The notes under the pieces were generated by a model. It did not search any database. It was not told where the DNA came from and saw nothing but the letters and a program-made list of their open reading frames with translations. Position numbers and translations under genes: made by a program. From assembly GCF_003386795.1 (NCBI RefSeq), contig NZ_QTUC01000001.1, positions 4,154,001-4,218,000 on the forward strand: a stretch of 64,000 nt of DNA, read 5' to 3'. Each line of letters opens with the position of its first letter. Position 1 is the stretch's first letter. The DNA is from Thermasporomyces composti (lineage in GTDB: Bacteria > Actinomycetota > Actinomycetes > Propionibacteriales > Actinopolymorphaceae). Below are positions 1-64,000 of the stretch, in pieces.

Positions 1-1563
1 ACGGTTGACGACGAACGCCGGCGCGTCCTTGACCAGGATGGCGTTCTTCTTCAGCGTCTTGGCCACCGCGAACGCCGTGGCGAGGGTGGCGTCGTCGGTG
101 CGCTCCGCGCGCACCACCTCCACCAGGGGCATCACCGAGACCGGGTTGAAGAAGTGCAAGCCCACGACCCGCTCAGGATGCGCGAGCTTGGAGGCCATCG
201 TCGTGACCGACAGAGACGAGGTGTTCGTGGCGAGCACGCACTCGTCGGACACGATGGTCTCGAGCTCGGCGAAGACCTGCTGCTTTACCTTCATCTCCTC
301 GAAGACCGCCTCGAGGACCAGGTCGCAGCCTGCGTAGATGGACTTGTCGGTCGACCCGGTGACCAGGGACTTGACACGGTTCGCCTGGTCGGCGCTGAGC
401 CGGCCCTTGGCCTGCAGCTTGTCGACTTCCGCGCGTACCCAGGCGAGGCCCTTGGCCACCCGCTCGTCGTCGATGTCGGTCAGCACGACCGGCACCAGCA
501 GCCGACGGGCGAACAGCAGCGCGAGCTGGCTCGCCATGAGGCCCGCGCCCACGATGCCGACCTTCGTGACGGGGCGAGCGAGCGAGGCGTCGGGAGCGCC
601 GACGGGTCTCTTGGCTCGCTTCTGGACCAGGTCGAAGGCGTAGAGGCTGGCCCGGAACTCCTCGGTCATGAGCAGGTCGGCGAGCGCCTCCTCCTCCAGC
701 GCGAAGCCTTCCTGCTTGGAGCACGTCTTCGCCGCCTCGATGATGTCGAGCGCTCGCAAGGGCGCGGGAGCGGCTCCGTGCAGCTTGTTCTCGACGAACG
801 CTCGTCCGCGCGCCACGGCCGCGTCCCACGCCTCGCCGCGGTCGATCGTCGGACGTCGCACCTCAACCTGGCCGGTCAGCACCCGCGCCGCCCAGTCCAG
901 GGAGCGCTCGAGGAAGTCCACCCCGTCGAACGTCGCGTCGGCGAGACCGAGCGGCTCCAGCTGGGGACCTCGGAGCATTCGGTTGTTGTTGAGGGCGTTC
1001 TCGACGATGATCTGCACCGCGCCGTCGGCGCCGATGAGGTTGGGCAAGAGCCAGGTGCCACCCCAGCCAGGGAGGATCCCGAGGAAACACTCGCTGAACG
1101 CGACGGCGGGAGCTGAGGCGAGCACGGTGCGGTACGTGCAGTGGAGAGCGATCTCCAAGCCGCCGCCGATGGCCAACCCATTGATGAAGGCGAAGGTGGG
1201 CTTGCGGCCGTCACCCAGCTTGCCGAAGACCTCGTGGCCGTAGCGGGCGATCGCGCGTGCGTGCTCGCGCGTCGTGATCCGTGGCATCCCGGTGATGTCG
1301 GCGCCCGCCGCCAGGACGAACGGCTTGCCGATGATCCCCACCGCCGCGATGTCATCCCGATCCAGCACCTGGTCGAGGGCGGCGTCGAGTTCGGCCAAGC
1401 CCCGGGGACCGAATGTGTTCGGCCGGGTGTGGTCGTGTCCGTTGTCGAGCGTGATCAACGCCATCGTGCCGGCGGCGTGCGGCAGGGTCACCTCGCGCAC
1501 GTGGGCGTGGGTCACCACCTCGTCGGGGAAGATCTGGGCGAACTCCTCAGCCAGGCTGCTCAC
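1..1563 (-). CDS. fadB: 3-hydroxyacyl-CoA dehydrogenase/enoyl-CoA hydratase, partial
   Basis: This is a multifunctional beta-oxidation enzyme that hydrates enoyl-CoA and oxidises 3-hydroxyacyl-CoA. About 521 residues are visible and the C-terminus lies beyond base 1; the family is usually about 700 residues. The N-terminal crotonase domain (about residues 30-240) has the oxyanion-hole segment FINGLAIGGGLEIAL. A Rossmann segment VGIVGAGLMAS near residues 333-345 starts the dehydrogenase half, which continues to NTSSLSVT and HFFNPVSVMPLVEVV. The GTG start follows AGGAGG at four bases. It lies 69 bases downstream of the thiolase on the same strand, so the two should be co-transcribed as a fadAB-type pair. 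Confidence 0.93.
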   Translation of the reverse strand, partial: MSSLAEEFAQIFPDEVVTHAHVREVTLPHAAGTMALITLDNGHDHTRPNTFGPRGLAELDAALDQVLDRDDIAAVGIIGKPFVLAAGADITGMPRITTREHARAIARYGHEVFGKLGDGRKPTFAFINGLAIGGGLEIALHCTYRTVLASAPAVAFSECFLGILPGWGGTWLLPNLIGADGAVQIIVENALNNNRMLRGPQLEPLGLADATFDGVDFLERSLDWAARVLTGQVEVRRPTIDRGEAWDAAVARGRAFVENKLHGAAPAPLRALDIIEAAKTCSKQEGFALEEEALADLLMTEEFRASLYAFDLVQKRAKRPVGAPDASLARPVTKVGIVGAGLMASQLALLFARRLLVPVVLTDIDDERVAKGLAWVRAEVDKLQAKGRLSADQANRVKSLVTGSTDKSIYAGCDLVLEAVFEEMKVKQQVFAELETIVSDECVLATNTSSLSVTTMASKLAHPERVVGLHFFNPVSVMPLVEVVRAERTDDATLATAFAVAKTLKKNAILVKDAPAFVVNR

Positions 1564-1632
1564 GGTGCCTCCTCATCGCTCGTCCGTCCGGCGAAGGCGT
1601 CCGGCGGTCGTCGGTCCCTCGACGTGTCGACG

Positions 1633-2829
1633 TCAGGTGGTGCCGTCCCAGTGGGGGTTCTCCCAGATCACGCTGCCGCCCATGCCGAGCCCCACGCACA
1701 GCGTTGTCAAGCCGTACCTGACGTCGGGCCGGTCGGCGAACTGCCGCGCCAGCTGAATCATGAGCCGAATGCCGCTCGCGGCGAGCGGGTGCCCGACCGC
1801 GATGGCACCGCCGTAGGCGTTGAGGCGGGGGTCGTCGTCGGCGAGACCGAAGTGGTCGCAGAAGGCCAGGACCTGGACGGCGAACGCCTCGTTGATCTCG
1901 ATGAGCCCGATGTCGTCGATGGTGAGACCGGTCTTGCGCAGGACCTTCTCGGTGGCCGGGATCGGACCGAGACCCATCAGCTCCGGCTCGACACCGACGA
2001 AGGCGTAGTCGACCAGCCGCATCTTCACGGTGAGGCCGAGCTCCTTGGCGACGTCCGCCGCGGCGACGATGCACGCCGTGGCACCGTCGTTGAGGCCAGA
2101 GGAGTTCCCGGCGGTGACGCGACCATGCGGGCGGAATGGGGTGCGCAGGCCCGCCAGGACCTCGACGGTCGTGTCCGGTCGAGGTGGCTCGTCAACGGTC
2201 GCCAGCCCCCAGCCCTTCTCCGTGCTCCACGTGGCGACAGGCACGAGGTCTGGCTGGATGACTCCGTCAGCGCACGCCTTGGCGAACTTGCGCTGGCTCG
2301 CCGCCGCGTAGGCGTCCGCGCGCTCCCTGGTGATCTGGGGATAGCGGTCGTGCAGGTTCTCCGCGGTCTGGCCCATGACGAGCGCGGACGGGTCCACGAG
2401 CCGCTCGGCGATGAAGCGCGGGTTCGGATCGACGCCCTCGCCCATCGGGTGTCGCCCCATGTGTTCGACGCCACCCGCGATCGCGACGTCGTAGGCCCCG
2501 AACGCGATGCTCGATGCCGTCGTCGTCACCGCCGTCATGGCGCCGGCACACATCCGGTCGACGGCGAATCCGGGAACCGTGCGCGGCAGCCCGGCCAGGA
2601 GGGCGGCGGTGCGCCCCAGCGTCAACCCCTGGTCACCGGTCTGGGTGGTGGCGGCGATCGCGACGTCGTCGACCCGCTCCGGAGGGAGATTCGGGTTGCG
2701 GCGGAGAAGCTCCCGGACGCACTTGATCACGAGGTCATCGGCGCGGGTCTCGGCATACATGCCGCCCGCCTTGCCGAATGGCGTGCGCACACCGTCGACG
2801 AAGACGACGTCGCGAATCTCACGGGGCAC
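1633..2829 (-). CDS. fadA: acetyl-CoA acyltransferase (thiolase)
   Basis: This thiolase of 398 residues cleaves 3-ketoacyl-CoA to acetyl-CoA and a shortened acyl-CoA. The nucleophile is Cys94 in DRMCAGAMTAV. The C-terminal catalytic His is in GGAIAVGHPLAASG (about 350) and the second Cys is in TLCVGLGMGGS (about 380). The length is normal for the family. The start is GTG (protein PREIRDVVF) after GAGGAGGG. It is the first gene of a two-gene beta-oxidation operon with the downstream multifunctional enzyme. Confidence 0.95.
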   Translation of the reverse strand: MPREIRDVVFVDGVRTPFGKAGGMYAETRADDLVIKCVRELLRRNPNLPPERVDDVAIAATTQTGDQGLTLGRTAALLAGLPRTVPGFAVDRMCAGAMTAVTTTASSIAFGAYDVAIAGGVEHMGRHPMGEGVDPNPRFIAERLVDPSALVMGQTAENLHDRYPQITRERADAYAAASQRKFAKACADGVIQPDLVPVATWSTEKGWGLATVDEPPRPDTTVEVLAGLRTPFRPHGRVTAGNSSGLNDGATACIVAAADVAKELGLTVKMRLVDYAFVGVEPELMGLGPIPATEKVLRKTGLTIDDIGLIEINEAFAVQVLAFCDHFGLADDDPRLNAYGGAIAVGHPLAASGIRLMIQLARQFADRPDVRYGLTTLCVGLGMGGSVIWENPHWDGTT

Positions 2830-2915
2830 GATGCCCTCCTCGAGTCGGGGGAGCGAGCGAGAAAGCCGCGGCTTGGCGCCCTCGAAGGCTCGCTCCGTTG
2901 TGCCGTCGCTGCGCT

Positions 2916-2941
2916 TGCTACTCCGATGCTACTCGCTGGTA
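2916..2941 (-). promoter_or_regulatory. candidate operator upstream of fadA
   Basis: TGCTACTC occurs twice (2916-2923 and 2927-2934), 11 bases apart. It runs into an imperfect palindrome TACTCGCTGGTA (2930-2941, pattern TACnnGCnnGTA). The site is 87-112 bases upstream of the thiolase start, in a 281-base gene-free gap. Helically phased direct repeats plus a partial palindrome suit a TetR-type regulator, but the regulator is not identifiable here. Confidence 0.35.
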
Positions 2942-3110
2942 ACGAGGCGTGAGGCGCGAAACACCCGTGCCTCGCCGATGGGGGTGGCCCGTCCATCGGC
3001 TGCCCCGACTTAGGACAAATGTCAGCTTATGGTCCACCTCCGGCCGACGTCCGCTGGGTCGGTGTCCGCAACGGCGGGTCACGGCGGCCGCGACCCGATC
3101 GGGGGACCGG

Positions 3111-4355
3111 TCATCGGTGAGCACGGTTCGCGGCGAGGGTCTGGGCCAGGCGATCCTTGGTCAGCTCCACCTGCCATGCCCGCGCACCATGTGCACGGAG
3201 CGCCCCGGCGACCGCCTCGGGCGTGGGCTCGGCCGGCGGAGACCAGGCGAGCCGGCGCACGATGTCCGGCGCGAGCAGGTTCTCCGTGGGCAGGCGGGCC
3301 GAGGCGGCCAGCTCCTGCAGGACCGCCCGGCACGCGGCGAGGCGTTCGGCCGCCATCGGGTCACGGTCGGCCCACGCGCGGGCGGGAGGAGGTCCCTCCG
3401 ACGCTGGGGAGTGCTCGGGAAGAGCGGTGTCGGGAAGGTCACGAGCCCTGCGGACCGCTGTCCACCACACGTCCAGGTCCCGCCGGGCCGTCCTGGTGTC
3501 GAACCCCGGTAACGCGGCCAACTGCGCCCGCGTGGCGGGTCGGGCGACCGCCGCGGCGATGATCGAGTGATCGGCGAGCACCCGACCAGGTGACAGGTCA
3601 CGGCGCCGCGCGAGCCGGTCGCGTGCCAGCCACAGCTCGCGGACGTAGGCGAGCTCGCGACGAGTCCGAATGCGGTGGATCCCCGACGTGCGTCGCCACG
3701 GGTCACGCCGGGACTCGCGAGGTGGCTGGCGCACCAGGGCCTCGAACTCTTCGGCGGCCCAGCGGTCCTTGCCCTCCCGTCGCAGCTCCTCGGCCAGCGC
3801 GTCGCGCAGCTCCACCAACAGCTCGACGTCAAGCGCCGCGTAGTTCAGCCACGGCTCGGGGAGCGGTCGGGTGGACCAGTCGACGGCCGCGTGACCCTTC
3901 TCCAGGCTGTAGCCGAGAAGCTGCTCCACGAGGGCCGCCAGCCCGACCTTCGGGTACGCCAGCAGACGGCCGGCCAGCTCGGTGTCGAACAGTTTTCGCG
4001 GCCGAAGCCCCAACTCGGACAAGCAGGGCAAGTCCTGCGTGGCCGCGTGGAGCACCCACTCGGTATCGGCGAGCACCGCGTTGAGCGCACGCAGGTCGGG
4101 GCACCGGACCGGGTCCACGAGCGCCGTGCCGGCGCCGGCCCGGCGCAGCTGGACCAGGTAGGCGCGGTGGGAGTAGCGATAGCCGGACGCACGTTCGGCG
4201 TCGACGGCCACCGGTCCGGACCCGGCCGCGAACCGTTCGACGGTGTCCGCCAGCGCCTCTGCCGTGTCGACGACGGGCGGCAGACCGTCCCGGGGAGCGA
4301 GCAGTGGAATCGGTTGTCGAGGCATAGGTTGTGCTACCGACGGGCGGTCGGTCAC
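3111..4355 (-). CDS. rnd: ribonuclease D (3'-5' exonuclease plus HRDC)
   Basis: This is a 414-residue RNase D-like exoribonuclease, expected in tRNA and structured-RNA 3'-end processing. The DEDD exonuclease motifs are visible: VDAERASGYRYS (Asp52, Glu54), HAATQDLPCLSELG, and YAALDVELLVELRD. An HRDC domain follows, with arginine-rich linkers. The GTG start overlaps the TGA of the upstream DUF3000 gene (GTGA), which indicates translational coupling, and AAAGG precedes it. A shorter ATG start exists at 4325 but lacks a ribosome site. The DUF3000-RNase D pair is divergent from hemE, an arrangement familiar in actinomycetes. Confidence 0.92.
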   Translation of the reverse strand: MTDRPSVAQPMPRQPIPLLAPRDGLPPVVDTAEALADTVERFAAGSGPVAVDAERASGYRYSHRAYLVQLRRAGAGTALVDPVRCPDLRALNAVLADTEWVLHAATQDLPCLSELGLRPRKLFDTELAGRLLAYPKVGLAALVEQLLGYSLEKGHAAVDWSTRPLPEPWLNYAALDVELLVELRDALAEELRREGKDRWAAEEFEALVRQPPRESRRDPWRRTSGIHRIRTRRELAYVRELWLARDRLARRRDLSPGRVLADHSIIAAAVARPATRAQLAALPGFDTRTARRDLDVWWTAVRRARDLPDTALPEHSPASEGPPPARAWADRDPMAAERLAACRAVLQELAASARLPTENLLAPDIVRRLAWSPPAEPTPEAVAGALRAHGARAWQVELTKDRLAQTLAANRAHR

Positions 4356-4936
4356 CGACCTTTCACCCGGCGGCCCGGGATGGAGGCTACCCCCGCCTGG
4401 ACCGGCGGCAGACCCGCGGCCGTGCACAACAGCTGGCCCCATGCCTGGGCGTGGCGTCCAATCGCGTCGTCCACGGGTGTCCAGGAGGCGCGAAGCTCGA
4501 TCTCTGCCCGGGTCGGCTGGTCGGCCATCGCACCGAAGCTCTCCGACGTGACTCGCGTCACGGTTCCGCTCGGCGCGGTGTACTCGGCGCCCTCGGCCTC
4601 CAAAGCCTCGACCAGCCAGGACCACCCCACCGCACCGAGGAGCGGATCGGCCACCATCTCCGGCTCGATGTCGGCGCGGACGTACGTGACCAGCCGGAAC
4701 GTGCCCTGCCACGCCTCGTGCCCAGCCGGATCGTAGAGAAGGACCAGCCGTCCCGTGGCGAGCTCGACGTCGTCGATCACCACGTCGGCGCTCACCGCAG
4801 CGGAGTAGGGCGCCACTCGCCGTGGCGCCGGAGTCTCCTCGCAGACGATCTCCTGGCGTAGGCGGGCGGCACGCAACTCCGTCACGGCCCGTTGGAACAC
4901 CTCGGGCGGGGCGTCGGTATCCCTGCGCGCGGCCAC
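4352..4936 (-). CDS. DUF3000 domain-containing protein
   Basis: A protein of 194 residues matching the actinobacterial DUF3000 family; the function is unknown. Recognisable segments are [13 protein letters not shown] near the N-terminus, [16 protein letters not shown] in the middle, and [14 protein letters not shown]. No signal peptide or membrane segment is visible. The GTG start at 4936 is favoured because a -10-like TATTCT lies seven bases upstream (4944-4949 on the complement), suggesting a leaderless message; no ribosome site is present. Its stop overlaps the RNase D start. An upstream in-frame extension would run through the divergent hemE start and is unlikely. Confidence 0.85.
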
Positions 4937-5036
4937 GCCCGAGAGAATACGTCCGGCTACCCCTGGGACCGGGCGCACGACGCGCCGGCAATCGTGGCCG
5001 GCTCCCGCGAAGGACACGGACGAAAGAGGACCATCC

Positions 5037-6107
5037 ATGGCAGAACACCAAGCGGTCGCCGACCCAGGGGACTCGGTCTTCGTCCGGGCCTGTCGCGGCC
5101 AACCCGTGCCGTACACCCCGGTGTGGTTCATGCGCCAAGCCGGGCGCTCACTGCCGGAGTACCGGTCGGTCCGGGCAGGCATCCCGATGCTGGAGTCCTG
5201 CACCAGACCTGACCTCGTGACCGAGATCACCCTGCAGCCGGTGCGGCGGTACGGCGTGGACGCGGCCATCCTCTTCTCCGACATCATGGTGCCGCTCAAG
5301 GCCGTCGGGGTGGACCTCGACATCAAGCCTGGGGTCGGCCCGGTGGTGGCCCAGCCCATCCGCGAGATGGCCGACCTCGCGCCGTTGCGCCCGCTCGAGC
5401 CCGGCGACGTTCCCTACATCACCGAGGCGGTCGGTGAGCTCGTCCGGGCTTTGCGGGGAACACCGCTCATCGGGTTCGCCGGTGGACCCTTCACCTTGGC
5501 GTCGTACCTGGTCGAGGGCGGTCCGAGTCGCGACCACGCCACCACCAAGGCCCTCATGTACGGGGCGCCCGACGTCTGGCACGCGCTGCTCTCGCGGCTC
5601 GCCCGGATCTCGGCGGCCTTCCTCCGCGTGCAGGTCGAGGCGGGCGCGTCAGCCGTGCAGCTGTTCGACTCCTGGGCGGGCGCGTTGGCACCCGCCGACT
5701 ACGAGCGCTTCGTCCTGCCGTACTCGCGGGCGGTTCTCGAGGAGGTCGGCGAGCTCGGCGTGCCCCGCATCCACTTCGGTGTGGGCACGGGCGAGCTGCT
5801 CGGGCTCATGGCCGAGGCCGGCGCCGAGGTGGTCGGGGTCGACTGGCGGGTGCCGTTGGACGCCGCGATCACCCGCGTGCGCGGGCGCGCTGTCCAGGGG
5901 AACCTCGACCCGGCGCTCGTCCTGGCGCCGTGGGAGGCGGTGGCTGAGCGGGTTCGCGCGATTCTCGCCATGGGTCGCCACGCGCCCGGCCACGTCTTCA
6001 ACCTCGGCCACGGTGTCCTCCCGCAGACCGACCCGGACGTCCTCGCCCGTCTCGTCGACTTCGTCCACGCCGAATCGGCTCGTCAGCGGACCGAGCGGGT
6101 CCGGTGA
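5037..6107 (+). CDS. hemE: uroporphyrinogen decarboxylase
   Basis: HemE (356 residues) decarboxylates uroporphyrinogen III to coproporphyrinogen III in the cytoplasm. The N-terminal substrate-binding signature is [12 protein letters not shown] (about 31-42), followed by [33 protein letters not shown] and the C-terminal [14 protein letters not shown]. Length is normal. The ATG follows AGAGGA. It heads a same-strand haem operon with hemY (55-base gap) and hemQ, so regulation is probably shared. Confidence 0.97.
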
Positions 6108-6162
6108 CGAGCGAGGCGGGGTGGGCTGGGAGCGGGGGACGCCGGTCTGGGAAGGTGGGCCC

Positions 6163-7602
6163 ATGGCGCACGTGGTGGTTGTCGGTGGTGGAATCACGGG
6201 TGTCTCGGCGGCATGGTTCCTTCGCCAGGCTGGTGGAGACGACCTGGCGATCACACTGGTCGAAGCCTCCGCGCGACTAGGGGGCAAGCTGCAGACCGTC
6301 GAGGTCGGCGACGTCCCCGTCGACACCGGCGCCGAGGCGATGCTCAACCGTCGACCGGAGGCGGTCGACCTCGCCCGCGCGGTCGGCCTCGAGGCGCGGC
6401 TGCGGTATCCCGGCACGACGTCGTCGAGCATCTGGTCGTACGGGGCGCTCCGACCAGTGCCCATCGGCACCGTCATGGGCGTGCCCGCCGACCTGGCGGC
6501 CGTGGAGAGCAGCGGTGTCCTCAGTCCGGACGGGGTCGCCCGCGTCGCGCGGGACCTCGAGCTCCCGGGCCCCGGCCTCGACGGCGACGTGTCCGTGGGC
6601 CAGTACGCCACGGAGCGACTCGGCCGCGAGATCGTCGATCGGTTGATCGAGCCGCTGCTCGGTGGGGTGTATGCCGGTCACGCCGACCAGCTGTCGCTGC
6701 GCGCGACGATGCCGCAGCTCGTGCCCTTCCTGCGGAAGGACCCGTCCCTGGTCCGGGCGGCGGCGCGCGCCAAGGCCACGGCTGCCGCTGCGTCTGCGTC
6801 CTCCGCGTCGGCGTCCTCGTCCGACCAGCCGGTGTTCGCGGGCCTGGACGGGGGAGTAGGCGGCTTGGTCCCCGCGGTGGCGACCGCCGCCAAGGCGACG
6901 GTGCGGGTGAACGCCACGGTCCGCGAACTGCGGCGGACGACGACAGGATGGCGGCTCGTCGTGGGATCGACGACGGACTCCGAGGTGGTGCACGCCGACG
7001 GCGTGGTCCTGGCCTGTCCCGCCCCGGCCGCCAGTCGCCTGCTGTCCGACGTGGCCCCCGGTGCCGCCGCTGATCTCGCCGGCATCGAGTACGCCAGCAT
7101 GGCCACGATCGTGCTGACCTTCCCGAGGTCGGCGTTTCCATCCCCGCTGACTGGTTCGGGGTTCCTCGTTCCGCCCGTGGAACGCCGTCTCATCAAGGCC
7201 GCGACCTTCTCGTCCCGGAAGTGGCCGTGGCTGGCGGAGCGGGCACCCGAGATCGAGGTCGTCCGCTGCTCGGTGGGTCGGCATGGCGAGACAGACGACC
7301 TGGACCGTGACGACGCTGACCTGGTGCGCGGCGCGCTCACTGACCTGAGGGATGTGACGGGAGTCACGGGTCGACCTCTCGCAAGTCACGTCACCCGGTG
7401 GCGCGGTGGATTGCCGCAGTACGCCGTCGGGCACCATGACCGCGTCGCGCGGATCCGCGCCGCGGTCGCCGCGCTCCCAGGGCTGGCCGTGGCGGGCGCC
7501 GCCTACGAGGGGTTGGGGATCCCCGCCTGCGTGGCGAGCGCGCGCCAGGCGGCGACCCAGGTGCTCGGCGCGCTCACGTCGCCGGAGAGAATGCAGGCAT
7601 GA
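6163..7602 (+). CDS. hemY: protoporphyrinogen/coproporphyrinogen III oxidase
   Basis: FAD-dependent oxidase of 479 residues. The N-terminal dinucleotide-binding fold is VVVVGGGITGVSAAWFLR (about 4-21). The C-terminal FAD segment is LAVAGAAYEGLGIPACVASAR. Because hemQ is coupled directly downstream, this enzyme probably works as CgoX, oxidising coproporphyrinogen III to coproporphyrin III. A short Ala/Ser-rich insertion (about 204-222) interrupts the middle and looks like a flexible loop. The ATG overlaps no upstream gene. The stop overlaps the hemQ start as ATGA. Confidence 0.95.
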   Translation: MAHVVVVGGGITGVSAAWFLRQAGGDDLAITLVEASARLGGKLQTVEVGDVPVDTGAEAMLNRRPEAVDLARAVGLEARLRYPGTTSSSIWSYGALRPVPIGTVMGVPADLAAVESSGVLSPDGVARVARDLELPGPGLDGDVSVGQYATERLGREIVDRLIEPLLGGVYAGHADQLSLRATMPQLVPFLRKDPSLVRAAARAKATAAAASASSASASSSDQPVFAGLDGGVGGLVPAVATAAKATVRVNATVRELRRTTTGWRLVVGSTTDSEVVHADGVVLACPAPAASRLLSDVAPGAAADLAGIEYASMATIVLTFPRSAFPSPLTGSGFLVPPVERRLIKAATFSSRKWPWLAERAPEIEVVRCSVGRHGETDDLDRDDADLVRGALTDLRDVTGVTGRPLASHVTRWRGGLPQYAVGHHDRVARIRAAVAALPGLAVAGAAYEGLGIPACVASARQAATQVLGALTSPERMQA

Positions 7603-8306
7603 CGGATCCGAACACCACCGCCCAGCCCACCCCCGACCTCAACGACGTGATCCGTTACACCATGTGGTCGGTGTTCCGGATCCGCGAGCCCTTCGGTGAT
7701 CGCGACCGTGGGCCGCTCGCGCAGGAGGTCGAGGTTCTCTTCGAGCAGCTGAGCAGCAAGGACGTCGTCGTCCGTGGCAGTTACGACGTCTCCGGTCTGC
7801 GAGCTGACGCCGACGTGATGATCTGGTGGCACGCCCCGTCAGCCGACGATCTCCAAGAGGCGTATAACCGCTTCCGGCGGACCGCGGTCGGCGGACTGCT
7901 CGCGCCGGTGTGGTCCCAGATGGGTCTGCATCGGCCGGCCGAGTTCAACCGAAGCCACCTGCCGGCGTTCCTCGCCGGTGAGCCGCCTCGCCAGTACGTC
8001 AGCGTCTACCCGTTCGTCCGCTCCTACGAGTGGTACGTCCTTCCCGAGCAGGAGCGGCGGGAGATGCTCGCCGAGCACGGGCGGATGGCCCAGGGGTATC
8101 CGGACGTGCGGGCCAACACGGTGGCGTCGTTCGGGCTCGGTGACTACGAGTGGATTTTGGCGTTCGAGGCTGACGAGCTGTACCGCATCACCGACCTGAT
8201 CAGGCACCTCCGCGGTGCGCGTGCCCGTCTGCACACCCGGCTCGAGGTGCCGTTCTTCGTCGGTCGCCGCAAGCCGATCGTCGACATCCTGAACCAGCTG
8301 CCCTGA
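7599..8306 (+). CDS. hemQ: coproheme decarboxylase HemQ
   Basis: A 235-residue protein of the chlorite-dismutase-like HemQ family, which converts coprohaem to haem b by two peroxide-dependent decarboxylations. Tyr137 in SVYPFVRSYEWY matches the catalytic tyrosine. His120 in NRSHLPAFL corresponds to the distal histidine described for actinobacterial HemQ. His160 in LAEHGRMAQGYP is the expected proximal ligand; these assignments are by position in the family. The ATGA overlap with hemY couples translation. A strong hairpin ends the operon at 8353-8380. Confidence 0.96.
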   Translation: MTDPNTTAQPTPDLNDVIRYTMWSVFRIREPFGDRDRGPLAQEVEVLFEQLSSKDVVVRGSYDVSGLRADADVMIWWHAPSADDLQEAYNRFRRTAVGGLLAPVWSQMGLHRPAEFNRSHLPAFLAGEPPRQYVSVYPFVRSYEWYVLPEQERREMLAEHGRMAQGYPDVRANTVASFGLGDYEWILAFEADELYRITDLIRHLRGARARLHTRLEVPFFVGRRKPIVDILNQLP

Positions 8307-8352
8307 TCGCGGCCAGCGTCGGCGCGACTCTCTCCGGACGCCCAGGCCCACT

Positions 8353-8380
8353 CGCGACCGCGGCTGGTGTCGCGGTCGCG
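8353..8380 (+). terminator. hairpin after hemQ
   Basis: A perfect 10-bp stem CGCGACCGCG/CGCGGTCGCG with an 8-base loop starts 47 bases after the hemQ stop. It has no T-tract, as is common for actinobacterial terminators. Confidence 0.6.
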
Positions 8381-8454
8381 CGTCGCCGCGCTTCGAGCGC
8401 GCGTTCCTCTACGCCATGATGGGCGTCGACACGGAGGACGACGAGGGGAACGCC

Positions 8455-8856
8455 GTGCGCTGGTTACGACGAGTCTTCAACGGCAAGGACGATCTGGCGC
8501 CACCGCCGCCGCTCACGTTGGACGTCGACCGACGTCGAGAGCAGCTCGCGCGCCTGGAACAAGCTCTCGACCGACTGGTCGACGCGATGCGAGCCAACGA
8601 GGCGCGCATGTCGAACCCCGCTTGGCGGGAGCGCATGAGCGAGTACCGCCGGCTCTCCGGTGAGACCTACCGGCTCCGAACGGGCACGTTCACCCGCGAG
8701 CAGATCCTCGACCTGGTCTTCGAGGTCCGCCCGGTGTTCTCCGGCGACCTGCCGGAGGACGTACAGGTCCTCTCCCCGCTGCAGGACGAGCTGCTCGCCG
8801 CTGCAGCCGCCCTCCAGGAAGTCCTACCTGGCGAGCGCCCGTCCGAGTCGGCATGA
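8455..8856 (+). CDS. conserved hypothetical, predicted coiled coil
   Basis: A small charged protein of 133 residues that I do not recognise. It has a basic N-terminus (VRWLRRVFNGKDD), a PPPPL turn, then a heptad-like helix around RRREQLARLEQALDRLVDAM. A TFTREQILDLVFEVRPVFSG segment and a helical tail follow. There is no signal peptide or membrane segment. The GTG at 8455 is preferred because GAGGGG sits six bases upstream; an in-frame ATG at 8416 would add 13 residues but has no ribosome site. It lies alone between the haem operon terminator and the convergent msrB. Confidence 0.65.
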   Translation: MRWLRRVFNGKDDLAPPPPLTLDVDRRREQLARLEQALDRLVDAMRANEARMSNPAWRERMSEYRRLSGETYRLRTGTFTREQILDLVFEVRPVFSGDLPEDVQVLSPLQDELLAAAAALQEVLPGERPSESA

Positions 8857-8983
8857 GGGACGCTGGTGGGCGCCTGAGGCGCGGGTGTCCGCGAGCCTGC
8901 TCGGTGCGTGACGAGCGCGGCCGGCAGGTGCCGTCACGCTGCCAGCGAGGTGGTCGAGCGAGGTGGCCGGAAGGGCGGTTGGC

Positions 8984-9424
8984 CTAGGCCTTCCGCTCCG
9001 ACTGGTGGTCTGGCTCTGCTTGCTGGGCGGGCTCGAAGGTGAGCGCGATGGAGTTGATGCAGTAACGCTGGTCCGTCGGGGTGGGGTAGCCCTCGCCCTC
9101 GAAGACGTGGCCCAGGTGGGAGTCGCATCGGCTGCAGCGCACCTCGGTACGCACCATGCCGTGCGAGCGGTCCTCGAGCAGGCGCACCCGGTCGCCGGCC
9201 ATGGGGGACCAGAACGACGGCCAGCCACAGTGGCTGTCGAACTTCGTCTCGCTGCGGAAGAGCTCCGCGCCACACGCTCGGCAGCGGTAGACGCCGACCT
9301 GCTCGTTGTGGAGGTACTCACCGGTGCCGGGCGGCTCGGTACCGGCCAGGCGCAGCACGTAGTACTCCTCCGGTGACAGCTCGCGCCGCCACTCCTCCTC
9401 GGCCTTGACCACCTTCTCGGGCAT
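8984..9424 (-). CDS. msrB: peptide-methionine (R)-S-oxide reductase
   Basis: MsrB (146 residues) repairs methionine-R-sulfoxide in proteins. It has the zinc cysteines Cys48/Cys51 and Cys97/Cys100 and the catalytic Cys122 in RYCINSIAL. The segments HCGWPSFWSP and DSHLGHVFEGEG are diagnostic. The C-terminal tail is short and charged. The ATG is preceded by a -10-like TAGGGT six bases upstream, suggesting a leaderless or near-leaderless message, although GAGGT could also act as a ribosome site. It is transcribed away from the WXG-type pair at 9661. Confidence 0.96.
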   Translation of the reverse strand: MPEKVVKAEEEWRRELSPEEYYVLRLAGTEPPGTGEYLHNEQVGVYRCRACGAELFRSETKFDSHCGWPSFWSPMAGDRVRLLEDRSHGMVRTEVRCSRCDSHLGHVFEGEGYPTPTDQRYCINSIALTFEPAQQAEPDHQSERKA

Positions 9425-9660
9425 ACCTCGACCCTACGTCGTCGCCCGCCGGTGCTGGTGCGTCGACGTCCGTGACTTCGACGGGGTCGTCCCCGAAGTT
9501 ATCCACAATCCGATGGACCCGAAGTGCGGCACAAGGTCACTTTCGCGTACCGTCGTCCCCAGCATGGACGATCGCTACTCGGGCGGGGGCGCGCACCGTT
9601 CCCCGCGGCGTGGTCCTGCCGGCGACCCGAACCACGACGACGACGGGGAGTGTTCAGGCG

Positions 9661-10125
9661 ATGGCGGTTGGCGACACCCAGATCGACCCAGCAGACCTCG
9701 AGCATTTCGCGAGGCGCATGGACGAGCTCGCGGACGACCTCGAGGACGCGAACCGACCGGCGTACAAGCTGGTCCATTCCGACGTTGACGTCTACGGGCC
9801 CAATGGTGCCCCCCTCTATCCGTGCGCGGGCAGTTACGCCGCGGCAGAGACGTTCCACAACACCTACAACCAGAAGATCCGAGAGATGTCGGAGGCCTTT
9901 CAGCAGCTGAGAGGGCTCCTGCGGGCACTCGGTGACGCGACCCGCGAGGTAGCCAAGCGCTACCGGACGGCTGAGGAGTTCAACAGCGCGAAGTCTCGGG
10001 ACATCGAGGCGCTTCTCGGCGCGGCGACTCCGCCAGACGGTGGTCAGACTCGTGGCGGGGACCAGCAGCCGGAGGGTGACCAGCAGTCGGAGAACGACAA
10101 TCCAGCGGGACCGAGGCCGGAGTGA
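9661..10125 (+). CDS. WXG100-like/type VII secretion-associated protein
   Basis: A helical protein of 154 residues. Its first helix (LEHFARRMDELADDLEDAN) and second helix (IREMSEAFQQLRGLLRALGD) resemble the EsxA-like hairpin, but there is no canonical W-x-G. The segment YRTAE (Tyr101-Glu105) after the second helix fits the Y-x-x-x-[D/E] type VII export signal. The C-terminus is a polar Gln/Gly/Asp/Pro tail. It sits 15 bases before a larger WXG protein and is probably co-transcribed and perhaps its heterodimer partner. No ESX ATPase or membrane gene is in the window. The start is uncertain because only a weak GGGAG lies upstream. Confidence 0.7.
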   Translation: MAVGDTQIDPADLEHFARRMDELADDLEDANRPAYKLVHSDVDVYGPNGAPLYPCAGSYAAAETFHNTYNQKIREMSEAFQQLRGLLRALGDATREVAKRYRTAEEFNSAKSRDIEALLGAATPPDGGQTRGGDQQPEGDQQSENDNPAGPRPE

Positions 10126-10140
10126 GGGAGGGACTGACCG

Positions 10141-11790
10141 ATGGGTGACACGCCCGCGCTGAGCAGCCTGCCGCACGTCGACATCCTCTGGCGCCTGCTG
10201 GGATTGCGCTATGAAAACGTCACGAACGCCCCCAGTGGGTGGGAGAGAGAGCATTTTCCGTGGCCGGAATCGTTCCAGAACGTTGCCGATCTGTGGGGAC
10301 AGGTGGGTGAACAGATCGGTGGCGAGAATGGCATTGCCGACCAGATAAGAAGGGAGCTCGACAGGGTCCTCGAAGTCTGGAAGGGTGAGGCCGCGGAGGC
10401 GTTCAAGACCAAGGTCAACGAGGTCATCTACTACGCCTATCAGGTCGCGCGGCGGTGTGACTCCGATATCGTCATCCCTTCCTCCATCGACGCTACAGAC
10501 CCCTTGGAGCGAGCGGAGTTTTCCAGGGGATATAAACAGATCTTCAACGACCTCAAGGAGGAGCTCGCCAGCGCCCTCACGTGGGAGAAGAGTCCGAGCC
10601 TGCCGTGGATCGGTGACGATCGGAAAGAGGGCGGCGAGTTCTCGCTGAGCATGAGGGGCCAAAAGCCGAGTGGGTCCTTCGGCCTCAAGTATTGGGTCCT
10701 CAAGAATGGCGAGCCGGTCGAGATCCCGAAGAAGCACAAGACGGAAATCCCCGAAGATGAAATGTGGGGATATTACTCCGAGGCGGGGATCGGCACGAGG
10801 ACGGAAGACGGCCCCCTCTACCTCGTCTATGTTTGGCCTAGAGACCATTGGGACTTCACCAAGTTTTACATCTGGTGCGAGTTCAACAAGGAACATGAGG
10901 AGACTTGCAAGCAGACGGCTAGGGAGCTCGAGGAGAAGTTGAGCGAGGGCGGGCAGGACATGCCCTCACCGCCCCAGCAGGTGCCGCAGATCGGGGGACA
11001 AGGCGCTGACGTTCCGGGGGGCGGCGGCCCCACGGGGGCTGGTGGCCCCGGCGGGCCTGGCGGCCCCGGCCTTCCGGATGGCCCGAAAGGTCCCAGCTCG
11101 CCGCCAGAGACCAACCTGCCGGATCCGAAGGGACCTGGCGGTCCCACTGGGCCGGAGGGACCGAAGGGACCGGACGAGATCCCCGGGCCGGACGATACGC
11201 GGGATCCCAATATTCCGCCGACTGATCCGTACGATCCCCGACCTCAGGATCCATCTGGGCCGCACGACAAGTTCCCTGACGAGATCCCGGAGGAGTTCCC
11301 ACGTCCGGACAGTGACGGGGACGGCATCCCCGATGACATCGACCCGTTCCCGAACGACCCGGACCACAACGACGACGGGATCCCGGACGGCGAGCAGTGG
11401 CCAGACGGCTACCCGGACGGCGACTACGACACCGGGACCGAGACCGCACGAGCCGGTGGACTGCCCGGCGGGCCGAGCGGCGCGGGTATCGGCGGTGGAG
11501 CCGGTCCAGGTGCGGGCGCAGTCGGTGGCCCCGGTGCCCCCGGGGTTGGCCCAGGCGCGGGCGTCGCGGGCGCTGGTGTCGGTGGTTCGCCGGGCGTCGC
11601 GGGAGGTGTCCCCGGTGCTGGTTCCGGAGCGGCGGGCCTGCGCGGCGGCATGATGCCGATGATGGGCGCTGGCATGGGCGGTCACGACGCCGGCCAGGAC
11701 CAGCAGCGCAACACCTACCTCGAGGAGGACGAGGACGTGTGGGGCGCTGACGACGACGCCCCGCCGCCGGTCATCGGTGGCGGCCTCTGA
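10141..11790 (+). CDS. WXG-domain protein with Pro/Gly-rich and calcium-binding-like repeats
   Basis: A 549-residue mosaic protein. The N-terminal helical region carries a true W-K-G (Trp80-Gly82, in [12 protein letters not shown]). A folded middle (about 165-245) is rich in Trp and Tyr. A collagen-like Gly-Pro tract covers about 290-350. Two aspartate-rich motifs, [15 protein letters not shown] and [15 protein letters not shown] (about 391-419), look like thrombospondin type 3 calcium loops. A long Gly/Ala stretch follows, and the acidic tail ends [19 protein letters not shown], a pattern I associate with actinobacterial WXG/PPE-like proteins. It is probably a cell-surface type VII substrate. 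Bases 10200-10900 use noticeably more A/T codons than the neighbours, which may reflect transfer. Confidence 0.75.
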
Positions 11791-11800
11791 CGAGCACAAC

Positions 11801-11841
11801 TCGGGCGTGGAGCCGGTGTGGGTCACGGGCTCCACGCCCGA
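11801..11841 (+). terminator. hairpin after WXG operon
   Basis: A perfect 14-bp inverted repeat (TCGGGCGTGGAGCC with its complement) with a 13-base loop starts 11 bases after the stop codon. It separates the WXG pair from the convergent proline-rich gene. Confidence 0.75.
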
Positions 11842-11931
11842 CCATGTCAGCGGTCAGCTTCGCGAGCGACTCATCGACTGCTCCGGGCCTCCTCCGAGTG
11901 GTCAGCTCCTCGTGGGTGAGTCAGCTGCGAC

Positions 11932-12489
11932 TCACCCGTTGTCGAGGAGGCCTTGCGCATCGAACGGGATCACGGCCCCAGTCGAGGACGGGCCTCGCTC
12001 TTCCAGGGAGTGACCAAGGGCGAACCACGCCACCACGGCGCCGACGAGGACCACGACGACGGCGATGACGAGGATGATCACGACCTTGTTAGGCCCTGTC
12101 GGCGGGGATGCAGGCGTGGCCGGACCGGGGCCCGCATGGGGCCATCCGCCAGGTGGTCCCCAGCCGTGAGCCGGGGGCGCCGAACCACCGGGTGGAGGAG
12201 GTGGTGGAGGTGGACCGGCCAGTGGTCCCGGCTGGGAAGGCGGGCCGCCTGGCGGCGGAGGTCCCGCTGGCCCCCAGGTGGGTGGCGGCGGTGTCGGGTG
12301 GGGTCCAGGTCCCAGCGGGGCCAGCGCAGCCCCGGCAGCTGTCGGCGCTCCCGTGTGAGGAGGAACGGGATGGCCTGCATCCGGCGGTCCCGCCGCAGGC
12401 GCCGGCGAGGACTGCGCGTCCCCCGGAGTGGCCGCGTCGGTGTCACGGTTCTGCTCTGGTTGGTCCATGTGCTCTGGGTTGGTGCCCAT
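11932..12489 (-). CDS. proline-rich single-pass membrane protein
   Basis: A 185-residue protein of unknown function. Residues 1-130 are a low-complexity Pro/Gly/Ala-rich segment typical of actinobacterial membrane proteins with a cytoplasmic disordered head. A single strongly hydrophobic helix (VVIILVIAVVVVLVGAVVAW, about 136-155) is followed by about 30 polar residues, probably outside. No signal peptidase site is obvious. It converges on the WXG pair and is divergent from the LigD-type polymerase. The composition makes homology calls unreliable. Confidence 0.6.
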   Translation of the reverse strand: MGTNPEHMDQPEQNRDTDAATPGDAQSSPAPAAGPPDAGHPVPPHTGAPTAAGAALAPLGPGPHPTPPPPTWGPAGPPPPGGPPSQPGPLAGPPPPPPPPGGSAPPAHGWGPPGGWPHAGPGPATPASPPTGPNKVVIILVIAVVVVLVGAVVAWFALGHSLEERGPSSTGAVIPFDAQGLLDNG

Positions 12490-12614
12490 CGCCGTCCCAT
12501 CGTCAACGCGTCGTCGGTGCGGCTCAGTATGCCCACACGGCGATCGCCGGAAGGAGCACCTCTCGTCCGGGTGCCGTGACGCACCGTGGGGGTGGGGGAC
12601 GCTAGCGTGCGGTC

Positions 12615-13661
12615 ATGGCGACGCCCTACGAGGAGATCGAGGTGGCCGGTCGCACCGTCCGCATCTCGAACCCGGACAAACTGTACTTTCCCGAGCGTGG
12701 GTTCACCAAGCGGGACGTCGTCCGGTACTTCCTCGCCGTCGGTGACGGCATCCTCGGTGCCCTTCGTGAGCGGCCCACCACGCTCGAACGCTGGCCCGGG
12801 GGTGTGGTCCCCGGTGCCAAGCTCAGCACGCGAGGGGAGGCGCGCGGGGACGCCTTCTACCAGAAGCGGGTCCCCAAGGGCGCGCCACCGTGGGTGGAGA
12901 CCGCCCGCATCACGTTCCCGAGCGGACGCACCGCCGACGAGATCTGTCCCACAGAACTGGCGGTCGTGGCCTGGGCGGTGAACCTGGGCACGTTGACGTT
13001 CCACCCCTGGCCGGTCCGTCGGCCTGACGTCGACCACCCGGACCAGATCCGCATCGACCTGGACCCGCAACCGGGCACCGACTTCTCCGACGCGGTTCGG
13101 ATCGCGCCGCACGTCAGGGCGCTGTTGCACGAGCTCGGCATGGAGGGGTGGCCGAAGACCTCGGGCGGCCGGGGCCTCCACGTCTACGTGCCGATCGAGC
13201 CGCGCTGGACCTTCGTCGAGGTACGCCGGGCACTGATCGCGTTCGGGCGAGAGCTGGAGCGCCGTCTGCCGGACGCGGTGACGATCTCGTGGTGGAAGGA
13301 GGAGCGCGGGGCGAGGGTGTTCGTCGACTACAACCAGGCGGCACGCGACCGCACGATCGCCTCGGCGTACTCGGTTCGGCCGACGCCTCGCGCGCTGGTG
13401 TCCGCGCCCGTGCGGTGGGACGAACTGGAGAATGTCGTTCCCGAGGACTTCGACCTCGTCACGATGCCGAAGCGCTTCGACGAGGTCGGTGACCTCCACG
13501 AGGAGCTGACGCGTCACGCCTTCTCGATCGAACCGCTGCTGGAGATGGCCGAGCGCGACGAACGAGACCACGGGCTGGGTGACCTGCCTTACCCTCCCGA
13601 CTACCCCAAGATGCCGGGCGAGCCGAAGCGTGTGCAGCCCAGCCGCGCGCGAAAGGCGTGA
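12615..13661 (+). CDS. LigD-type primase-polymerase (PolDom)
   Basis: Stand-alone LigD polymerase domain of 348 residues; such archaeo-eukaryotic primase-family enzymes add nucleotides at breaks during non-homologous end joining. Catalytic aspartates are in RIDLDPQPG. TSGGRGLHVYVP and VFVDYNQ are the other signature segments, and SAPVRWDEL follows. The ATG has a -10-like TAGCGT six bases upstream and no ribosome site, so it looks leaderless. A separate ATP-dependent ligase lies at 15648-16721 and no Ku gene is in the window. The stop is two bases before the next start. Confidence 0.93.
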   Translation: MATPYEEIEVAGRTVRISNPDKLYFPERGFTKRDVVRYFLAVGDGILGALRERPTTLERWPGGVVPGAKLSTRGEARGDAFYQKRVPKGAPPWVETARITFPSGRTADEICPTELAVVAWAVNLGTLTFHPWPVRRPDVDHPDQIRIDLDPQPGTDFSDAVRIAPHVRALLHELGMEGWPKTSGGRGLHVYVPIEPRWTFVEVRRALIAFGRELERRLPDAVTISWWKEERGARVFVDYNQAARDRTIASAYSVRPTPRALVSAPVRWDELENVVPEDFDLVTMPKRFDEVGDLHEELTRHAFSIEPLLEMAERDERDHGLGDLPYPPDYPKMPGEPKRVQPSRARKA

Positions 13662-13662
13662 G

Positions 13663-14977
13663 ATGACCAAGCGTCCCGTCGCCAGGCAAGCCGAGACTGG
13701 AGCCGACGAGGCGGCCGTGACCGCCGCCGTCCGGGAGGTGTTCGCTCGGGAGGTGGGGGCGTCTCCTCGCGTTGCTGGCCGGTCAGCTGCGCAGCCTTGA
13801 CATCGCCGAGGAGTCGCTCGCGGACGCCTTCGAGCAAGCGGTCCGTACCTGGACCGACACCGGGGTTCCGGATCGGCCGGAGGCGTGGCTCTTGACAACG
13901 GCTCGCCGACGAGGGCTCGATCGGATCCGGCGCGAGACCACTTTCGCGCGCAAGCTTCCCTTGCTCGTCGTCGACACCGATCCCATGGCCGCGCCTGAGG
14001 AGGAGGTTCTCGCGGACGCGGAGGACGCCGCGATCCCCGACGAACGTCTGCGCCTGATCTTCGTCTGCTGTCATCCGGCGCTCACGATGGATGCTCGGGT
14101 CGCGTTGACGCTCCGGCTGGTGGGTGGTCTGACAACCGCGGAGATCGCACGGGCCTTCCTGACCTCCGAGGCGACCATGGCCGCTCGTCTGACCCGCGCG
14201 AAGAAGAAGATCGCGGCCGCCAAGATTCCCTACCGGGTACCCGCCGACGACGAGCTCCTCGAACGCCTCGACGGCGTTCTCGCGGTGCTCTACCTGATCT
14301 TCACCGAAGGGTACGCCGCCAGCTCGGGAGATGTGGTGCTCCGATCGAGCCTGTGTGAGGAGGCTATCCGCCTCACCCAGGTCGTGGTCTCGCTCCTTCC
14401 TGACCAGCCGGACCCTTCCGCCCTTCTCGCGCTCATGCTCTTCCAGCACTCGCGGCGCGACGCCCGTGTCGACGAGCATGGCCGGCCGGTGCTGCTCGCC
14501 GACCAGGACCGTACCCGCTGGCACCAGTCGGAGATCGTCGAAGGGCTGAGGCACCTGCGGCGCGCGATGTCCTTCGGACGTGAGACGTCGTACCTCCTTC
14601 AGGCGGCGATCGCGGCTGAGCACGCCGTGGCGCCCTCCACCGACCAGACCGACTGGACGGCGATCGCCACGCTGTACGCGAGGTTGGAGGCTTTGACCGG
14701 TTCACCGGTGGTGCGGCTCAACCGTGCCGTGGCGGTAGCGGAGGCGGAAGGACCGGCCGCCGCGTTGCGTCTGTTGGAAGGGCTGGACGCGGATCTGCCG
14801 CGCTACTACTTGCTGCCGGCTGTCCGAGCCAGTCTGCTGAGCCGGCTCGGGCACAACGACGCGGCGCGGGAGGAGTATCAGCGGGCGATCGCCTTGACGG
14901 ACAACGTCGTGCAGCGGACCTTCTTCGCCCAGCAGATTTCCGCCCTGGATTCCACGATGTCGCCGAGCTCTGGATAG
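13663..14977 (+). pseudogene. ECF42-type RNA polymerase sigma factor, frameshifted
   Basis: The frame starting at ATG 13663 (TKRPVARQAE...FAREVG) ends early. The rest of the protein continues in the +1 frame from LLALLAGQLRSLDIAEESL onward. The switch falls in a run of five G at 13755-13759; with four G the protein reads through as a normal sigma factor of about 437 residues. Downstream are the sigma-2 region (AWLLTTARRRGLDRIRR), sigma-4 (GGLTTAEIARAFLTSEATMAARLTRAKKKI) and the long C-terminal TPR-like extension typical of ECF42. It is either a genuine pseudogene, a phase-variable tract, or a homopolymer sequencing error. If only the downstream frame is expressed, it would start near 13772 without region 1. 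Confidence 0.85.
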
Positions 14978-14998
14978 CCGCTGCGCGGTGCCGCAGGA

Positions 14999-15532
14999 CT
15001 ACCCACCGCGGACCGTGTCGTCGATCTGTTGGGAGGGGGAGTCGCCGTCCTTGTGCTCGATGAGGTGCAGGCAGGGGACTCCCAACCGGCGGCGGGCCTT
15101 GGACGTCCAGTCGAAGTGGAAGAATTCCGCGACCAGGTGGGGGCGGGTGAGGATGACGACCTCGGAAGCTTGGCGGGCTTCCACGGCGGCGGCCAGCGCG
15201 TCGACCGGGTCCGCCGTGGTCACCTCGCCGTCGGCGTAGCAGCCGTGCCGAACGAGCGCGTTCACGCTCTGCTCGAGCGCTGCCTGACTCCGCTCGGCGA
15301 TCTCGCGTTGAATCTTCGCCAAGTCGACCTCGGGGAAGTTCAGTGCGGAGGTGGCGAGGATCTCGCTGGCGGCGAGGGATCCGAGGGCCGATTCCACCCG
15401 TGCCGACGCGTCTTCGACCGGCAGAAGGACATGGACGTGGGTGGGTTCGGCGCCGATTGTGTAGAGCCCGGCGATCTGCCGGGCGTCGGCGTCCGACAAG
15501 GGCTTCTCGATGAGGAGCACGACCTGGTACAT
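14999..15532 (-). CDS. conserved hypothetical, universal-stress-like fold possible
   Basis: A soluble 177-residue protein. Alternating hydrophobic strands such as YQVVLLIEKPLS, THVHVLLPVED and ASEVVILTRPHLVAEF, with helices between, suggest a Rossmann-like nucleotide-binding fold such as a universal stress protein. I see no decisive motif. The ATG at 15532 follows GAGGAGG at six bases, a strong ribosome site, and decides the start. It is transcribed in the same direction as the upstream DNA ligase but 115 bases away, and converges on the sigma-factor gene. Confidence 0.65.
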   Translation of the reverse strand: MYQVVLLIEKPLSDADARQIAGLYTIGAEPTHVHVLLPVEDASARVESALGSLAASEILATSALNFPEVDLAKIQREIAERSQAALEQSVNALVRHGCYADGEVTTADPVDALAAAVEARQASEVVILTRPHLVAEFFHFDWTSKARRRLGVPCLHLIEHKDGDSPSQQIDDTVRGG

Positions 15533-15647
15533 GCGGCACCTCCTCGGGCCTCGCGGCCATCGTCTCGCGCCGAGGCGGGGTGCGCAAAGACCCGCGTGTC
15601 GCTGACCCGGGCCGTACTCGAGGCTGTGTCCTGGCCGAGCTGTCAGG

Positions 15648-16721
15648 TCACGGCTTGAGGCCGAGGATGGCTCCCAGGTCGAAGCGGACCGGCTCCTCCA
15701 GCTGCGCGTAGGTGCACGACCGCGGGTCTCGGTCCGGTCGCCACCGGACGAACTGCGCGGTGTGACGGAACCGATTCCCCTCCATGTGGTCATAGCGGAC
15801 CTCGACCACCCGCTCCGGCCGTAGCGGTACGAACGACAGGTCCTTGCCTCGGCTCCATCGGCTGGTCTCGGCGTTGCGGGGCGTGCGAGTACCGGCTTCC
15901 TGGGCCGCCCAGGACCATGGGTGGTCGTCGAAGGTCGTGACCAACGGCTGGAGCTCGCGGAACAGCTCCCGGCGGCGGGCGAGAGGGAAGGCGCCGATGA
16001 CCCCGACGTTGGCGAGGTCGCCGGCGTCGGTGTAGAGGCCGAGGAGCAGCGAGCCGATGGCGTCGGGTCCGCTCTTGTGCAGCCGGTAGCCGGCGACGAC
16101 GCAGTCGGCGGTGCGCTCGTGCTTGACCTTGAACATCACCCGGCGGTCCGGCTCGTACGTGCCGTTGAGCGGCTTGGCGATCACACCGTCCAGACCGGCT
16201 CCCTCGAACTGCCGGAACCATCGTTCGGCGAGGCTTCGGTCGGTCGTCGCCGGCGTGACGTGGATCCGCGGACCGGCGTCGGCGAGCGCCTCGACGAGCG
16301 CGGCTCGCCGTTCGGCGAACGGACGGCCGCAGTAGTTGGTGTCATCCAGGGCGAGCAGGTCGAAGGCGACGAAGTGGGCAGGGGTCCGCTGGGCGAGCAG
16401 CCGCACGCGGCTTTGTGCCGGATGGATTCGCTGCTGCAGCGCGTCGAAATCGAGGCGTACGCCTTCGGCGTTGGGGATGACGATCTCACCGTCGATGACG
16501 CAGCGAGCCGGCAGGCTCTGCTTGACGGCGTCGACAAGCTCAGGGAAGTAGCGCGTCATAGGTCGCTCGTTCCGGCTGCCGATCTCGACGTCGTCGCCGT
16601 CGCGGAAGACGATGGAACGGAAGCCATCCCACTTCGGCTCGTAGGAGTACTCGCCGTGGGGGATGTGCTTGATCGGTTTCGCCAGCATCGGCGCGACCGG
16701 AGGCATGACCGGAAGTCGCAT
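15648..16721 (-). CDS. ATP-dependent DNA ligase (LigC/LigD ligase domain)
   Basis: A 357-residue ATP-dependent ligase. The adenylation motif is EPKWDGFR with Lys30 as nucleophile. The other nucleotidyltransferase motifs are CVIDGEIVIP, HFVAFDLLALD, LDGVIAKPLNG and VMFKVKHERTADCVV. An OB-fold follows, ending VEVRYDHMEGNRFRHTAQFVRW. It lacks the polymerase and phosphoesterase domains of full LigD. With the polymerase at 12615 this forms a split NHEJ-like set lacking a local Ku. It probably acts as LigC in break or base-excision repair. Confidence 0.94.
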   Translation of the reverse strand: MRLPVMPPVAPMLAKPIKHIPHGEYSYEPKWDGFRSIVFRDGDDVEIGSRNERPMTRYFPELVDAVKQSLPARCVIDGEIVIPNAEGVRLDFDALQQRIHPAQSRVRLLAQRTPAHFVAFDLLALDDTNYCGRPFAERRAALVEALADAGPRIHVTPATTDRSLAERWFRQFEGAGLDGVIAKPLNGTYEPDRRVMFKVKHERTADCVVAGYRLHKSGPDAIGSLLLGLYTDAGDLANVGVIGAFPLARRRELFRELQPLVTTFDDHPWSWAAQEAGTRTPRNAETSRWSRGKDLSFVPLRPERVVEVRYDHMEGNRFRHTAQFVRWRPDRDPRSCTYAQLEEPVRFDLGAILGLKP

Positions 16722-16799
16722 ACCCCTATCCTGCCTGCCGGCACGAACCGGCCGAGCTCGCGGTGGCCGCCAGGCCGCCCCGTGGGGCCGGCCGCGACG

Positions 16800-17531
16800 C
16801 TAGCGCGTGACGAGGTACCGGGTGAAAAGGAACCCCTGATCCTCGAGCAGCATCGCCAGCTCGAGCCGCGCCGGCTCGGCCAGCTCCAGGCCGTTGGCGA
16901 TGCGAGGCGCGAAACCAGCCTCCAGGGAGGGCGAGATCGTCAGGCACAGGTCGTCAATCAAGCCGCCACGGGCCAAGAAGGCGAAGAACGTCGGCCCGCC
17001 TTCGCAGAGGATGCGGGTGTGTCCTCGCTCCTCCAGAGCGGTCATCGCGGCGGCGGCGTCCACCCACTGACGGCCCGCCACGACGACGTCCACGCGCTCG
17101 GCCAGCCGAGCCCGACGCTCCGGATCGGTGTCGGCTGACGTGAGCACGATGGTGCGAGGGTCGTCGAGCAGCGGGCCGGGGACGTCGAGGGAGTGCGTGA
17201 CGATGGCGATGGGCGGGGTGGGAGGCAGCCCGAGGGAGGCTCTGATCGGGGCGAACGCTGGCCTGATGTCTGCTGGGCGGTAGCCCTCGACTCGTGCGGT
17301 CGTGGCGCCGACGAGCACGACGTCGGACAAGGCGCGAAGCAAGGCCAGCACGCGCCGGTCGGCCGGGCCGGACAGAGAACCCGACTTGTGGTCGGGGCCT
17401 TGGGCGGCGCCGTCGACGGTCGAGATGAAGGTGGCGCGGACCCAGCGGCGGCCGGTGGGGAACCGGTAGAGGTCTGCCAGCGCGGTGTCGTCGAGCTCGA
17501 CGTCGCTGTATCGAGGCATGAGCATGCGCAC
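16800..17531 (-). CDS. RibD C-terminal/pyrimidine reductase family protein
   Basis: A 243-residue protein with the RibD-C (dihydrofolate-reductase-like) fold. The segment RATFISTVDGAAQGPDHKSG matches the substrate region. DVVLVGATTARVEGYRP and ILCEGGPTFFAFLARGGLIDDLCLTISP match the NADPH-binding and C-terminal signature. There is no deaminase domain, so it is not a full RibD. The exact substrate is not determinable; it could reduce a riboflavin intermediate or an unrelated pterin. It lies between the DNA ligase and glgX on the same strand. Confidence 0.85.
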   Translation of the reverse strand: MRMLMPRYSDVELDDTALADLYRFPTGRRWVRATFISTVDGAAQGPDHKSGSLSGPADRRVLALLRALSDVVLVGATTARVEGYRPADIRPAFAPIRASLGLPPTPPIAIVTHSLDVPGPLLDDPRTIVLTSADTDPERRARLAERVDVVVAGRQWVDAAAAMTALEERGHTRILCEGGPTFFAFLARGGLIDDLCLTISPSLEAGFAPRIANGLELAEPARLELAMLLEDQGFLFTRYLVTR

Positions 17532-17582
17532 GAGACGATCCCACCAGATGTTCGGCGAGCCAGAACGCGCGGGGCTGGTCGG

Positions 17583-19694
<2,112 letters not shown>

Positions 19695-19741
19695 GCACCC
19701 TCTTCTCTCACTTTGGTGTGGAATCTTGCCAGGCTCTCACG

Positions 19742-19753
19742 CCTCACGTGAGG
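19742..19753. promoter_or_regulatory. palindrome upstream of glgX
   Basis: CCTCACGTGAGG is a perfect 12-bp palindrome in the 110-base gap before glgX. Its position suits an operator, but no regulator is linked to it here. Confidence 0.3.
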
Positions 19754-19804
19754 GAAGTGTTGCGGCGGGCGACTGGTGGGTCGCCGCGTGTGACGGGTCC
19801 TTCG

Positions 19805-21013
19805 TCAGACCGCACCGATTCTCGCCGCCAGCGACACGACCTCGCCGACGACGATCACGGCGGGGGAGCGGACACCCTGGTGGGTCGCCTCGTCGGCGAT
19901 GGTGGCCAGCGTCGCGGTGATCGTGCGCTGGTCGGGCAGGGTGCCTCTCTCGATGATCGCCGTCGGCGTGTCGGGCGGCCGACCTGCCCGGAGCAGCGCC
20001 GTCGCGACCGTCTCGACGTGGGCGGCTCCCATGAGGACGACGAGGGTGCCCTCCTGAGCGGCGAGAGCCGACCAGTCCGGTCCGGCGCTGTCGCCGGCCC
20101 CGTGGGCGGAGACCACGGTGAACTGCCGTGCGAGTCCACGGTGGGTCACGGGGATGCCAGCGGCCTCGGGTACCGCGACGGCGCTGGTCACGCCCGGGAC
20201 GACGGTGCAGGGGACGCCCGCGGCGGCGCAGGCGATCGCCTCTTCCGCCCCACGACCGAAGACGAAGGGATCACCACCTTTGAGTCTGACCACGCGTTGC
20301 CCGGCACGGGCACGCGCGACGAGCAGCTCGTTGATCTCCTGCTGCGACAGCGTGTGGCCGTGCGGCCCCTTGCCGGCCTCGACCACCTCGACGTCGGGGT
20401 CGAGCTCGTCGAGCAGCGCCCTGGGGGCGAGTCGGTCGACGACCACGACGTCGGCCTCGGCGAGCAGGCGCCGGCCTCGGGTGGTGATGAGACCCGGGTC
20501 ACCTGGCCCTCCGCCGACGAGGGCGACGTGCCCGCCCGGCCGGTGTCGGCGCGTCGGCAGCTCGCCGGTCTGGAGTGACGCGGCGATCGCGCCGGTGATG
20601 GCCCGGGCACGGCGGGGGTCGCCGCCCGCGGAGACCGCCACGGTGATGTCGTCCACTCGGGCGACGGCGGGTGTCCACGCCGCCGACCGGGAGGCGTCGT
20701 CGGCTCGCACGCACCAGACACGGGCGTGCTCCGCGTCGGCGGCGACCTGGTCGTCGACCTCGGGGTGGCCGGTGGCCGTGTGCACCACCCAGGCGTCGTC
20801 GAGGTCAGCCCTGGCGTACTCCCTCGACCGCCAGGTCACCGCCTGGACGGCGGCCAGCTCGGCGAGCTCCTCACACAGCGTCGGAGCCACCACGAGGACG
20901 TCGGCCCCGGCGTCGAGGAGCCCACGGGCACGTCGAGCGGCGACCGGTCCACCTCCGACCACGACGGCCCGCCGACCGGCGAGGTCCAGCAGCAGGGGGT
21001 ATCGCGGAGTCAC
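19805..21013 (-). CDS. cobA: sirohaem synthase/uroporphyrinogen-III C-methyltransferase
   Basis: A fusion of 402 residues. The N-terminal CysG-B/Met8-like domain (about 1-150; GRRAVVVGGGPVAARRARGLL) would oxidise and chelate precorrin-2. The C-terminal methyltransferase (about 155-400) has VALVGGGPGDPGLITTRG, VRLKGGDPFVFGRGAEE and VVPGVTSAVAVPEAAGIPVTHRG. Together they make sirohaem for the sulfite reductase three genes upstream. The GTG start overlaps the cysH stop (GTGA), indicating translational coupling. Confidence 0.94.
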   Translation of the reverse strand: MTPRYPLLLDLAGRRAVVVGGGPVAARRARGLLDAGADVLVVAPTLCEELAELAAVQAVTWRSREYARADLDDAWVVHTATGHPEVDDQVAADAEHARVWCVRADDASRSAAWTPAVARVDDITVAVSAGGDPRRARAITGAIAASLQTGELPTRRHRPGGHVALVGGGPGDPGLITTRGRRLLAEADVVVVDRLAPRALLDELDPDVEVVEAGKGPHGHTLSQQEINELLVARARAGQRVVRLKGGDPFVFGRGAEEAIACAAAGVPCTVVPGVTSAVAVPEAAGIPVTHRGLARQFTVVSAHGAGDSAGPDWSALAAQEGTLVVLMGAAHVETVATALLRAGRPPDTPTAIIERGTLPDQRTITATLATIADEATHQGVRSPAVIVVGEVVSLAARIGAV

Positions 21014-21735
21014 GTATGGATACCGCACTCGGTCTTGGCGAGTCCTGGCCACCGGCCGGCCCGGGCGTCCTCGCCGTCCTCGACTCTGCGGGTGCAGGGC
21101 CAGCAGCCGATCGAGGGGTACCCGTCGTAGAGGAGCGGGTTGACCAGGAGGCCGTGCTCGGCGATGTAGGCGTCGACGTCGGCTTGGGTCCAGCGGGCCA
21201 ACGGAGCGATCTTGACCTTGCGCCGGCGAGCGTCCCAGGAGACCACGGGCGTGTTCGCGCGAGCGGGCGACTCCTCGCGGCGAATCCCCGTCGCCCACGC
21301 GTCGTAGGGGGCGAGCGCGCGCTCGAGCGGAGCCACCTTGCGGAGCTGGCAGCACAGGTCGGGGTTCCGACGGAACAGGTCCGGGCCCAGGGTCGCGTCC
21401 TGCTCGGCCACGGTCTGCCGGGGCCGTACCGTGACGAGTTTGATGGGCAAGGTCGCCGACGCCGCGTCCGCGGTACCGAGCGTCTCGGGGAAGTGGTAGC
21501 CGGTGTCGAGGAAGACGACCGTGATCCCAGGGACGACGGAGGACGCCAGGTGGGCCAACACCGTGTCCTGCATCGAGGAGGTGACGCAGAGGCGCTCACC
21601 GAACGTCTCGGCCGCCCACCGCACGATCTCGTGTGCCGTGGCGTCCTCCAGCTCCTGACCCGCGCGCTCGGCCAAAGCCCGCAGCGTGGCCTCATCACGC
21701 CCACCTTGCTGCGGCAACGTGGCGCACAGACTCAT
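21010..21735 (-). CDS. cysH: phosphoadenylyl/adenylyl-sulfate reductase
   Basis: CysH (241 residues) reduces adenylyl sulfate to sulfite with thioredoxin. The adjacent cysteines in DLCCQLRKVAPL and the pair in GCWPCTRR indicate a 4Fe-4S cluster and so the APS-type reductase. The catalytic cysteine is in the C-terminal ECGIHT. VTSSMQDTVLAHL, VFLDTGYHFPETL and GIRREESPAR are family segments. The ATG overlaps the stop of the small zinc-ribbon gene. No sulfate-activation genes (cysDN) follow, which is unusual for this operon type. Confidence 0.96.
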   Translation of the reverse strand: MSLCATLPQQGGRDEATLRALAERAGQELEDATAHEIVRWAAETFGERLCVTSSMQDTVLAHLASSVVPGITVVFLDTGYHFPETLGTADAASATLPIKLVTVRPRQTVAEQDATLGPDLFRRNPDLCCQLRKVAPLERALAPYDAWATGIRREESPARANTPVVSWDARRRKVKIAPLARWTQADVDAYIAEHGLLVNPLLYDGYPSIGCWPCTRRVEDGEDARAGRWPGLAKTECGIHT

Positions 21736-21878
21736 GACCGAACTCCCAGTCCGATGAAGCGAAGCGAGAACACCCGCGTGCAGGCCCGGCAATGCCACGC
21801 GCCGTGGCGGTCCTCCGAGGGCCGCAGATCCTCGTCCCCGCAGTAGGGGCAGTAGAAGGGGGTGGCACGTTCGCTCAC
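21732..21878 (-). CDS. 48-residue zinc-ribbon protein
   Basis: A very small protein encoded between sulfite reductase and cysH, overlapping both (GTGA upstream, ATGA downstream). The protein has two CxxC pairs, FYCPYCGDEDL and WHCRACTRVFSL, predicted to bind zinc or an iron-sulfur centre. Overlap with both neighbours is strong evidence for translation and for a role tied to sulfur reduction, perhaps as an electron carrier or assembly factor. Similar short genes occur in sulfur operons of other actinomycetes, to my knowledge without an assigned activity. Confidence 0.85.
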   Translation of the reverse strand: MSERATPFYCPYCGDEDLRPSEDRHGAWHCRACTRVFSLRFIGLGVRS

Positions 21879-23575
21879 GTGAGCGCCTCCTCCGGAGCGC
21901 GCGTGACCCAGTGGGCGAATCGCTCGCCTGGCTCACGCTGGTCGAGGTAGCGGCGAACGACCCGCTCGACGTAGTCCGGAAGCTCGGCGGCGGTGACCTT
22001 GAGACCGCGCAGCTTGCGACCGAAGCCGGCGTCGACACCCAAGCCGCCACCGAGGTGCACCTGGAATCCCTCCACCTGACGGCCTTGCCGGTCGAGCACG
22101 ATCTGGCCCTTGAGGCCGATGTCAGCGACCTGGATACGGGCGCAGGAGTTGGGACAGCCGTTGACGTTGATGGTGATGGGGACGTCGAGCTCGGGTACGC
22201 GGCGTTCCAGCTCGTCGACGAGCCGCCGCGCGAGTGCCTTCGTCTCGACGATCGCGAGCTTGCAGTACTCGATCCCGGTGCAGGCCATCGTGTTCCGACG
22301 CCACACCGAGGGGCGCGCCTCGAGCCCAACGTCGGCGAGGGACGTCACCAACGACTCGACCTTGTCCTCCGCCACGTCGAGCACGAGCAGCTTCTGGTAG
22401 GGCGTCGTCCGGATCCGATCTGACCCGTGCGCGGCCACGATCTCGGCCACCTTGCCGAGCGTGCTCCCCGACACTCGGCCGGCCACGGGAGCGACCCCGA
22501 CGTAGTAGCGGCCGTCCTTCTGGCGATGGATCCCCACGTGGTCGCCTGGCACGGCTGGCGGCTCGGCCGCCGGACCGTCGAGCAGCCTGCGGTGGAGGTA
22601 CTCCTGCTCCATGACCTCCCGGAACTTGGCCAAGCCCCAGTCGGCGACGAGGAACTTCAGCCGGGCGCGATGTCGGAGCCGGCGGTAGCCGTAGTCCCGG
22701 AAGACGCTGGTGACCGCCCACCAGACCTCGGGTACCTCCTCCAGCGGCACGAAGGCGCCGAGCCGCTGGGCCAGCATGGGGTTGGTGGAGAGGCCGCCGC
22801 CGACCCACAGGTCGAACCCGGGACCGTGCTCAGGGTGCCGGACTCCGACGAAGGCCACGTCGTTGACCTCGGGGGCGACGTCGTGGAGCGGGTGGCCCGT
22901 GAGGGCGGTCTTGTACTTGCGCGGCAGGTTGGAGAACTCCGGGCTGCCGATGTAGCGGCGGACGATCTCGCGGACGGCCGGCGTGGGGTCGATGATCTCG
23001 TCGGCGGCGATGCCCGCGACCGGGCTGGCGATGATGACGCGTGGACAGTCACCACACGCTTCCTGGGTCTGCAAGCCGACCGCCTCCAGCCGCTCCCAGA
23101 TGGTGGGCACGTCCTCGATGCGCACCCAGTGCAGCTGGATGTTCTGCCGGTCGGTGAGGTCGGCGGTGTCGCGCGCGTAGGTCGTGGAGAGCTCGGCGAT
23201 GGTCCGCAGCTGCGCGACGTTGAGCTGACCTCCGTCGATCCGCACGCGCAGCATGAAGTAGCGGTCGTCGAGCTCCTCAGGCTCGAGCGTGGCGGTGCGG
23301 CCTCCGTCGATACCCGGTCGGCGCTGGGTGTACAGGCCCCACCAACGGAAACGACCGCGCAGATCGGCGGGGTCGATGGAGTCGAACCCCCGCTTGGCGT
23401 AGATGTTCTCGATGCGTGCCCGGACGTTGAGCGGGTCGTCGTCCTTCTTGATCTGCTCGTTCTTGTTCAGCGGCTCTCGATAGCCCAGGGCCCATTGACC
23501 TTCGCCGCGCTGGCGGCGCGGTGGTCGAACCGGGCGGCGGGCACGAGCGGGCGTGGTAGACGCCTGTGTGGCCAT
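21875..23575 (-). CDS. ferredoxin-type sulfite reductase
   Basis: This nitrite/sulfite reductase-family enzyme of 566 residues reduces sulfite to sulfide with electrons from ferredoxin. Two ferredoxin-like repeats (FMLRVRIDGGQLN, DHVGIHRQKDGRYYVGV) frame the cluster-binding motifs. The 4Fe-4S/sirohaem ligands are in ACTGIEYC and NGCPNSC. Tyr82 in GLYTQRR and the cysteines in ACGDCPRV are where a Tyr-Cys cross-link is described for the mycobacterial SirA; this supports sulfite rather than nitrite, as does the neighbouring cysH. The ATG at 23575 starts a basic N-terminal tail. Confidence 0.94.
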   Translation of the reverse strand: MATQASTTPARARRPVRPPRRQRGEGQWALGYREPLNKNEQIKKDDDPLNVRARIENIYAKRGFDSIDPADLRGRFRWWGLYTQRRPGIDGGRTATLEPEELDDRYFMLRVRIDGGQLNVAQLRTIAELSTTYARDTADLTDRQNIQLHWVRIEDVPTIWERLEAVGLQTQEACGDCPRVIIASPVAGIAADEIIDPTPAVREIVRRYIGSPEFSNLPRKYKTALTGHPLHDVAPEVNDVAFVGVRHPEHGPGFDLWVGGGLSTNPMLAQRLGAFVPLEEVPEVWWAVTSVFRDYGYRRLRHRARLKFLVADWGLAKFREVMEQEYLHRRLLDGPAAEPPAVPGDHVGIHRQKDGRYYVGVAPVAGRVSGSTLGKVAEIVAAHGSDRIRTTPYQKLLVLDVAEDKVESLVTSLADVGLEARPSVWRRNTMACTGIEYCKLAIVETKALARRLVDELERRVPELDVPITINVNGCPNSCARIQVADIGLKGQIVLDRQGRQVEGFQVHLGGGLGVDAGFGRKLRGLKVTAAELPDYVERVVRRYLDQREPGERFAHWVTRAPEEALT

Positions 23576-23711
23576 GTCGTTCCTTGGTCGGAGCAGTCCT
23601 TGGGCGAGCGGTCCTTCGTCGGAGCGGTCAAGCGACCGGGACGGATGACACGACGAGAAGACGGAGGCGGCGCGACCGAGCGCCCGACGGATCCTGGCGG
23701 GCAGGAGACGT

Positions 23712-23729
23712 GGGCGCGTCAGCGCGCCC
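23712..23729 (-). promoter_or_regulatory. hairpin overlapping the leader-peptide stop
   Basis: A 7-bp stem GGGCGCG/CGCGCCC with a 4-base loop contains the stop codon of the leader peptide. A ribosome stalled upstream or released at the stop would change whether it folds, so it may act as an attenuator for the sulfur operon. Confidence 0.45.
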
Positions 23730-23808
23730 CGAGACAGAGCATGCTGCGCATGCGACCGAGGTCGACGTGAAGCCGGGCCACGAGGAGGGGGGTCACCGGC
23801 GCTTCCAT
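23719..23808 (-). CDS. cysteine-type leader peptide of the sulfur operon
   Basis: A 29-residue peptide ending in RLHVDLGRMRSMLCLGAR. The RLHVDL core followed by a Ser-x-x-Cys is the pattern of the short leader peptides placed before sulfur-assimilation genes in actinomycetes. The ATG at 23808 has GAAGG close upstream; an in-frame GTG lies at 23796. The stop is 144 bases before the sulfite reductase start. The single Cys codon near the end is a plausible sensor of cysteinyl-tRNA supply. The role is inferred from position and pattern. Confidence 0.72.
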   Translation of the reverse strand: MEAPVTPLLVARLHVDLGRMRSMLCLGAR

Positions 23809-23967
23809 GGCCTTCAGCCTGCGTGTGATCGATGAGCCGTGCAAACGACGTGTTCGGGATCCGAGACAAAGTGTCCGATCTGCGACACCGCGGTCATGGG
23901 TGCGCGGAGCGACACCGCTCAGCACGGCGCAGGTTCGTACCGAACAGGCAAGGCCCCTGAACCAGCG
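23809..23967. other. gap between glyA terminator and sulfur operon
   Basis: This holds the presumed promoter of the sulfur operon on the minus strand. I cannot identify a clear -35/-10 pair or another gene in it. Confidence 0.4.
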
Positions 23968-23999
23968 CAGGGCCCTCGTGGGCGTCGACGAGGGCCCTG
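23968..23999 (-). terminator. glyA terminator
   Basis: A perfect 12-bp stem CAGGGCCCTCGT/ACGAGGGCCCTG with an 8-base loop lies 25 bases after the glyA stop. Confidence 0.8.
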
Positions 24000-24024
24000 G
24001 TTCGCGTGCGTCACCGCGACGGCG

Positions 24025-25308
24025 TCACGGAGTCGGCCAACCCGGGATCGGGAAGTCCTTGGTGAACTCGCGTACCTCGGCGGCGATCCGGTCCAGCGCT
24101 TCGCCGTCATCCTTGCGGGCCGCCTCCACCGCCTCGTCGATCCACGCGGCGATACGCGGCATGTGCTCGGTCGTCATGCCACGCGTCGTGACCGCGGGGG
24201 TCCCGATCCGGATGCCCGAGGGCGACCACGGCTTACGCGGGTCGAACGGCACGGTGTTGAAGTTGACCTCGAGGCCCGCCCGATCCAAGGCCTTCGCGGC
24301 CGGCTTCCCGCCGATGTCCTTGTTCGTGAGGTCGATGAGGATGAGGTGGTTGTCGGTGCCGCCGGAGACCAGGTCGAAGCCGCGCTCGAGCAGCGCCTCC
24401 GCCAGCGCGGCGGCGTTGGCGACGATCTGGTGGGCGTAGCGTCGGAACTCCTCGGTCGCCGCCTCCCGCAGCGCCACCGCGATCGCGGCGGTCGTGTGGT
24501 TGTGCGGCCCTCCCTGCAGGCCGGGGAAGACGGCCTTGTCGATGGCCTTCGCGTGCTCGGCGTCGGTCATGAGCATCGCGCCCCGAGGCCCGCGCAGCGT
24601 CTTGTGCGTCGTCGTGGAGATCACTGGCGCGTAGCCGACGGGGGAGGGGTGGGCACCGCCGGCGACGAGGCCGGCGATGTGCGCGATGTCGGCCACGAGC
24701 AGGGCGCCGACCTCCTGGGCGATCTCGGCGAACGCCGGGAAGTCGATGAGGCGAGGGATCGCCGTACCGCCGCAGAAGATGAGCTTCGGCCGCTCCCGGC
24801 GGGCGATGTCCCGCACCTGGTCCATGTCGATCCGGCCGGTCTCCTTGTCCACGCCATAGTGGACCGGCCTGAACCACGTGCCGGTCGCCGAGACCGGAGA
24901 GCCGTGGGTGAGGTGACCGCCGTGGGGGAGCTCGAGCGACAGGAACGTGTCGCCGGGCTGCAGGAACGCGAGGTAGATCGCGAGGTTCGCGGGGGAACCG
25001 GAGTAGGGCTGGACGTTGACGTGCTCGACACCGAACAGCGCCTTGGCGCGGGCGACCGCCAGCTCCTCCACCTCGTCGATGAACTGCTGGCCCTCGTAGT
25101 AGCGCTTGCGGGCGTAGCCCTCGGAGTACTTGTTGGTGAGGACCGTGCCCGTCGCCTCCAGCACCGCCCGGGAGACGTAGTTCTCACTCGGGATCAGCCG
25201 GATCTTCTCGAACTGGCGCCGCCCCTCCGCCTCGACGAGCGCGGCGATCTCGGGATCGGCGTCGGCCAGCCGGGCAGTGAGATCCAGCGGACCACTGTGT
25301 GTCGTCAT
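24025..25308 (-). CDS. glyA: serine hydroxymethyltransferase
   Basis: GlyA (427 residues) interconverts serine and glycine with tetrahydrofolate, feeding one-carbon units. The PLP lysine is in VISTTTHKTLRGPRG. IPSENYVSRAVLEATG, YYEGQQFIDEVEELA and DIAHIAGLVAGGAHPSP are hallmark segments. The length is typical. The ATG follows GGAGGAGAGCG. The 5' leader has a ZTP-type riboswitch, which would raise expression when one-carbon folate is limiting. Confidence 0.97.
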   Translation of the reverse strand: MTTHSGPLDLTARLADADPEIAALVEAEGRRQFEKIRLIPSENYVSRAVLEATGTVLTNKYSEGYARKRYYEGQQFIDEVEELAVARAKALFGVEHVNVQPYSGSPANLAIYLAFLQPGDTFLSLELPHGGHLTHGSPVSATGTWFRPVHYGVDKETGRIDMDQVRDIARRERPKLIFCGGTAIPRLIDFPAFAEIAQEVGALLVADIAHIAGLVAGGAHPSPVGYAPVISTTTHKTLRGPRGAMLMTDAEHAKAIDKAVFPGLQGGPHNHTTAAIAVALREAATEEFRRYAHQIVANAAALAEALLERGFDLVSGGTDNHLILIDLTNKDIGGKPAAKALDRAGLEVNFNTVPFDPRKPWSPSGIRIGTPAVTTRGMTTEHMPRIAAWIDEAVEAARKDDGEALDRIAAEVREFTKDFPIPGWPTP

Positions 25309-25349
25309 CGCTCTCCTCCTGGGTCAGCGGTGGTGACGGCGGGTTTCGA

Positions 25350-25457
25350 TGACCCAGGCACCCAGGCGCGCGGTGCCCGTGCTCGCGCGGGTCGGCACAC
25401 GCCCACCCGTACGCCGCTCCCCGGTGGTTGACTCCACCTTGTCGCGCCAGTCGCGGT
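25350..25457 (-). promoter_or_regulatory. ZTP (pfl) riboswitch upstream of glyA
   Basis: Read on the minus strand, the leader has ACTGGCG, then GGTGGAGTCAACCACCGGGG followed by AGC, then a variable GC-rich hairpin and GCGCCTGGGTGCC. These blocks, in this order, are the conserved parts of the pfl/ZTP aptamer, which is known to precede glyA, folD and purH. The expression platform would lie in the roughly 40 bases before the ribosome site. The assignment is by motif recognition without a covariance search. Confidence 0.8.
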
Positions 25458-25633
25458 AGGTCCGAGCCTAGTCGAGGGCGGCCGGCCCTCCGGTCACGAG
25501 GGCGGGTGTCGGCTTCTCCGGGCGCGGGCACGATGTCCGCCGGGGCCTCGATCGGCGGTATGCGGGGATACCGGCTGGTGTTCGGCGTCGTGGCCGGTCA
25601 TCCGCCGGGTGCTGCGGTGGGCGGGAGCTCCAC

Positions 25634-27322
25634 TCAGAGCGGCGGGAGCGCTCGACGCAGGATGTTCGGTCCGTCGACGCCCCGAGGGAGCGTCCCAAAC
25701 GTGCCGGACCAGTCGGGACCGAGGCGTGACGCGCAGAACGCGTCGGCGATCTCGGCCGGCGCGTAACGCACGAGCAGCGCCCCCTGGAGGACGAGGGTCA
25801 GGCGCTCGGTCAGCCGCCGAGCACGCCACTCCGGCTCGTCCAGGTCGGCGAGCGCGGCGAGGAGGTGCTCGATCGCGCGGTCGAGCCGAGGATCGGCGCC
25901 GCGGGCTGGGGCGACCTCGCCGAGGAGGGCGTCCAGCGCGTCAGGCTCACGTCGCAACGCGCGAAGGACGTCCAGGGCTTGGATGGAGCCCGAGCCCTCC
26001 CAGATCGAGTTGAGGGGTGACTCCCGAAACAGCAGGGGCATGCCCGACTCCTCGACGTAGCCGTTGCCGCCGAGGCACTCCAGCGCCTCCGCGACCAGGC
26101 TGGGCGTCCGCTTGCAGATGAAGTACTTCGCCGCCGGCAATGCCAGGCGAAGCAAGGCCTGCTCGCGTGGGCTGGTGGTCGAGGCGTCGACGGCGGCGGC
26201 GAGCCGCATGGCCAGCGTGGTCGCCGCCTCCTGCTCCACGGCGAGGTCGGCGAGGACGTTCACCATGGCCGGCTTGTCGGCGAGGGGACCACCGAAGCTG
26301 TGCCGGTGCCGAGCGTGCCAGATCGCCTCGGTCACAGCCCGGCGCATGAGCGCCGCTGAGCCCAGGACGCAGTCCAGACGCGTGGCCGCGACCATGGCCA
26401 TGATCGTCGCCACGCCACGTCCCTCCTCGCCGATCCGACGCGCCCACGTCGACTCGAACTCCACTTCCGCCGAGGCGTTCGACCGGTTCCCGAGCTTGTC
26501 CTTCAGCCGCATCAGGCGGAACGTGTTACGGCTGCCGTCCGGGAGCACGCGTGGGAGGGCGAAGCAGGTGAGCCCTCCCGGTGCCTGGGCGAGCACGAGG
26601 AACAGGTCGTTCATGGGTGCCGAGCAGAACCACTTGTGCCCGGTCAGGACGTACTCGCCGTCCGGCCCGACCGGCTCGGCGACGGTGGTGTTGGACCGGA
26701 CGTCGGAGCCGCCTTGCTTCTCTGTCATCGCCATCCCGGCCAAGCACCCACGCTTGGCCGCCGGTGGTCGCAGGCCCGGGTCGTACGTGGTGGCGGCGAG
26801 CCGTGGCGTCCACTCGGCCGCGAGGTCGGGCTCGGCGCCGAGCGCGGGGACAGACGCGTAGGTCATCGAGACCGGGCACCCGTGGCCGGCCTCCGCCTGG
26901 CTCCACAGGTAGAAGCCAGCGGCGCGGGCGAGATGGGCGTGCGGCTCCGTGGACGTCCAGGGTGTCGCGTGCAGCCCCCAGCCGACGGCGTGGTGGAGGA
27001 GCTCGTGCCAAGCGGGATGGAACTCCACCTCGTCCACGCGGTGGCCGTAGCGGTCGTGCGTCACGAGGCGGGGTGGATGGCGGTGCGCCTCGAACGCCCA
27101 CGCACGGGCCCGGGGGGACCCGGTCAGCGCGCCGATCTCGGCGAGCCGGGCTCCGGCCGCTCCGTCCAGCGCGGGGCGCGCCCAGCGCTCCAGCGCCTCG
27201 GTGAGGGCGCGGTCGGTGGCCAGAGCGTCGTAGGGCTCGAGAGGGGGCGGCTGGTTGGTGACGGCGTGGGTCTCTCCGCGTTCGCGCTGAGGCCGGCGTC
27301 GGTGCGGCGACGTCAGGTCCAT
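25634..27322 (-). CDS. aidB: AidB-family acyl-CoA dehydrogenase
   Basis: A 562-residue flavoprotein resembling E. coli AidB (adaptive response to alkylation). Shared segments include THAVTNQPPPLEPYD, RVDEVEFHPAWHEL, MTEKQGGSDVRSNTT, GHKWFCSAPMNDLFLVLAQ, RLKDKLGNRSNAS and NSIWEGSGSIQALDVLR. In the AidB family this architecture includes FAD binding and a positively charged C-terminal region that can contact DNA. The physiological substrate is unknown. The ATG at 27322 adds a basic leader before the conserved start. The neighbours do not suggest a DNA-repair operon. Confidence 0.9.
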   Translation of the reverse strand: MDLTSPHRRRPQRERGETHAVTNQPPPLEPYDALATDRALTEALERWARPALDGAAGARLAEIGALTGSPRARAWAFEAHRHPPRLVTHDRYGHRVDEVEFHPAWHELLHHAVGWGLHATPWTSTEPHAHLARAAGFYLWSQAEAGHGCPVSMTYASVPALGAEPDLAAEWTPRLAATTYDPGLRPPAAKRGCLAGMAMTEKQGGSDVRSNTTVAEPVGPDGEYVLTGHKWFCSAPMNDLFLVLAQAPGGLTCFALPRVLPDGSRNTFRLMRLKDKLGNRSNASAEVEFESTWARRIGEEGRGVATIMAMVAATRLDCVLGSAALMRRAVTEAIWHARHRHSFGGPLADKPAMVNVLADLAVEQEAATTLAMRLAAAVDASTTSPREQALLRLALPAAKYFICKRTPSLVAEALECLGGNGYVEESGMPLLFRESPLNSIWEGSGSIQALDVLRALRREPDALDALLGEVAPARGADPRLDRAIEHLLAALADLDEPEWRARRLTERLTLVLQGALLVRYAPAEIADAFCASRLGPDWSGTFGTLPRGVDGPNILRRALPPL

Positions 27323-27379
27323 GGGCCCACGGTAGGTGGTCGGCGTCGATGAGACCGGCGTTCACCGGCTGGTTACGGT

Positions 27380-28564
27380 ATGCCCATGAACGTCCCGTCC
27401 GCGCGGCGTGCGGGCGGGCGCCTTCGGCGAGGTCTTCGGAGCTGGCTTCCGTGGCGTCTGCTGCGCGGCACGGTGGCCTCCTGTCTGCGGTACCGCGTCA
27501 CGGGTCTGGCGGCCGAAGGCGCCTTCTTCGCGATCCTGTCCCTGCCGCCTCTGGTCTTCGGTCTCGCCGGCTCCATCGGGTACGTGGTGGGCGGTTTCGG
27601 CGAGTCCACCGTGGAGACGGTCAAGGCGGAGCTGGTCGAGCTCGCGCGGCAGGCTCTCACCGAGGAGAGCGTGCAGCGCGTCATCGTGCCGACGCTGGAC
27701 GCGGTGCTGGAGCGGGGACGGGCCGACGTCATCTCGGTGGGGTTCGTGCTGGCCCTGTGGTCGGGCTCTCGCGCGCTCAACGTCCTCATCGACACGATCG
27801 CGATCATGCACGGCCTTGGCGGGCGGCGGGGGATCGTGCGGACCCGGGTGCTGTCCTTCACGCTCTACGTCGCGGCTCTGGCGATGGCGGTCTCGGTCAT
27901 CCCGCTGGTCCTGGCCGGGCCCTCGCTGGTTAACGCCGTGCTGCCCGAGCGGCTCGACGTGCTCAACCTGCTGTACTGGCCGACGGTCGTGGTGGCGTCG
28001 ACGACGTCGCTCACCTCGCTCTACCACGTCGCCGTGCCCGCCCGCACGCCGTGGCGGCACAACTTCGCCGGCGCGGTCGTGGCGATGCTGCTGTGGATCG
28101 GTGGTGGCTCCGTCCTGCGGTGGGTCCTGGGCCATGCCATCGGGGGCACCTCGATCTACGGCCCGCTCGCGGCGCCGATCGTCATCCTGCTCTGGCTCTA
28201 CCTGGTCGTGATCGCGTTGCTCATCGGAGCGGCGTTCGCCGCGACGGTCAACGAGCTCGCCCAGCACCGTGAGCCTTCCGCGCGACGACGAGCCGGGAGC
28301 CGGCAACCTGGTCCCGGTGTCGAGCCGGCCACTCCGGAGGGGGCGACCGCGGACGGTGCGTTCGCTGATCCGTACGACAGCGAGCCAACGGTGACGCCCG
28401 ACGAGCGCGTGGTCGAGGCAGCGCGCCGTGCGGAAGCCGAACGCGCCCGCCCCGGCCGCCCCGTCGACCACGACGGTGCGACCGAAGCGGGCGCGTCGAC
28501 CGTTCCGATGAACGCTCAGCCGAACCCGATCGCTCGGCCGGACTCGTCCGCTCAGACGAAGTAG
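27380..28564 (+). CDS. YihY/BrkB-family membrane protein
   Basis: A 394-residue inner-membrane protein. Six hydrophobic segments span about 40-285, beginning RYRVTGLAAEGAFFAILSLPPLVFG and including LALWSGSRALNVLIDT, the family signature in this region. The last third (about 290-394) is a hydrophilic, Arg/Pro/Ala-rich tail, longer than in many relatives. The family is of uncertain function and was formerly misnamed ribonuclease BN. It is transcribed alone and its 3' end overlaps the convergent transporter by 13 bases. Confidence 0.88.
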   Translation: MPMNVPSARRAGGRLRRGLRSWLPWRLLRGTVASCLRYRVTGLAAEGAFFAILSLPPLVFGLAGSIGYVVGGFGESTVETVKAELVELARQALTEESVQRVIVPTLDAVLERGRADVISVGFVLALWSGSRALNVLIDTIAIMHGLGGRRGIVRTRVLSFTLYVAALAMAVSVIPLVLAGPSLVNAVLPERLDVLNLLYWPTVVVASTTSLTSLYHVAVPARTPWRHNFAGAVVAMLLWIGGGSVLRWVLGHAIGGTSIYGPLAAPIVILLWLYLVVIALLIGAAFAATVNELAQHREPSARRRAGSRQPGPGVEPATPEGATADGAFADPYDSEPTVTPDERVVEAARRAEAERARPGRPVDHDGATEAGASTVPMNAQPNPIARPDSSAQTK

Positions 28565-29841
28565 CGGAGCCAGACGTACGGCCACGCCAACAAGGCCGTC
28601 ACGGCCGTCGTGAGCAGCCCGTACCTGGTGAAGTCCCAGAAGCTGATCGGCTCCCCGTTGCGCGCGGCGATGCCGAGGACCACGACGTTGGCGCTCGCGG
28701 CTACTGCGGTGCCGTTGCCGCCGAGGTCGGCGCCGAGCGCGAAGGCCCACCACAGCGCGTTCGCCTGCTCGGGGTCCGGAACGGTGGCCACCAGCCCGGC
28801 CACGATGGGGACCATCGTCGCGACGTAGGGGATGTTGTCGAAGAACATGCCGAGGATCACCGAGCCGAACAGCAGAGCGGTGGCGGCCAGCAGGTAGTTC
28901 TCACCCACCGCGTCGATCAGGAACTCACCGACGCGCTCGATGACGCCGGTGGTGACCAGACCGCCGACCAGCACGAAGAGTCCCATGAAGAAGACGAGGG
29001 TCGGCCACTCGACCTCCTCGAGGAACTGCTCGGGCGTGGTGCGGGAGACGAGGATCATGACGCCGGCGCCGAGCAGGGCGACGATGGACGGCTCGATGTG
29101 CACCACAGCGTGGAGGCAGAAGCCGACGATCACCGCGCCGAGGACGATCAGGCAGCGGACGAGCATCTTGGGGTCCTTGATCGCCTCACGCTCGTTCAGC
29201 TCCATGACCTCGGTGGCGTTGGCCGGCTTGTGCCGGAACGTCGACCGGAACATCAGGCGGCACAGCAGCGCGAAGACGACCAGTAGGACGGCGATGATCG
29301 GCGCCATGTGGATGAGGAAGTCGTTGAACGACAGGCCGGCGCGGCTGCCGATGATGATGTTGGGCGGGTCGCCGATGAGCGTGGCGGCACCGCCGATGTT
29401 CGAGGCGAGGACCTCGGCGATGAGGTAGGGCGCCACCGGCAGGCCAAGACGCCGACACACCAGGATCGTGACCGGCGCGACGAGCAGGACCGTCGTGACG
29501 TTGTCGAGCACGGGCGACACCAGCCCGGTGACGAGGAGCAGCATCACCATGAGCCGGTAGGGCTCTCCTCGCGCCCGTTTGGCCGCCCAGATCGCGACGG
29601 CCTGGAACACGCCGGTCTGCTTGAGGATGCTGACGATGATCATCATCCCCAGCAGCAGGAAGATGACGTTCCAGTCGACCCCCGTCTCCTCCGAGAAGAA
29701 CGCGGAGTGCGCGTCGACGATGCCGGCGACGGCCATGACGGCGGCACCGCCGAGCGCGGCGGCAGCCCGGTTGACCTTCTCGGAGGCGATGAGGGCGTAG
29801 GCGATGACGAAGATCGCGACTGCGAGTAGAGCGGTCATCAC
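28552..29841 (-). CDS. ArsB/NhaD-type anion or sodium transporter
   Basis: A polytopic protein of 429 residues with about 11-12 hydrophobic helices, in the ion-transporter superfamily containing ArsB and NhaD. LLLGMMIIVSILKQTG, SPVLDNVTTVLLVAPVT, NIGGAATLIGDPPNIIIGS and GADLGGNGTAVAASANVVVLG are the recurring motifs. Transport of sodium/proton or another ion cannot be decided. The GTG at 29841 is followed at once by ATG at 29838. It lies 39 bases downstream of a cation/proton antiporter and is probably in the same transcript. Confidence 0.86.
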   Translation of the reverse strand: MMTALLAVAIFVIAYALIASEKVNRAAAALGGAAVMAVAGIVDAHSAFFSEETGVDWNVIFLLLGMMIIVSILKQTGVFQAVAIWAAKRARGEPYRLMVMLLLVTGLVSPVLDNVTTVLLVAPVTILVCRRLGLPVAPYLIAEVLASNIGGAATLIGDPPNIIIGSRAGLSFNDFLIHMAPIIAVLLVVFALLCRLMFRSTFRHKPANATEVMELNEREAIKDPKMLVRCLIVLGAVIVGFCLHAVVHIEPSIVALLGAGVMILVSRTTPEQFLEEVEWPTLVFFMGLFVLVGGLVTTGVIERVGEFLIDAVGENYLLAATALLFGSVILGMFFDNIPYVATMVPIVAGLVATVPDPEQANALWWAFALGADLGGNGTAVAASANVVVLGIAARNGEPISFWDFTRYGLLTTAVTALLAWPYVWLRYFV

Positions 29842-29880
29842 GAGTGGCTTGTCCTCGGTCCGGGGATGGGCACTGGCACG

Positions 29881-31464
29881 TTAGGCACGTCGTCGTGCGT
29901 GGGTCGGTGCGGGCTGCGGCCGTCGCTGTCGCCCGAAGAGGCGACTCGGCCGCGGGCTCGGCTGCGATGGCCGCTCTTGACCTTGCTCGCCGAACCACCG
30001 GGCGAGCCGGCCGGCACGACCGACCGCGCGCAGGCGGCGCTCGGTCTCCCCGCGCGCCGAGGCCTCGACCACCACGAGCAGCTGGTCACCCGCGGCGATC
30101 GCGGTGCTTTGGTCGGGCACGAAGGTGTGTCCGCCTCGGACGATGAGGCTCACGGCCGCGTGGCGCGGCAGCCGAAGCTCGTCGATGTAGACCCCGATGA
30201 GGCCACTGCCTTCGGGGACCGCCACCTGGAGGATGTCGGCGTGGGCTTCCTCCAGCGGCGCGGCTTCGATGTTGAGCTCGCGGGTCGGCTCGTCGGCCAC
30301 ACCCAGGCGCCGGGCGAGGAAGGGCAGCACCGGAGCCTGGATGAGGATGAACACGACCACGAGCACGAAGACGATGTCGAAGATCTCGTGGGCGGTGGGA
30401 ATCCCCGCGCTGAGCGGAAGGGTCGACACCACGATGGGCACGGCGCCGCGGAGCCCTGCCCAGGACATGAACGCCTGCTCACGCCAGGGGACGCGGAACC
30501 AGACGGAGCAGAGGAACACCGTGAGTGGTCGGGCGACCAGGAGGAGTGCTCCCCCGACGATGAGCGCGGGGACCAGCACGCCGAGCAGGCGCGACGGGCT
30601 GGCCAGCAGGCCCAGGAGCACGAAGAGGCCGATCTGGGCGACCCACGCCATGCCCTCGGCGAAGCCCATGGTGGCTCGCTTGTGGGGGAGTTGGGCGTTA
30701 CCCAGCCACACGCCCGCGACGTACGCCGCGAGCAGTCCGCTGGCGCCGGCGAGGCCCGCGCCCGCGTAGGCGAGCAGCGCGAGCGCCATCGTGGCGACTG
30801 GGTAGAGCCCGGCGGCGGGGAGCGCGCTGCGGGAGAGTACCCACTCGCCGACCCGACCGGCGACCAGGCCGACCAGGACGCCGACGACGAGCTGGTAGAG
30901 GACCTGACCGGCGGCGGCGATGGGGTTCGCATCCGTCCAGGCGTCGGACAGAACCAGGGTGACGAGGATGACGACGGGCGGGTCGTTGAAACCCGACTCG
31001 GCCTCGAGCGCCGCGGCCATCCGAGGTCGCAGGTGAAGGCGACGCAGCACGGAGAAGACAGCCGCGGCGTCAGTCGACCCCACGGCGGCGGCCACCAGAA
31101 TCGCGGTGCGCCAATCGAGGCCGAGGAACAGATGGGCCAGGACTGCTGTGATGGCGACGGTGATCAGCACGCCGACCGTCGCCAGCGTCACCGAGAGCCC
31201 GAGGACGGGCCGAATCACCGACCAGCGGGTGGTGAGACCACCTTCGGCGAGGATGACGCCGAGGGCGATGAGGCCGAGTTCCTGGGTCAGCGTCGCGTTC
31301 TCGAACTCCAGTCCGAGGCCCGCCTCTCCGATCGCCAACCCGATCGTGAGGAAGACGAGGAGCAACGGCAGACCGGCACGGACCGCCAGACGCACCGCGG
31401 CCACGGCAACGAGCAGCACGAGCAGCGCGCCGAAGAGGATCGCATTGAGCTCGTTCGGGGTCAC
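29881..31464 (-). CDS. potassium/proton antiporter, CPA1 family
   Basis: A 527-residue transporter. The membrane domain (1-395) shows the CPA motifs VGSTDAAAVFSVLRR and ALEAESGFNDPPVVILV, in which the acidic residues bind ions. A TrkA-C-like cytoplasmic domain (about 405-490; LQVAVPEGSGLIGVYIDELRLPRHAAVSLIVR) follows, then a basic tail ending ARRRA. This architecture is that of NhaP2/CvrA-type K+/H+ antiporters. The GTG start follows GGAG. It precedes the ArsB/NhaD gene, suggesting shared ion or pH homeostasis. Confidence 0.9.
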   Translation of the reverse strand: MTPNELNAILFGALLVLLVAVAAVRLAVRAGLPLLLVFLTIGLAIGEAGLGLEFENATLTQELGLIALGVILAEGGLTTRWSVIRPVLGLSVTLATVGVLITVAITAVLAHLFLGLDWRTAILVAAAVGSTDAAAVFSVLRRLHLRPRMAAALEAESGFNDPPVVILVTLVLSDAWTDANPIAAAGQVLYQLVVGVLVGLVAGRVGEWVLSRSALPAAGLYPVATMALALLAYAGAGLAGASGLLAAYVAGVWLGNAQLPHKRATMGFAEGMAWVAQIGLFVLLGLLASPSRLLGVLVPALIVGGALLLVARPLTVFLCSVWFRVPWREQAFMSWAGLRGAVPIVVSTLPLSAGIPTAHEIFDIVFVLVVVFILIQAPVLPFLARRLGVADEPTRELNIEAAPLEEAHADILQVAVPEGSGLIGVYIDELRLPRHAAVSLIVRGGHTFVPDQSTAIAAGDQLLVVVEASARGETERRLRAVGRAGRLARWFGEQGQERPSQPSPRPSRLFGRQRRPQPAPTHARRRA

Positions 31465-31851
31465 GGGGTCTCCAGTCGTTCACTACGACCCGTCGGTACC
31501 CGTTCGGCGCGCTTCTCCGGCCCCGCCTCGGCGTGTCGGCCGCACCTCGCGTCGCCGCACGGCAGGTGCGGGTCGTACGAACGACCGTCGTCGAGTGACG
31601 CTGGGGCGCCGTCGTTCCCCACACGACCACGGAGGGAGCTGACTAGGTCGCTTCGACCCACCTCCCCAGACCTCGTCCGCGAGGTCGTGGGCGATCGCGA
31701 AGTCCGGAGTGGCGGCGACTCGCCGCCGGTGAGGTTACGGAGACTGGCGCTCGAACGAGCCGCATCCCGTCCACCGCTGGACGCGGTGCGGGATCTCGCT
31801 GGTTCTCAAGGGCCGGATCGCGGCCCTTGAGGTGACGGGCAGGTTGGCTGG
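31465..31851. other. gene-free stretch between antiporter and small hypothetical
   Basis: I see no convincing coding region here. The only clear element is the hairpin at 31806-31830. Confidence 0.5.
31806..31830 (-). terminator. hairpin after hypothetical gene
   Basis: A perfect 10-bp stem TCAAGGGCCG/CGGCCCTTGA with a 5-base loop lies 21 bases beyond the stop of the minus-strand gene at 31852. Confidence 0.65.
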
Positions 31852-32268
31852 TCAGCTGGCGGGTGACGACGCTGGCGGGGCCCGGGAGGTGTACACGCGG
31901 GTCTCGGTGCCGCGAGGGGCGCTTGTCCCTGTGCTGATGAGGCAGCACACCGGCGTTGGCGTGTCGGACTGCAGCTGGACTGGCGGGGTGGAGTCCAGGG
32001 CGTGCGTCAACGCCGTGGTCGCGCAGCTCGCGACGACGGCGTGGTCGCCGCTGTCCGTCCGCGGCGAGGGCTGCGGAACCGGCACGGGCGGCGCGCCGTG
32101 GTCGTGGGCGACGCAGCTGCTCACAGCGCCCGACGCGGGGATGCCGCGTGTTGCCCACGCCGCTGAGGTGGTCTGCCAGCGCGGCCCGACGTCAACGATG
32201 AGGAAGATCAGCGCGAGCCCCAGCAGCAGACCGATGACCGGCCGGAGCAAGGCGGAAGTGGCACACAC
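31852..32268 (-). CDS. hypothetical membrane or exported protein
   Basis: An unrecognised protein of about 138 residues. A hydrophobic N-terminal helix (LLRPVIGLLLGLALIFLIVD) would act as a membrane anchor or uncleaved signal. The rest is low-complexity Thr/Ser/Pro/Ala with four or five cysteines. GGAGGAGG precedes the GTG at 32268 by ten bases; an in-frame GTG at 32280 abuts the ribosome site and is less likely. A terminator hairpin follows the stop, which supports a real gene. The leader contains two GGTAAAG repeats 11 bases apart. Confidence 0.5.
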   Translation of the reverse strand: MCATSALLRPVIGLLLGLALIFLIVDVGPRWQTTSAAWATRGIPASGAVSSCVAHDHGAPPVPVPQPSPRTDSGDHAVVASCATTALTHALDSTPPVQLQSDTPTPVCCLISTGTSAPRGTETRVYTSRAPPASSPAS

Positions 32269-32425
32269 CAGACGTGCCACCTCCTCCAGTCGCCTTTACC
32301 GTGTCTTTACCTTAGCGGACAGTTGGTCGGAGCCAGGAACCCAGGTGTGACAAAGACCCCATCGCGGCGGTCGTCGCCACGCTTGAGCCGTCGCGGAGAC
32401 AGAGCCTCCTCGACATTCGTCGTTG

Positions 32426-32776
32426 TCAGTGAGGCGAGTCCTCGGCCACGCTGACCTGCCCTCCGACGTCGTCTCTGTCGGCCGCGCGGAGGACGGCCTC
32501 GAGGAGCCCTGGAAACCTCTCGTGCAGGTCCTCGGCGCGGAGCCGGACGAAACATCGGGTGCCTTCTTGGCGCGTTCGGGTGAGACCCGCGTCCCGTAGC
32601 ACGCGCAGGTGGTGGCTGAGCGTGGACTTGGCCACCGGTGCGTGGAGCTCGCCCCATCCCCGCTCTCGGCCGTCGGCGAGCACGCGCACTAGCCCGACGC
32701 GGATCGGATCGCTCAACGCTCCCATCACCGCGGTGAGGCTCATCTCCGCTACGTCCGGGTGACGCGCCCGCTTCAC
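32426..32776 (-). CDS. ArsR-family transcriptional regulator
   Basis: A winged-helix repressor of 116 residues. The helix-turn-helix is HAPVAKSTLSHHLRVLRDAGL (about 46-66), followed by a wing TRTRQEGTRCFVRLR. MGALSDPIRVGLVRVLADG is the typical first helix. No metal-binding cysteine cluster is present, so it probably senses something other than a metal. The GTG at 32776 has a -10-like TAGCAT six bases upstream, suggesting a leaderless message. It is divergent from the broken short-chain dehydrogenase, its likely original target. Confidence 0.9.
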   Translation of the reverse strand: MKRARHPDVAEMSLTAVMGALSDPIRVGLVRVLADGRERGWGELHAPVAKSTLSHHLRVLRDAGLTRTRQEGTRCFVRLRAEDLHERFPGLLEAVLRAADRDDVGGQVSVAEDSPH

Positions 32777-32800
32777 GCGACGATGCTACCTTATTCGCCG

Positions 32801-32817
32801 TTCATCGAACATCGAAC
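32801..32817. promoter_or_regulatory. candidate ArsR operator
   Basis: The intergenic region has GTTCATCGAAC, a small palindrome, followed immediately by another ATCGAAC. It lies between the divergent starts of the ArsR gene and the dehydrogenase remnant. Confidence 0.35.
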
Positions 32818-32828
32818 AAGGAGTGGCG

Positions 32829-33584
32829 GTGGAGCTGAGCACGGACTTCACCGGCAGGGTCGTCATCGTCAATGGTGCTGGGTCAGGCATAGGTCGAGCC
32901 GCCGCTCGTGCCTTCGCCCGCGCTGGGGCTGGCGTCCTCGCGGTGGGACGCCGTCAGGCCGCACTGGCCGAGACGGCCGCCGGTCACCCCGCGATCGTCA
33001 CCCATCCCGCTGACCTGCGCCGCGGACGTTCACCACACGATCGTCGACGCCGCTGTCAGCCGGTGGGGACGCCTCGACGTTCTGGTGAACAACGCGGGCG
33101 CGCTCAAGGTGATGCCTCTCGCCGAGACCACCGTCGACGGCATCGACGAGCTGGTCGGCTTGCGCGTCACGCACCGAGTCTGCTCGCCCGCGCTGCCTTA
33201 CCGCACCTGCGTCGGACGAAGGGATCGATCCTCAACGTCTCGAGCACGTACGGTCATCGGCCTGCGCCTGGCGCCGCTCACGACGCCGCGACCAAGGCCG
33301 CCCTTGAGCACCTCACCCGCAGCTGGGCCCTCGAGCTGGCCGCCGACGGCATTCGAGTCAACGCCATAGCTCCCGGCCCTACCGAGAGCGAGGCTCTCGC
33401 CGCGGCGGGCCTGCCGCCCGCTGTCATCGAGCGGAGCAAAGAGGACGAGGCCGCCCGCGTCCCACTGGGCCGCCGTGGCTCACCTGACGAGATCGCCACC
33501 TGGATGCTGCGCCTAGCCGATCCCAGCGCCACATGGTTGACCGGCCAGGTGCTCACCGTCGACGGAGGCCTCGAGCTTGTCTGA
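32829..33584 (+). pseudogene. short-chain dehydrogenase/reductase, doubly frameshifted
   Basis: An SDR of about 250 residues whose ends are in one frame and whose middle is in another. The N-terminus (VVIVNGAGSGIGRAAARAFAR) and the C-terminus (GSILNVSSTYGH...VLTVDGGLELV) share a frame. The NNAG region (WGRLDVLVNNAG) reads in a second frame between about 33019 and 33155. One change of +1 and one of -1 compensate, so a long open frame survives with about 45 nonsense residues. The catalytic Y-x-x-x-K reads HDAATK, with Asp in place of Tyr. The GTG has AAGGAG five bases upstream. It is probably a decayed gene next to its ArsR regulator. Confidence 0.8.
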
Positions 33585-33639
33585 GCGGCCGCGCATCGCC
33601 GGACGCTGAGCTTCGCTCGACGCGACACGGACGCGGCCA

Positions 33640-34103
33640 TACCGAGCTTCTGGCGGAGGCCGAGCGCCCTACCCGCTGCGACGTAGGACTCGAAGTCCGC
33701 GATCGCCCTGACGCCAGAGTCGAGAACGGCTCGGTCGATCAGGTCGCTCGTGATCGTTCCTCGGCAGTGAGGATCGTCCCAACACCGCTCTTTGATGCGC
33801 AGGATCGCGTCAGGCCTCAGGCGTGAGACGGTCGACGAACTCGAGCGCCTGAGCCACGACGCTCGCGAACCGGTCGACCGCCCAGATACCGAACGTCCAC
33901 GCGCCGTTCGCGAGCTCCCCAAGGCGGAGTCCACAAGCGACACCCCGCCCGGTTGTCGCCGAAGAAGGACTTCCACGCCGCTCCGTGACGTGCGCGCCGA
34001 GCTCGAAGAAGTCCGCGATGGTCACGCCTGGCGCCTCGACGGAGAGGTCTAGGTCGCGCCACACCATGAACGCGTCACCGACCTCGCTGGGACGTGGGCC
34101 CAC
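33640..34103 (-). pseudogene. remnant of a nucleotidyltransferase-like protein
   Basis: One frame reads VWRDLDLSVEAPGVTIADFFELGAHV...WTFGIWAVDRF...VDRLTPEA and stops. The next segment, DAILRIKERCWDDPHCRGTITSDLIDRAVLDSGVRAIADFESYVA, continues in another frame near 33826. Joined, they resemble the C-terminal two-thirds of a family of nucleotidyltransferase-like hypothetical proteins. The N-terminus is missing or degenerate. The family identity is tentative. Confidence 0.45.
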
Positions 34104-34350
34104 ACACCACGCTGAACTCAGGGCGCGGCGGGCGGGAGCGTCGGTGTGGCGAGCACGCCGTGAAGCGCTGCGGAGAGGGAAAGCCAGATCTGCTCGAGAC
34201 GAGGGAGACCGGAGTTGGATCAGCTTTTCAAGACACGAGCCGACGGCTCTACCTGAGGCCTGTGGCGAGCAGTTTGTACATCAGTGCATCGAAACCCGGG
34301 TCAGAGGCGGTGGACCATCCGTGAGATACCGCCTCTGACCTGGTCAAATG
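34104..34350. other. gap before the tRNA cluster
   Basis: No gene is supported here. It probably contains the eroded N-terminal part of the nucleotidyltransferase-like remnant and the 3' end of the tRNA transcript. Confidence 0.4.
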
Positions 34351-34425
34351 TGGTGGGCGATACTGGGATTGAACCAGTGACCTCTACCGTGTCAAGGTAG
34401 CGCTCTCCCACTGAGCTAATCGCCC
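34351..34425 (-). tRNA. tRNA-Val(GAC)
   Basis: A cloverleaf on the minus strand with acceptor GGGCGAT/ATCGCCC, encoded CCA, anticodon loop CTTGACACG giving GAC, and T-loop GGTTCAATC. It is the last of three tRNAs in one transcript. Confidence 0.95.
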
Positions 34426-34440
34426 GTGTCGGGTCATTCG

Positions 34441-34511
34441 AGGTGGAGACGGGATTTGAACCCGTGTACACGGCTTTGCAGGCCGTTGCCTCGCCTCTCG
34501 GCCACTCCACC
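34441..34511 (-). tRNA. tRNA-Cys(GCA)
   Basis: Acceptor GGTGGAG/CTCCACC with discriminator T, anticodon loop CCTGCAAAG giving GCA, and T-loop GGTTCAAATCC. CCA is not encoded. It is the middle tRNA of the cluster. Confidence 0.95.
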
Positions 34512-34572
34512 AGCGACAGGCCTGCGCTGCGTTGTCCTGGGAGGCAAACCCCAGACCCCCAGGCCCGCTCCG

Positions 34573-34645
34573 AGCGGACGACGGGACTCGAACCCGCGAC
34601 CCTCACCTTGGCAAGGTGATGCGCTACCAACTGCGCTACGTCCGC
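34573..34645 (-). tRNA. tRNA-Gly(GCC)
   Basis: Acceptor GCGGACG/CGTCCGC with discriminator T, anticodon loop CTTGCCAAG giving GCC, and T-loop GGTTCGAGTCC. It is first in the Gly-Cys-Val cluster. A -10-like TAAAGT lies about 35 bases upstream. Confidence 0.95.
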
Positions 34646-34997
34646 CTGCGTCGCGCCGTATCGCTCGACGCGCAGAGCACTTTAGCCCATCCTCGGCGAA
34701 GCGTGCACGTGGGGGGTGGGGCTTTTTCGAGTGTGCCGCGGGTCCGGGTGGCTCGGCGCCGAGACGGACGGCCTCTGGCCCGGCGCCCGGACCTGGGCGA
34801 CGATGGAGGGAAGCGTCTGGCTCGGTTCGGGCGCGACCCGTCGCACTCTCGCTCCGGCCGCCACGGCACGCTCCTCACGGGTGAGGACGAGGCGAGCCCG
34901 AGGCCTGGACAGCGACATCCGGGGCGGCGAGTAAGCCCTGGGCCGACAGGTCCATAGTGGTGCCCTGACAAGGCCACGAGAAGGGAACGAACGCGCC
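34646..34997. other. gap between tRNA-Gly and aminotransferase
   Basis: A divergent promoter region of about 350 bases. I see no protein gene with good support; a chorismate-binding pabB, which might be expected before the class IV aminotransferase, is not here. Confidence 0.45.
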
Positions 34998-35819
34998 ATG
35001 AGGGTGTGGGTCAACGGTCGCCTCGTGGAAGATCCCTCGCAGCCCGCGATCTCGCCGATCGACCACGGCCTCACCGTCGGCGACGGGGTCTTCGAGACCG
35101 TCAAGGTCGTCAACGGCGAGCCGTTCGCGCTGCGGCGGCACCTGGACAGGCTGGTCCGGTCGGCCGACGGGCTCGGGCTCGGCAAACCCGACCTCGCTGT
35201 CGTGCGCCAGGGGATCAGTGAGGTCCTCTCCGGCTGGGATCAGCCGGACGGCAGGCTCCGGATCACCGTGACCGGAGGTCCGGGTCCGCTGGCCTCCGAG
35301 CGCGGTGATCAGGGTCTGACGATCGTCGTCGGCATCGCGCCGCTCGGAACACGACCCACGTCCACGGCGGTCGTGACGGTGCCGTGGCCACGCAACGAGC
35401 GCGGCGCGCTGACGGGTCTGAAGACGACCTCGTACGGCGAGAACGTCATGGCGCTGGCGTACGCGCTCGAGCGCGGGGCATCCGAGGCGCTGTTCGCCAA
35501 CACGGTCGGCAATCTCTGCGAGGGCACCGGGTCGAACGTCTTCGTCGTCCTGGACGGCCAGCTCTACACGCCGCCGCTGTCCGCCGGGTGCCTCGCCGGC
35601 GTGACTCGCGCGCTCGTCCTGGAGTGGTACGGGGGCCAGGAGAAGGACCTGCCCATGAGCGCGCTGGCTGACGCGGATGAGATCTTTCTCACCTCCACCA
35701 CCCGTGACGTCCAGGCTGTGCACGCCGTGGACGGCAGGACGCTGGACGCGCCGGGGCCGATCACCGCCGAGGCGATGCGAGTCTTCGCCGAGCGGGCGGC
35801 CGAGCTCGTCGACCCCTGA
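34998..35819 (+). CDS. class IV aminotransferase (aminodeoxychorismate lyase-like)
   Basis: A PLP-dependent fold-type IV enzyme of 273 residues. RVWVNGRLVEDPSQPAISP and DHGLTVGDGVFETVKV mark the N-terminus. The PLP lysine is in LTGLKTTSYGENVMAL. CEGTGSNVFVVLDG and GVTRALVLEW are typical. It is most likely 4-amino-4-deoxychorismate lyase, making p-aminobenzoate for folate, but D-amino-acid or branched-chain transaminase activity cannot be excluded. The ATG follows AAGGGA at some distance. It is convergent with ssgB. Confidence 0.88.
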   Translation: MRVWVNGRLVEDPSQPAISPIDHGLTVGDGVFETVKVVNGEPFALRRHLDRLVRSADGLGLGKPDLAVVRQGISEVLSGWDQPDGRLRITVTGGPGPLASERGDQGLTIVVGIAPLGTRPTSTAVVTVPWPRNERGALTGLKTTSYGENVMALAYALERGASEALFANTVGNLCEGTGSNVFVVLDGQLYTPPLSAGCLAGVTRALVLEWYGGQEKDLPMSALADADEIFLTSTTRDVQAVHAVDGRTLDAPGPITAEAMRVFAERAAELVDP

Positions 35820-35884
35820 GCGGGCAGCTCGTGAGGGCGCCCTGAGCCGAGGGCTGTGAGGAAGATCCGGGGCCCCAGGAGCCG

Positions 35885-36322
35885 TCAGAGCCCTGTTGTG
35901 GGCCCGCGGCGGAGCTCCTCGACGAGGAGGTCGAGGTCGATGTGCATGCTCTCGCCGCCCGGCGGGACGATGCCGTAGGTGCTCTGCAGGAACGCCGCGA
36001 GGGCGTCCGCGGGCGCGTGGAGGACCGCCTCACCGTCGGGCGAGCGAAGCTCGATCAGCACGATGGCCCGACCGTTGTCGTCGACGAGCGGTGACACGTG
36101 CACGTCGCCTTCGCCGGTGGGCCGGAAGAGCCCTTCGGACAGCAGCTGTCGAGCGAACACCCAGCGCACCCCTTTGGGATCGCCGGTGTGGAAGATAGCG
36201 TCGACAGCGTACGGGTCCGAGGCGTCATACCGCAGCTCGGCGGTCAGGCTCAGCGCCGTGCCGGAACCGTCGATCAGACGCAACGGCAGGGCGTGTGTCA
36301 CCGAAGCAGGAAGTGCATCCAT
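35885..36322 (-). CDS. ssgB: SsgA-family sporulation/cell-division regulator, SsgB-like
   Basis: A protein of 145 residues matching SsgA-like proteins of morphologically complex actinomycetes, which position FtsZ at sporulation septa. Signature segments are LRYDASDPYAVDAIFHTGD, VRWVFARQLLSEGLFRPTGEGDVHV and SPDGEAVLHAPADALAAFL. It most resembles SsgB, the basal member. The ATG at 36322 is preceded by a long gap with a weak stress-sigma-like GTTTG-13-GGTAG pair at 36392-36414 on the minus strand. Confidence 0.9.
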   Translation of the reverse strand: MDALPASVTHALPLRLIDGSGTALSLTAELRYDASDPYAVDAIFHTGDPKGVRWVFARQLLSEGLFRPTGEGDVHVSPLVDDNGRAIVLIELRSPDGEAVLHAPADALAAFLQSTYGIVPPGGESMHIDLDLLVEELRRGPTTGL

Positions 36323-36644
36323 CAGGGGGCACGGGCCTTTCCGTGGGTGATCAAGGGACCGGCGGTAGGGCCATTGGGCCAGAGTCTGCTCCTACCAAGG
36401 GCCAATCCTCAAACCCAGGAGACACCTGCGTCCCGGTCTGGTGATATTCGCACCCCGAAGATTCTCATTATGTGAGACGAGATCGCGGGATCGCGGCTCG
36501 GAGCGCCACGACGCCGGGTACACAAGCGGGGTAGGCACGTCACCGGCACGGTAGTCTCACGCGCGGTGTCCGAATCGGGCCACCGGACCGTCTCCGCGCG
36601 CCCGCACGCCGCCCGGTCGGTGAGAGGAATCCAGGAGGGGTGTG
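36323..36644. other. divergent promoter region of ssgB and the PGPGW protein
   Basis: No gene is seen. An AT-richer patch around 36440-36475 (GATATTC, GATTCTCATTATG) may contain promoter elements; ssgB probably starts within this gap. Confidence 0.4.
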
Positions 36645-37175
36645 ATGCCTGAGGACCGGGTTCGCCAGCCTCGCGCCGAGACGCCGGAGCCTGGCCCCAC
36701 GGCGGTGCACGCGTCGACGGGGACGATGGTCGAGGATCCGGCCGTGGATCCCGCGGGCGCCTCTCATCGGTGGCACCGCATCGGCGCACCGCTGCGCCGG
36801 ATACGTCGCCGGGTACGACGTTCACGCACGCTGGACACAACCTGGCGGGCTGGGGTGTTCATCGTCGGCGTGACGTTCGTCCTCGCCGGGTTGGTGATGT
36901 TCGTGACGCCCGGCCCGGGATGGCTCACCGTCATCCTGGGTTTGGCGATTCTGGCGACCGAGTTCGCCTGGGCCCACCATGTCTTGGACTGGGCCAAACG
37001 TCGGGCTCGGGAGGCGAGCGCGCGGGCGTTGGACCCGAGGGTCCGCAGGCGGAACCTCGGGATCGCGGCCGTCGTCGTGCTGGCGCTGGCCGCGGCCGGC
37101 TCGTGGTGGGTAGCCCGGTACGGATGGCCGTCCCCGGTCATGTCGCTCATGGAGTGGGTGCGCTCGTGGAGATGA
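36645..37175 (+). CDS. TIGR02611-like PGPGW membrane protein
   Basis: A small membrane protein of 176 residues. After a disordered N-terminus and a basic patch (RRIRRRVRRSRT), two hydrophobic helices (about 66-105) contain the conserved TPGPGWLTVILGLAILATEF. A third helix (AAVVVLALAAAGSWWVA) is near the C-terminus. The family function is unknown. The ATG has AGGAGG six bases upstream; a GTG one codon earlier is less likely. A tRNA-Val gene follows. Confidence 0.85.
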   Translation: MPEDRVRQPRAETPEPGPTAVHASTGTMVEDPAVDPAGASHRWHRIGAPLRRIRRRVRRSRTLDTTWRAGVFIVGVTFVLAGLVMFVTPGPGWLTVILGLAILATEFAWAHHVLDWAKRRAREASARALDPRVRRRNLGIAAVVVLALAAAGSWWVARYGWPSPVMSLMEWVRSWR

Positions 37176-37233
37176 AGGGGAGTGCGCTAAGGTTTCCTTC
37201 GCCATCCACGGCCGAGTGCGAAGCGATGGCAGG

Positions 37234-37308
37234 GGGCGATTAGCTCAGCGGGAGAGCGCTTCGTTCACACCGAAGAGGTCGCTGGTTCGATCCCAGCATC
37301 GCCCACCA
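37234..37308 (+). tRNA. tRNA-Val(CAC)
   Basis: Acceptor GGGCGAT/ATCGCCC with encoded CCA, anticodon loop GTTCACACC giving CAC, and T-loop GGTTCGATC. A -10-like TAAGGT lies about 42 bases upstream. It differs from the tRNA-Val(GAC) at 34351 at only a few stem and loop positions. Confidence 0.95.
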
Positions 37309-37745
37309 TCAACAAGATCAACGAGCACAGTTCAGGAGCTCTTCGGGTGAGGACTCCTGAGTCGTTGACTGACCCTCGTCCTTGGCCGGAGGCAGCGCCC
37401 GGCCAAGGACGGCAACACCCGCCGATCCAGCTCAGCCCAGACGTAGGTAGCGGTTTCACCCGTTCCCGTTGTGAAGGCCCGGCATCACTGTCGTCGCCGA
37501 AACATCGGGCTGCTCGGTGATGACCTGGGGCCCGGGAGGTGTGCGGGCCCTCGAGGGCTCCGAGGGGCCTCATTCCAGGTTGCAGGGCTGGCCAGGTCGA
37601 GGCAGCCGGTGCCTCCGTCCCATACCGGAGCCGGTCGACCGCGGCACGCCGCCTGACCGCGCTTGACGTCCGCGACGGCGCCCGGGCACGGCCCCGGTCC
37701 ATAACCCAGTGCGGACGACCGGCGTGGTGGTGTGTGATCGAGGCC
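37309..37745. other. gap between tRNA-Val and GNAT remnant
   Basis: It holds the hairpin at 37377-37411. I see no supported coding region in the remaining 330 bases. Confidence 0.5.
37377..37411 (+). terminator. hairpin after tRNA-Val
   Basis: A perfect 13-bp stem CGTCCTTGGCCGG and its complement, with a 9-base loop, lies 69 bases downstream of the tRNA. Confidence 0.7.
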
Positions 37746-38611
37746 ATGGCGATCGAGTTGGACATGCCCGGGATCGAGAGCTTGAGCGAGGCCGTGGGCG
37801 CGCTGCGGGAGTGGCAGGACGACGGGGCGCCGGTGCAACTACACCGGGGGACCTGGGCTGGTTCTGGCGGTACGGGGCGGAGGCCACGGCCGCGGCGGTT
37901 CGGACGTGGAGTCGGGGCGGACAGATTCTCGCCGTCGGGCTGCTGGACGGTCCCGAGCTGTTGCGGCTGGCGCTCGCGCCGGACGCCCAGCGGGACGAAG
38001 AAGTCGCGCAGCAGATCGTCAAGGACGTGACCGAGCCGGAACGCGGCGTCCTGATGGAGGGGGACGCATTTGTTGCGGCGCCCACGGGCGCACTGGTCCG
38101 GGAGCTGCTCGTCGACGACGGCTGGAACGTCGGTGAGCCGTGGACACCGCTGCAGTGCGACCTCACCGAGCCGGTGGAGGGACCAGACGTGCGGATCGAG
38201 GTGATCGGACCGGAGCAGGCGCACGTGCGCGCCGCCGTCCAGCGGGCAGCGTTCGACAGCTCGACGTTCACCGACCAGCGCTGGCACGCGATGGCGGCCG
38301 GCTTGCCATACGCCGACGCCCGGTGCCCGGTCGCGTACGACGACCAGGGCAACGCGGTCGCGGCCGTGACGGTGTGGTCGGCAGGACCGGGGAAGCCCGG
38401 ATTGCTCGAGCCGATGGGCGTGCACCGGGAACATCGCGGTCACGGATACGGCACGGCGATCAGTATCGCTGCGGCGGCGGCACTCCAGGAGCTCGGCTCG
38501 TCGAGTGCGACCGTCTGCACGCCCAGCTCCAACGTCGGCGCCGTCGCTACCTACACGTCAGCCGGCTTCCGGCGACTACCGGAGATCCGGGACCTACGCC
38601 GCAGCGGCTAG
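37746..38611 (+). pseudogene. GNAT N-acetyltransferase, frameshifted
   Basis: The N-terminus (MAIELDMPGIESLSEAVGALR) is in one frame. The rest, from GDLGWFWRYGAEATAAAVRTW onward, is in another. The junction is in CACCGGGGG at 37842-37850, where one missing C accounts for the shift. The C-terminal domain has PMGVHREHRGHGYGTAIS, the acetyl-CoA-binding signature, and ATVCTPSSNVGAVATYTSAGFRRL. Repaired, it would be about 288 residues. It may be a pseudogene or a sequencing error. The substrate is unknown. Confidence 0.8.
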
Positions 38612-38826
38612 CTGGGTGACAGCTGCCGGCACACGCGCGCGGAGAAGCACGGGAAGCCAGAACACCGGCGACGGACACCAGGGCGGGAGCCGCCCGCACG
38701 TGCCTCGGCTCACCATGCGTCGCCCGCCAACCCCCAGTGAGACCTCAGCAGTCCGTGGAGGAACGAACATGCATCTGAGCGTCTGGACTATGGATGGTCT
38801 CACCGGTCGCCTGTTGGCTTGGAGCC

Positions 38827-38961
38827 ATGGCGACGAAGATCCACCACACCACAGCCGACACGGTCCTGGTCACGGGCGGGACCGGGAAGGTCGGGCGCAG
38901 AGTCGTCGACCGGCTCGCCCGCCGCGGCCTCCCGGTCGTGACCCCGGGTGCGAGACGCTCG
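38827..38961 (+). pseudogene. truncated NmrA-like NAD(P)-binding protein
   Basis: The ATG opens KIHHTTADTVLVTGGTGKVGRRVV and continues DRLARRGLPVVTPGAR before meeting the 3' end of the AraC gene. This is the first 40 or so residues of an NmrA-like quinone oxidoreductase, including its TGGTGKVGRR nucleotide-binding loop. The remaining 200 or more residues are gone. Such genes are often beside AraC and DUF1772 genes, so the AraC gene probably regulated it. Confidence 0.7.
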
Positions 38962-39939
38962 TCAGACGCCCAGGGGCTGCTGGGGACGGGTGGTCAGCGT
39001 CCTGCGGTACTCCAGCGGGCTGACGCCGCGCACCCGCTTGAAGGCGGCGCTCAGCGCGAACGGACTGCTGTAGCCCACGCGTCTGGCGACCGCGGCGACT
39101 GTCATGTCGGGGTCACGGAGCAGGTCCGCCGCCACCGCGAGCCGCCACTCGGTGAGGTAGTTCATCGGCGGCTCGCCGACCAGGGCGGTGAACCGACGGG
39201 CGAGCGCCGCACGGGACACGCCGGTCTTGGCGGCCAGCTCGGCGACGGTCCACGGATGGGCCGGGTTCGCGTGCATCAGTCGCAGGGCGGTCCCGACGAC
39301 GGGGTCGTGCTGCGCCCGGTACCAACCGGGGGCGCCGGCTCCCGGATCGGCCAGCCAGGCGCGCAGGATCCTCACCATGACCAGGTCGAGGAGGCGATCG
39401 AGGACCAGCTCCTGGCCGGGGGCGGTCTTGCCGAGCTCGTCTTCCAGAAGCGAGACGAGGGCGCGGTCGTCCTCCTCGACGGGGCGAATCAGCAGCGGTG
39501 GCAGAGCGCTCAACAGCCGTCGACCAACCTCGCTGTGCATCTGGTAGGTGCCGCTCAGGATGACCGCCGCACCGTCGGTCGCGTTGCCCCAGGTTCGCAC
39601 GCCGAGGCGCATCGACTCACTCAGCCCTTCGCCCCGCAGGGTCGTGCAGCGCTGTCCGGGATGGATCACGACGTGCGGCGCGGTGGCCGGGTCGTCGGCA
39701 ATCGTGTACGGGTCCGGTCCCCGGATGAGCGCGACGTCTCCAGGCCGCAGCGGCTGGGGCTCGTCCTCGTCTCGCAGGATCCACGCCTGCCCGCGAAGCA
39801 TTGTGACCAAGGACAACGGTGCGCGGTCAGCGATCCGCAATGCCCACGGCGGATCCAGGATCGACCGCAGCAGGAAGGCGCCTCTCGCTCGCGGACCTTG
39901 CAGAAGGCTGGCCAAGGTGTCGTCGGTCAGCGTGCTCAT
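38962..39939 (-). CDS. AraC-family regulator with N-terminal cupin
   Basis: A 325-residue transcription factor. The N-terminal cupin-type sensing domain (about 1-185) has FLLRSILDPPWALRIADRAPLS and LRPGDVALIRGP. The C-terminal AraC domain has two helix-turn-helices: TVAELAAKTGVSRAALARRF and VAAVARRVGYSSPFALSAAF. The ATG at 39939 is chosen because the protein then begins like its relatives; a longer frame runs to 40017. It is divergent from a DUF1772 gene and convergent with the NmrA remnant, its probable former targets. Confidence 0.92.
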   Translation of the reverse strand: MSTLTDDTLASLLQGPRARGAFLLRSILDPPWALRIADRAPLSLVTMLRGQAWILRDEDEPQPLRPGDVALIRGPDPYTIADDPATAPHVVIHPGQRCTTLRGEGLSESMRLGVRTWGNATDGAAVILSGTYQMHSEVGRRLLSALPPLLIRPVEEDDRALVSLLEDELGKTAPGQELVLDRLLDLVMVRILRAWLADPGAGAPGWYRAQHDPVVGTALRLMHANPAHPWTVAELAAKTGVSRAALARRFTALVGEPPMNYLTEWRLAVAADLLRDPDMTVAAVARRVGYSSPFALSAAFKRVRGVSPLEYRRTLTTRPQQPLGV

Positions 39940-40049
39940 GGCGTCCTGACTGTAGACGCGCGCAATGTGGTGAGACTGATCACGTTCGATCGTCGTGCGG
40001 CTCGCTCCACAGAGCAAGACGTCTCCACGACCATCGGGAGGAGGGCCCC

Positions 40050-40535
40050 GTGGCCACGGGACCGTTCCGGGACGTGCTGATGGTGCTCGCCACGGTCAGC
40101 ACCGGACTGGTCGCTGGGCTGTTCTACGCCTACGCCTGCTCCGTCATGCTCGCGCTGCGTCGAGTCGGCGACGAGACCTTCGTCGACGTGATGCGGCGCA
40201 TCAACACCGCGATCCAAAACGGCTGGTTCGCGCTGAGCTTCGTCGGCGCGCCGCTCCTCACCCTCGCGGTCCTCGTCGTGGACGCGCTCGCCGGGCGAGG
40301 AGTGCAGGCGCTCGTCGCCGTCGCCGGTGCGGCCGACCTGTTCTGGCTCGGCGTCACCGTCCGGTCGAACATCCCGCTCAACGCCATGCTCGAGCGGGCC
40401 GGACGGGACCGACACACCGACGTGGCCGGCGTGCGGATCCGCTTCGAGCAGCCGTGGAACCGGTGGCACCTGGTGCGTACTGTCGCGGCAGTGGCCGCCT
40501 TCGCCGCGCTGTGCTGTGCCCTCGCGTGGCGGTGA
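40050..40535 (+). CDS. DUF1772/anthrone oxygenase-like membrane protein
   Basis: A 161-residue protein with four predicted helices: VLMVLATVSTGLVAGLFYAYA, FVGAPLLTLAVLVVDAL, VAVAGAADLFWLGVTV and VRTVAAVAAFAALCCAL. The segment NIPLNAMLER is the DUF1772 hallmark. The function is uncertain, and relatives are named noranthrone monooxygenase-like. The GTG follows GGAGGAGGG. It is divergent from the AraC gene, so is probably controlled by it. Confidence 0.85.
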   Translation: MATGPFRDVLMVLATVSTGLVAGLFYAYACSVMLALRRVGDETFVDVMRRINTAIQNGWFALSFVGAPLLTLAVLVVDALAGRGVQALVAVAGAADLFWLGVTVRSNIPLNAMLERAGRDRHTDVAGVRIRFEQPWNRWHLVRTVAAVAAFAALCCALAWR

Positions 40536-40613
40536 CGGGGAGCCGTGAGGAAGGCGCGAGCCATGGCCCCCGCGAGGCTCCGAACCTCCGCCCGGGCCGG
40601 CGCCGTGCGGCGG

Positions 40614-41126
40614 TCAGCAGACGTGGTGGAGGAGGCCGGTGTCCACGTCGTACAGGAAGCCGCCGACAGCCACGGACGGCGGGATGAGCGGATGGGTGCG
40701 TGCCTTGGCCACCTCGTCGTGGATGCTCGCGACCTGATCCTCGATCGCGCCGATCGAGAGCCACGACGCGTCCTGGCCGCTCGCCCGCGATATCCGGTCG
40801 CGTAGCTCCGCCTCGCTCGCCGACGCCATCGCGCACCGGGTGTGCTGGACCACGAGGACACGCTCGACGCCCAGCAGGTGCACGCCGAGGACGAGCGCGA
40901 CGAGCACCTGGTCGGTGACGCGACCGCCGGGATTGCGCAAGATCTTGGCGTCGCCCGGACGGAGGCCGACCATGCCGAGCGGGTCGATGCGGGAGTCCAT
41001 GCAGGTCACCATCGCGACACCGGCCCGTGCCACTCCGTCGAAGCCGGCGAGCGGGAAGCGCTCGGCGTACGCGCGGTTAGCCGCGAGGAGGTCGGCGAAG
41101 GCCGCTCGGTCACGGGGATCGCTCAC
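40614..41126 (-). CDS. beta-class carbonic anhydrase
   Basis: This is a beta-carbonic anhydrase of 170 residues, interconverting CO2 and bicarbonate. Zinc ligands are Cys42 in TCMDSR and His95/Cys98 in QHTRC. The catalytic dyad is Asp44-Arg46. KILRNPGGRVTD is also conserved. The GTG at 41126 has a -10-like TAGGGT six bases upstream and no ribosome site, so it appears leaderless. It is divergent from the Hsp70 module. Confidence 0.94.
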   Translation of the reverse strand: MSDPRDRAAFADLLAANRAYAERFPLAGFDGVARAGVAMVTCMDSRIDPLGMVGLRPGDAKILRNPGGRVTDQVLVALVLGVHLLGVERVLVVQHTRCAMASASEAELRDRISRASGQDASWLSIGAIEDQVASIHDEVAKARTHPLIPPSVAVGGFLYDVDTGLLHHVC

Positions 41127-41297
41127 CCGGGCACCCTACCCGGCCTCTCGCCACCTGCTGGCGGACGGCGACGCATCCGGACACGGCCATGATCCGTCGG
41201 CTACGTTGTGTCGGTCGGCGATGCTCACGTCGCTGGTCGGCCCCGGCGTCGTGGGGAGGCCGACAGCCAGGTTCGTGTGGCTGGAAAGGCGGGACAC

Positions 41298-42839
41298 GTG
41301 GGGCACACGATCGGGATCGACCTGGGGACGACGTACTCGGCGGCCGCGCGTGTGAACGAGCTCGGCAAGCCCGAGATCGTGGTGAACCGGGACGGTGAGC
41401 GCCTCACCCCGTCCGTGGTGTTCTTCTCCGGCGAGACCCCGCTCGTCGGGACGATGGCCAAGCGTTCGGCCGCCGCGTCTCCGCTCGACGCGGTGCAGTT
41501 CGTCAAGCGCTCCATGGGGGACCCGACGTGGAGGTTCGAGACGTCCGCCGGCACCTCGTACCGCCCGGAGGAGATCTCGGCCATCATCCTGCGCCGGATC
41601 AAAGAGGACGTCGAGCTGGCCCTCGGCGAGGAGGTGACCGACGCGGTCATCACCGTGCCGGCCTACTTCGACGACGCTCCTCGGCGGGCCACGATGGACG
41701 CCGGACGGATCGCCGGGCTGACGGTCCGCCGCGTGCTCAACGAGCCCACCGCCGCCGCGTTGGCGTATGGGGTGGAGACCAACACCAACGGCACGGTGCT
41801 CGTCTACGACCTCGGCGGCGGAACGTTCGACGTCACGGTCCTGGCGGTCGACGGCCACGAGTTCGACGTCCTCGCCACCCACGGGGACCGCAACCTGGGC
41901 GGCTTCGACTTCGACAACCTGCTCATGCAGCTGCTCGACGAGCGGTTCCAGGCGGCGGGTGGTCCGAGTCTGCTCGACAACGCCGAGGCCGAGGCTGACC
42001 TGCGGGAGAAGGCCGAGATCGCCAAGCGCAGCCTGACGACGGTCGAGCAGACTCGCGTGGTCCTCGCCGCCGACGGAGTCTCGAAGGTCATCCCCGTCAC
42101 TCGGGCGGAGTTCGAGGACGTGACGTCGAGCCTGCTGAGCCGTACCCGGGACATCGCCGAGATGGTGGTCGCTGACGCGGGGCTGGATTGGTCGAAGATC
42201 GACCACGTGCTCTTGGCCGGCGGCTCGACCCGGATGCCGATGGTGGCCCGGATGATCGAGCAGGTCTGGCGCCGCGAGCCGGTGAGGGGCATCAACCCCG
42301 ACGAAGTGGTGGCGCTCGGCGCGGCCGTGCAGGCGCACCTGATCGACGCCCAATCGGCAGCCGACGACGCCCGTCGCCCTGTCCTCGCGACGGGCATGAC
42401 GCTCCCCAGAATCCGCGACGTCACGTCGCAGGGGCTTGGTGTCATCGCGGTTCGCCGGGGCGCCACCTCCGAGGACGACATCGAGAACGTCGTCATCATC
42501 CCCGCCAACACCAAGATCCCGGCTCGTCGCGCCCAGACCTTCGAAACCATCCAGGACAACCAGACCAAGCTCAAGGTGGAGGTGACCCAAGGCGACGACC
42601 ACGACCCCGCCTACGTGCGGCGGATCGGGGAGCAGACCTTCGACATCCCTCCCTATCCCGCCGGCGCTCCCTTCGAGGTCGTCTACGCCTACGACGAGGA
42701 CCAGACCGTCTCGATCGAGGTCATCGACAAGACGGCGGGCCGCTCGATCGGCACGTTCGACGTCGACAACGTCGCGACCATGGGGGAGGCGGAGGTCGCC
42801 GCAGCCAGCGACCGGATGCGCCGGCTCGATATCGGCTGA
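41298..42839 (+). CDS. accessory Hsp70 (DnaK-like chaperone)
   Basis: An Hsp70 of 513 residues, about 100 shorter than DnaK. The ATPase domain has the phosphate loop GIDLGTTYSAAARV, the hinge PAYFDDAPRRATMDAG, VYDLGGGTFDVTVLAVDG and LLAGGSTRMPMVARMIEQV. A beta-type substrate domain (NTKIPARRAQTFETIQDNQT) follows, but the helical lid is almost absent, ending at RMRRLDIG. The GTG at 41298 is closest to the conserved start, with AAAGG upstream; a longer frame begins at 41208. Its next two genes are a J-like protein and GrpE, so it belongs to a dedicated chaperone set. Confidence 0.93.
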   Translation: MGHTIGIDLGTTYSAAARVNELGKPEIVVNRDGERLTPSVVFFSGETPLVGTMAKRSAAASPLDAVQFVKRSMGDPTWRFETSAGTSYRPEEISAIILRRIKEDVELALGEEVTDAVITVPAYFDDAPRRATMDAGRIAGLTVRRVLNEPTAAALAYGVETNTNGTVLVYDLGGGTFDVTVLAVDGHEFDVLATHGDRNLGGFDFDNLLMQLLDERFQAAGGPSLLDNAEAEADLREKAEIAKRSLTTVEQTRVVLAADGVSKVIPVTRAEFEDVTSSLLSRTRDIAEMVVADAGLDWSKIDHVLLAGGSTRMPMVARMIEQVWRREPVRGINPDEVVALGAAVQAHLIDAQSAADDARRPVLATGMTLPRIRDVTSQGLGVIAVRRGATSEDDIENVVIIPANTKIPARRAQTFETIQDNQTKLKVEVTQGDDHDPAYVRRIGEQTFDIPPYPAGAPFEVVYAYDEDQTVSIEVIDKTAGRSIGTFDVDNVATMGEAEVAAASDRMRRLDIG

Positions 42840-42844
42840 CGACG

Positions 42845-43918
42845 ATGGACCTCGACTACTACGAGCTGCTCGAAGTCACCCAGGACGCCTCTGAGGAGGA
42901 GATCCGGGCGGCGATCACTCGGCAGCGCCGCATCTGGGTACGCCGGCAGTCCAGCCCTGACCCGGAGCGGCGCGCTTACGCCGAGCAGCGCGTGCGCGAC
43001 GTGGACAGTGCGGAGCGGATCCTGCTCGATCCGGTGGCGCGGCGGGCGTACGACGACGCGCGCGCCCGCCAGGCCGTGACACCGGCCGACCACGGCGCCG
43101 CGAGCCGGCACTCACGCGCGCCGACGTCCCGACGGGAGGCCACCGGCCGTCGACGGTTAGACGGCGACCCCGCCGCCGGCTCACGACCCGACCGACCCCA
43201 CCTGACCACCCACCAGGGCACCACACCGCGCGGAGGCACGCCGGAAGGCGACCTTGACGTCCACCTGCGCCGCGGGGACTCCTATCTCGACCGGGCCGCG
43301 TGGCGGCGGGCGCGGGCGGAGTTCGAGTACGTCCTGCAGCGTGATCCCGGCAACCTGCGAGCGCGCGCCGGCCTGGGCCTCGCACAAGTCGGCGCTGGTC
43401 GCGTCAAGGATGGCTTGACGATTCTGGAGCAGGTGCTCGCCGAGCATCCGGACGACGAGGACGCCAAGCTGGCGCTGGCGACCGCGCTCTATGAGAGCGC
43501 GGTCGCCGGCCTGGGTGAGGTGCGTGACGCTCGAGGGCGAACGCGCCCGATGATCCTGTCCCGTCGTCAGCTGCGCCTCGTTCGTCGACACCTGAGGCGG
43601 ATCCGACGGCTCGGCCTGTCCGACTGGCACGTGCGGACGAACGTGGAGGAGCTGTCCGATCTGCTGGCGGAGGCCCGCAAGGCCGTGTGGACTCGCAGTG
43701 CGCACCTTCGGTTCTACGCGATGCTGTTCGTGGCGGCGGCGCTGGTCGCCTTCGCCTCTGACGTCGAGTCGCTGCGGGTCTTCGGGGCGTTCTGGATGGT
43801 CGTCGTCGCGGGCGTCTACGTCCTTCGGCACCGGGTACCCGCCTGGAAGTACTACCGGCGCGGCCGGGCGTCGGCCGGAGGACGTGGCCGCCTGGGTGTC
43901 TTCAGGAGAGGGGTCTGA
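42845..43918 (+). CDS. J-like TPR membrane protein without HPD
   Basis: A protein of 357 residues. The N-terminus (DYYELLEVTQDASEEEIRAAI...ERILLDPVARRAYDDA) is clearly J-domain-like, but the HPD tripeptide needed to stimulate Hsp70 is replaced by a basic, tryptophan-containing stretch (RRIWVRRQSSPDPERR). A disordered Arg/Thr/Pro linker (about 80-135) follows. Two TPR-like repeats come next (SYLDRAAWRRARAEFEYVL, GLTILEQVLAEHPDDEDAKL). Two hydrophobic helices near 298-335 anchor it in the membrane. It starts five bases after the Hsp70 stop and two before GrpE, so it is co-expressed with both. Confidence 0.88.
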   Translation: MDLDYYELLEVTQDASEEEIRAAITRQRRIWVRRQSSPDPERRAYAEQRVRDVDSAERILLDPVARRAYDDARARQAVTPADHGAASRHSRAPTSRREATGRRRLDGDPAAGSRPDRPHLTTHQGTTPRGGTPEGDLDVHLRRGDSYLDRAAWRRARAEFEYVLQRDPGNLRARAGLGLAQVGAGRVKDGLTILEQVLAEHPDDEDAKLALATALYESAVAGLGEVRDARGRTRPMILSRRQLRLVRRHLRRIRRLGLSDWHVRTNVEELSDLLAEARKAVWTRSAHLRFYAMLFVAAALVAFASDVESLRVFGAFWMVVVAGVYVLRHRVPAWKYYRRGRASAGGRGRLGVFRRGV

Positions 43919-43920
43919 GG

Positions 43921-44427
43921 GTGGCGGACGTTGACATCACCGAGCTCGCTGGCGAGGTGGCGCTGCTCCGTGAGGTGGTCGAGCGGCGGCTGCTCGAGGA
44001 CGAGGCCCGCCAGCGGCTCTACGACGAGCTGTACCGGCAGCTGAAGTTCGCCCAGCGCGACCTCGCCGAGCAGTTCGTGGCCCCGATGGCCCGGGAGATC
44101 CTGCTCGTGGTCGACCGGATCGACGCCATGACAGCGCACCTGCCGCCTGAGACGGCCGAGCCGCTCACCTCGGTGCGCGAGGAGCTGCTCGAGGTCCTCC
44201 TCCGGCGCGGTCTGCGGGAGGTCGACGCGGCGGGGGAGGAGTTCGACCCGCGGGTACACGAGGCGGTGCGGCGGGTTCCGGTCGAGTCGCCTGAGCAGGT
44301 GGGGCGCGTGGTTGAGGTCCGGCGACCCGGCTACGCCCTCGAGGGACGCCTGCTGCGTCCAGCGCAGGTCGCGGTCGGCTACCTCGCGAAGGCCGACGAC
44401 GCGCGCGCCGGGGGCTCGCGGGCCTAG
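43921..44427 (+). CDS. GrpE-like nucleotide exchange factor
   Basis: A small GrpE of 168 residues. The N-terminal coiled-coil (VALLREVVERRLLEDEARQRLYDELYRQL) is followed by the beta-wing domain with EEFDPRVHEAVRRVPVES and the ending GRLLRPAQVAVGY. The length is at the short end of the family. It would release ADP from the neighbouring Hsp70. The GTG start at 43921 is two bases from the J-like stop. A housekeeping GrpE is expected elsewhere with dnaK. Confidence 0.88.
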   Translation: MADVDITELAGEVALLREVVERRLLEDEARQRLYDELYRQLKFAQRDLAEQFVAPMAREILLVVDRIDAMTAHLPPETAEPLTSVREELLEVLLRRGLREVDAAGEEFDPRVHEAVRRVPVESPEQVGRVVEVRRPGYALEGRLLRPAQVAVGYLAKADDARAGGSRA

Positions 44428-44528
44428 GCGCCGGTGCAGGCCCGGGCGAGCTCGTGGGAGCGCCGGCGCCGTGGGTGGCTCCACGCGACGTCGGTGCGGT
44501 GGCTGTCCAACCCGGTGAGGTCACGACA

Positions 44529-44534
44529 TAGGAT
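44529..44534 (+). promoter_or_regulatory. candidate -10 of thrS
   Basis: TAGGAT lies 43 bases upstream of the thrS start, in the 150-base gap after grpE. No convincing -35 is seen. Confidence 0.3.
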
Positions 44535-44577
44535 CGGCGGGTCAGTCCTGTCCTGTCCGTACGCCGAGGAGCCGTCT

Positions 44578-46581
44578 GTGTCCGACAGCCGTGGTCCCGG
44601 GTCGAGCCCGGGGGAGCAGATCACCGTCCACGTCCTTCGCAGTGGCGAGCGGGTCACGCGCGAGGTCACGACGGGCGCCACGGCCGGCGAGCTGTTCGAG
44701 GGCGACCAGTCGGTGATCGCCGCCCGGATCGACGGTGAGCTGCGTGACCTCGCCCAGCGCCTCCACCCCGACGCGGAGGTGGAGCCGATCCCGATCGACA
44801 GCGAGGACGGTCGCGCGATCCTCCGACACTCCACCGCGCACGTGCTGGCGCAGGCTGTCCAGGAGCTGTTCCCCGAGGCGAAGCTGGGGATCGGCCCACC
44901 GATCGAGAACGGCTTCTACTACGACTTCGACGTCCCCACGCCGTTCACGCCGGACGATCTGGACCGCATCGAGGCCCGGATGCGGCAGATCGTCAAGGAG
45001 CGCCAGCGGTTCGCGCGGCGGGTGGTCACCGACGAGGAGGCTCGTCGCGAGCTCGCCGACGAACCGTACAAACTGGAGCTCATCACCCTCAAAGGGCAGG
45101 CGGATGGCGCTGCCGACGGTGCCGGTGTCGAGGTTGGCGCGGGCGAGCTGACCATCTACGACAACGTCCGCCCCAACGGGGAGCTGGCCTGGAAGGACCT
45201 GTGCCGCGGGCCGCACCTGCCGACGACCAAGCACATCCCGGCGTTCAAGCTGACCCGGGTGGCCGCCGCCTACTGGCGGGGAAACGAGCGCAACCCGCAG
45301 CTTCAGCGCATCTACGGCACCGCGTGGGAGAGCAAGGAGGCCCTCCAGGCCTACCTGACGATGCTGGAGGAGGCCGAACGGCGCGACCACCGGCGGCTCG
45401 GCGTCGAGCTCGACCTGTTCAGCTTCCCCGAGGAGGTCGGCTCCGGGCTGGCCGTCTGGCATCCCAAGGGCGGTGCCATCCGGCGGGTGATGGAGGAGTA
45501 CTCGCGACGCCGTCACGAACAGGCCGGGTACGAGTTCGTCTACACCCCCCACCTGGCGCGTGAGGAGCTGTTCCAGACCTCAGGGCACCTGGGGTGGTAC
45601 CGGGACGCGATGTACGCGCCGATGGAGGACGAGGGGCACAACTACTACCTCAAGCCGATGAACTGCCCCATGCACGTCCTCATCTACCGGTCGCGCGGCA
45701 GGTCCTACCGCGACCTTCCGCTGCGGCTGTTCGAGTTCGGCACCGTCTACCGGTACGAGAAGTCCGGCGTGGTGCACGGCCTGACCCGGGCCCGTGGCTT
45801 CACCCAAGACGACGCGCACATCTTCTGCACGCCCGAGCAGCTGCAGGACGAGCTCGCGTCACTGCTGACGTTCGTCGTCGACCTCCTGCGTGACTTCGGC
45901 CTGCAGGACTTCACCGCTGACCTGTCCACGCGGCCGGAGAAGTACGTCGGCGAGATCGAGGACTGGAACGCCGCCGAGGCGGCCTTGGAGGAGGCGCTCA
46001 AGCGGGCCGACATCCCGTACACGGTCGCGGAGGGGGAGGGCGCGTTCTACGCGCCGAAGATCGACGTCCACGTCCGCGACGCGATCGGCCGCAAGTGGCA
46101 GTTGTCGACGTTGCAGGTCGACTTCCAGGAGCCGGGGCGATTCGATCTCGAGTACCAGGCCGCTGACGGCTCGCGGCAGCGGCCGTACATGATTCACCGG
46201 GCGCTGTTCGGTTCGGTTGAGCGGTTCTTCGGCATCCTGCTCGAGCACTACGCCGGAGCGTTCCCACCGTGGCTGGCGCCCGTGCAGGTCGTGGCGATCC
46301 CGATCGCGGAACGGCACATCGAGTACCTCGACCAGGTGGCGGCCAAGCTTCGGGAGCGCGGGATCCGGGTGGAGGTCGACCGCTCGGACGACCGTATGCA
46401 GAAGAAGATCCGCAACGCGCAGACCCAGAAGGTGCCGTACATGCTGCTCGCTGGGGACCGCGACATGGAGCAAGGCGCGGTGTCGTTCCGCTACCGCTCC
46501 GGCGAGCAGAAGAACGGCGTGCCCATCGACGAGGCTGTCGCCGAGATCGTCTCGGCCGTCGAGCGCCGGATCCAGATCTGA
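44578..46581 (+). CDS. thrS: threonine-tRNA ligase
   Basis: ThrRS of 667 residues, charging tRNA-Thr. A TGS domain (about 14-75), the editing domain with [16 protein letters not shown], a class II core and the anticodon domain are in order. Zinc ligands include Cys in [13 protein letters not shown] and His in [15 protein letters not shown]. The GTG at 44578 has GAGGAG six bases upstream and decides the start; an upstream in-frame extension lacks a site. It opens the conserved block that in many actinomycetes continues HIT-pgsA-pimA. Confidence 0.96.
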
Positions 46582-46592
46582 GCCTTCCCGTG

Positions 46593-46622
46593 CCGGCCGC
46601 CGGTGACCGTTCCGGCGGCCGG
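46593..46622 (+). terminator. thrS terminator
   Basis: A perfect 11-bp stem CCGGCCGCCGG/CCGGCGGCCGG with an 8-base loop begins 12 bases after the thrS stop. Confidence 0.75.
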
Positions 46623-46689
46623 TCATGGGGCCGACGGTGCGCGGCCGGTGCGGCACGCCCGTGAGGGCGGCGTCCGTAGGATCGGTGCC

Positions 46690-47235
46690 GTGGAGGACCA
46701 GGTGCGCCAAGGCGGCGTCGGAGTACCCGACGGACTCGAGCGTCTGTGGAGCCCTCACCGGATGGCCTACATCCTGGGGGAGGGCAAGCCGACCGGGAGC
46801 GGCCCCGAGGACGGGTGCCCGTTCTGCGACATCCCACAGCGGGACGACGAGGACGGGCTCGTGGTCGCGCGGGGAAGACTCGTCTACGCCGTCCTCAACC
46901 TCTACCCCTACAACACCGGCCACCTGATGGTGTGCCCGTACCGGCACGTCGCCGACTACCCCGACCTGACCGAGGAGGAGACGGCAGAGCTCGCGGCCTT
47001 CACGCAGCAGGCCATCCGGGCGCTCCGGCGAGCCTCGTCACCCGAGGGGTTCAACATCGGCATGAACCTCGGTGCTGTCGCCGGCGCCGGCATCGCCGCC
47101 CACCTACACCAGCACGTCGTTCCGCGGTGGGGCGGCGACACCAACTTCATGCCCGTCGTCGGCCGGGCCAAGGTGCTGCCGCAGCTGCTCCGAGACACCC
47201 GGGCACTGGTGGCCGAGGCCTGGCCCGACCGCTGA
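46690..47235 (+). CDS. HIT-family hydrolase (Ap4A phosphorylase-like)
   Basis: A 181-residue HIT protein. CPFCDIPQRDDEDGLVV is the N-terminal zinc-like segment and HLHQHVVPRW carries the catalytic HxHxH. By synteny with thrS and pgsA it matches the mycobacterial diadenosine-tetraphosphate phosphorylase (the Rv2613c position). The GTG at 46690 has TAGGAT seven bases upstream, so it is probably leaderless despite its place after thrS. In other actinomycetes pgsA follows directly, but here three genes intervene. Confidence 0.93.
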   Translation: MEDQVRQGGVGVPDGLERLWSPHRMAYILGEGKPTGSGPEDGCPFCDIPQRDDEDGLVVARGRLVYAVLNLYPYNTGHLMVCPYRHVADYPDLTEEETAELAAFTQQAIRALRRASSPEGFNIGMNLGAVAGAGIAAHLHQHVVPRWGGDTNFMPVVGRAKVLPQLLRDTRALVAEAWPDR

Positions 47236-47298
47236 CCGGCACCGCGAGACCCGCCGTGCTGCGTGCCAGCGGCCGGGCGAGGCGTCGCCGCACGAGCC

Positions 47299-48261
47299 TC
47301 ACAGCCCCGACAGGAACGTGAAGATCCGATCGGCGTGACCCGGCAGGCTCTCGTGCTTGAAGTCGGGGTAGAGCAGCACCTGCTTGGAGCTGGTGATCTT
47401 GTTGTACGCCGCGAACTGGGTCGACGGCGGGCACACGGTGTCGTTGAGCCCCACGCCCATGAGCACCTCCGCCCGGATCCGGGGTGCGAGGTGTTGCACG
47501 TCGATGTAGCCCAGGCGGGTGAAGACCTCCTCCTCCCGCTCGTGCAGCGGGTCGAAGCGGCGGAACCACTCGTCGAGCTCGAGGTAGGCGTCCTTGGCCA
47601 GGTCGAGCTCCCAGACCCGCTGGTAGTCACACAGGAACGGGTAGACGGGTGCCGCCCGCTTGATCCGCGGCTCGAGCGCGGCGCAGGCGAGGGTGAGACC
47701 GCCGCCTTGGCTGGCGCCCCAGGCCCCGACGCGCGTCTCGTCGACGTCCTCCATGTCCATGACGATGCGGGCCAGCAGCGCGGTGTCGAGGAAGACGTGC
47801 CGGTAGTACAGCTTGTCGACGTTGTCGTCCAAGCCACGGACGATGTGACCGCGCAGCGTCCACCCGCGAACCCCGCCGACGTCCTCGGAGAGCCCACCCT
47901 GGCCGCGGCAGTCGAGCGCCGCGACGGTGTAGCCGAGCGCGACGTAGCCGAGGAGCTCCGACCAGTCCGGTGAGCGCCCGGCGTAGCCGTGGAAGTGCAG
48001 CACCGCCGGGTGCGGCTCGGTGGCGTTCCTCGGCCGCAGCAGCTTGGCGTGGACCCGAGCTTCGCCGGTGCCCTGGAACCAGAGGTGGAAACACTCCGCG
48101 AACGGCGCTTGGAAGGCGGCCGGTTCCAGCTCGACCTTGGGGTCGACGGCGGCGAGCTCGGCCAGGGCGGCGTCCCAGTAGGCGTCGAAGTCAGCTGGAC
48201 GAGGGTTGGTGCCCTGGTAGGTCGCGAGCTTCTCCCGCGGCATGTCGAAGAGCAACGGCAT
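47299..48261 (-). CDS. acetylxylan esterase/cephalosporin-C deacetylase (CE7)
   Basis: An alpha/beta-hydrolase of carbohydrate esterase family 7, 320 residues. The catalytic triad is Ser184 (GASQGGG), Asp274 (GLNDTVCPP) and His303 (KHESLPG). [12 protein letters not shown] is the CE7 motif near the oxyanion hole. No signal peptide is present, so it is intracellular and likely deacetylates short xylo-oligosaccharides or other acetylated sugars. The ATG follows AAGGAG. It sits on the opposite strand within the thrS-pgsA block. Confidence 0.94.
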
Positions 48262-48366
48262 GGGTTCTCCTTCTCTCGCTGCCTCGCTGTAGCTCTCACC
48301 GCCTCGCGGTGGCGGAGGGACCGGCTCCAGGCCTGAGCGGTGCGGCGCCACGCTGCGCGCGATCGG

Positions 48367-48780
48367 TCAGGCTGAGCGGAGCTTGGCGGCCACGCTGGCG
48401 ATCTCCTCGGGGTCGCCGGGCCTGGGTTGCCACGGCAGTCGCAGCGGGTCGCCGGCGTAGCGGGGGATGACGTGGACGTGCAGGTGGAAGACCGTCTGCC
48501 AGGCCGCGGCGCCAGAGCTCTGCAGGAGGTTCACCCCGTCGGCGCCGAGGCGGTCCCGGACCAGGCAGGCCATCCGTTGGGCCAGCGACGCGCACGCCGC
48601 CAGGTCGTCAGCGGCGACACTGAACACGTCCTGGGCGTGGTCCCGGGGCACCACGAGGAGGTGGCCTGGCGTGGCGGGGTTGATGTCCATGAACGCCACC
48701 GCGCGCTCCTCCTCGGCGATCATGGTGCTGGGAAGCTCGCCGGCGACGATCTGGCAGAAGACACAACGATCCGCGGACAT
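48367..48780 (-). CDS. HIT-family protein
   Basis: A second HIT protein, 137 residues, of the Hint type. CVFCQIVAGELPSTMIAEEE is the N-terminal segment. HLHVHVIPRYAGD is the catalytic histidine motif. It probably hydrolyses nucleoside phosphoramidates or dinucleotides. The ATG at 48780 has a -10-like TACGCT seven bases upstream and no ribosome site, so it is probably leaderless. It shares direction with the esterase and EF-G2 genes on either side. Confidence 0.92.
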   Translation of the reverse strand: MSADRCVFCQIVAGELPSTMIAEEERAVAFMDINPATPGHLLVVPRDHAQDVFSVAADDLAACASLAQRMACLVRDRLGADGVNLLQSSGAAAWQTVFHLHVHVIPRYAGDPLRLPWQPRPGDPEEIASVAAKLRSA

Positions 48781-48950
48781 GGCGAGCAGCGTAACCAGCG
48801 CCGCCGCCCGATGGTGTGGCGCTTCCTCAGCCGGTCACTGTCCTCCAGCCGGCCGTGGCCGTGGGTCGACGTCACCGGCGCTGGGTCGACCCAGGCGCTC
48901 GACCGCCGTGGCCGAGCCCGGCGGTCCTGGTCCAGCTCCCTGGTGTCGCG

Positions 48951-51128
48951 TCAGGCGTTGACGGGCTCCTCAGTTGCCGCCTGGCGGACCCGTTCGGCGA
49001 CGTTGGGTGGCATCGGCTCGTAGCGCACGAAGGTGCGTGTGAAGGTGCCGGTCCCATGGGACATGGAGCGCAAGTCGATGGCGTACCGGGTGATCTCCAC
49101 CTGCGGGACCTCCGCCTTGACGAGTGTGCGTCCGCCTGAGCCGACCGGCTCGGTGCCGAGGACCCGGCCTCGACGGCTCGACAGGTCGCCCATGATCGTT
49201 CCGACGTACTCGTCCGCGACCATGACCGTCACCAGGTCGACCGGCTCCAGCAAGGTGACCTTGCCGTTCTTTGCCGCCTCCCGCAGAGCGAGGGCGCCAG
49301 CGGTCTGGAACGCCATGTCGGAGGAGTCGACACTGTGCGCCTTACCGTCGTACAGCGTCACCCTGATGTCGACGACCGGATATCCGGCGAGGACTCCCTT
49401 CTCCATCTGGGCGCGCACGCCCTTCTCGACGCTGGGGATGAACTGCCGGGGAACGGCGCCACCGACGACCTTGTCGACGAACTCGAATCCGCTGCCCTCC
49501 GGAAGAGGCTCGACCTCGATGTCACAGATGGCGTACTGGCCATGGCCGCCGGTCTGCTTGACGTGTCGGCCGTGGCCGGTCGCCTTGGCCTGGAAGGTCT
49601 CCCGCAGTGGGACGCGCAACGGAACCTGGTCGACCGTGACACCGTAACGGTTCGCGAGCCGGTCCAACGCGACGTCGGCGTGCGCCTCGCCCATGCACCA
49701 CAGCACCACCTGGCGGGTCTCGGCGTTGTGCTCGATCCGCAGTGTCGGGTCCTCGGCCGCCAGCCTGGCCAACCCCTGGGAGAGCTTGTCCTCGTCGGAC
49801 TTGGTGTGGGCGGCGATCGCGACCGGCAGCAGCGGCTCCGGCATCGACCACGGCCGCATCACCAGCGGTTGCTCGACGCTGGAGAGGGTGTCACCGGTCT
49901 CCGCTCGACTCAGCTTGCCGATGGCGCAGATGTCACCGGCCACGCAGTGGTTGAGCGGGCGTTGCTGCTTGCCGAGTGGGGAGGACAGGCTGCCCACCCG
50001 GTCGTCCTCGTCGTGGTCCTCGTGGCCACGCTCCTCACCGAAGAAGGCGGAGGAATGACCTGACACGTGCAGCTTCATGTCCGGACGGATGGTCCCGGAG
50101 AACACCCGCACCAGACTGATCCGGCCCACGTAGGGGTCGGAGTAGGTCTTGACCACCTCCGCCAGGAGTGGTCCGTTCGGGTCGCAGGGGAGCCGACCGT
50201 TGGACTTGCCCACCGGGGTGAAGGACTCGACGGGCTCGTGCTCCAAGGGCGAGGGGAACGCGCTGGTGATCAGCTCCAGCACCTCCAGGGTGCCGACGCC
50301 TGTGGTGGAGCAGACCGGTAGAACGGGGAAGAAGGAGCCCCGAGCGACCGCCTTCTCGAGGTCGTCGATCAACACCTTGGTGTCGATCGGCTCGCCACCG
50401 AGGTAGCGGTCCATGAGGCTCTCGTCCTCGGACTCCTCGATGATGCCCTCGATCAGGCTGCCGCGCGCCGATTCCAGCTCGTCGGCGAACGAGGCGGGCG
50501 CCTCGCCCTCGACCCGGCTGCCGGAGGAGTAGTCAAAGAGTCGTTGCGTCAGGAGGCCGACCAGGCCGGTGACGGTGCCGCCGCCGTCGACCGGTAGGTA
50601 GAGCGGCAGGACCTTCTGGCCGAAGGACGACTGCGCCTGCGCCAGAACGCTCGGATAGTCCGCACGGGGGTGGTCGAGCTTGGTCACGGCGATCGCGCGC
50701 GGCATGCCGACGGCCTCGCACTCCTCCCACAGCGCCTCCGTGGCGGCGTCGATCCCCTCGCTGGCCGCGACGACGAAGAGCGCGCAGTCGGCGGCCCGCA
50801 GCCCGGCACGGAGCTCGCCGACGAAGTCGGCGTAACCAGGCGTATCGAGCAGGTTGACCTTGACGCCGTCGTGGAGCAGGGGTGCCAGCGAGAGCCCGAC
50901 CGAGCGTCCCTGGCGGTGCTCGACCTCGTCGAAGTCACTGACGGTGGTCCCATCCTCGACCCGGCCGGCGCGCGGGATGGTGCTGCTCGCGACGAGGAGG
51001 GCCTCGACAAGGGTCGTCTTCCCGGAACCTGAGGGGCCGACCAGGACGACGTTGCGGATGACGTCGGGCCGGTCGGCCGTTGGTGCCGCGACGGCCGCTC
51101 CACTGGAACTGGTGTGCTTCTCAGCCAT
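48951..51128 (-). CDS. elongation factor G-like protein (EF-G2)
   Basis: A translational GTPase homologue of 725 residues. G1 is VLVGPSGSGKTTLVEALL, G3 is NLLDTPGYADFVGEL, G4 is AVTKLDHPRADYP. The switch I threonine motif (RGITI in EF-G) is replaced by QGRSVGLSLAPLL, as in mycobacterial EF-G2, whose translocase activity is doubtful. An Asp/His/Glu-rich insert (GEERGHEDHDEDDRVG) is in domain II. Domains III-V are present. The ATG follows AGGAGGCGG. It intervenes between thrS-HIT and pgsA. Confidence 0.92.
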   Translation of the reverse strand: MAEKHTSSSGAAVAAPTADRPDVIRNVVLVGPSGSGKTTLVEALLVASSTIPRAGRVEDGTTVSDFDEVEHRQGRSVGLSLAPLLHDGVKVNLLDTPGYADFVGELRAGLRAADCALFVVAASEGIDAATEALWEECEAVGMPRAIAVTKLDHPRADYPSVLAQAQSSFGQKVLPLYLPVDGGGTVTGLVGLLTQRLFDYSSGSRVEGEAPASFADELESARGSLIEGIIEESEDESLMDRYLGGEPIDTKVLIDDLEKAVARGSFFPVLPVCSTTGVGTLEVLELITSAFPSPLEHEPVESFTPVGKSNGRLPCDPNGPLLAEVVKTYSDPYVGRISLVRVFSGTIRPDMKLHVSGHSSAFFGEERGHEDHDEDDRVGSLSSPLGKQQRPLNHCVAGDICAIGKLSRAETGDTLSSVEQPLVMRPWSMPEPLLPVAIAAHTKSDEDKLSQGLARLAAEDPTLRIEHNAETRQVVLWCMGEAHADVALDRLANRYGVTVDQVPLRVPLRETFQAKATGHGRHVKQTGGHGQYAICDIEVEPLPEGSGFEFVDKVVGGAVPRQFIPSVEKGVRAQMEKGVLAGYPVVDIRVTLYDGKAHSVDSSDMAFQTAGALALREAAKNGKVTLLEPVDLVTVMVADEYVGTIMGDLSSRRGRVLGTEPVGSGGRTLVKAEVPQVEITRYAIDLRSMSHGTGTFTRTFVRYEPMPPNVAERVRQAATEEPVNA

Positions 51129-51411
51129 GGACGCCGCCTCCTTGCGCGTGTCGACCTCTCACCGGACGCGCCCGGGCGGCTCACCGCCGACGACGGGCGG
51201 CGCCCTGACATGGTGGCTTCCACCTTTCACCCGGTGCGACTCGCGCACAACCCCCTTCGGGCGTATTGACTGAACTGGCCTGGCCCGCGGGGACGAGACG
51301 CGCCGTCGGGACCCCCATCGGGCCGGCACACCCCGGCGGATGAGTAGCATCGGCCCGTCTCGGCACACGAACGACCGCGACCGAGCCACCCGACGAATCG
51401 GCGAAAACCAC

Positions 51412-52077
51412 ATGCTGCGACGGTTCCACCAGTTCTGGCTACGGCTCCTGACGCCGGTGGCGAGGTTCTTCCTCCGTGTCGGCATCGGTCCGGACATCGT
51501 GACCGCGGTAGGCACCCTCGGGGTCTGCATCGGGGCCGTCGGCTTCTACCCACGCGGCGAGCTGTTCTGGGGCACGATCGTCATCACGGCCTTCGTGTTC
51601 TCCGACATGGTCGACGGCCTGATGGCGCGGATGTCGAACCGCTCGTCGAAGTGGGGAGCGTTCCTCGACTCCACGCTCGACCGGCTGGGTGACGCGGCCG
51701 TGTTCGGGGGCTTGGCGCTGTGGTTCGCCGGTGGCGGAGGCAGCTTCGTCCTCGCCTGCGTTGCTCTCTACGACCTGGTGATGGGGAGCGTGACCTCCTA
51801 CGCCAAGGCCCGGGCGGAGAGCCTGGGCATGACCGCCAACGTCGGCATCGCGGAGCGAGCCGACCGGCTGGTGGCCGTCCTGGTCGCCGCCGGCCTGGCC
51901 GGTCTCGGCGTTCCGGTCGTCCTCCCGCTCGTGCTGTGGGTGCTGGCGGTGGCCAGCACGGTGACGGTGATCCAGCGGATCGTCGCCGTCCGTCAGCAGA
52001 CGCACGGCACTGACCAGACCGCGGCGGAGGGGGCCTCGGCGCCTGGAGCTGGCTCGAAGGAGAAGGGTCCTCAGTGA
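51412..52077 (+). CDS. pgsA: phosphatidylinositol phosphate synthase
   Basis: A CDP-alcohol phosphotransferase of 221 residues making phosphatidylinositol phosphate for PIM lipids. The catalytic signature is D-x2-DG-x2-AR-x8-G-x3-D-x3-D, from SDMVDGLMARMSNRSS to FLDSTLDRLGDA. Five or six membrane helices are visible. The ATG at 51412 is closest to the first helix; a longer frame to 51340 has no better site. The GTGA overlap at the 3' end couples it to the acyltransferase. Confidence 0.92.
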   Translation: MLRRFHQFWLRLLTPVARFFLRVGIGPDIVTAVGTLGVCIGAVGFYPRGELFWGTIVITAFVFSDMVDGLMARMSNRSSKWGAFLDSTLDRLGDAAVFGGLALWFAGGGGSFVLACVALYDLVMGSVTSYAKARAESLGMTANVGIAERADRLVAVLVAAGLAGLGVPVVLPLVLWVLAVASTVTVIQRIVAVRQQTHGTDQTAAEGASAPGAGSKEKGPQ

Positions 52078-53066
52078 GGTTCGACCGCGCGTCGGCGGTA
52101 GCCCGCCCAGATGTCCGTCGGGGACCGCTCGCACGGCTGAGGGACGCCGGAGTCGAGCTCGTCTACTCGCTCGGCTGGGCGCTGGTGCGGAAGCTGCCTC
52201 GGCCGATCGCGTTCGGGCTCCTCCAGCTCCTCGCGGACCTGGCGTGGATGTGTCGGGTGCGCGGGGTCCTCCAGCTCCAGCGCAACCTGCGCCGAGTGCG
52301 CCCTGAGGCCAGCGACGAGGAGCTGTGGTCCCTCACTCGGGCCGGCATGCGGTCGTACTTCCGCTACTGGTGCGAGATGTTTCGGTTGCCCGACATGACG
52401 CGGGAGGAGATCGACCGCAAGGTCGTCACCCACAACGAGGAGATCTTCTGGGCCGCCGTCGAGAGCGGACGGGGCATCGTGGCAGCACTGCCACACATGG
52501 GCAACTGGGACTTCGCCGGCGCCTGGGCGACGAGTCGTGGCATCCCGATGACCGCGGTGGCCGAGCGCTTGCGCCCGGAACGGCTCTTCGACCGGTTCGT
52601 CGCGCACCGGGCGGCGCTCGGGATCGAGGTGCTCCCGGTGACAGGGGGACCGGACCCGATGACCGCCCTCACCGAGCGGCTCGCTGCCGGCCGGGTCATC
52701 GGCCTGGTCGCCGACCGGGACCTGTCCGCGCGGGGCGTGGACGTGACGTTCCTCGGCGAGCCCACCAGGATGCCCGCCGGGCCGGCCGCCCTCGCCGTGC
52801 GGACCGGCGCCACGCTCCTCCCGGTCACGATGTGGTACGACGGTCCCAGCATGCACATTCGCTTCCACGAGCCGCTGGAGCGAACGGGAGGTCAACGGCA
52901 GGCGATCCGGGAGCTGACGCAGCGGCTCGCCGATGTCTTCGCCCAGGCGATCTTGGAGCATCCGGAGGACTGGCACATGTTGCAGCCACTCTGGCTGGCC
53001 GACCTCAGGCCGTCGCACCGGGCCAGCATCGAGCGCCAGCAGCAGCGGCGACGAGCGACCGGGTGA
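52074..53066 (+). CDS. phosphatidylinositol mannoside acyltransferase
   Basis: A 330-residue lauroyl/myristoyl-type acyltransferase, the PatA counterpart. It acylates the mannose of PIM intermediates at the inner membrane. The H-x4-D motif is PHMGNWDFAGAW. LIGLVADRDLS-like residues appear as VIGLVADRDLSARGVDVTFLGEP, with PAGPAALAVRTGATLLPV and ILEHPEDWHMLQPLW. The N-terminal amphipathic helix (YSLGWALVRKLPRPIAF) would associate with the membrane. The GTG overlaps the pgsA stop, and pimA follows at seven bases. Confidence 0.92.
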   Translation: MRFDRASAVARPDVRRGPLARLRDAGVELVYSLGWALVRKLPRPIAFGLLQLLADLAWMCRVRGVLQLQRNLRRVRPEASDEELWSLTRAGMRSYFRYWCEMFRLPDMTREEIDRKVVTHNEEIFWAAVESGRGIVAALPHMGNWDFAGAWATSRGIPMTAVAERLRPERLFDRFVAHRAALGIEVLPVTGGPDPMTALTERLAAGRVIGLVADRDLSARGVDVTFLGEPTRMPAGPAALAVRTGATLLPVTMWYDGPSMHIRFHEPLERTGGQRQAIRELTQRLADVFAQAILEHPEDWHMLQPLWLADLRPSHRASIERQQQRRRATG

Positions 53067-53073
53067 GGACCCG

Positions 53074-54270
53074 GTGAGGATCGGCATCGTCTGCCCCTAC
53101 TCGCTCGACGTGCCGGGCGGTGTGCAGAACCATGTCCGCGACCTGGCGGAAGTGCTCCTCGACCTGGGCCATGAGGTCTCCGTCCTGGCGCCGGCCGACG
53201 ACGACACCCCGGTACCGCCGTACGTCGTGCCGGCGGGTCGGGCCGTCCCGGTGCCCTACAACGGGTCGGTCGCCCGGCTCGCGTTCGGGCCGCTGTCGGC
53301 GGCGCGGGTGCGGCGGTGGATCCGCGAAGGCGGGTTCGACGTCCTCCACATCCACGAGCCCGCCACCCCGTCGCTGTCCCTGCTGGCTCTCTGGGCGGCG
53401 ACCGGGCCGATCGTCGCGACCTTCCACACGGCGATGCCGCGCTCGCGGATGATGAGCGCCGCCTCGGCGATCCTTCGCCCGGCGTTGGAGAAGATCAGCG
53501 CCCGCGTGGCGGTGAGTGAGCCCGCTCGCGCGACGCTCGTCCACCATCTAGGCGGCGAGCCGGTCGTGATCCCGAACGGCTTGTTCGTCGATCGGTTCGC
53601 GAACGCGCGGCCGCGGCCGCAATGGCGGGAGGGCGCGGGCACGCTGTGCTTCCTCGGCCGGCTTGACGAGCCCCGTAAGGGCCTCGCCGTCCTGCTTCGC
53701 GCGTTCCCGGAGATCGTGCGACGACGCCCGGGCGTGCGCTTGTTGGTCGCTGGCCCGGGTGACGTCGAGGAGGCCCGTGCCAGCCTGCCAGCCGAGTGCC
53801 GGCCGGCGGTGGAGTTCCTCGGCATGGTGGACGACCAGACCAAGGCCGAGATGTTCGCCAGCTCCGACATCTACGTCGCTCCCCACACGGGTGGGGAGTC
53901 GTTCGGGATCGTCCTGGTGGAGGCGATGGCGGCCGGCGCTCCCGTCCTGGCGAGCGCCCTCGACGCGTTCCGTCTCGTGGTCGATGGCGGCAGGTTGGGG
54001 CGCTTGTTCGAGGTGGGGGACAGCGACGCCCTCGCTGAGGAGGCCATCGCGCTCCTCGAGGACCCGGCCGCTCGTGACCGGCTGCGCGAGGCGGCCAGGC
54101 TCGCCGTCCGCCGGTACGACTGGAGCAACGTGGCGAAGGAGATCATCTCGGTCTACGAGATGGTCGCCGAAGGCCCGGCGGGTGTCGGCGAGGCCACCGC
54201 CGTCGCTCCCGGACCCGCCGGCCCTGTCGGCGGCGACAGGCGCGACGACTCGATCGATGGAGCGACGTGA
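53074..54270 (+). CDS. pimA: phosphatidylinositol alpha-mannosyltransferase PimA
   Basis: A GT4 glycosyltransferase of 398 residues transferring the first mannose from GDP-mannose to phosphatidylinositol. The start IGIVCPYSLDVPGGVQNHV, the HIHEPATPSLSLL loop and the GT-B signature GGESFGIVLVEAMAAGAPV (with the E-x7-E motif) identify it. An Ala/Gly/Asp-rich tail after about 370 is divergent. GTG at 53074 follows the preceding stop by seven bases. Its stop overlaps the next ATG. Confidence 0.95.
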   Translation: MRIGIVCPYSLDVPGGVQNHVRDLAEVLLDLGHEVSVLAPADDDTPVPPYVVPAGRAVPVPYNGSVARLAFGPLSAARVRRWIREGGFDVLHIHEPATPSLSLLALWAATGPIVATFHTAMPRSRMMSAASAILRPALEKISARVAVSEPARATLVHHLGGEPVVIPNGLFVDRFANARPRPQWREGAGTLCFLGRLDEPRKGLAVLLRAFPEIVRRRPGVRLLVAGPGDVEEARASLPAECRPAVEFLGMVDDQTKAEMFASSDIYVAPHTGGESFGIVLVEAMAAGAPVLASALDAFRLVVDGGRLGRLFEVGDSDALAEEAIALLEDPAARDRLREAARLAVRRYDWSNVAKEIISVYEMVAEGPAGVGEATAVAPGPAGPVGGDRRDDSIDGAT

Positions 54271-54818
54271 TGGACTGGGTCCTGGTCGCGATCGTCGTGG
54301 TGGCCGTCATCGGGGTCTACCTGTCGTGGACGGCCGGTCGGATCGATCGCCTGCACGCCCGGCTGGAGGCGGCTCGGTCGGCGTTGGACGCGCAGCTGTA
54401 CCGTCGTTCCGCGGTCGCTCTCGAGGTGGCAACCTCGGGCATGCTCGACCCGGCCACCGCGCTCCTCGTCGCGGACGCCGCGCACCGCGCTCGGTCGGGC
54501 GGCGAGGAGGAACGCGAGCTCGTCGAGTCGGACTTGTCCAAAGCGCTCGCGGCCGCGTTCCCTGATGTCGAGACCTGCCAGCAGTTGGCCCGGCAGCCGG
54601 GCGCGAGCGAGCTCCTCGCCGAACTGGGCGCCGCCTGTCGCCGAGTCGAGATGGCCCGGCGGTTCCACAACGACACGGCGGCCAACGCCCGGGCTCTACG
54701 CACCCGGTGGCTGGTGCGGGCGTTCCGCCTGGCCGGACACGCGCCGATGCCCGAGACGGTCGAGATGGACGACACGCCACCGGCCGGCTTGGTCGGGTGG
54801 GCGCCCTCGCCGTCGTGA
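54270..54818 (+). CDS. LemA-like membrane-anchored protein
   Basis: A protein of 182 residues. One N-terminal helix (WVLVAIVVVAVIGVYLSW) anchors a helical domain rich in Leu/Arg/Ala (GRIDRLHARLEAARSALDAQL...MARRFHNDTAANARALR). The RRFHNDTAAN segment is LemA-like. The function is unknown. The ATG overlaps the pimA stop (TGATG), so it is translationally coupled to the PIM operon. A GTG one codon earlier is an alternative. Confidence 0.75.
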   Translation: MDWVLVAIVVVAVIGVYLSWTAGRIDRLHARLEAARSALDAQLYRRSAVALEVATSGMLDPATALLVADAAHRARSGGEEERELVESDLSKALAAAFPDVETCQQLARQPGASELLAELGAACRRVEMARRFHNDTAANARALRTRWLVRAFRLAGHAPMPETVEMDDTPPAGLVGWAPSPS

Positions 54819-54935
54819 GCTGGCCGCCGCGAGCCGCCCGATACCCGGACAAGCTCACCTGATCCGTCGCTCGACCTCCGCGGCGCCTACCATGGAAGCG
54901 CCCTTCCCGTCGACACCCTTCCTGGCGAGGTAGAA

Positions 54936-55877
54936 GTGACCGAAGCTCAGCCCACGCAGCCCACCGCTGGCAACACCGACGGTGCCTCCACGGCTCCCGT
55001 CACCGGCACCGCGCGGGTCAAGCGCGGCATGGCGGAGATGCTCAAGGGCGGAGTGATCATGGACGTGGTCACGCCCGAGCAGGCGAAGATCGCCGAGGAC
55101 GCCGGCGCCGTCGCCGTCATGGCGTTGGAGCGGGTGCCCGCCGACATCCGGGCCCAGGGCGGTGTCGCGCGGATGAGCGACCCCGACATGATCGAGAGCA
55201 TCATGAACGCCGTCTCGATCCCGGTGATGGCCAAGGTTCGCATCGGGCACTTCGTCGAGGCGCAGGTGCTCCAGGCGATCGGAGTCGACTACATCGACGA
55301 GTCCGAGGTCCTCACCCCGGCCGACGAGACCCACCACATCGACAAGTGGCAGTTCACCGTGCCGTTCGTCTGCGGTGCCACCAACCTGGGCGAGGCGCTG
55401 CGCCGGATCTCCGAGGGCGCCGCGATGATTCGGTCCAAGGGTGAGGCCGGCACGGGCAACGTGGTCGAAGCGACCCGGCACATGCGCCAGATCCGCTCGG
55501 AGATCCGACGGCTCACGACCCTCAGCGAGGAGGAGCTGTACGCCGCGGCGAAGGAGCTGCGCGCGCCCTACGAGCTGGTCAAGGAGGTCGCCTCGACCGG
55601 CCGGCTGCCCGTCGTCCTGTTCACCGCCGGCGGGATCGCCACCCCGGCTGACGCCGCGATGATGATGCAGCTGGGGGCCGACGGGATCTTCGTGGGCTCC
55701 GGCATCTTCAAGTCCGGCGACCCGGCGAAGCGGGCGGCGGCCATCGTCAAGGCCACGACCTTCTACGACGACCCCGACGTGATCGCGAAGGTCTCGCGCG
55801 GTCTGGGCGAGGCGATGGTCGGGATCAACATCTCCGAGCTGCCCGAGTCCGCTCGGCTCGCCAACCGCGGCTGGTGA
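54936..55877 (+). CDS. pdxS: pyridoxal 5'-phosphate synthase, PdxS subunit
   Basis: PdxS (313 residues) makes PLP from ribose 5-phosphate, glyceraldehyde 3-phosphate and ammonia. The active-site lysines are in [13 protein letters not shown] and [29 protein letters not shown] and [19 protein letters not shown] are hallmark segments. A 24-residue polar extension precedes the conserved start. The GTG follows GAGGTAGAA. It lies 126 bases before pdxT, its glutaminase partner. Confidence 0.97.
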
Positions 55878-56003
55878 CGCGGCCACGGTCACCACTGACC
55901 GGTCAGCGCTGGGGCTTGGTCATCGCCGGCTCGGTTGCCTCGGGCGCCGGTCGCCCGACCAGGTCTCGCGGGCCGGCGCGCATGGCACCCGTAGGGTTGA
56001 GGT

Positions 56004-56603
56004 GTGGCAGCTCAACCGACAATCGGCGTCCTTGCCCTGCAAGGCGACGTCCGTGAACACGCGCGCATTCTTCGCGCCTGCGGCGTAAAGGCGGTCTCCG
56101 TTCGGCGGCCCGAGGAGCTGATGGCCGTCCACGGCCTGGTGGTTCCAGGTGGGGAGTCCACCACCATGGGCACGTTGGCCGCTGCGTTCGACCTCCTCGA
56201 GCCGCTCCGCAAGCGGGTCGCCGACGGGCTTCCGGTCTTCGGGACGTGCGCGGGGATGATCATGCTCGCCGATCGGGTCCTCGACGGCGTCGAAGGACAG
56301 GAGACGATCGGCGGCATCGACATGACCGTGCGACGCAACGCGTTCGGCCGGCAGGTGGACTCCTTCGAGGCCACGGTCTCCTTCACCGACCTCGGGGCGT
56401 TCCACGCCGTGTTCATCCGCGCCCCGTGGGTCGAGGAGGTCGGGGAGTCGTGCCAGGTGCTCGCCCGCGTGGCGTCGGGGCCGGCCGCCGGTAGGATCGT
56501 CGCCGTTCGCCAGGGCCGCTTGATGGCGACAGCGTTCCACCCGGAGCTGACCGGGGACCACCGGGTCCATGAGTATTTCGTCACTCTCGTGAAGGAGGCG
56601 TAG
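56004..56603 (+). CDS. pdxT: pyridoxal 5'-phosphate synthase glutaminase, PdxT
   Basis: PdxT (199 residues) is the glutamine amidotransferase that feeds ammonia to PdxS. The nucleophile Cys is in [12 protein letters not shown]. The His/Glu pair is in [26 protein letters not shown] and [11 protein letters not shown] are signature segments. The GTG has TAGGGT six bases upstream, so a separate leaderless transcript is possible, although GAGG is also close. yebC follows six bases later. Confidence 0.96.
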
Positions 56604-56609
56604 CCCGCC

Positions 56610-57371
56610 ATGGCCGGCCACTCCAAGTGGGCCACCACGAAGCACAAGAAGGCCGTGATCGACGCTCGGCGTGGCAAGCTCTTCGCCAAGCTGATCAAGA
56701 ATGTCGAGGTCGCCGCGCGGCTCGGTGGCCCGGACCCGGCGGGCAACCCGACGCTGTTCGACGCGATTCAGAAGGCGAAGAAGGCGTCCGTCCCCGCCGA
56801 CAACATCGACCGGGCGGTCAAGCGTGGAGCGGGCCTGGAAGCGGGCGGCGCCGACTACCAGACGATCATGTACGAGGGGTACGCCCCGGGAGGGGTGGCC
56901 CTGCTCATCGAGTGCCTCACCGACAACCGCAACCGCGCCGCCGGTGAGGTGCGCACGGCGATCACCCGCTCCGGTGGCAGCATGGCCGACGCGGGCAGCG
57001 TGTCGTACCTGTTCAGCCGTCGGGGAGTCGTCATCGTGCCGCGCGAGCAGGACGGCCGGACCCTGACCGAGGACGACGTCCTCGCTGCGGTCCTCGACGC
57101 AGGGGCCGAGGAGGTCAACGACCTCGGCGAGTCGTTCGAGGTGCAGTGCCAGCCCCAGGACGTCGTGGCCGTCCGGAGCGCGCTGCAGGACGCTGGCATC
57201 GACTACGAGTCGGCCGAAGTCAGCTTCGTGCCGAGCGTGACCGTCCCCGTCGACGAGGAGACCGCCCCGAAGGTCTTCCGCCTCATCGAGGCGCTCGAAG
57301 ACTGCGACGACGTCCAGAACGTCTACGCGAACTTCGACGTCTCGGACGAGGTGATGGAGAAGGTCGGCTAG
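56610..57371 (+). CDS. YebC/PmpR-family protein
   Basis: A 253-residue protein of the YebC family, reported in others as transcriptional regulators and, for some, as helpers of polyproline translation. It begins [23 protein letters not shown], the family signature, and has [29 protein letters not shown]. The ATG follows AAGGAGGCG. Upstream are pdxS and pdxT; in many genomes ruvC follows directly, but here a kinase intervenes. Confidence 0.95.
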
Positions 57372-57477
57372 CGGCGACCGTCCGCTCAGTCGTCCCACTC
57401 ACGTCGTCCTCGGGTCGTCGTGTCGCCGCGTGCGCGGTGCGCCGGACATCCCGACAGCCGCCAGTTACGGTGTTGGC

Positions 57478-59259
57478 GTGCATCCTGACCTCGCCCACGA
57501 CGCACCGACTGTCGAGCTGCGCCGTCTGGGCCGGTATGTCCTGCGTGAGCAGATCGGCGAGGGCGGGATGGGCGTCGTCTACAAGGCGGTCGATCCTCAC
57601 GGCCGGGTGGTCGCCGTCAAACTGCTCCGCCCCCACGTGGCGGGCGACGCCGAGTCACGTGCCCGCTTCGCCCGTGAGGCCCAGGCGCTCGCGCGGGTCC
57701 GTGGCGAGCACGTGGCGCAGGTGCTCGACGCGGACGTGGCGGCTGCCACGCCGTACCTCGTCACCGACTTCGTCGACGGCCCGTCCCTTCAGGAGACCGT
57801 CGCGCATGAGGGCCCGCTGGAGGGCGCTGACCTGGCCGACCTGGCGGGGGATCTCGCGGACGCGTTGTGCTCCATTCACGGGGCCGGTGTCGTCCACCGG
57901 GACCTGAAGCCCGGCAACGTGCTGCTCCAGGACGGGCTGGCGGTCGTCATCGACTTCGGCATCGCGCAGATCGCCGACGACACCCGGCTCACCATGCCAG
58001 GGACGGTCTACGGCACCCCTGGGTACGTCGCGCCGGAGCTGTTGAACGGCGGTGAGGTCACGCCCGCGGCCGACATCCACTCCTGGGCCGCCACCGTCAC
58101 CTACGCCGCCACCGGCCGGCCACCGTTCGGCCAAGGGCCACTGGAGGCCGTGGCGTATCGCGTTCTCCAGGACGAGCCGGATCTCGACGGCTGTCCCGAC
58201 TGGCTGCTTCCGGTGCTGCGTCGCTGCTTCGCCAAGGATCCGGTCGCCCGGCCGAGCGCGCACGAGCTCCTCCACTGGCTGGAGACCGGCGAGCCGCCGC
58301 CGGAGCGGACCGTCACCGTGACGACGGACGCTCACCCGACGGTGCCGATCCGGCTTCGGCTCCCGACTCAGCCCGAGAGCGGGGACGACGCGGGCTGGTC
58401 CGAGGGGTCGGGGGTGGCCGCCACGGCGACGTACGGCGACGGCCATCACCCTGGTGGCTATCCTGATCGGATCGCCAGCTCCGCCGAGCCCGCGGTCGAG
58501 GCCTCCCGGATCGACGCGGACGCCGCGCACTCCCACCCAGCCGCCAGCTATCCGGCCGACGGCTACCCGGCTGACGGGGATGCGGCCGCTCATCCAGCCG
58601 ACCTCCACCCCGCCAACGGCAGTCCCACCGACGCGGGACCGGTCGACGGAACGGCTGTCGACCGCGCGTCCCGCCCAGACTGGCGTCGCGCCCACCAGGT
58701 CGTGCTCGTCCTGGCATTCGTCACGTTGGCCGGTCTCGCGGCTGTCGTGCCCGCGGTGGCGGCATTGGGGCTGGTCGCGTGGCTGGTGCTCGCGCGAACG
58801 GTCGACCGCTCGGCACGTCTGGTCAGACGCCGCCGTGCTGCTCGTGGACGACGCCGAACGGACCTGCTCGCCGCCACGATGGCGCTGCCCTGGCACCTCG
58901 TCCGGGGCGCGCTCGTCACCGCGTTGACCTTGCCGTTCGCCGTCATCGGAGCGGGCATCCTGGCCGGGCTGGTGGTCCTGTTCTTCTACGCGGGAGCGCT
59001 GTCCCCTCGCGTCGACGTCGTCCTCGGCGCGGCCGCCCTGGCGACCGCGACCCTGGCCTGGTGGGGCATCGAAGGGGAGGGTGTGCGGCGCGGCAGCCGG
59101 CACATGCTGACCCGCGCGCTCAGGCCGCGCTGGGCGCCCGCGACGGCGGCGGGCGTCCTCGTCGTGCTGACCTTGCTGGCGCTGACCGCCGCGAGCACCG
59201 AGCCGGTGTGGTGGTGGCCGCTGGAAGGCTCGTGGTCCTGGTTCGGTTGGCCGGGCTGA
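57478..59259 (+). CDS. membrane-anchored serine/threonine protein kinase
   Basis: A 593-residue Hanks-type kinase. The glycine loop is GEGGMG (27-32), the lysine is Lys48, the loop is HRDLKPGN (140-147) and DFG is at 159-161. YGTPGYVAPELL marks the activation segment. The linker (about 290-410) is low complexity, with YPADGYPADG repeats. Then come four or five hydrophobic helices (about 417-590) ending in WWWPLEGSWSWFGWPG. There are no PASTA repeats or other recognisable sensor. The GTG has TACGGT six bases upstream, so it is probably leaderless. It separates yebC from ruvC. Confidence 0.9.
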   Translation: MHPDLAHDAPTVELRRLGRYVLREQIGEGGMGVVYKAVDPHGRVVAVKLLRPHVAGDAESRARFAREAQALARVRGEHVAQVLDADVAAATPYLVTDFVDGPSLQETVAHEGPLEGADLADLAGDLADALCSIHGAGVVHRDLKPGNVLLQDGLAVVIDFGIAQIADDTRLTMPGTVYGTPGYVAPELLNGGEVTPAADIHSWAATVTYAATGRPPFGQGPLEAVAYRVLQDEPDLDGCPDWLLPVLRRCFAKDPVARPSAHELLHWLETGEPPPERTVTVTTDAHPTVPIRLRLPTQPESGDDAGWSEGSGVAATATYGDGHHPGGYPDRIASSAEPAVEASRIDADAAHSHPAASYPADGYPADGDAAAHPADLHPANGSPTDAGPVDGTAVDRASRPDWRRAHQVVLVLAFVTLAGLAAVVPAVAALGLVAWLVLARTVDRSARLVRRRRAARGRRRTDLLAATMALPWHLVRGALVTALTLPFAVIGAGILAGLVVLFFYAGALSPRVDVVLGAAALATATLAWWGIEGEGVRRGSRHMLTRALRPRWAPATAAGVLVVLTLLALTAASTEPVWWWPLEGSWSWFGWPG

Positions 59260-59270
59260 GCGCGACGAGA

Positions 59271-59302
59271 GCCGGCTGACGCCCGATCCGGGTCCAGCCG
59301 GC
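59271..59302 (+). terminator. hairpin after kinase gene
   Basis: An 8-bp stem GCCGGCTG/CAGCCGGC with a 16-base loop, plus partial outer pairing, lies 12 bases after the kinase stop. Confidence 0.5.
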
Positions 59303-59335
59303 GCGTCGTGAGATCACATCCGGGCGGGGATCGCT

Positions 59336-59341
59336 AGGCTC
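59336..59341 (+). promoter_or_regulatory. candidate -10 of ruvCAB
   Basis: TAGGCT lies about 75 bases before ruvC, after the kinase terminator, so ruvCAB may have its own promoter. No clear -35 is visible. Confidence 0.3.
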
Positions 59342-59415
59342 CGAACACGCGTTCGTGTGGGTCGGCATGTCGTGCCCGCTCGACGTGGTCCGAGCGAGCG
59401 GAGGGGTCAAAGGCG

Positions 59416-60003
59416 GTGCGGGTACTCGGAGTCGACCCGGGTCTGACTCGGTGCGGGCTCGGGTTGGTCGAGGGCCGGCATCCTCGACGCCTCGCTCTGG
59501 TCGCCGTCGACGTCGTCCGAACCCAACCCGACCTCGACATCGGTGAGCGGCTCCTGCGGGTCGAGCGGGTGGTCGAGGAGTGGCTGGACGAGCACGCTCC
59601 AGACGCCCTGGCGCTCGAACGCGTCTTCAGCCAACACAACGTGCGGACGGTCATGGGTACCGCTCAGGTGAGCGGGGTCATCGTCGCGGCGGCTGCTCGC
59701 CGTGGGGTCCCGGTCGCTCTCCACACGCCCAGCGAGGTCAAGGCAGCCGTGACCGGGAGCGGCCGCGCTGACAAACAGCAGGTCACCGCCATGGTGACGA
59801 GGATCCTGTCCCTGCCGACGAAGCCACGTCCCGCCGACGCCGCTGACGCGCTCGCCCTGGCAATCTGTCACCTGTGGCGAGGGCCCGCGCTCGCCCGACT
59901 GGAGGCCGCGCAAGCGAAGGCGGCGCGGCGACGCGCCGTCCACAGCGCGCGAGAGCACGAGGCGATCGGCTCCGGTGGTGTGGGCAGGAGGTGGTCCGGC
60001 TGA
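59416..60003 (+). CDS. ruvC: Holliday junction endonuclease RuvC
   Basis: RuvC (195 residues) cuts Holliday junctions. The acidic active-site residues are the Asp in [12 protein letters not shown], the Glu in [12 protein letters not shown] and the two Asp in [17 protein letters not shown]. The GTG start is immediately before VLGVDPG. A basic C-terminal tail ([11 protein letters not shown]) exceeds the core. The ruvA gene follows after a 154-base gap, longer than usual in this order. Confidence 0.96.
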
Positions 60004-60157
60004 GGAGCGACACTCGCACGGCGTGCGCCGCATGGCAGCTGACGGCGGTGTCAGAGGCGGCTGGCAGACTGCCATCGCCGGGCGCCGCGTCGACTGGGCG
60101 GACACGCCGTTCGCCGACGCCGCTGCTCGAAGCCGCCGACTGGGTGAGGAGTCGTCG

Positions 60158-60787
60158 ATGATCGCGTTCGTCCGTGGCCAGGTCAGCTCCGTCGGGCTTG
60201 ACTCCGCGGTGGTCGACGTCGGTGGCGTGGGCATCGAGGTACGAGCCACTCCCAACACGTTGGCCGGGCTCCGGGTGGGCGCCACCGTGACCTTGCCCAC
60301 GAGCCTCGTCGTCCGGGAGGACTCCCTCACCCTCTACGGCTTCAGCGACGACGACGAACGCGCGGTCTTCGAGCTCCTGCAGACCGCGAGCGGCGTCGGA
60401 CCCCGGCTCGCCCAGGCGATGCTCGCCGTCTACCGTCCGGACGAGCTGCGGCGGGTGGTCGCCGCGGAGGACGTGCGGGCGCTGACCCGGGTCCCGGGCA
60501 TCGGCAAGAAGGGCGCCCAACGCATCGTGTTGGAGCTCAAGGACCGGCTGGGCGCCCCGACGGGTGGCGCGGCGAAGTCCGACGCGACCGTGACGCTCGA
60601 CGGCGCGCGTGAGCCTCACTGGCGGGATCAGGTCCGGGCGGCGCTGCTGGGCCTGGGGTGGTCGGCACGCGAGGCCGAGTCGGCGCTCGACGCGGTGACC
60701 CCTCTCGCTGAGGAGCAAGCCGCGACGACCGGCCCCGACGTGGCGGCGCTGCTGCGCGCGGCCCTGCGCACGCTGTCCCGAGCATGA
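60158..60787 (+). CDS. ruvA: Holliday junction branch migration protein RuvA
   Basis: RuvA (209 residues) binds the junction and loads RuvB. The N-terminal OB fold (MIAFVRGQVSSVGLDSAVVDVGGVGIEV) is followed by helix-hairpin-helix motifs (TASGVGPRLAQAML, VPGIGKKGAQRIVLEL) and a C-terminal RuvB-contact domain (VRAALLGLGWSAREAESAL). The ATG has GAGGAG upstream; an upstream in-frame extension lacks conservation. ruvB follows 37 bases later. Confidence 0.96.
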   Translation: MIAFVRGQVSSVGLDSAVVDVGGVGIEVRATPNTLAGLRVGATVTLPTSLVVREDSLTLYGFSDDDERAVFELLQTASGVGPRLAQAMLAVYRPDELRRVVAAEDVRALTRVPGIGKKGAQRIVLELKDRLGAPTGGAAKSDATVTLDGAREPHWRDQVRAALLGLGWSAREAESALDAVTPLAEEQAATTGPDVAALLRAALRTLSRA

Positions 60788-60824
60788 GCGGAAGCGCACG
60801 CCACCGCGGTCGAGGTGAGGGGCG

Positions 60825-61922
60825 ATGACGTCGCGAGACAACAACGAGAACGGTGACCTGGCCGCCGGACGGGCGCTCGTCGCCGCCGAGGCCCGAGCGG
60901 ACGAGAGCACCGTCGAGGCGGCGCTACGGCCACGAAGCCTCGCCGAGCTGATCGGTCAGTCTCGGGTCCGCGATCAGCTCGGGCTCGTGCTGGAGGCGGC
61001 CCGCAGCCGCGGCCGTCCTCCGGACCACGTCCTGCTGTCCGGACCACCCGGGTTGGGGAAGACGACCCTGGCCATGATCATCGCGACCGAGCTCAACGCC
61101 CCGCTGCGGGTGACTAGCGGTCCGGCGATCCAGCACGCCGGTGACCTCGCCGCGATCCTTTCCTCGCTGACCGAGGGTGAGGTGCTCTTCCTCGACGAGA
61201 TCCACCGCATGAGCCGGCCGGCCGAGGAGATGCTCTACATGGCCATGGAGGACTTCCGGGTCGACGTCGTGGTCGGCAAGGGGCCCGGCGCGACGGCGAT
61301 CCCGCTGGAGATCCCGCCGTTCACCCTCGTCGGCGCGACGACGCGCTCGGGTCTCCTCCCGGGGCCGCTGCGCGACCGCTTCGGCTTCACCGCTCACCTG
61401 GAGTACTACGAGGTGGACGAGCTGGAGCAGATCGTGCTCCGGTCGGCGAAGCTGCTCGACGTGCCGGTGACGCGGGAGGGCGCGCGCGAGATCGCCAGTC
61501 GATCCCGGGGAACCCCGCGGATCGCCAACCGGCTGCTGCGCCGGGTTCGTGACTACGCCCAGGTCCGCGGCGACGGAGTGGTGCGGCTGGAGACCGCGCG
61601 GGCAGCTCTGGCGTTGTACGAGGTGGACGAGGAAGGCCTGGACCGGCTGGACCGTGCCGTCCTCGACGCGCTGTGCCGGCGGTTCAACGGCGGGCCTGTC
61701 GGGCTCGGCACCCTCGCGGTCGCTGTCGGCGAGGAACGCGAGACCGTCGAGGAGGTCGCCGAGCCGTTCCTCGTCCGGAAGGGATTCCTGGCTCGCACAC
61801 CCCGAGGCCGGGTCGCGACTCAGGCGGCCTGGCGACAGCTGGGACTGACCGCGCCCGCTGACGCCGCGGCCCCGACCGAGCCGACCCTCTTCGACGTTGA
61901 GGACCCCGACGACGGCCGCTGA
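60825..61922 (+). CDS. ruvB: Holliday junction helicase RuvB
   Basis: RuvB (365 residues) is the AAA+ motor. Walker A is [13 protein letters not shown], Walker B is [10 protein letters not shown], the sensor 1 segment is LVGATTRSG and the arginine finger is in GPLRDRFG. Sensor 2 and a winged-helix C-terminus follow. An extra acidic tail ends [15 protein letters not shown] follows GAGG. Confidence 0.97.
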
Positions 61923-62166
61923 CGGCGATGGTGACGGCCGCTGGCCCACGGCCGCCGGTCGAGCGGGACTCGGACGGTTGGGGTGGGGCAGCTCGGACTG
62001 TCGGGCGGGCGAGATGGTCGTGGCGATACCGTCGGGCCGCCCGCGGCGGTTCTGCGGGGGACGATGACCATCGCCGGCTAGACTCCGCCGGTGGCCGTGT
62101 CGGCACGGCCGCAGGCCTCACTCGACGAGGCGCCCGCCAGGGCGCCGGGGAAGGACCCACCTCGCC

Positions 62167-62556
62167 ATGTTCCACAGCCACGCCGCCGTCGTCGCAGGCG
62201 GAATCGCCTCGCCGCCGTCAGACGCCACCGCGGCTACGGGTGGCAGCGTCTGGGCCCTGCTTCTCCCGATCCTGCTGCTCGTGCTGTTCTGGGTGGTCGC
62301 CATCCGCCCCCAGCGCAAGCGGCAGCGGGAGACGATCGAGATGCAGCGTCGGGTCCAGCCCGGGCAGCAGGTGATGACGGGCGCCGGGCTGCTCGCCACC
62401 GTGCACTCGGTCGAGGACGACGTCGTGGTGCTGGAGATCGCGCCGGGAGTCCACGCCCGGTACGTTCGCCAGGCGATCATTCGGATCATCGAGCCGTCGA
62501 CCGGCGACGGAAAGGACTCCGGTCCTTCGGCATCCTCAGGTGAGACGAGCTCCTGA
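62167..62556 (+). CDS. yajC: preprotein translocase subunit YajC
   Basis: YajC (129 residues) is an accessory subunit of the Sec translocon. The single membrane helix is LLLPILLLVLFWVVAIRPQ. IRPQRKRQRE and VQPGQQVMTGAGLLATVHSVEDD are conserved. In most actinomycetes secD and secF follow at once, but here the next gene is apt. A -10-like TAGACT lies in the 244-base gap before it. Confidence 0.9.
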   Translation: MFHSHAAVVAGGIASPPSDATAATGGSVWALLLPILLLVLFWVVAIRPQRKRQRETIEMQRRVQPGQQVMTGAGLLATVHSVEDDVVVLEIAPGVHARYVRQAIIRIIEPSTGDGKDSGPSASSGETSS

Positions 62557-62679
62557 GCCGTACCGGCGCGCAGCGCATGGAGCTCAGCCTGATGGACCGG
62601 TGACGGGCACCGGTAGCGTGTCGCCCGAGAAGGCCGGGCACGGCAGGGGCTGACCCGGCGGTCACGAGGAACGGCGAAC

Positions 62680-63222
62680 ATGAGCGACGTGCGCGAACTC
62701 GACGATGTGGTGCGGCAGCTGGTCCGCGACGTGCCCGACTACCCCAAGCCGGGTGTGACGTTCAAGGACATCACACCCGTGCTGGCCGATCCTGACGCCT
62801 TCGCCCGCAGCGTCCAGGCTCTGGGCGCGCCGTGGCGGAGCCGGCTGCCCTCGGTGACCAAGGTGGTCGGTATCGAGGCGCGTGGGTTCATCCTCGCCGC
62901 CCCCGTGGCCCTGGACCTGGGTGCCGGCTTCGTTCCGGTCCGCAAGGCGGGCAAGCTTCCAGCCGCCACCTACTCACAGGCCTACACCTTGGAGTACGGC
63001 GAGGAGGTCCTCGAAGTCCACCAGGATGGGTTCGTCCCGGGCGATCGGGTTCTCGTGGTCGACGACGTGCTCGCCACAGGCGGGACGGTCGAGGCCACAG
63101 CCCGCCTGGTGCGAGCGGCCGGCGCCGAGGTGGTGGGCGTCTCCGTCCTGCTGGAGCTCACGTTCCTCGGTGGCCGTGATCGGGTCACCGATGCCGAGGT
63201 CCACGCGCTGGTCTCGGTCTGA
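62680..63222 (+). CDS. apt: adenine phosphoribosyltransferase
   Basis: Apt (180 residues) salvages adenine to AMP using PRPP. The PRPP-binding motif is VLVVDDVLATGGTVEA. VPDYPKPGVTFKDITPVLADP and GIEARGFILAAPVALDLGAGFVPVRKAGKLP are family segments. The ATG start fits the conserved beginning. It is followed, after 253 bases, by relA. Confidence 0.97.
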   Translation: MSDVRELDDVVRQLVRDVPDYPKPGVTFKDITPVLADPDAFARSVQALGAPWRSRLPSVTKVVGIEARGFILAAPVALDLGAGFVPVRKAGKLPAATYSQAYTLEYGEEVLEVHQDGFVPGDRVLVVDDVLATGGTVEATARLVRAAGAEVVGVSVLLELTFLGGRDRVTDAEVHALVSV

Positions 63223-63440
63223 TCCCATCGCCCCTCCGTTCGGCGTGTCGGGCGCCGCGGCGACCGTTTCGGCGCGTCGGTCTCGGTGTGGACCTGGCCG
63301 GTCTCGTCCCGTTCGCGACGAATGGCGGGCCGGAGTGTCGGAGTAGGCGAGGGACGCGGCACCATGGAACTGGACGCGATCCACTACAGGTTCTGGTCGT
63401 GTTTGTCCACACCGAGACGTACTGGCCCGTGAGCTGCCCG

Positions 63441-63446
63441 TAAACT
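63441..63446 (+). promoter_or_regulatory. candidate -10 of relA
   Basis: TAAACT lies 29 bases before the relA start in the 253-base apt-relA gap. No clear -35 is visible. Confidence 0.35.
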
Positions 63447-63475
63447 GGTGCCTTGCCGCCCTGGAGGAGGCTGTT

Positions 63476-64000
63476 GTGGCCGAGGAAGCCATCTCGCGCG
63501 CGTCGGTGCGCGGCGATGCCCGCCGCACGCTGCAACGCATCGTGAGCCTGCCCGGCAACTCCTCCCCACCACCGGACGTCCAGAAACCAACCGATGCTCC
63601 GTCCGGCTCGTCCACGCCTCCCGCGCGCCGTGGTGGCGGACGCTGGGGATCGGGGCAGGGCGGACCGTTCGCGGCCTCCTCTCGACGCATGCGTCAGCGG
63701 CTCGCGCGGCTGGGCCGCTCACAACAGACCAACCCGGTCCTGGAGCCGCTGTTCCGGATCGTCCGCTCGACCCACCCCAAGGCCGACCTCTCGCTGATCG
63801 AGAAGGCCTACCGGACCGCGGAGAAGTACCACCGAGGCCAGACTCGCAAGAGCGGTGATCCCTACATCACGCACCCGGTGGCGGTGGCGACGATCCTCGC
63901 TGAGCTGGGCATGACCCCACCGACGCTGTGCGCGGCGCTGTTGCACGACACGATCGAGGACACGCCGTACACCCTCGAGCAGCTACGCGAGGACTTCGGC
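63476..64000 (+). CDS. relA: bifunctional (p)ppGpp synthetase/hydrolase RelA, partial
   Basis: The first 175 residues of a Rel enzyme, cut by the window end. A disordered Ser/Pro/Arg-rich extension (about 20-75) precedes the conserved helix [28 protein letters not shown]. The HD hydrolase motif is [10 protein letters not shown]. The synthetase, TGS and ACT domains lie beyond the window. The GTG has GGAGGAGG five bases upstream, which decides the start. The alarmone pool it sets would control growth during starvation. Confidence 0.96.

Follow-up and report, generated by a model that had tools for sequence, protein, structure and literature searches.

Textbook attenuators sense an amino acid by a run of its codons. 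In arrest peptides such as TnaC, translation stalls close to the leader end, at a defined distance after a fixed peptide motif, and a C-rich spacer follows. In Mycobacterium smegmatis, the leader Ms4527A is presumably itself located before sirA. Seliverstov et al. 2005 (PMC1262725) predicted leader peptides upstream of cys operons in actinobacteria; as described in the text of that paper, they are short open reading frames with runs of Cys codons (Mycobacterium, P. acnes, and B. longum) and without a terminator, and Rho was proposed to act at the mycobacterial ones. Poly-Cys leaders of mycobacteria respond to cysteine, as shown in M. smegmatis (Canestrari 2020, as reported in papers citing it). 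Furthermore, a published search of one Streptomyces genome lists eight leader peptides, none of them cysteine-dependent.

Here, we analyzed a 64,000-nt stretch of the Thermasporomyces composti genome (hereafter the window, whose positions are used throughout). A 29-codon frame with an ATG start and a stop codon runs from 23808 to 23719 on the reverse strand and encodes MEAPVTPLLVARLHVDLGRMRSMLCLGAR, and homologous leaders are present in relatives. Both the length of this frame and the presence of a single Cys codon had been claimed in a preliminary description of the locus, and both claims hold; the peptide end, given there as ...MLC, is in fact ...MLCLGAR (RLHVDLGRMRSMLCLGAR), with four codons 3' of the Cys codon. 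The sole Cys is codon 25, a TGT at 23736-23734 (reverse strand) followed by C, and it is the putative regulatory codon according to the UGU register found in other leaders. A degenerate DNA pattern for R.HxDL.R had a single occurrence in the window and none in 100 shuffles, which, together with the recurrence of the peptide before sirA in relatives, places the leader peptide beyond chance.

The leader stop is separated by 143 nt from the ATG of the next gene on the strand (at 23575), whose Shine-Dalgarno sequence, AAGGA, lies at 23581-23585 (reverse strand). This gene (21875-23575, reverse strand) encodes a ferredoxin-type sulfite/nitrite reductase with Pfam NIR_SIR and NIR_SIR_ferr domains, in line with the sulfite reductase named in the preliminary description. 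Its scores against the NCBIfam models of the sulfite/nitrite reductase family were all under the cut-offs, and it is called sirA, a sulfite and not a nitrite reductase, because of its operon neighbors. These are cysH, encoding phosphoadenylyl-sulfate reductase (21010-21714 in the stretch searched, reverse strand; PAPS_reduct; PRK02090 at 271.7 bits, cut-off 154), and a cysG-like siroheme synthase gene (20000-20989 in the stretch searched, reverse strand, the gene extending further; cobA_cysG_Cterm at 225 bits, cut-off 185; cysG_Nterm at 81.9 bits, cut-off 62.3). All three genes lie on the same strand and probably form one operon. The leader hence adjoins a cysteine-metabolism operon, a feature by which leaderless poly-Cys attenuators are recognized. 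Between sirA and cysH, a small Cys-rich frame (approximately 21740-21877, reverse strand; MSERATPFYCPYCGDEDL...) looks zinc-ribbon-like by eye.

The peptide is conserved at this place. We took the best 80 of 570 confirmed sirA relatives, a choice that tilts the set to near relatives and Streptomyces, and at 72 of the 80 loci found H[VIL]D[LMF] encoded in a small frame that lies 55-272 nt upstream. Seven of the remaining eight looked like misses at first sight and were rejected as such, all being motif variants (HVDY, HVDH, and FVDL; in L024, a variant without the second Arg). The other, L076, was excluded as its upstream sequence comprised only 110 nt. A matching leader thus precedes sirA in 79 of the 79 testable relatives among these best 80 of 570. 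Beyond this set, a profile built from 24 leaders matched in 120 of the 147 order-level genomes and in at least 24 of 296 genomes drawn across the phylum. The NCBIfam model NF042934 matched in at least 171 of 246 genomes of the class (at least 151 over the cut-off) and NF042936 in at least 118 of them (at least 14 over the cut-off); the phylum and class tallies are lower bounds, as the number of candidates scored in each genome was capped. None of 14 control genomes was matched by NF042934 at an E value of 0.001, and in the laxest own-genome search 10 of the 14 had some match, none over the cut-off. For parsing, the order pattern required Cys at +11 plus D and R/K in the motif, and the class pattern required D; 6 of 90 loci in the order set and 8 of 93 in the class set were dropped for not fitting. 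Codon choice was not demanded by any pattern and, in the sirA set, neither was Cys itself. Because the sequences are related, leader counts here and below are not independent events.

The window peptide belongs with the actinobacterial cysteine leaders, namely the NCBIfam cis_reg_atten family and Ms4527A. It shares with the leaderless poly-Cys leaders of the Ms4527A type (NF042936) the motif, which reads RRHVDFKRV..C in them, and the UGU register described below, and its promoter spacing would suit a leaderless start; the NF042936-type leaders that were fetched (L260-L272) all precede sirA-like genes as it does. Unlike them, it has one Cys, compared with three to six in their tails, and it scored 16.8 bits against NF042936 (leader_Ms4527A; cut-off 45). 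It also resembles NF042934, annotated as a putative leader peptide, which single-Cys leaders of Streptomyces sirA genes pass (L016, 32.9 bits), and scored 16.7 and 17.8 bits against that model (cut-off 27). The tract of several Cys codons that marks leaderless poly-Cys attenuators (Canestrari 2020) is absent from the window leader. Being below both NCBIfam cut-offs and devoid of a poly-Cys tract, it is a variant of actinobacterial cysteine leaders. The remark in the preliminary description that sensing with one Cys codon would differ from that of poly-Cys leaders was a good one, and one Cys is usual among sirA leaders (60 of 73 in the set of the best 80 of 570 relatives).

Further copies were found in the same genome. 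NF042934 recovered five other leaders, two over the cut-off and three under it, located before genes for an ABC permease (best models SaoP, TauC, and SsuC, all below cut-off), a rhodanese of the sulfurtransferase type, a flavin reductase, a DszC/SfnB-like oxidoreductase, and an SDF symporter. The last Cys codon of all five is UGU. The genome therefore holds at least five more leaders, mostly before sulfur-type genes, and these copies, together with the conservation before sirA, bear out the earlier assignment as a cysteine-type leader of a sulfur operon. We also annotated the gene that follows each of 85 parsed leaders, comprising these five, the window's own (L157), and leaders of other genomes (rough gene call; one representative per cluster, with singletons L286 and L297 left out). 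The next gene was sirA-like in 40 cases, DUF4395 in 13, a rhodanese in nine, cysteine synthase in seven, and an SDF symporter in three; CDO_I, sulfatase, and an NtaA/DmoA-type monooxygenase followed two leaders each, and there were seven singletons, adenylyl-sulfate kinase among them. Leaders with up to eight Cys residues precede the DUF4395 membrane protein at L288 and 12 related loci. At L276 and L277, the motif and UGU recur in a leader upstream of a gene of cysteine-dioxygenase type (CDO_I). Such a gene is a poor match for induction by cysteine shortage, unless its enzyme frees sulfur from other thiols.

One Cys codon of the leaders, 11 residues after the His of the motif RxHVDLxR, is nearly always UGU. 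Among 192 distinct leaders of all sets, from which the seven variant sirA leaders are left out, this position is TGT in 190, TGC in one, and not Cys in one. By set, TGT was found there in 72 of 73 sirA leaders (best 80 of 570 relatives), in all 84 leaders parsed from the order, and in all 73 distinct leaders of the class set that carry Cys at this position. Elsewhere in the same 192 leaders, Cys is encoded by 68 TGT and 103 TGC codons, and the sirA genes behind the leaders of the best 80 of 570 relatives use TGT for only 11 of 404 Cys codons (393 TGC). Three of the six Cys codons in the window's own sirA are TGT, which makes UGU less unusual in this genome than in related ones. The rule extends to poly-Cys leaders of the NF042936 type: in HVDFKRVCSCCCLP, TGT stands at +11 and the other Cys codons are of either kind, and single-Cys and poly-Cys leaders thus agree in having UGU at one fixed distance from the motif. 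Of 188 leaders, 184 have a pyrimidine directly after UGU, as against 109 of 404 cases after sirA Cys codons and 246 of 409 first bases of later leader codons. A pyrimidine 3' of a codon can weaken its reading. Synonymous choice amounted to 5.07 bits at the leader Cys codon, at most 1.94 bits at any other codon compared, and 0.08-0.22 bits at the H, V, D, and R codons of HVDLxR, indicating that what is conserved is the amino acids in the motif but the codon itself at the Cys. Deviations also occurred at motif codons -5 to -2 (1.0-1.7 bits) and at Ser +8 (1.0-1.9 bits when taken with those codons), where constraint at the RNA level may exist. A second tRNA-Cys isoacceptor reading UGU was considered and rejected: the 45 tRNA genes of the genome include one tRNA-Cys, with anticodon GCA, by which UGU must be wobble-read. 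Its gene is located at 34440-34511 (reverse strand) in a Gly-Cys-Val tRNA cluster, approximately 10.6 kb from the leader.

The start of the leader mRNA is suggested by promoter spacing. A candidate -10 element, CAGGCT (23816-23821, reverse strand), lies 7 nt before the leader ATG, and a candidate -35 element, TTTGCA (23840-23845, reverse strand), is located 18 nt before it; relatives share the T at -36 as well as the -35 block. With the candidate -10 element only 7 nt from the ATG, the leader mRNA is probably leaderless, beginning at or near that codon. In all 73 sirA leaders (best 80 of 570), the start is preceded at a distance of 6-7 nt by the end of an A....T hexamer (A at position 2, T at position 6), compared with a background of 746 of 2263 positions at four offsets (5-8 nt window). 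This count is the only independent test of the spacing, since starts in the order and class sets were picked by a -10 rule (found in 80 of 84 and 77 of 85, respectively). A strict sigma-70 promoter scan of the window region detected no promoter at the leader. Between glyA and the leader promoter, at approximately 23956-24000, there is a long GC-rich inverted repeat (CAGGGCCCTCGT...ACGAGGGCCCTG) without a T-run.

Taken together, these features make it likely, in our judgment, that the locus is a cis-acting cysteine leader in which ribosome stalling at a single UGU that is decoded weakly responds to cysteine, with probable help from the nascent chain. Transcription would start at or next to the leader ATG, and a ribosome would begin on the leaderless message, as the promoter spacing suggests. 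It would translate RxHVDLxR and reach UGU at codon 25, which the sole tRNA-Cys (GCA) would read by G-U wobble with a pyrimidine next; the codon may be kept precisely because it is hard to decode, and the nascent RxHVDLxR, at a fixed distance from it, may aid pausing. When Cys-tRNA is plentiful, the ribosome would pass UGU, terminate four codons on, and leave the leader, after which the bare C-rich spacer would let Rho end transcription, or the ribosome-binding site of sirA would stay closed. When Cys-tRNA is scarce, the ribosome would stay on UGU, covering the leader end together with the first part of the spacer, and expression of sirA-cysH-cysG would follow. TnaC and other arrest peptides resemble the window leader, with its predicted arrest, in their motif at a fixed distance and C-rich spacer, and TnaC senses free tryptophan, unlike the proposed cysteine leader. 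The preliminary description, whose observations were confirmed in part and whose interpretation was supported in part, had noted neither the probable leaderless start nor the choice of UGU nor the HVDLxR motif.

As the step that would turn stalling into expression in the window, Rho action and masking of the Shine-Dalgarno sequence are about as likely as each other. An intrinsic terminator after the leader, as in a classical transcription attenuator, was found at 0 of 73 sirA leaders (best 80 of 570), and no terminator-like site was found in the window. A known RNA family was rejected: at gathering score, Rfam riboswitch and leader families gave no match in the window, which yielded four tRNAs only. 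Rho-dependent attenuation of the E. coli tna type, in which a ribosome held near the leader end keeps Rho from a C-rich site in the spacer, can be entertained as possible, though we would not call it probable. The untranslated spacer (23586-23718, reverse strand) is C-rich and G-poor (C minus G of 0.165) and by composition is a candidate Rho-loading region. Besides the absence of terminators, an excess of C over G in the spacer of all 73 sirA leaders and the position of the leader Cys, 0-5 codons before the stop (both among the best 80 of 570 relatives), favor such shielding, as does the proposal of Rho for mycobacterial cys leaders in the text of Seliverstov 2005 (PMC1262725). The sirA spacer also has the highest C over G of 23 upstream regions in the window (rough gene call). 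Nevertheless, composition is weak evidence for a Rho site, and the next region reaches 0.135 compared with 0.143.

Translation attenuation of the mycobacterial type, in which RNA around the Cys codon pairs with the sirA Shine-Dalgarno sequence until a stalled ribosome frees it, appears rather unlikely. In its favor are 52 distinct Streptomyces-type loci, where the UGU segment pairs with the Shine-Dalgarno sequence at -11.6 kcal/mol, as against -8.5 for other segments, and a swap to UGC costs 1.65 on average. Exact complements also occur (TGTCCTT/AAGGACA in Kribbella-type loci and TGAGTCC/GGACTCA in L008), and the best complement lies at -3 to +15 from UGU in 34 of 127 distinct loci (19.0 expected). 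However, that count is dominated by Kribbella-type relatives, a similar excess appears at -30 to -12 (30 vs 17.6), and complements are no stronger than those to scrambled Shine-Dalgarno sequences (15.4 vs 15.9). In 20 loci other than Streptomyces-type ones, pairing of the UGU segment was no different (p 0.29); for the window, a UGC swap changes nothing, and the best complement is located 86 nt beyond UGU. In masked folding of the window, the sirA ribosome-binding site does not clearly open: its opening costs 4.6 kcal/mol, falling to 3.3-3.6 with a ribosome at Cys and standing at 4.7 with one at the stop. A ribosome at Cys eased opening by approximately 1 kcal/mol on average in 20 loci and hardly in 53, and there was nearly no opening in the Streptomyces set. 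From masked folding, duplex energies, and complement positions, Shine-Dalgarno masking is clade-dependent and not seen in the window, and we rejected it as a universal output; that UGU is kept only for such pairing is unsupported outside Streptomyces-type loci.

On the input side, the nascent peptide might sense another sulfur metabolite instead of the supply of Cys-tRNA. A plain codon sensor would not require so strict a motif at a constant distance, yet this explanation is improbable, as it accounts neither for Cys being the last fixed residue nor for the poly-Cys forms with the same motif.

The preliminary description had placed a hairpin at the stop codon. It is present as described, with a perfect 7-bp stem (GGGCGCG/CGCGCCC, 23729-23712, reverse strand) and the loop CTGA, which contains the stop TGA (23721-23719). 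In the window's family (eight genomes, all that matched), its stem has 6-8 bp in seven genomes and 5 bp in the eighth; one pair changes from G-C to A-T. A second short hairpin, GGCGC-TCGGTC-GCGCC (23669-23684, reverse strand), follows in the spacer; its five pairs are all kept in seven of the eight genomes and one is broken in the eighth, and it could compete with the first. In the alignment, a related sequence, GGGCGCGCGGTCG, is found in several other Propionibacteriales-type loci, and L007 has a 12-bp perfect hairpin 24-53 nt after the leader stop at the place of this shared element. Nevertheless, the idea that the stop-codon hairpin works in classical terminator/antiterminator attenuation is hardly plausible. 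No U-run follows it, an equally good stem arose in 8 of 100 shuffles of the region, and it is absent from the minimum-free-energy fold of the leader RNA, an ordinary fold (z -0.47). Stems of at least 6 bp around the stop are not enriched among 149 distinct leaders (14, vs 187 of 894 shifted control positions) and occur in 7 of 141 leaders outside the family. The hairpin is consistent in the window's family only and was rejected as a general element of the switch. The alignment of upstream regions that had been proposed as a check was run: the peptide is conserved before sirA, and the hairpin does not co-occur with it outside the family. Finally, amino-acid conservation would fit a functional small protein acting in trans, but the leaders occur in several copies per genome, all directly upstream of genes, and their UGU is constrained at the codon level, so that a role in trans is very improbable indeed.

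Returning to cysteine-responsive stalling at UGU, the kind of switch is known, and the UGU register, the following pyrimidine, and the motif kept at the amino-acid level are new as far as our literature search showed. In that search, for which most subscription papers were outside reach, neither the UGU register nor a single-Cys HVDL leader was found, and likewise neither the pyrimidine after UGU nor the amino-acid-level motif; UGU, motif, and register do not appear in the text of PMC1262725, figures aside. As a tentative proposal, the cysteine regulon of actinomycetes may be governed by one very large family of arrest-peptide attenuators, in which a tunnel-bound RxHVDLxR and a single UGU followed by a pyrimidine would form the sensor and the mycobacterial poly-Cys leaders would be an elaboration. 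No run of Cys codons would then be needed, as RxHVDLxR at its fixed distance would make a single weak UGU the sensor. One codon seems to be enough, with the rarer synonym, the next base, and the distance from the motif all kept across the whole class. This raises the question of whether a nascent chain and a weak codon can together make the ribosome an amino-acid sensor. If true, this would account for a sulfur regulon in bacteria including Streptomyces.
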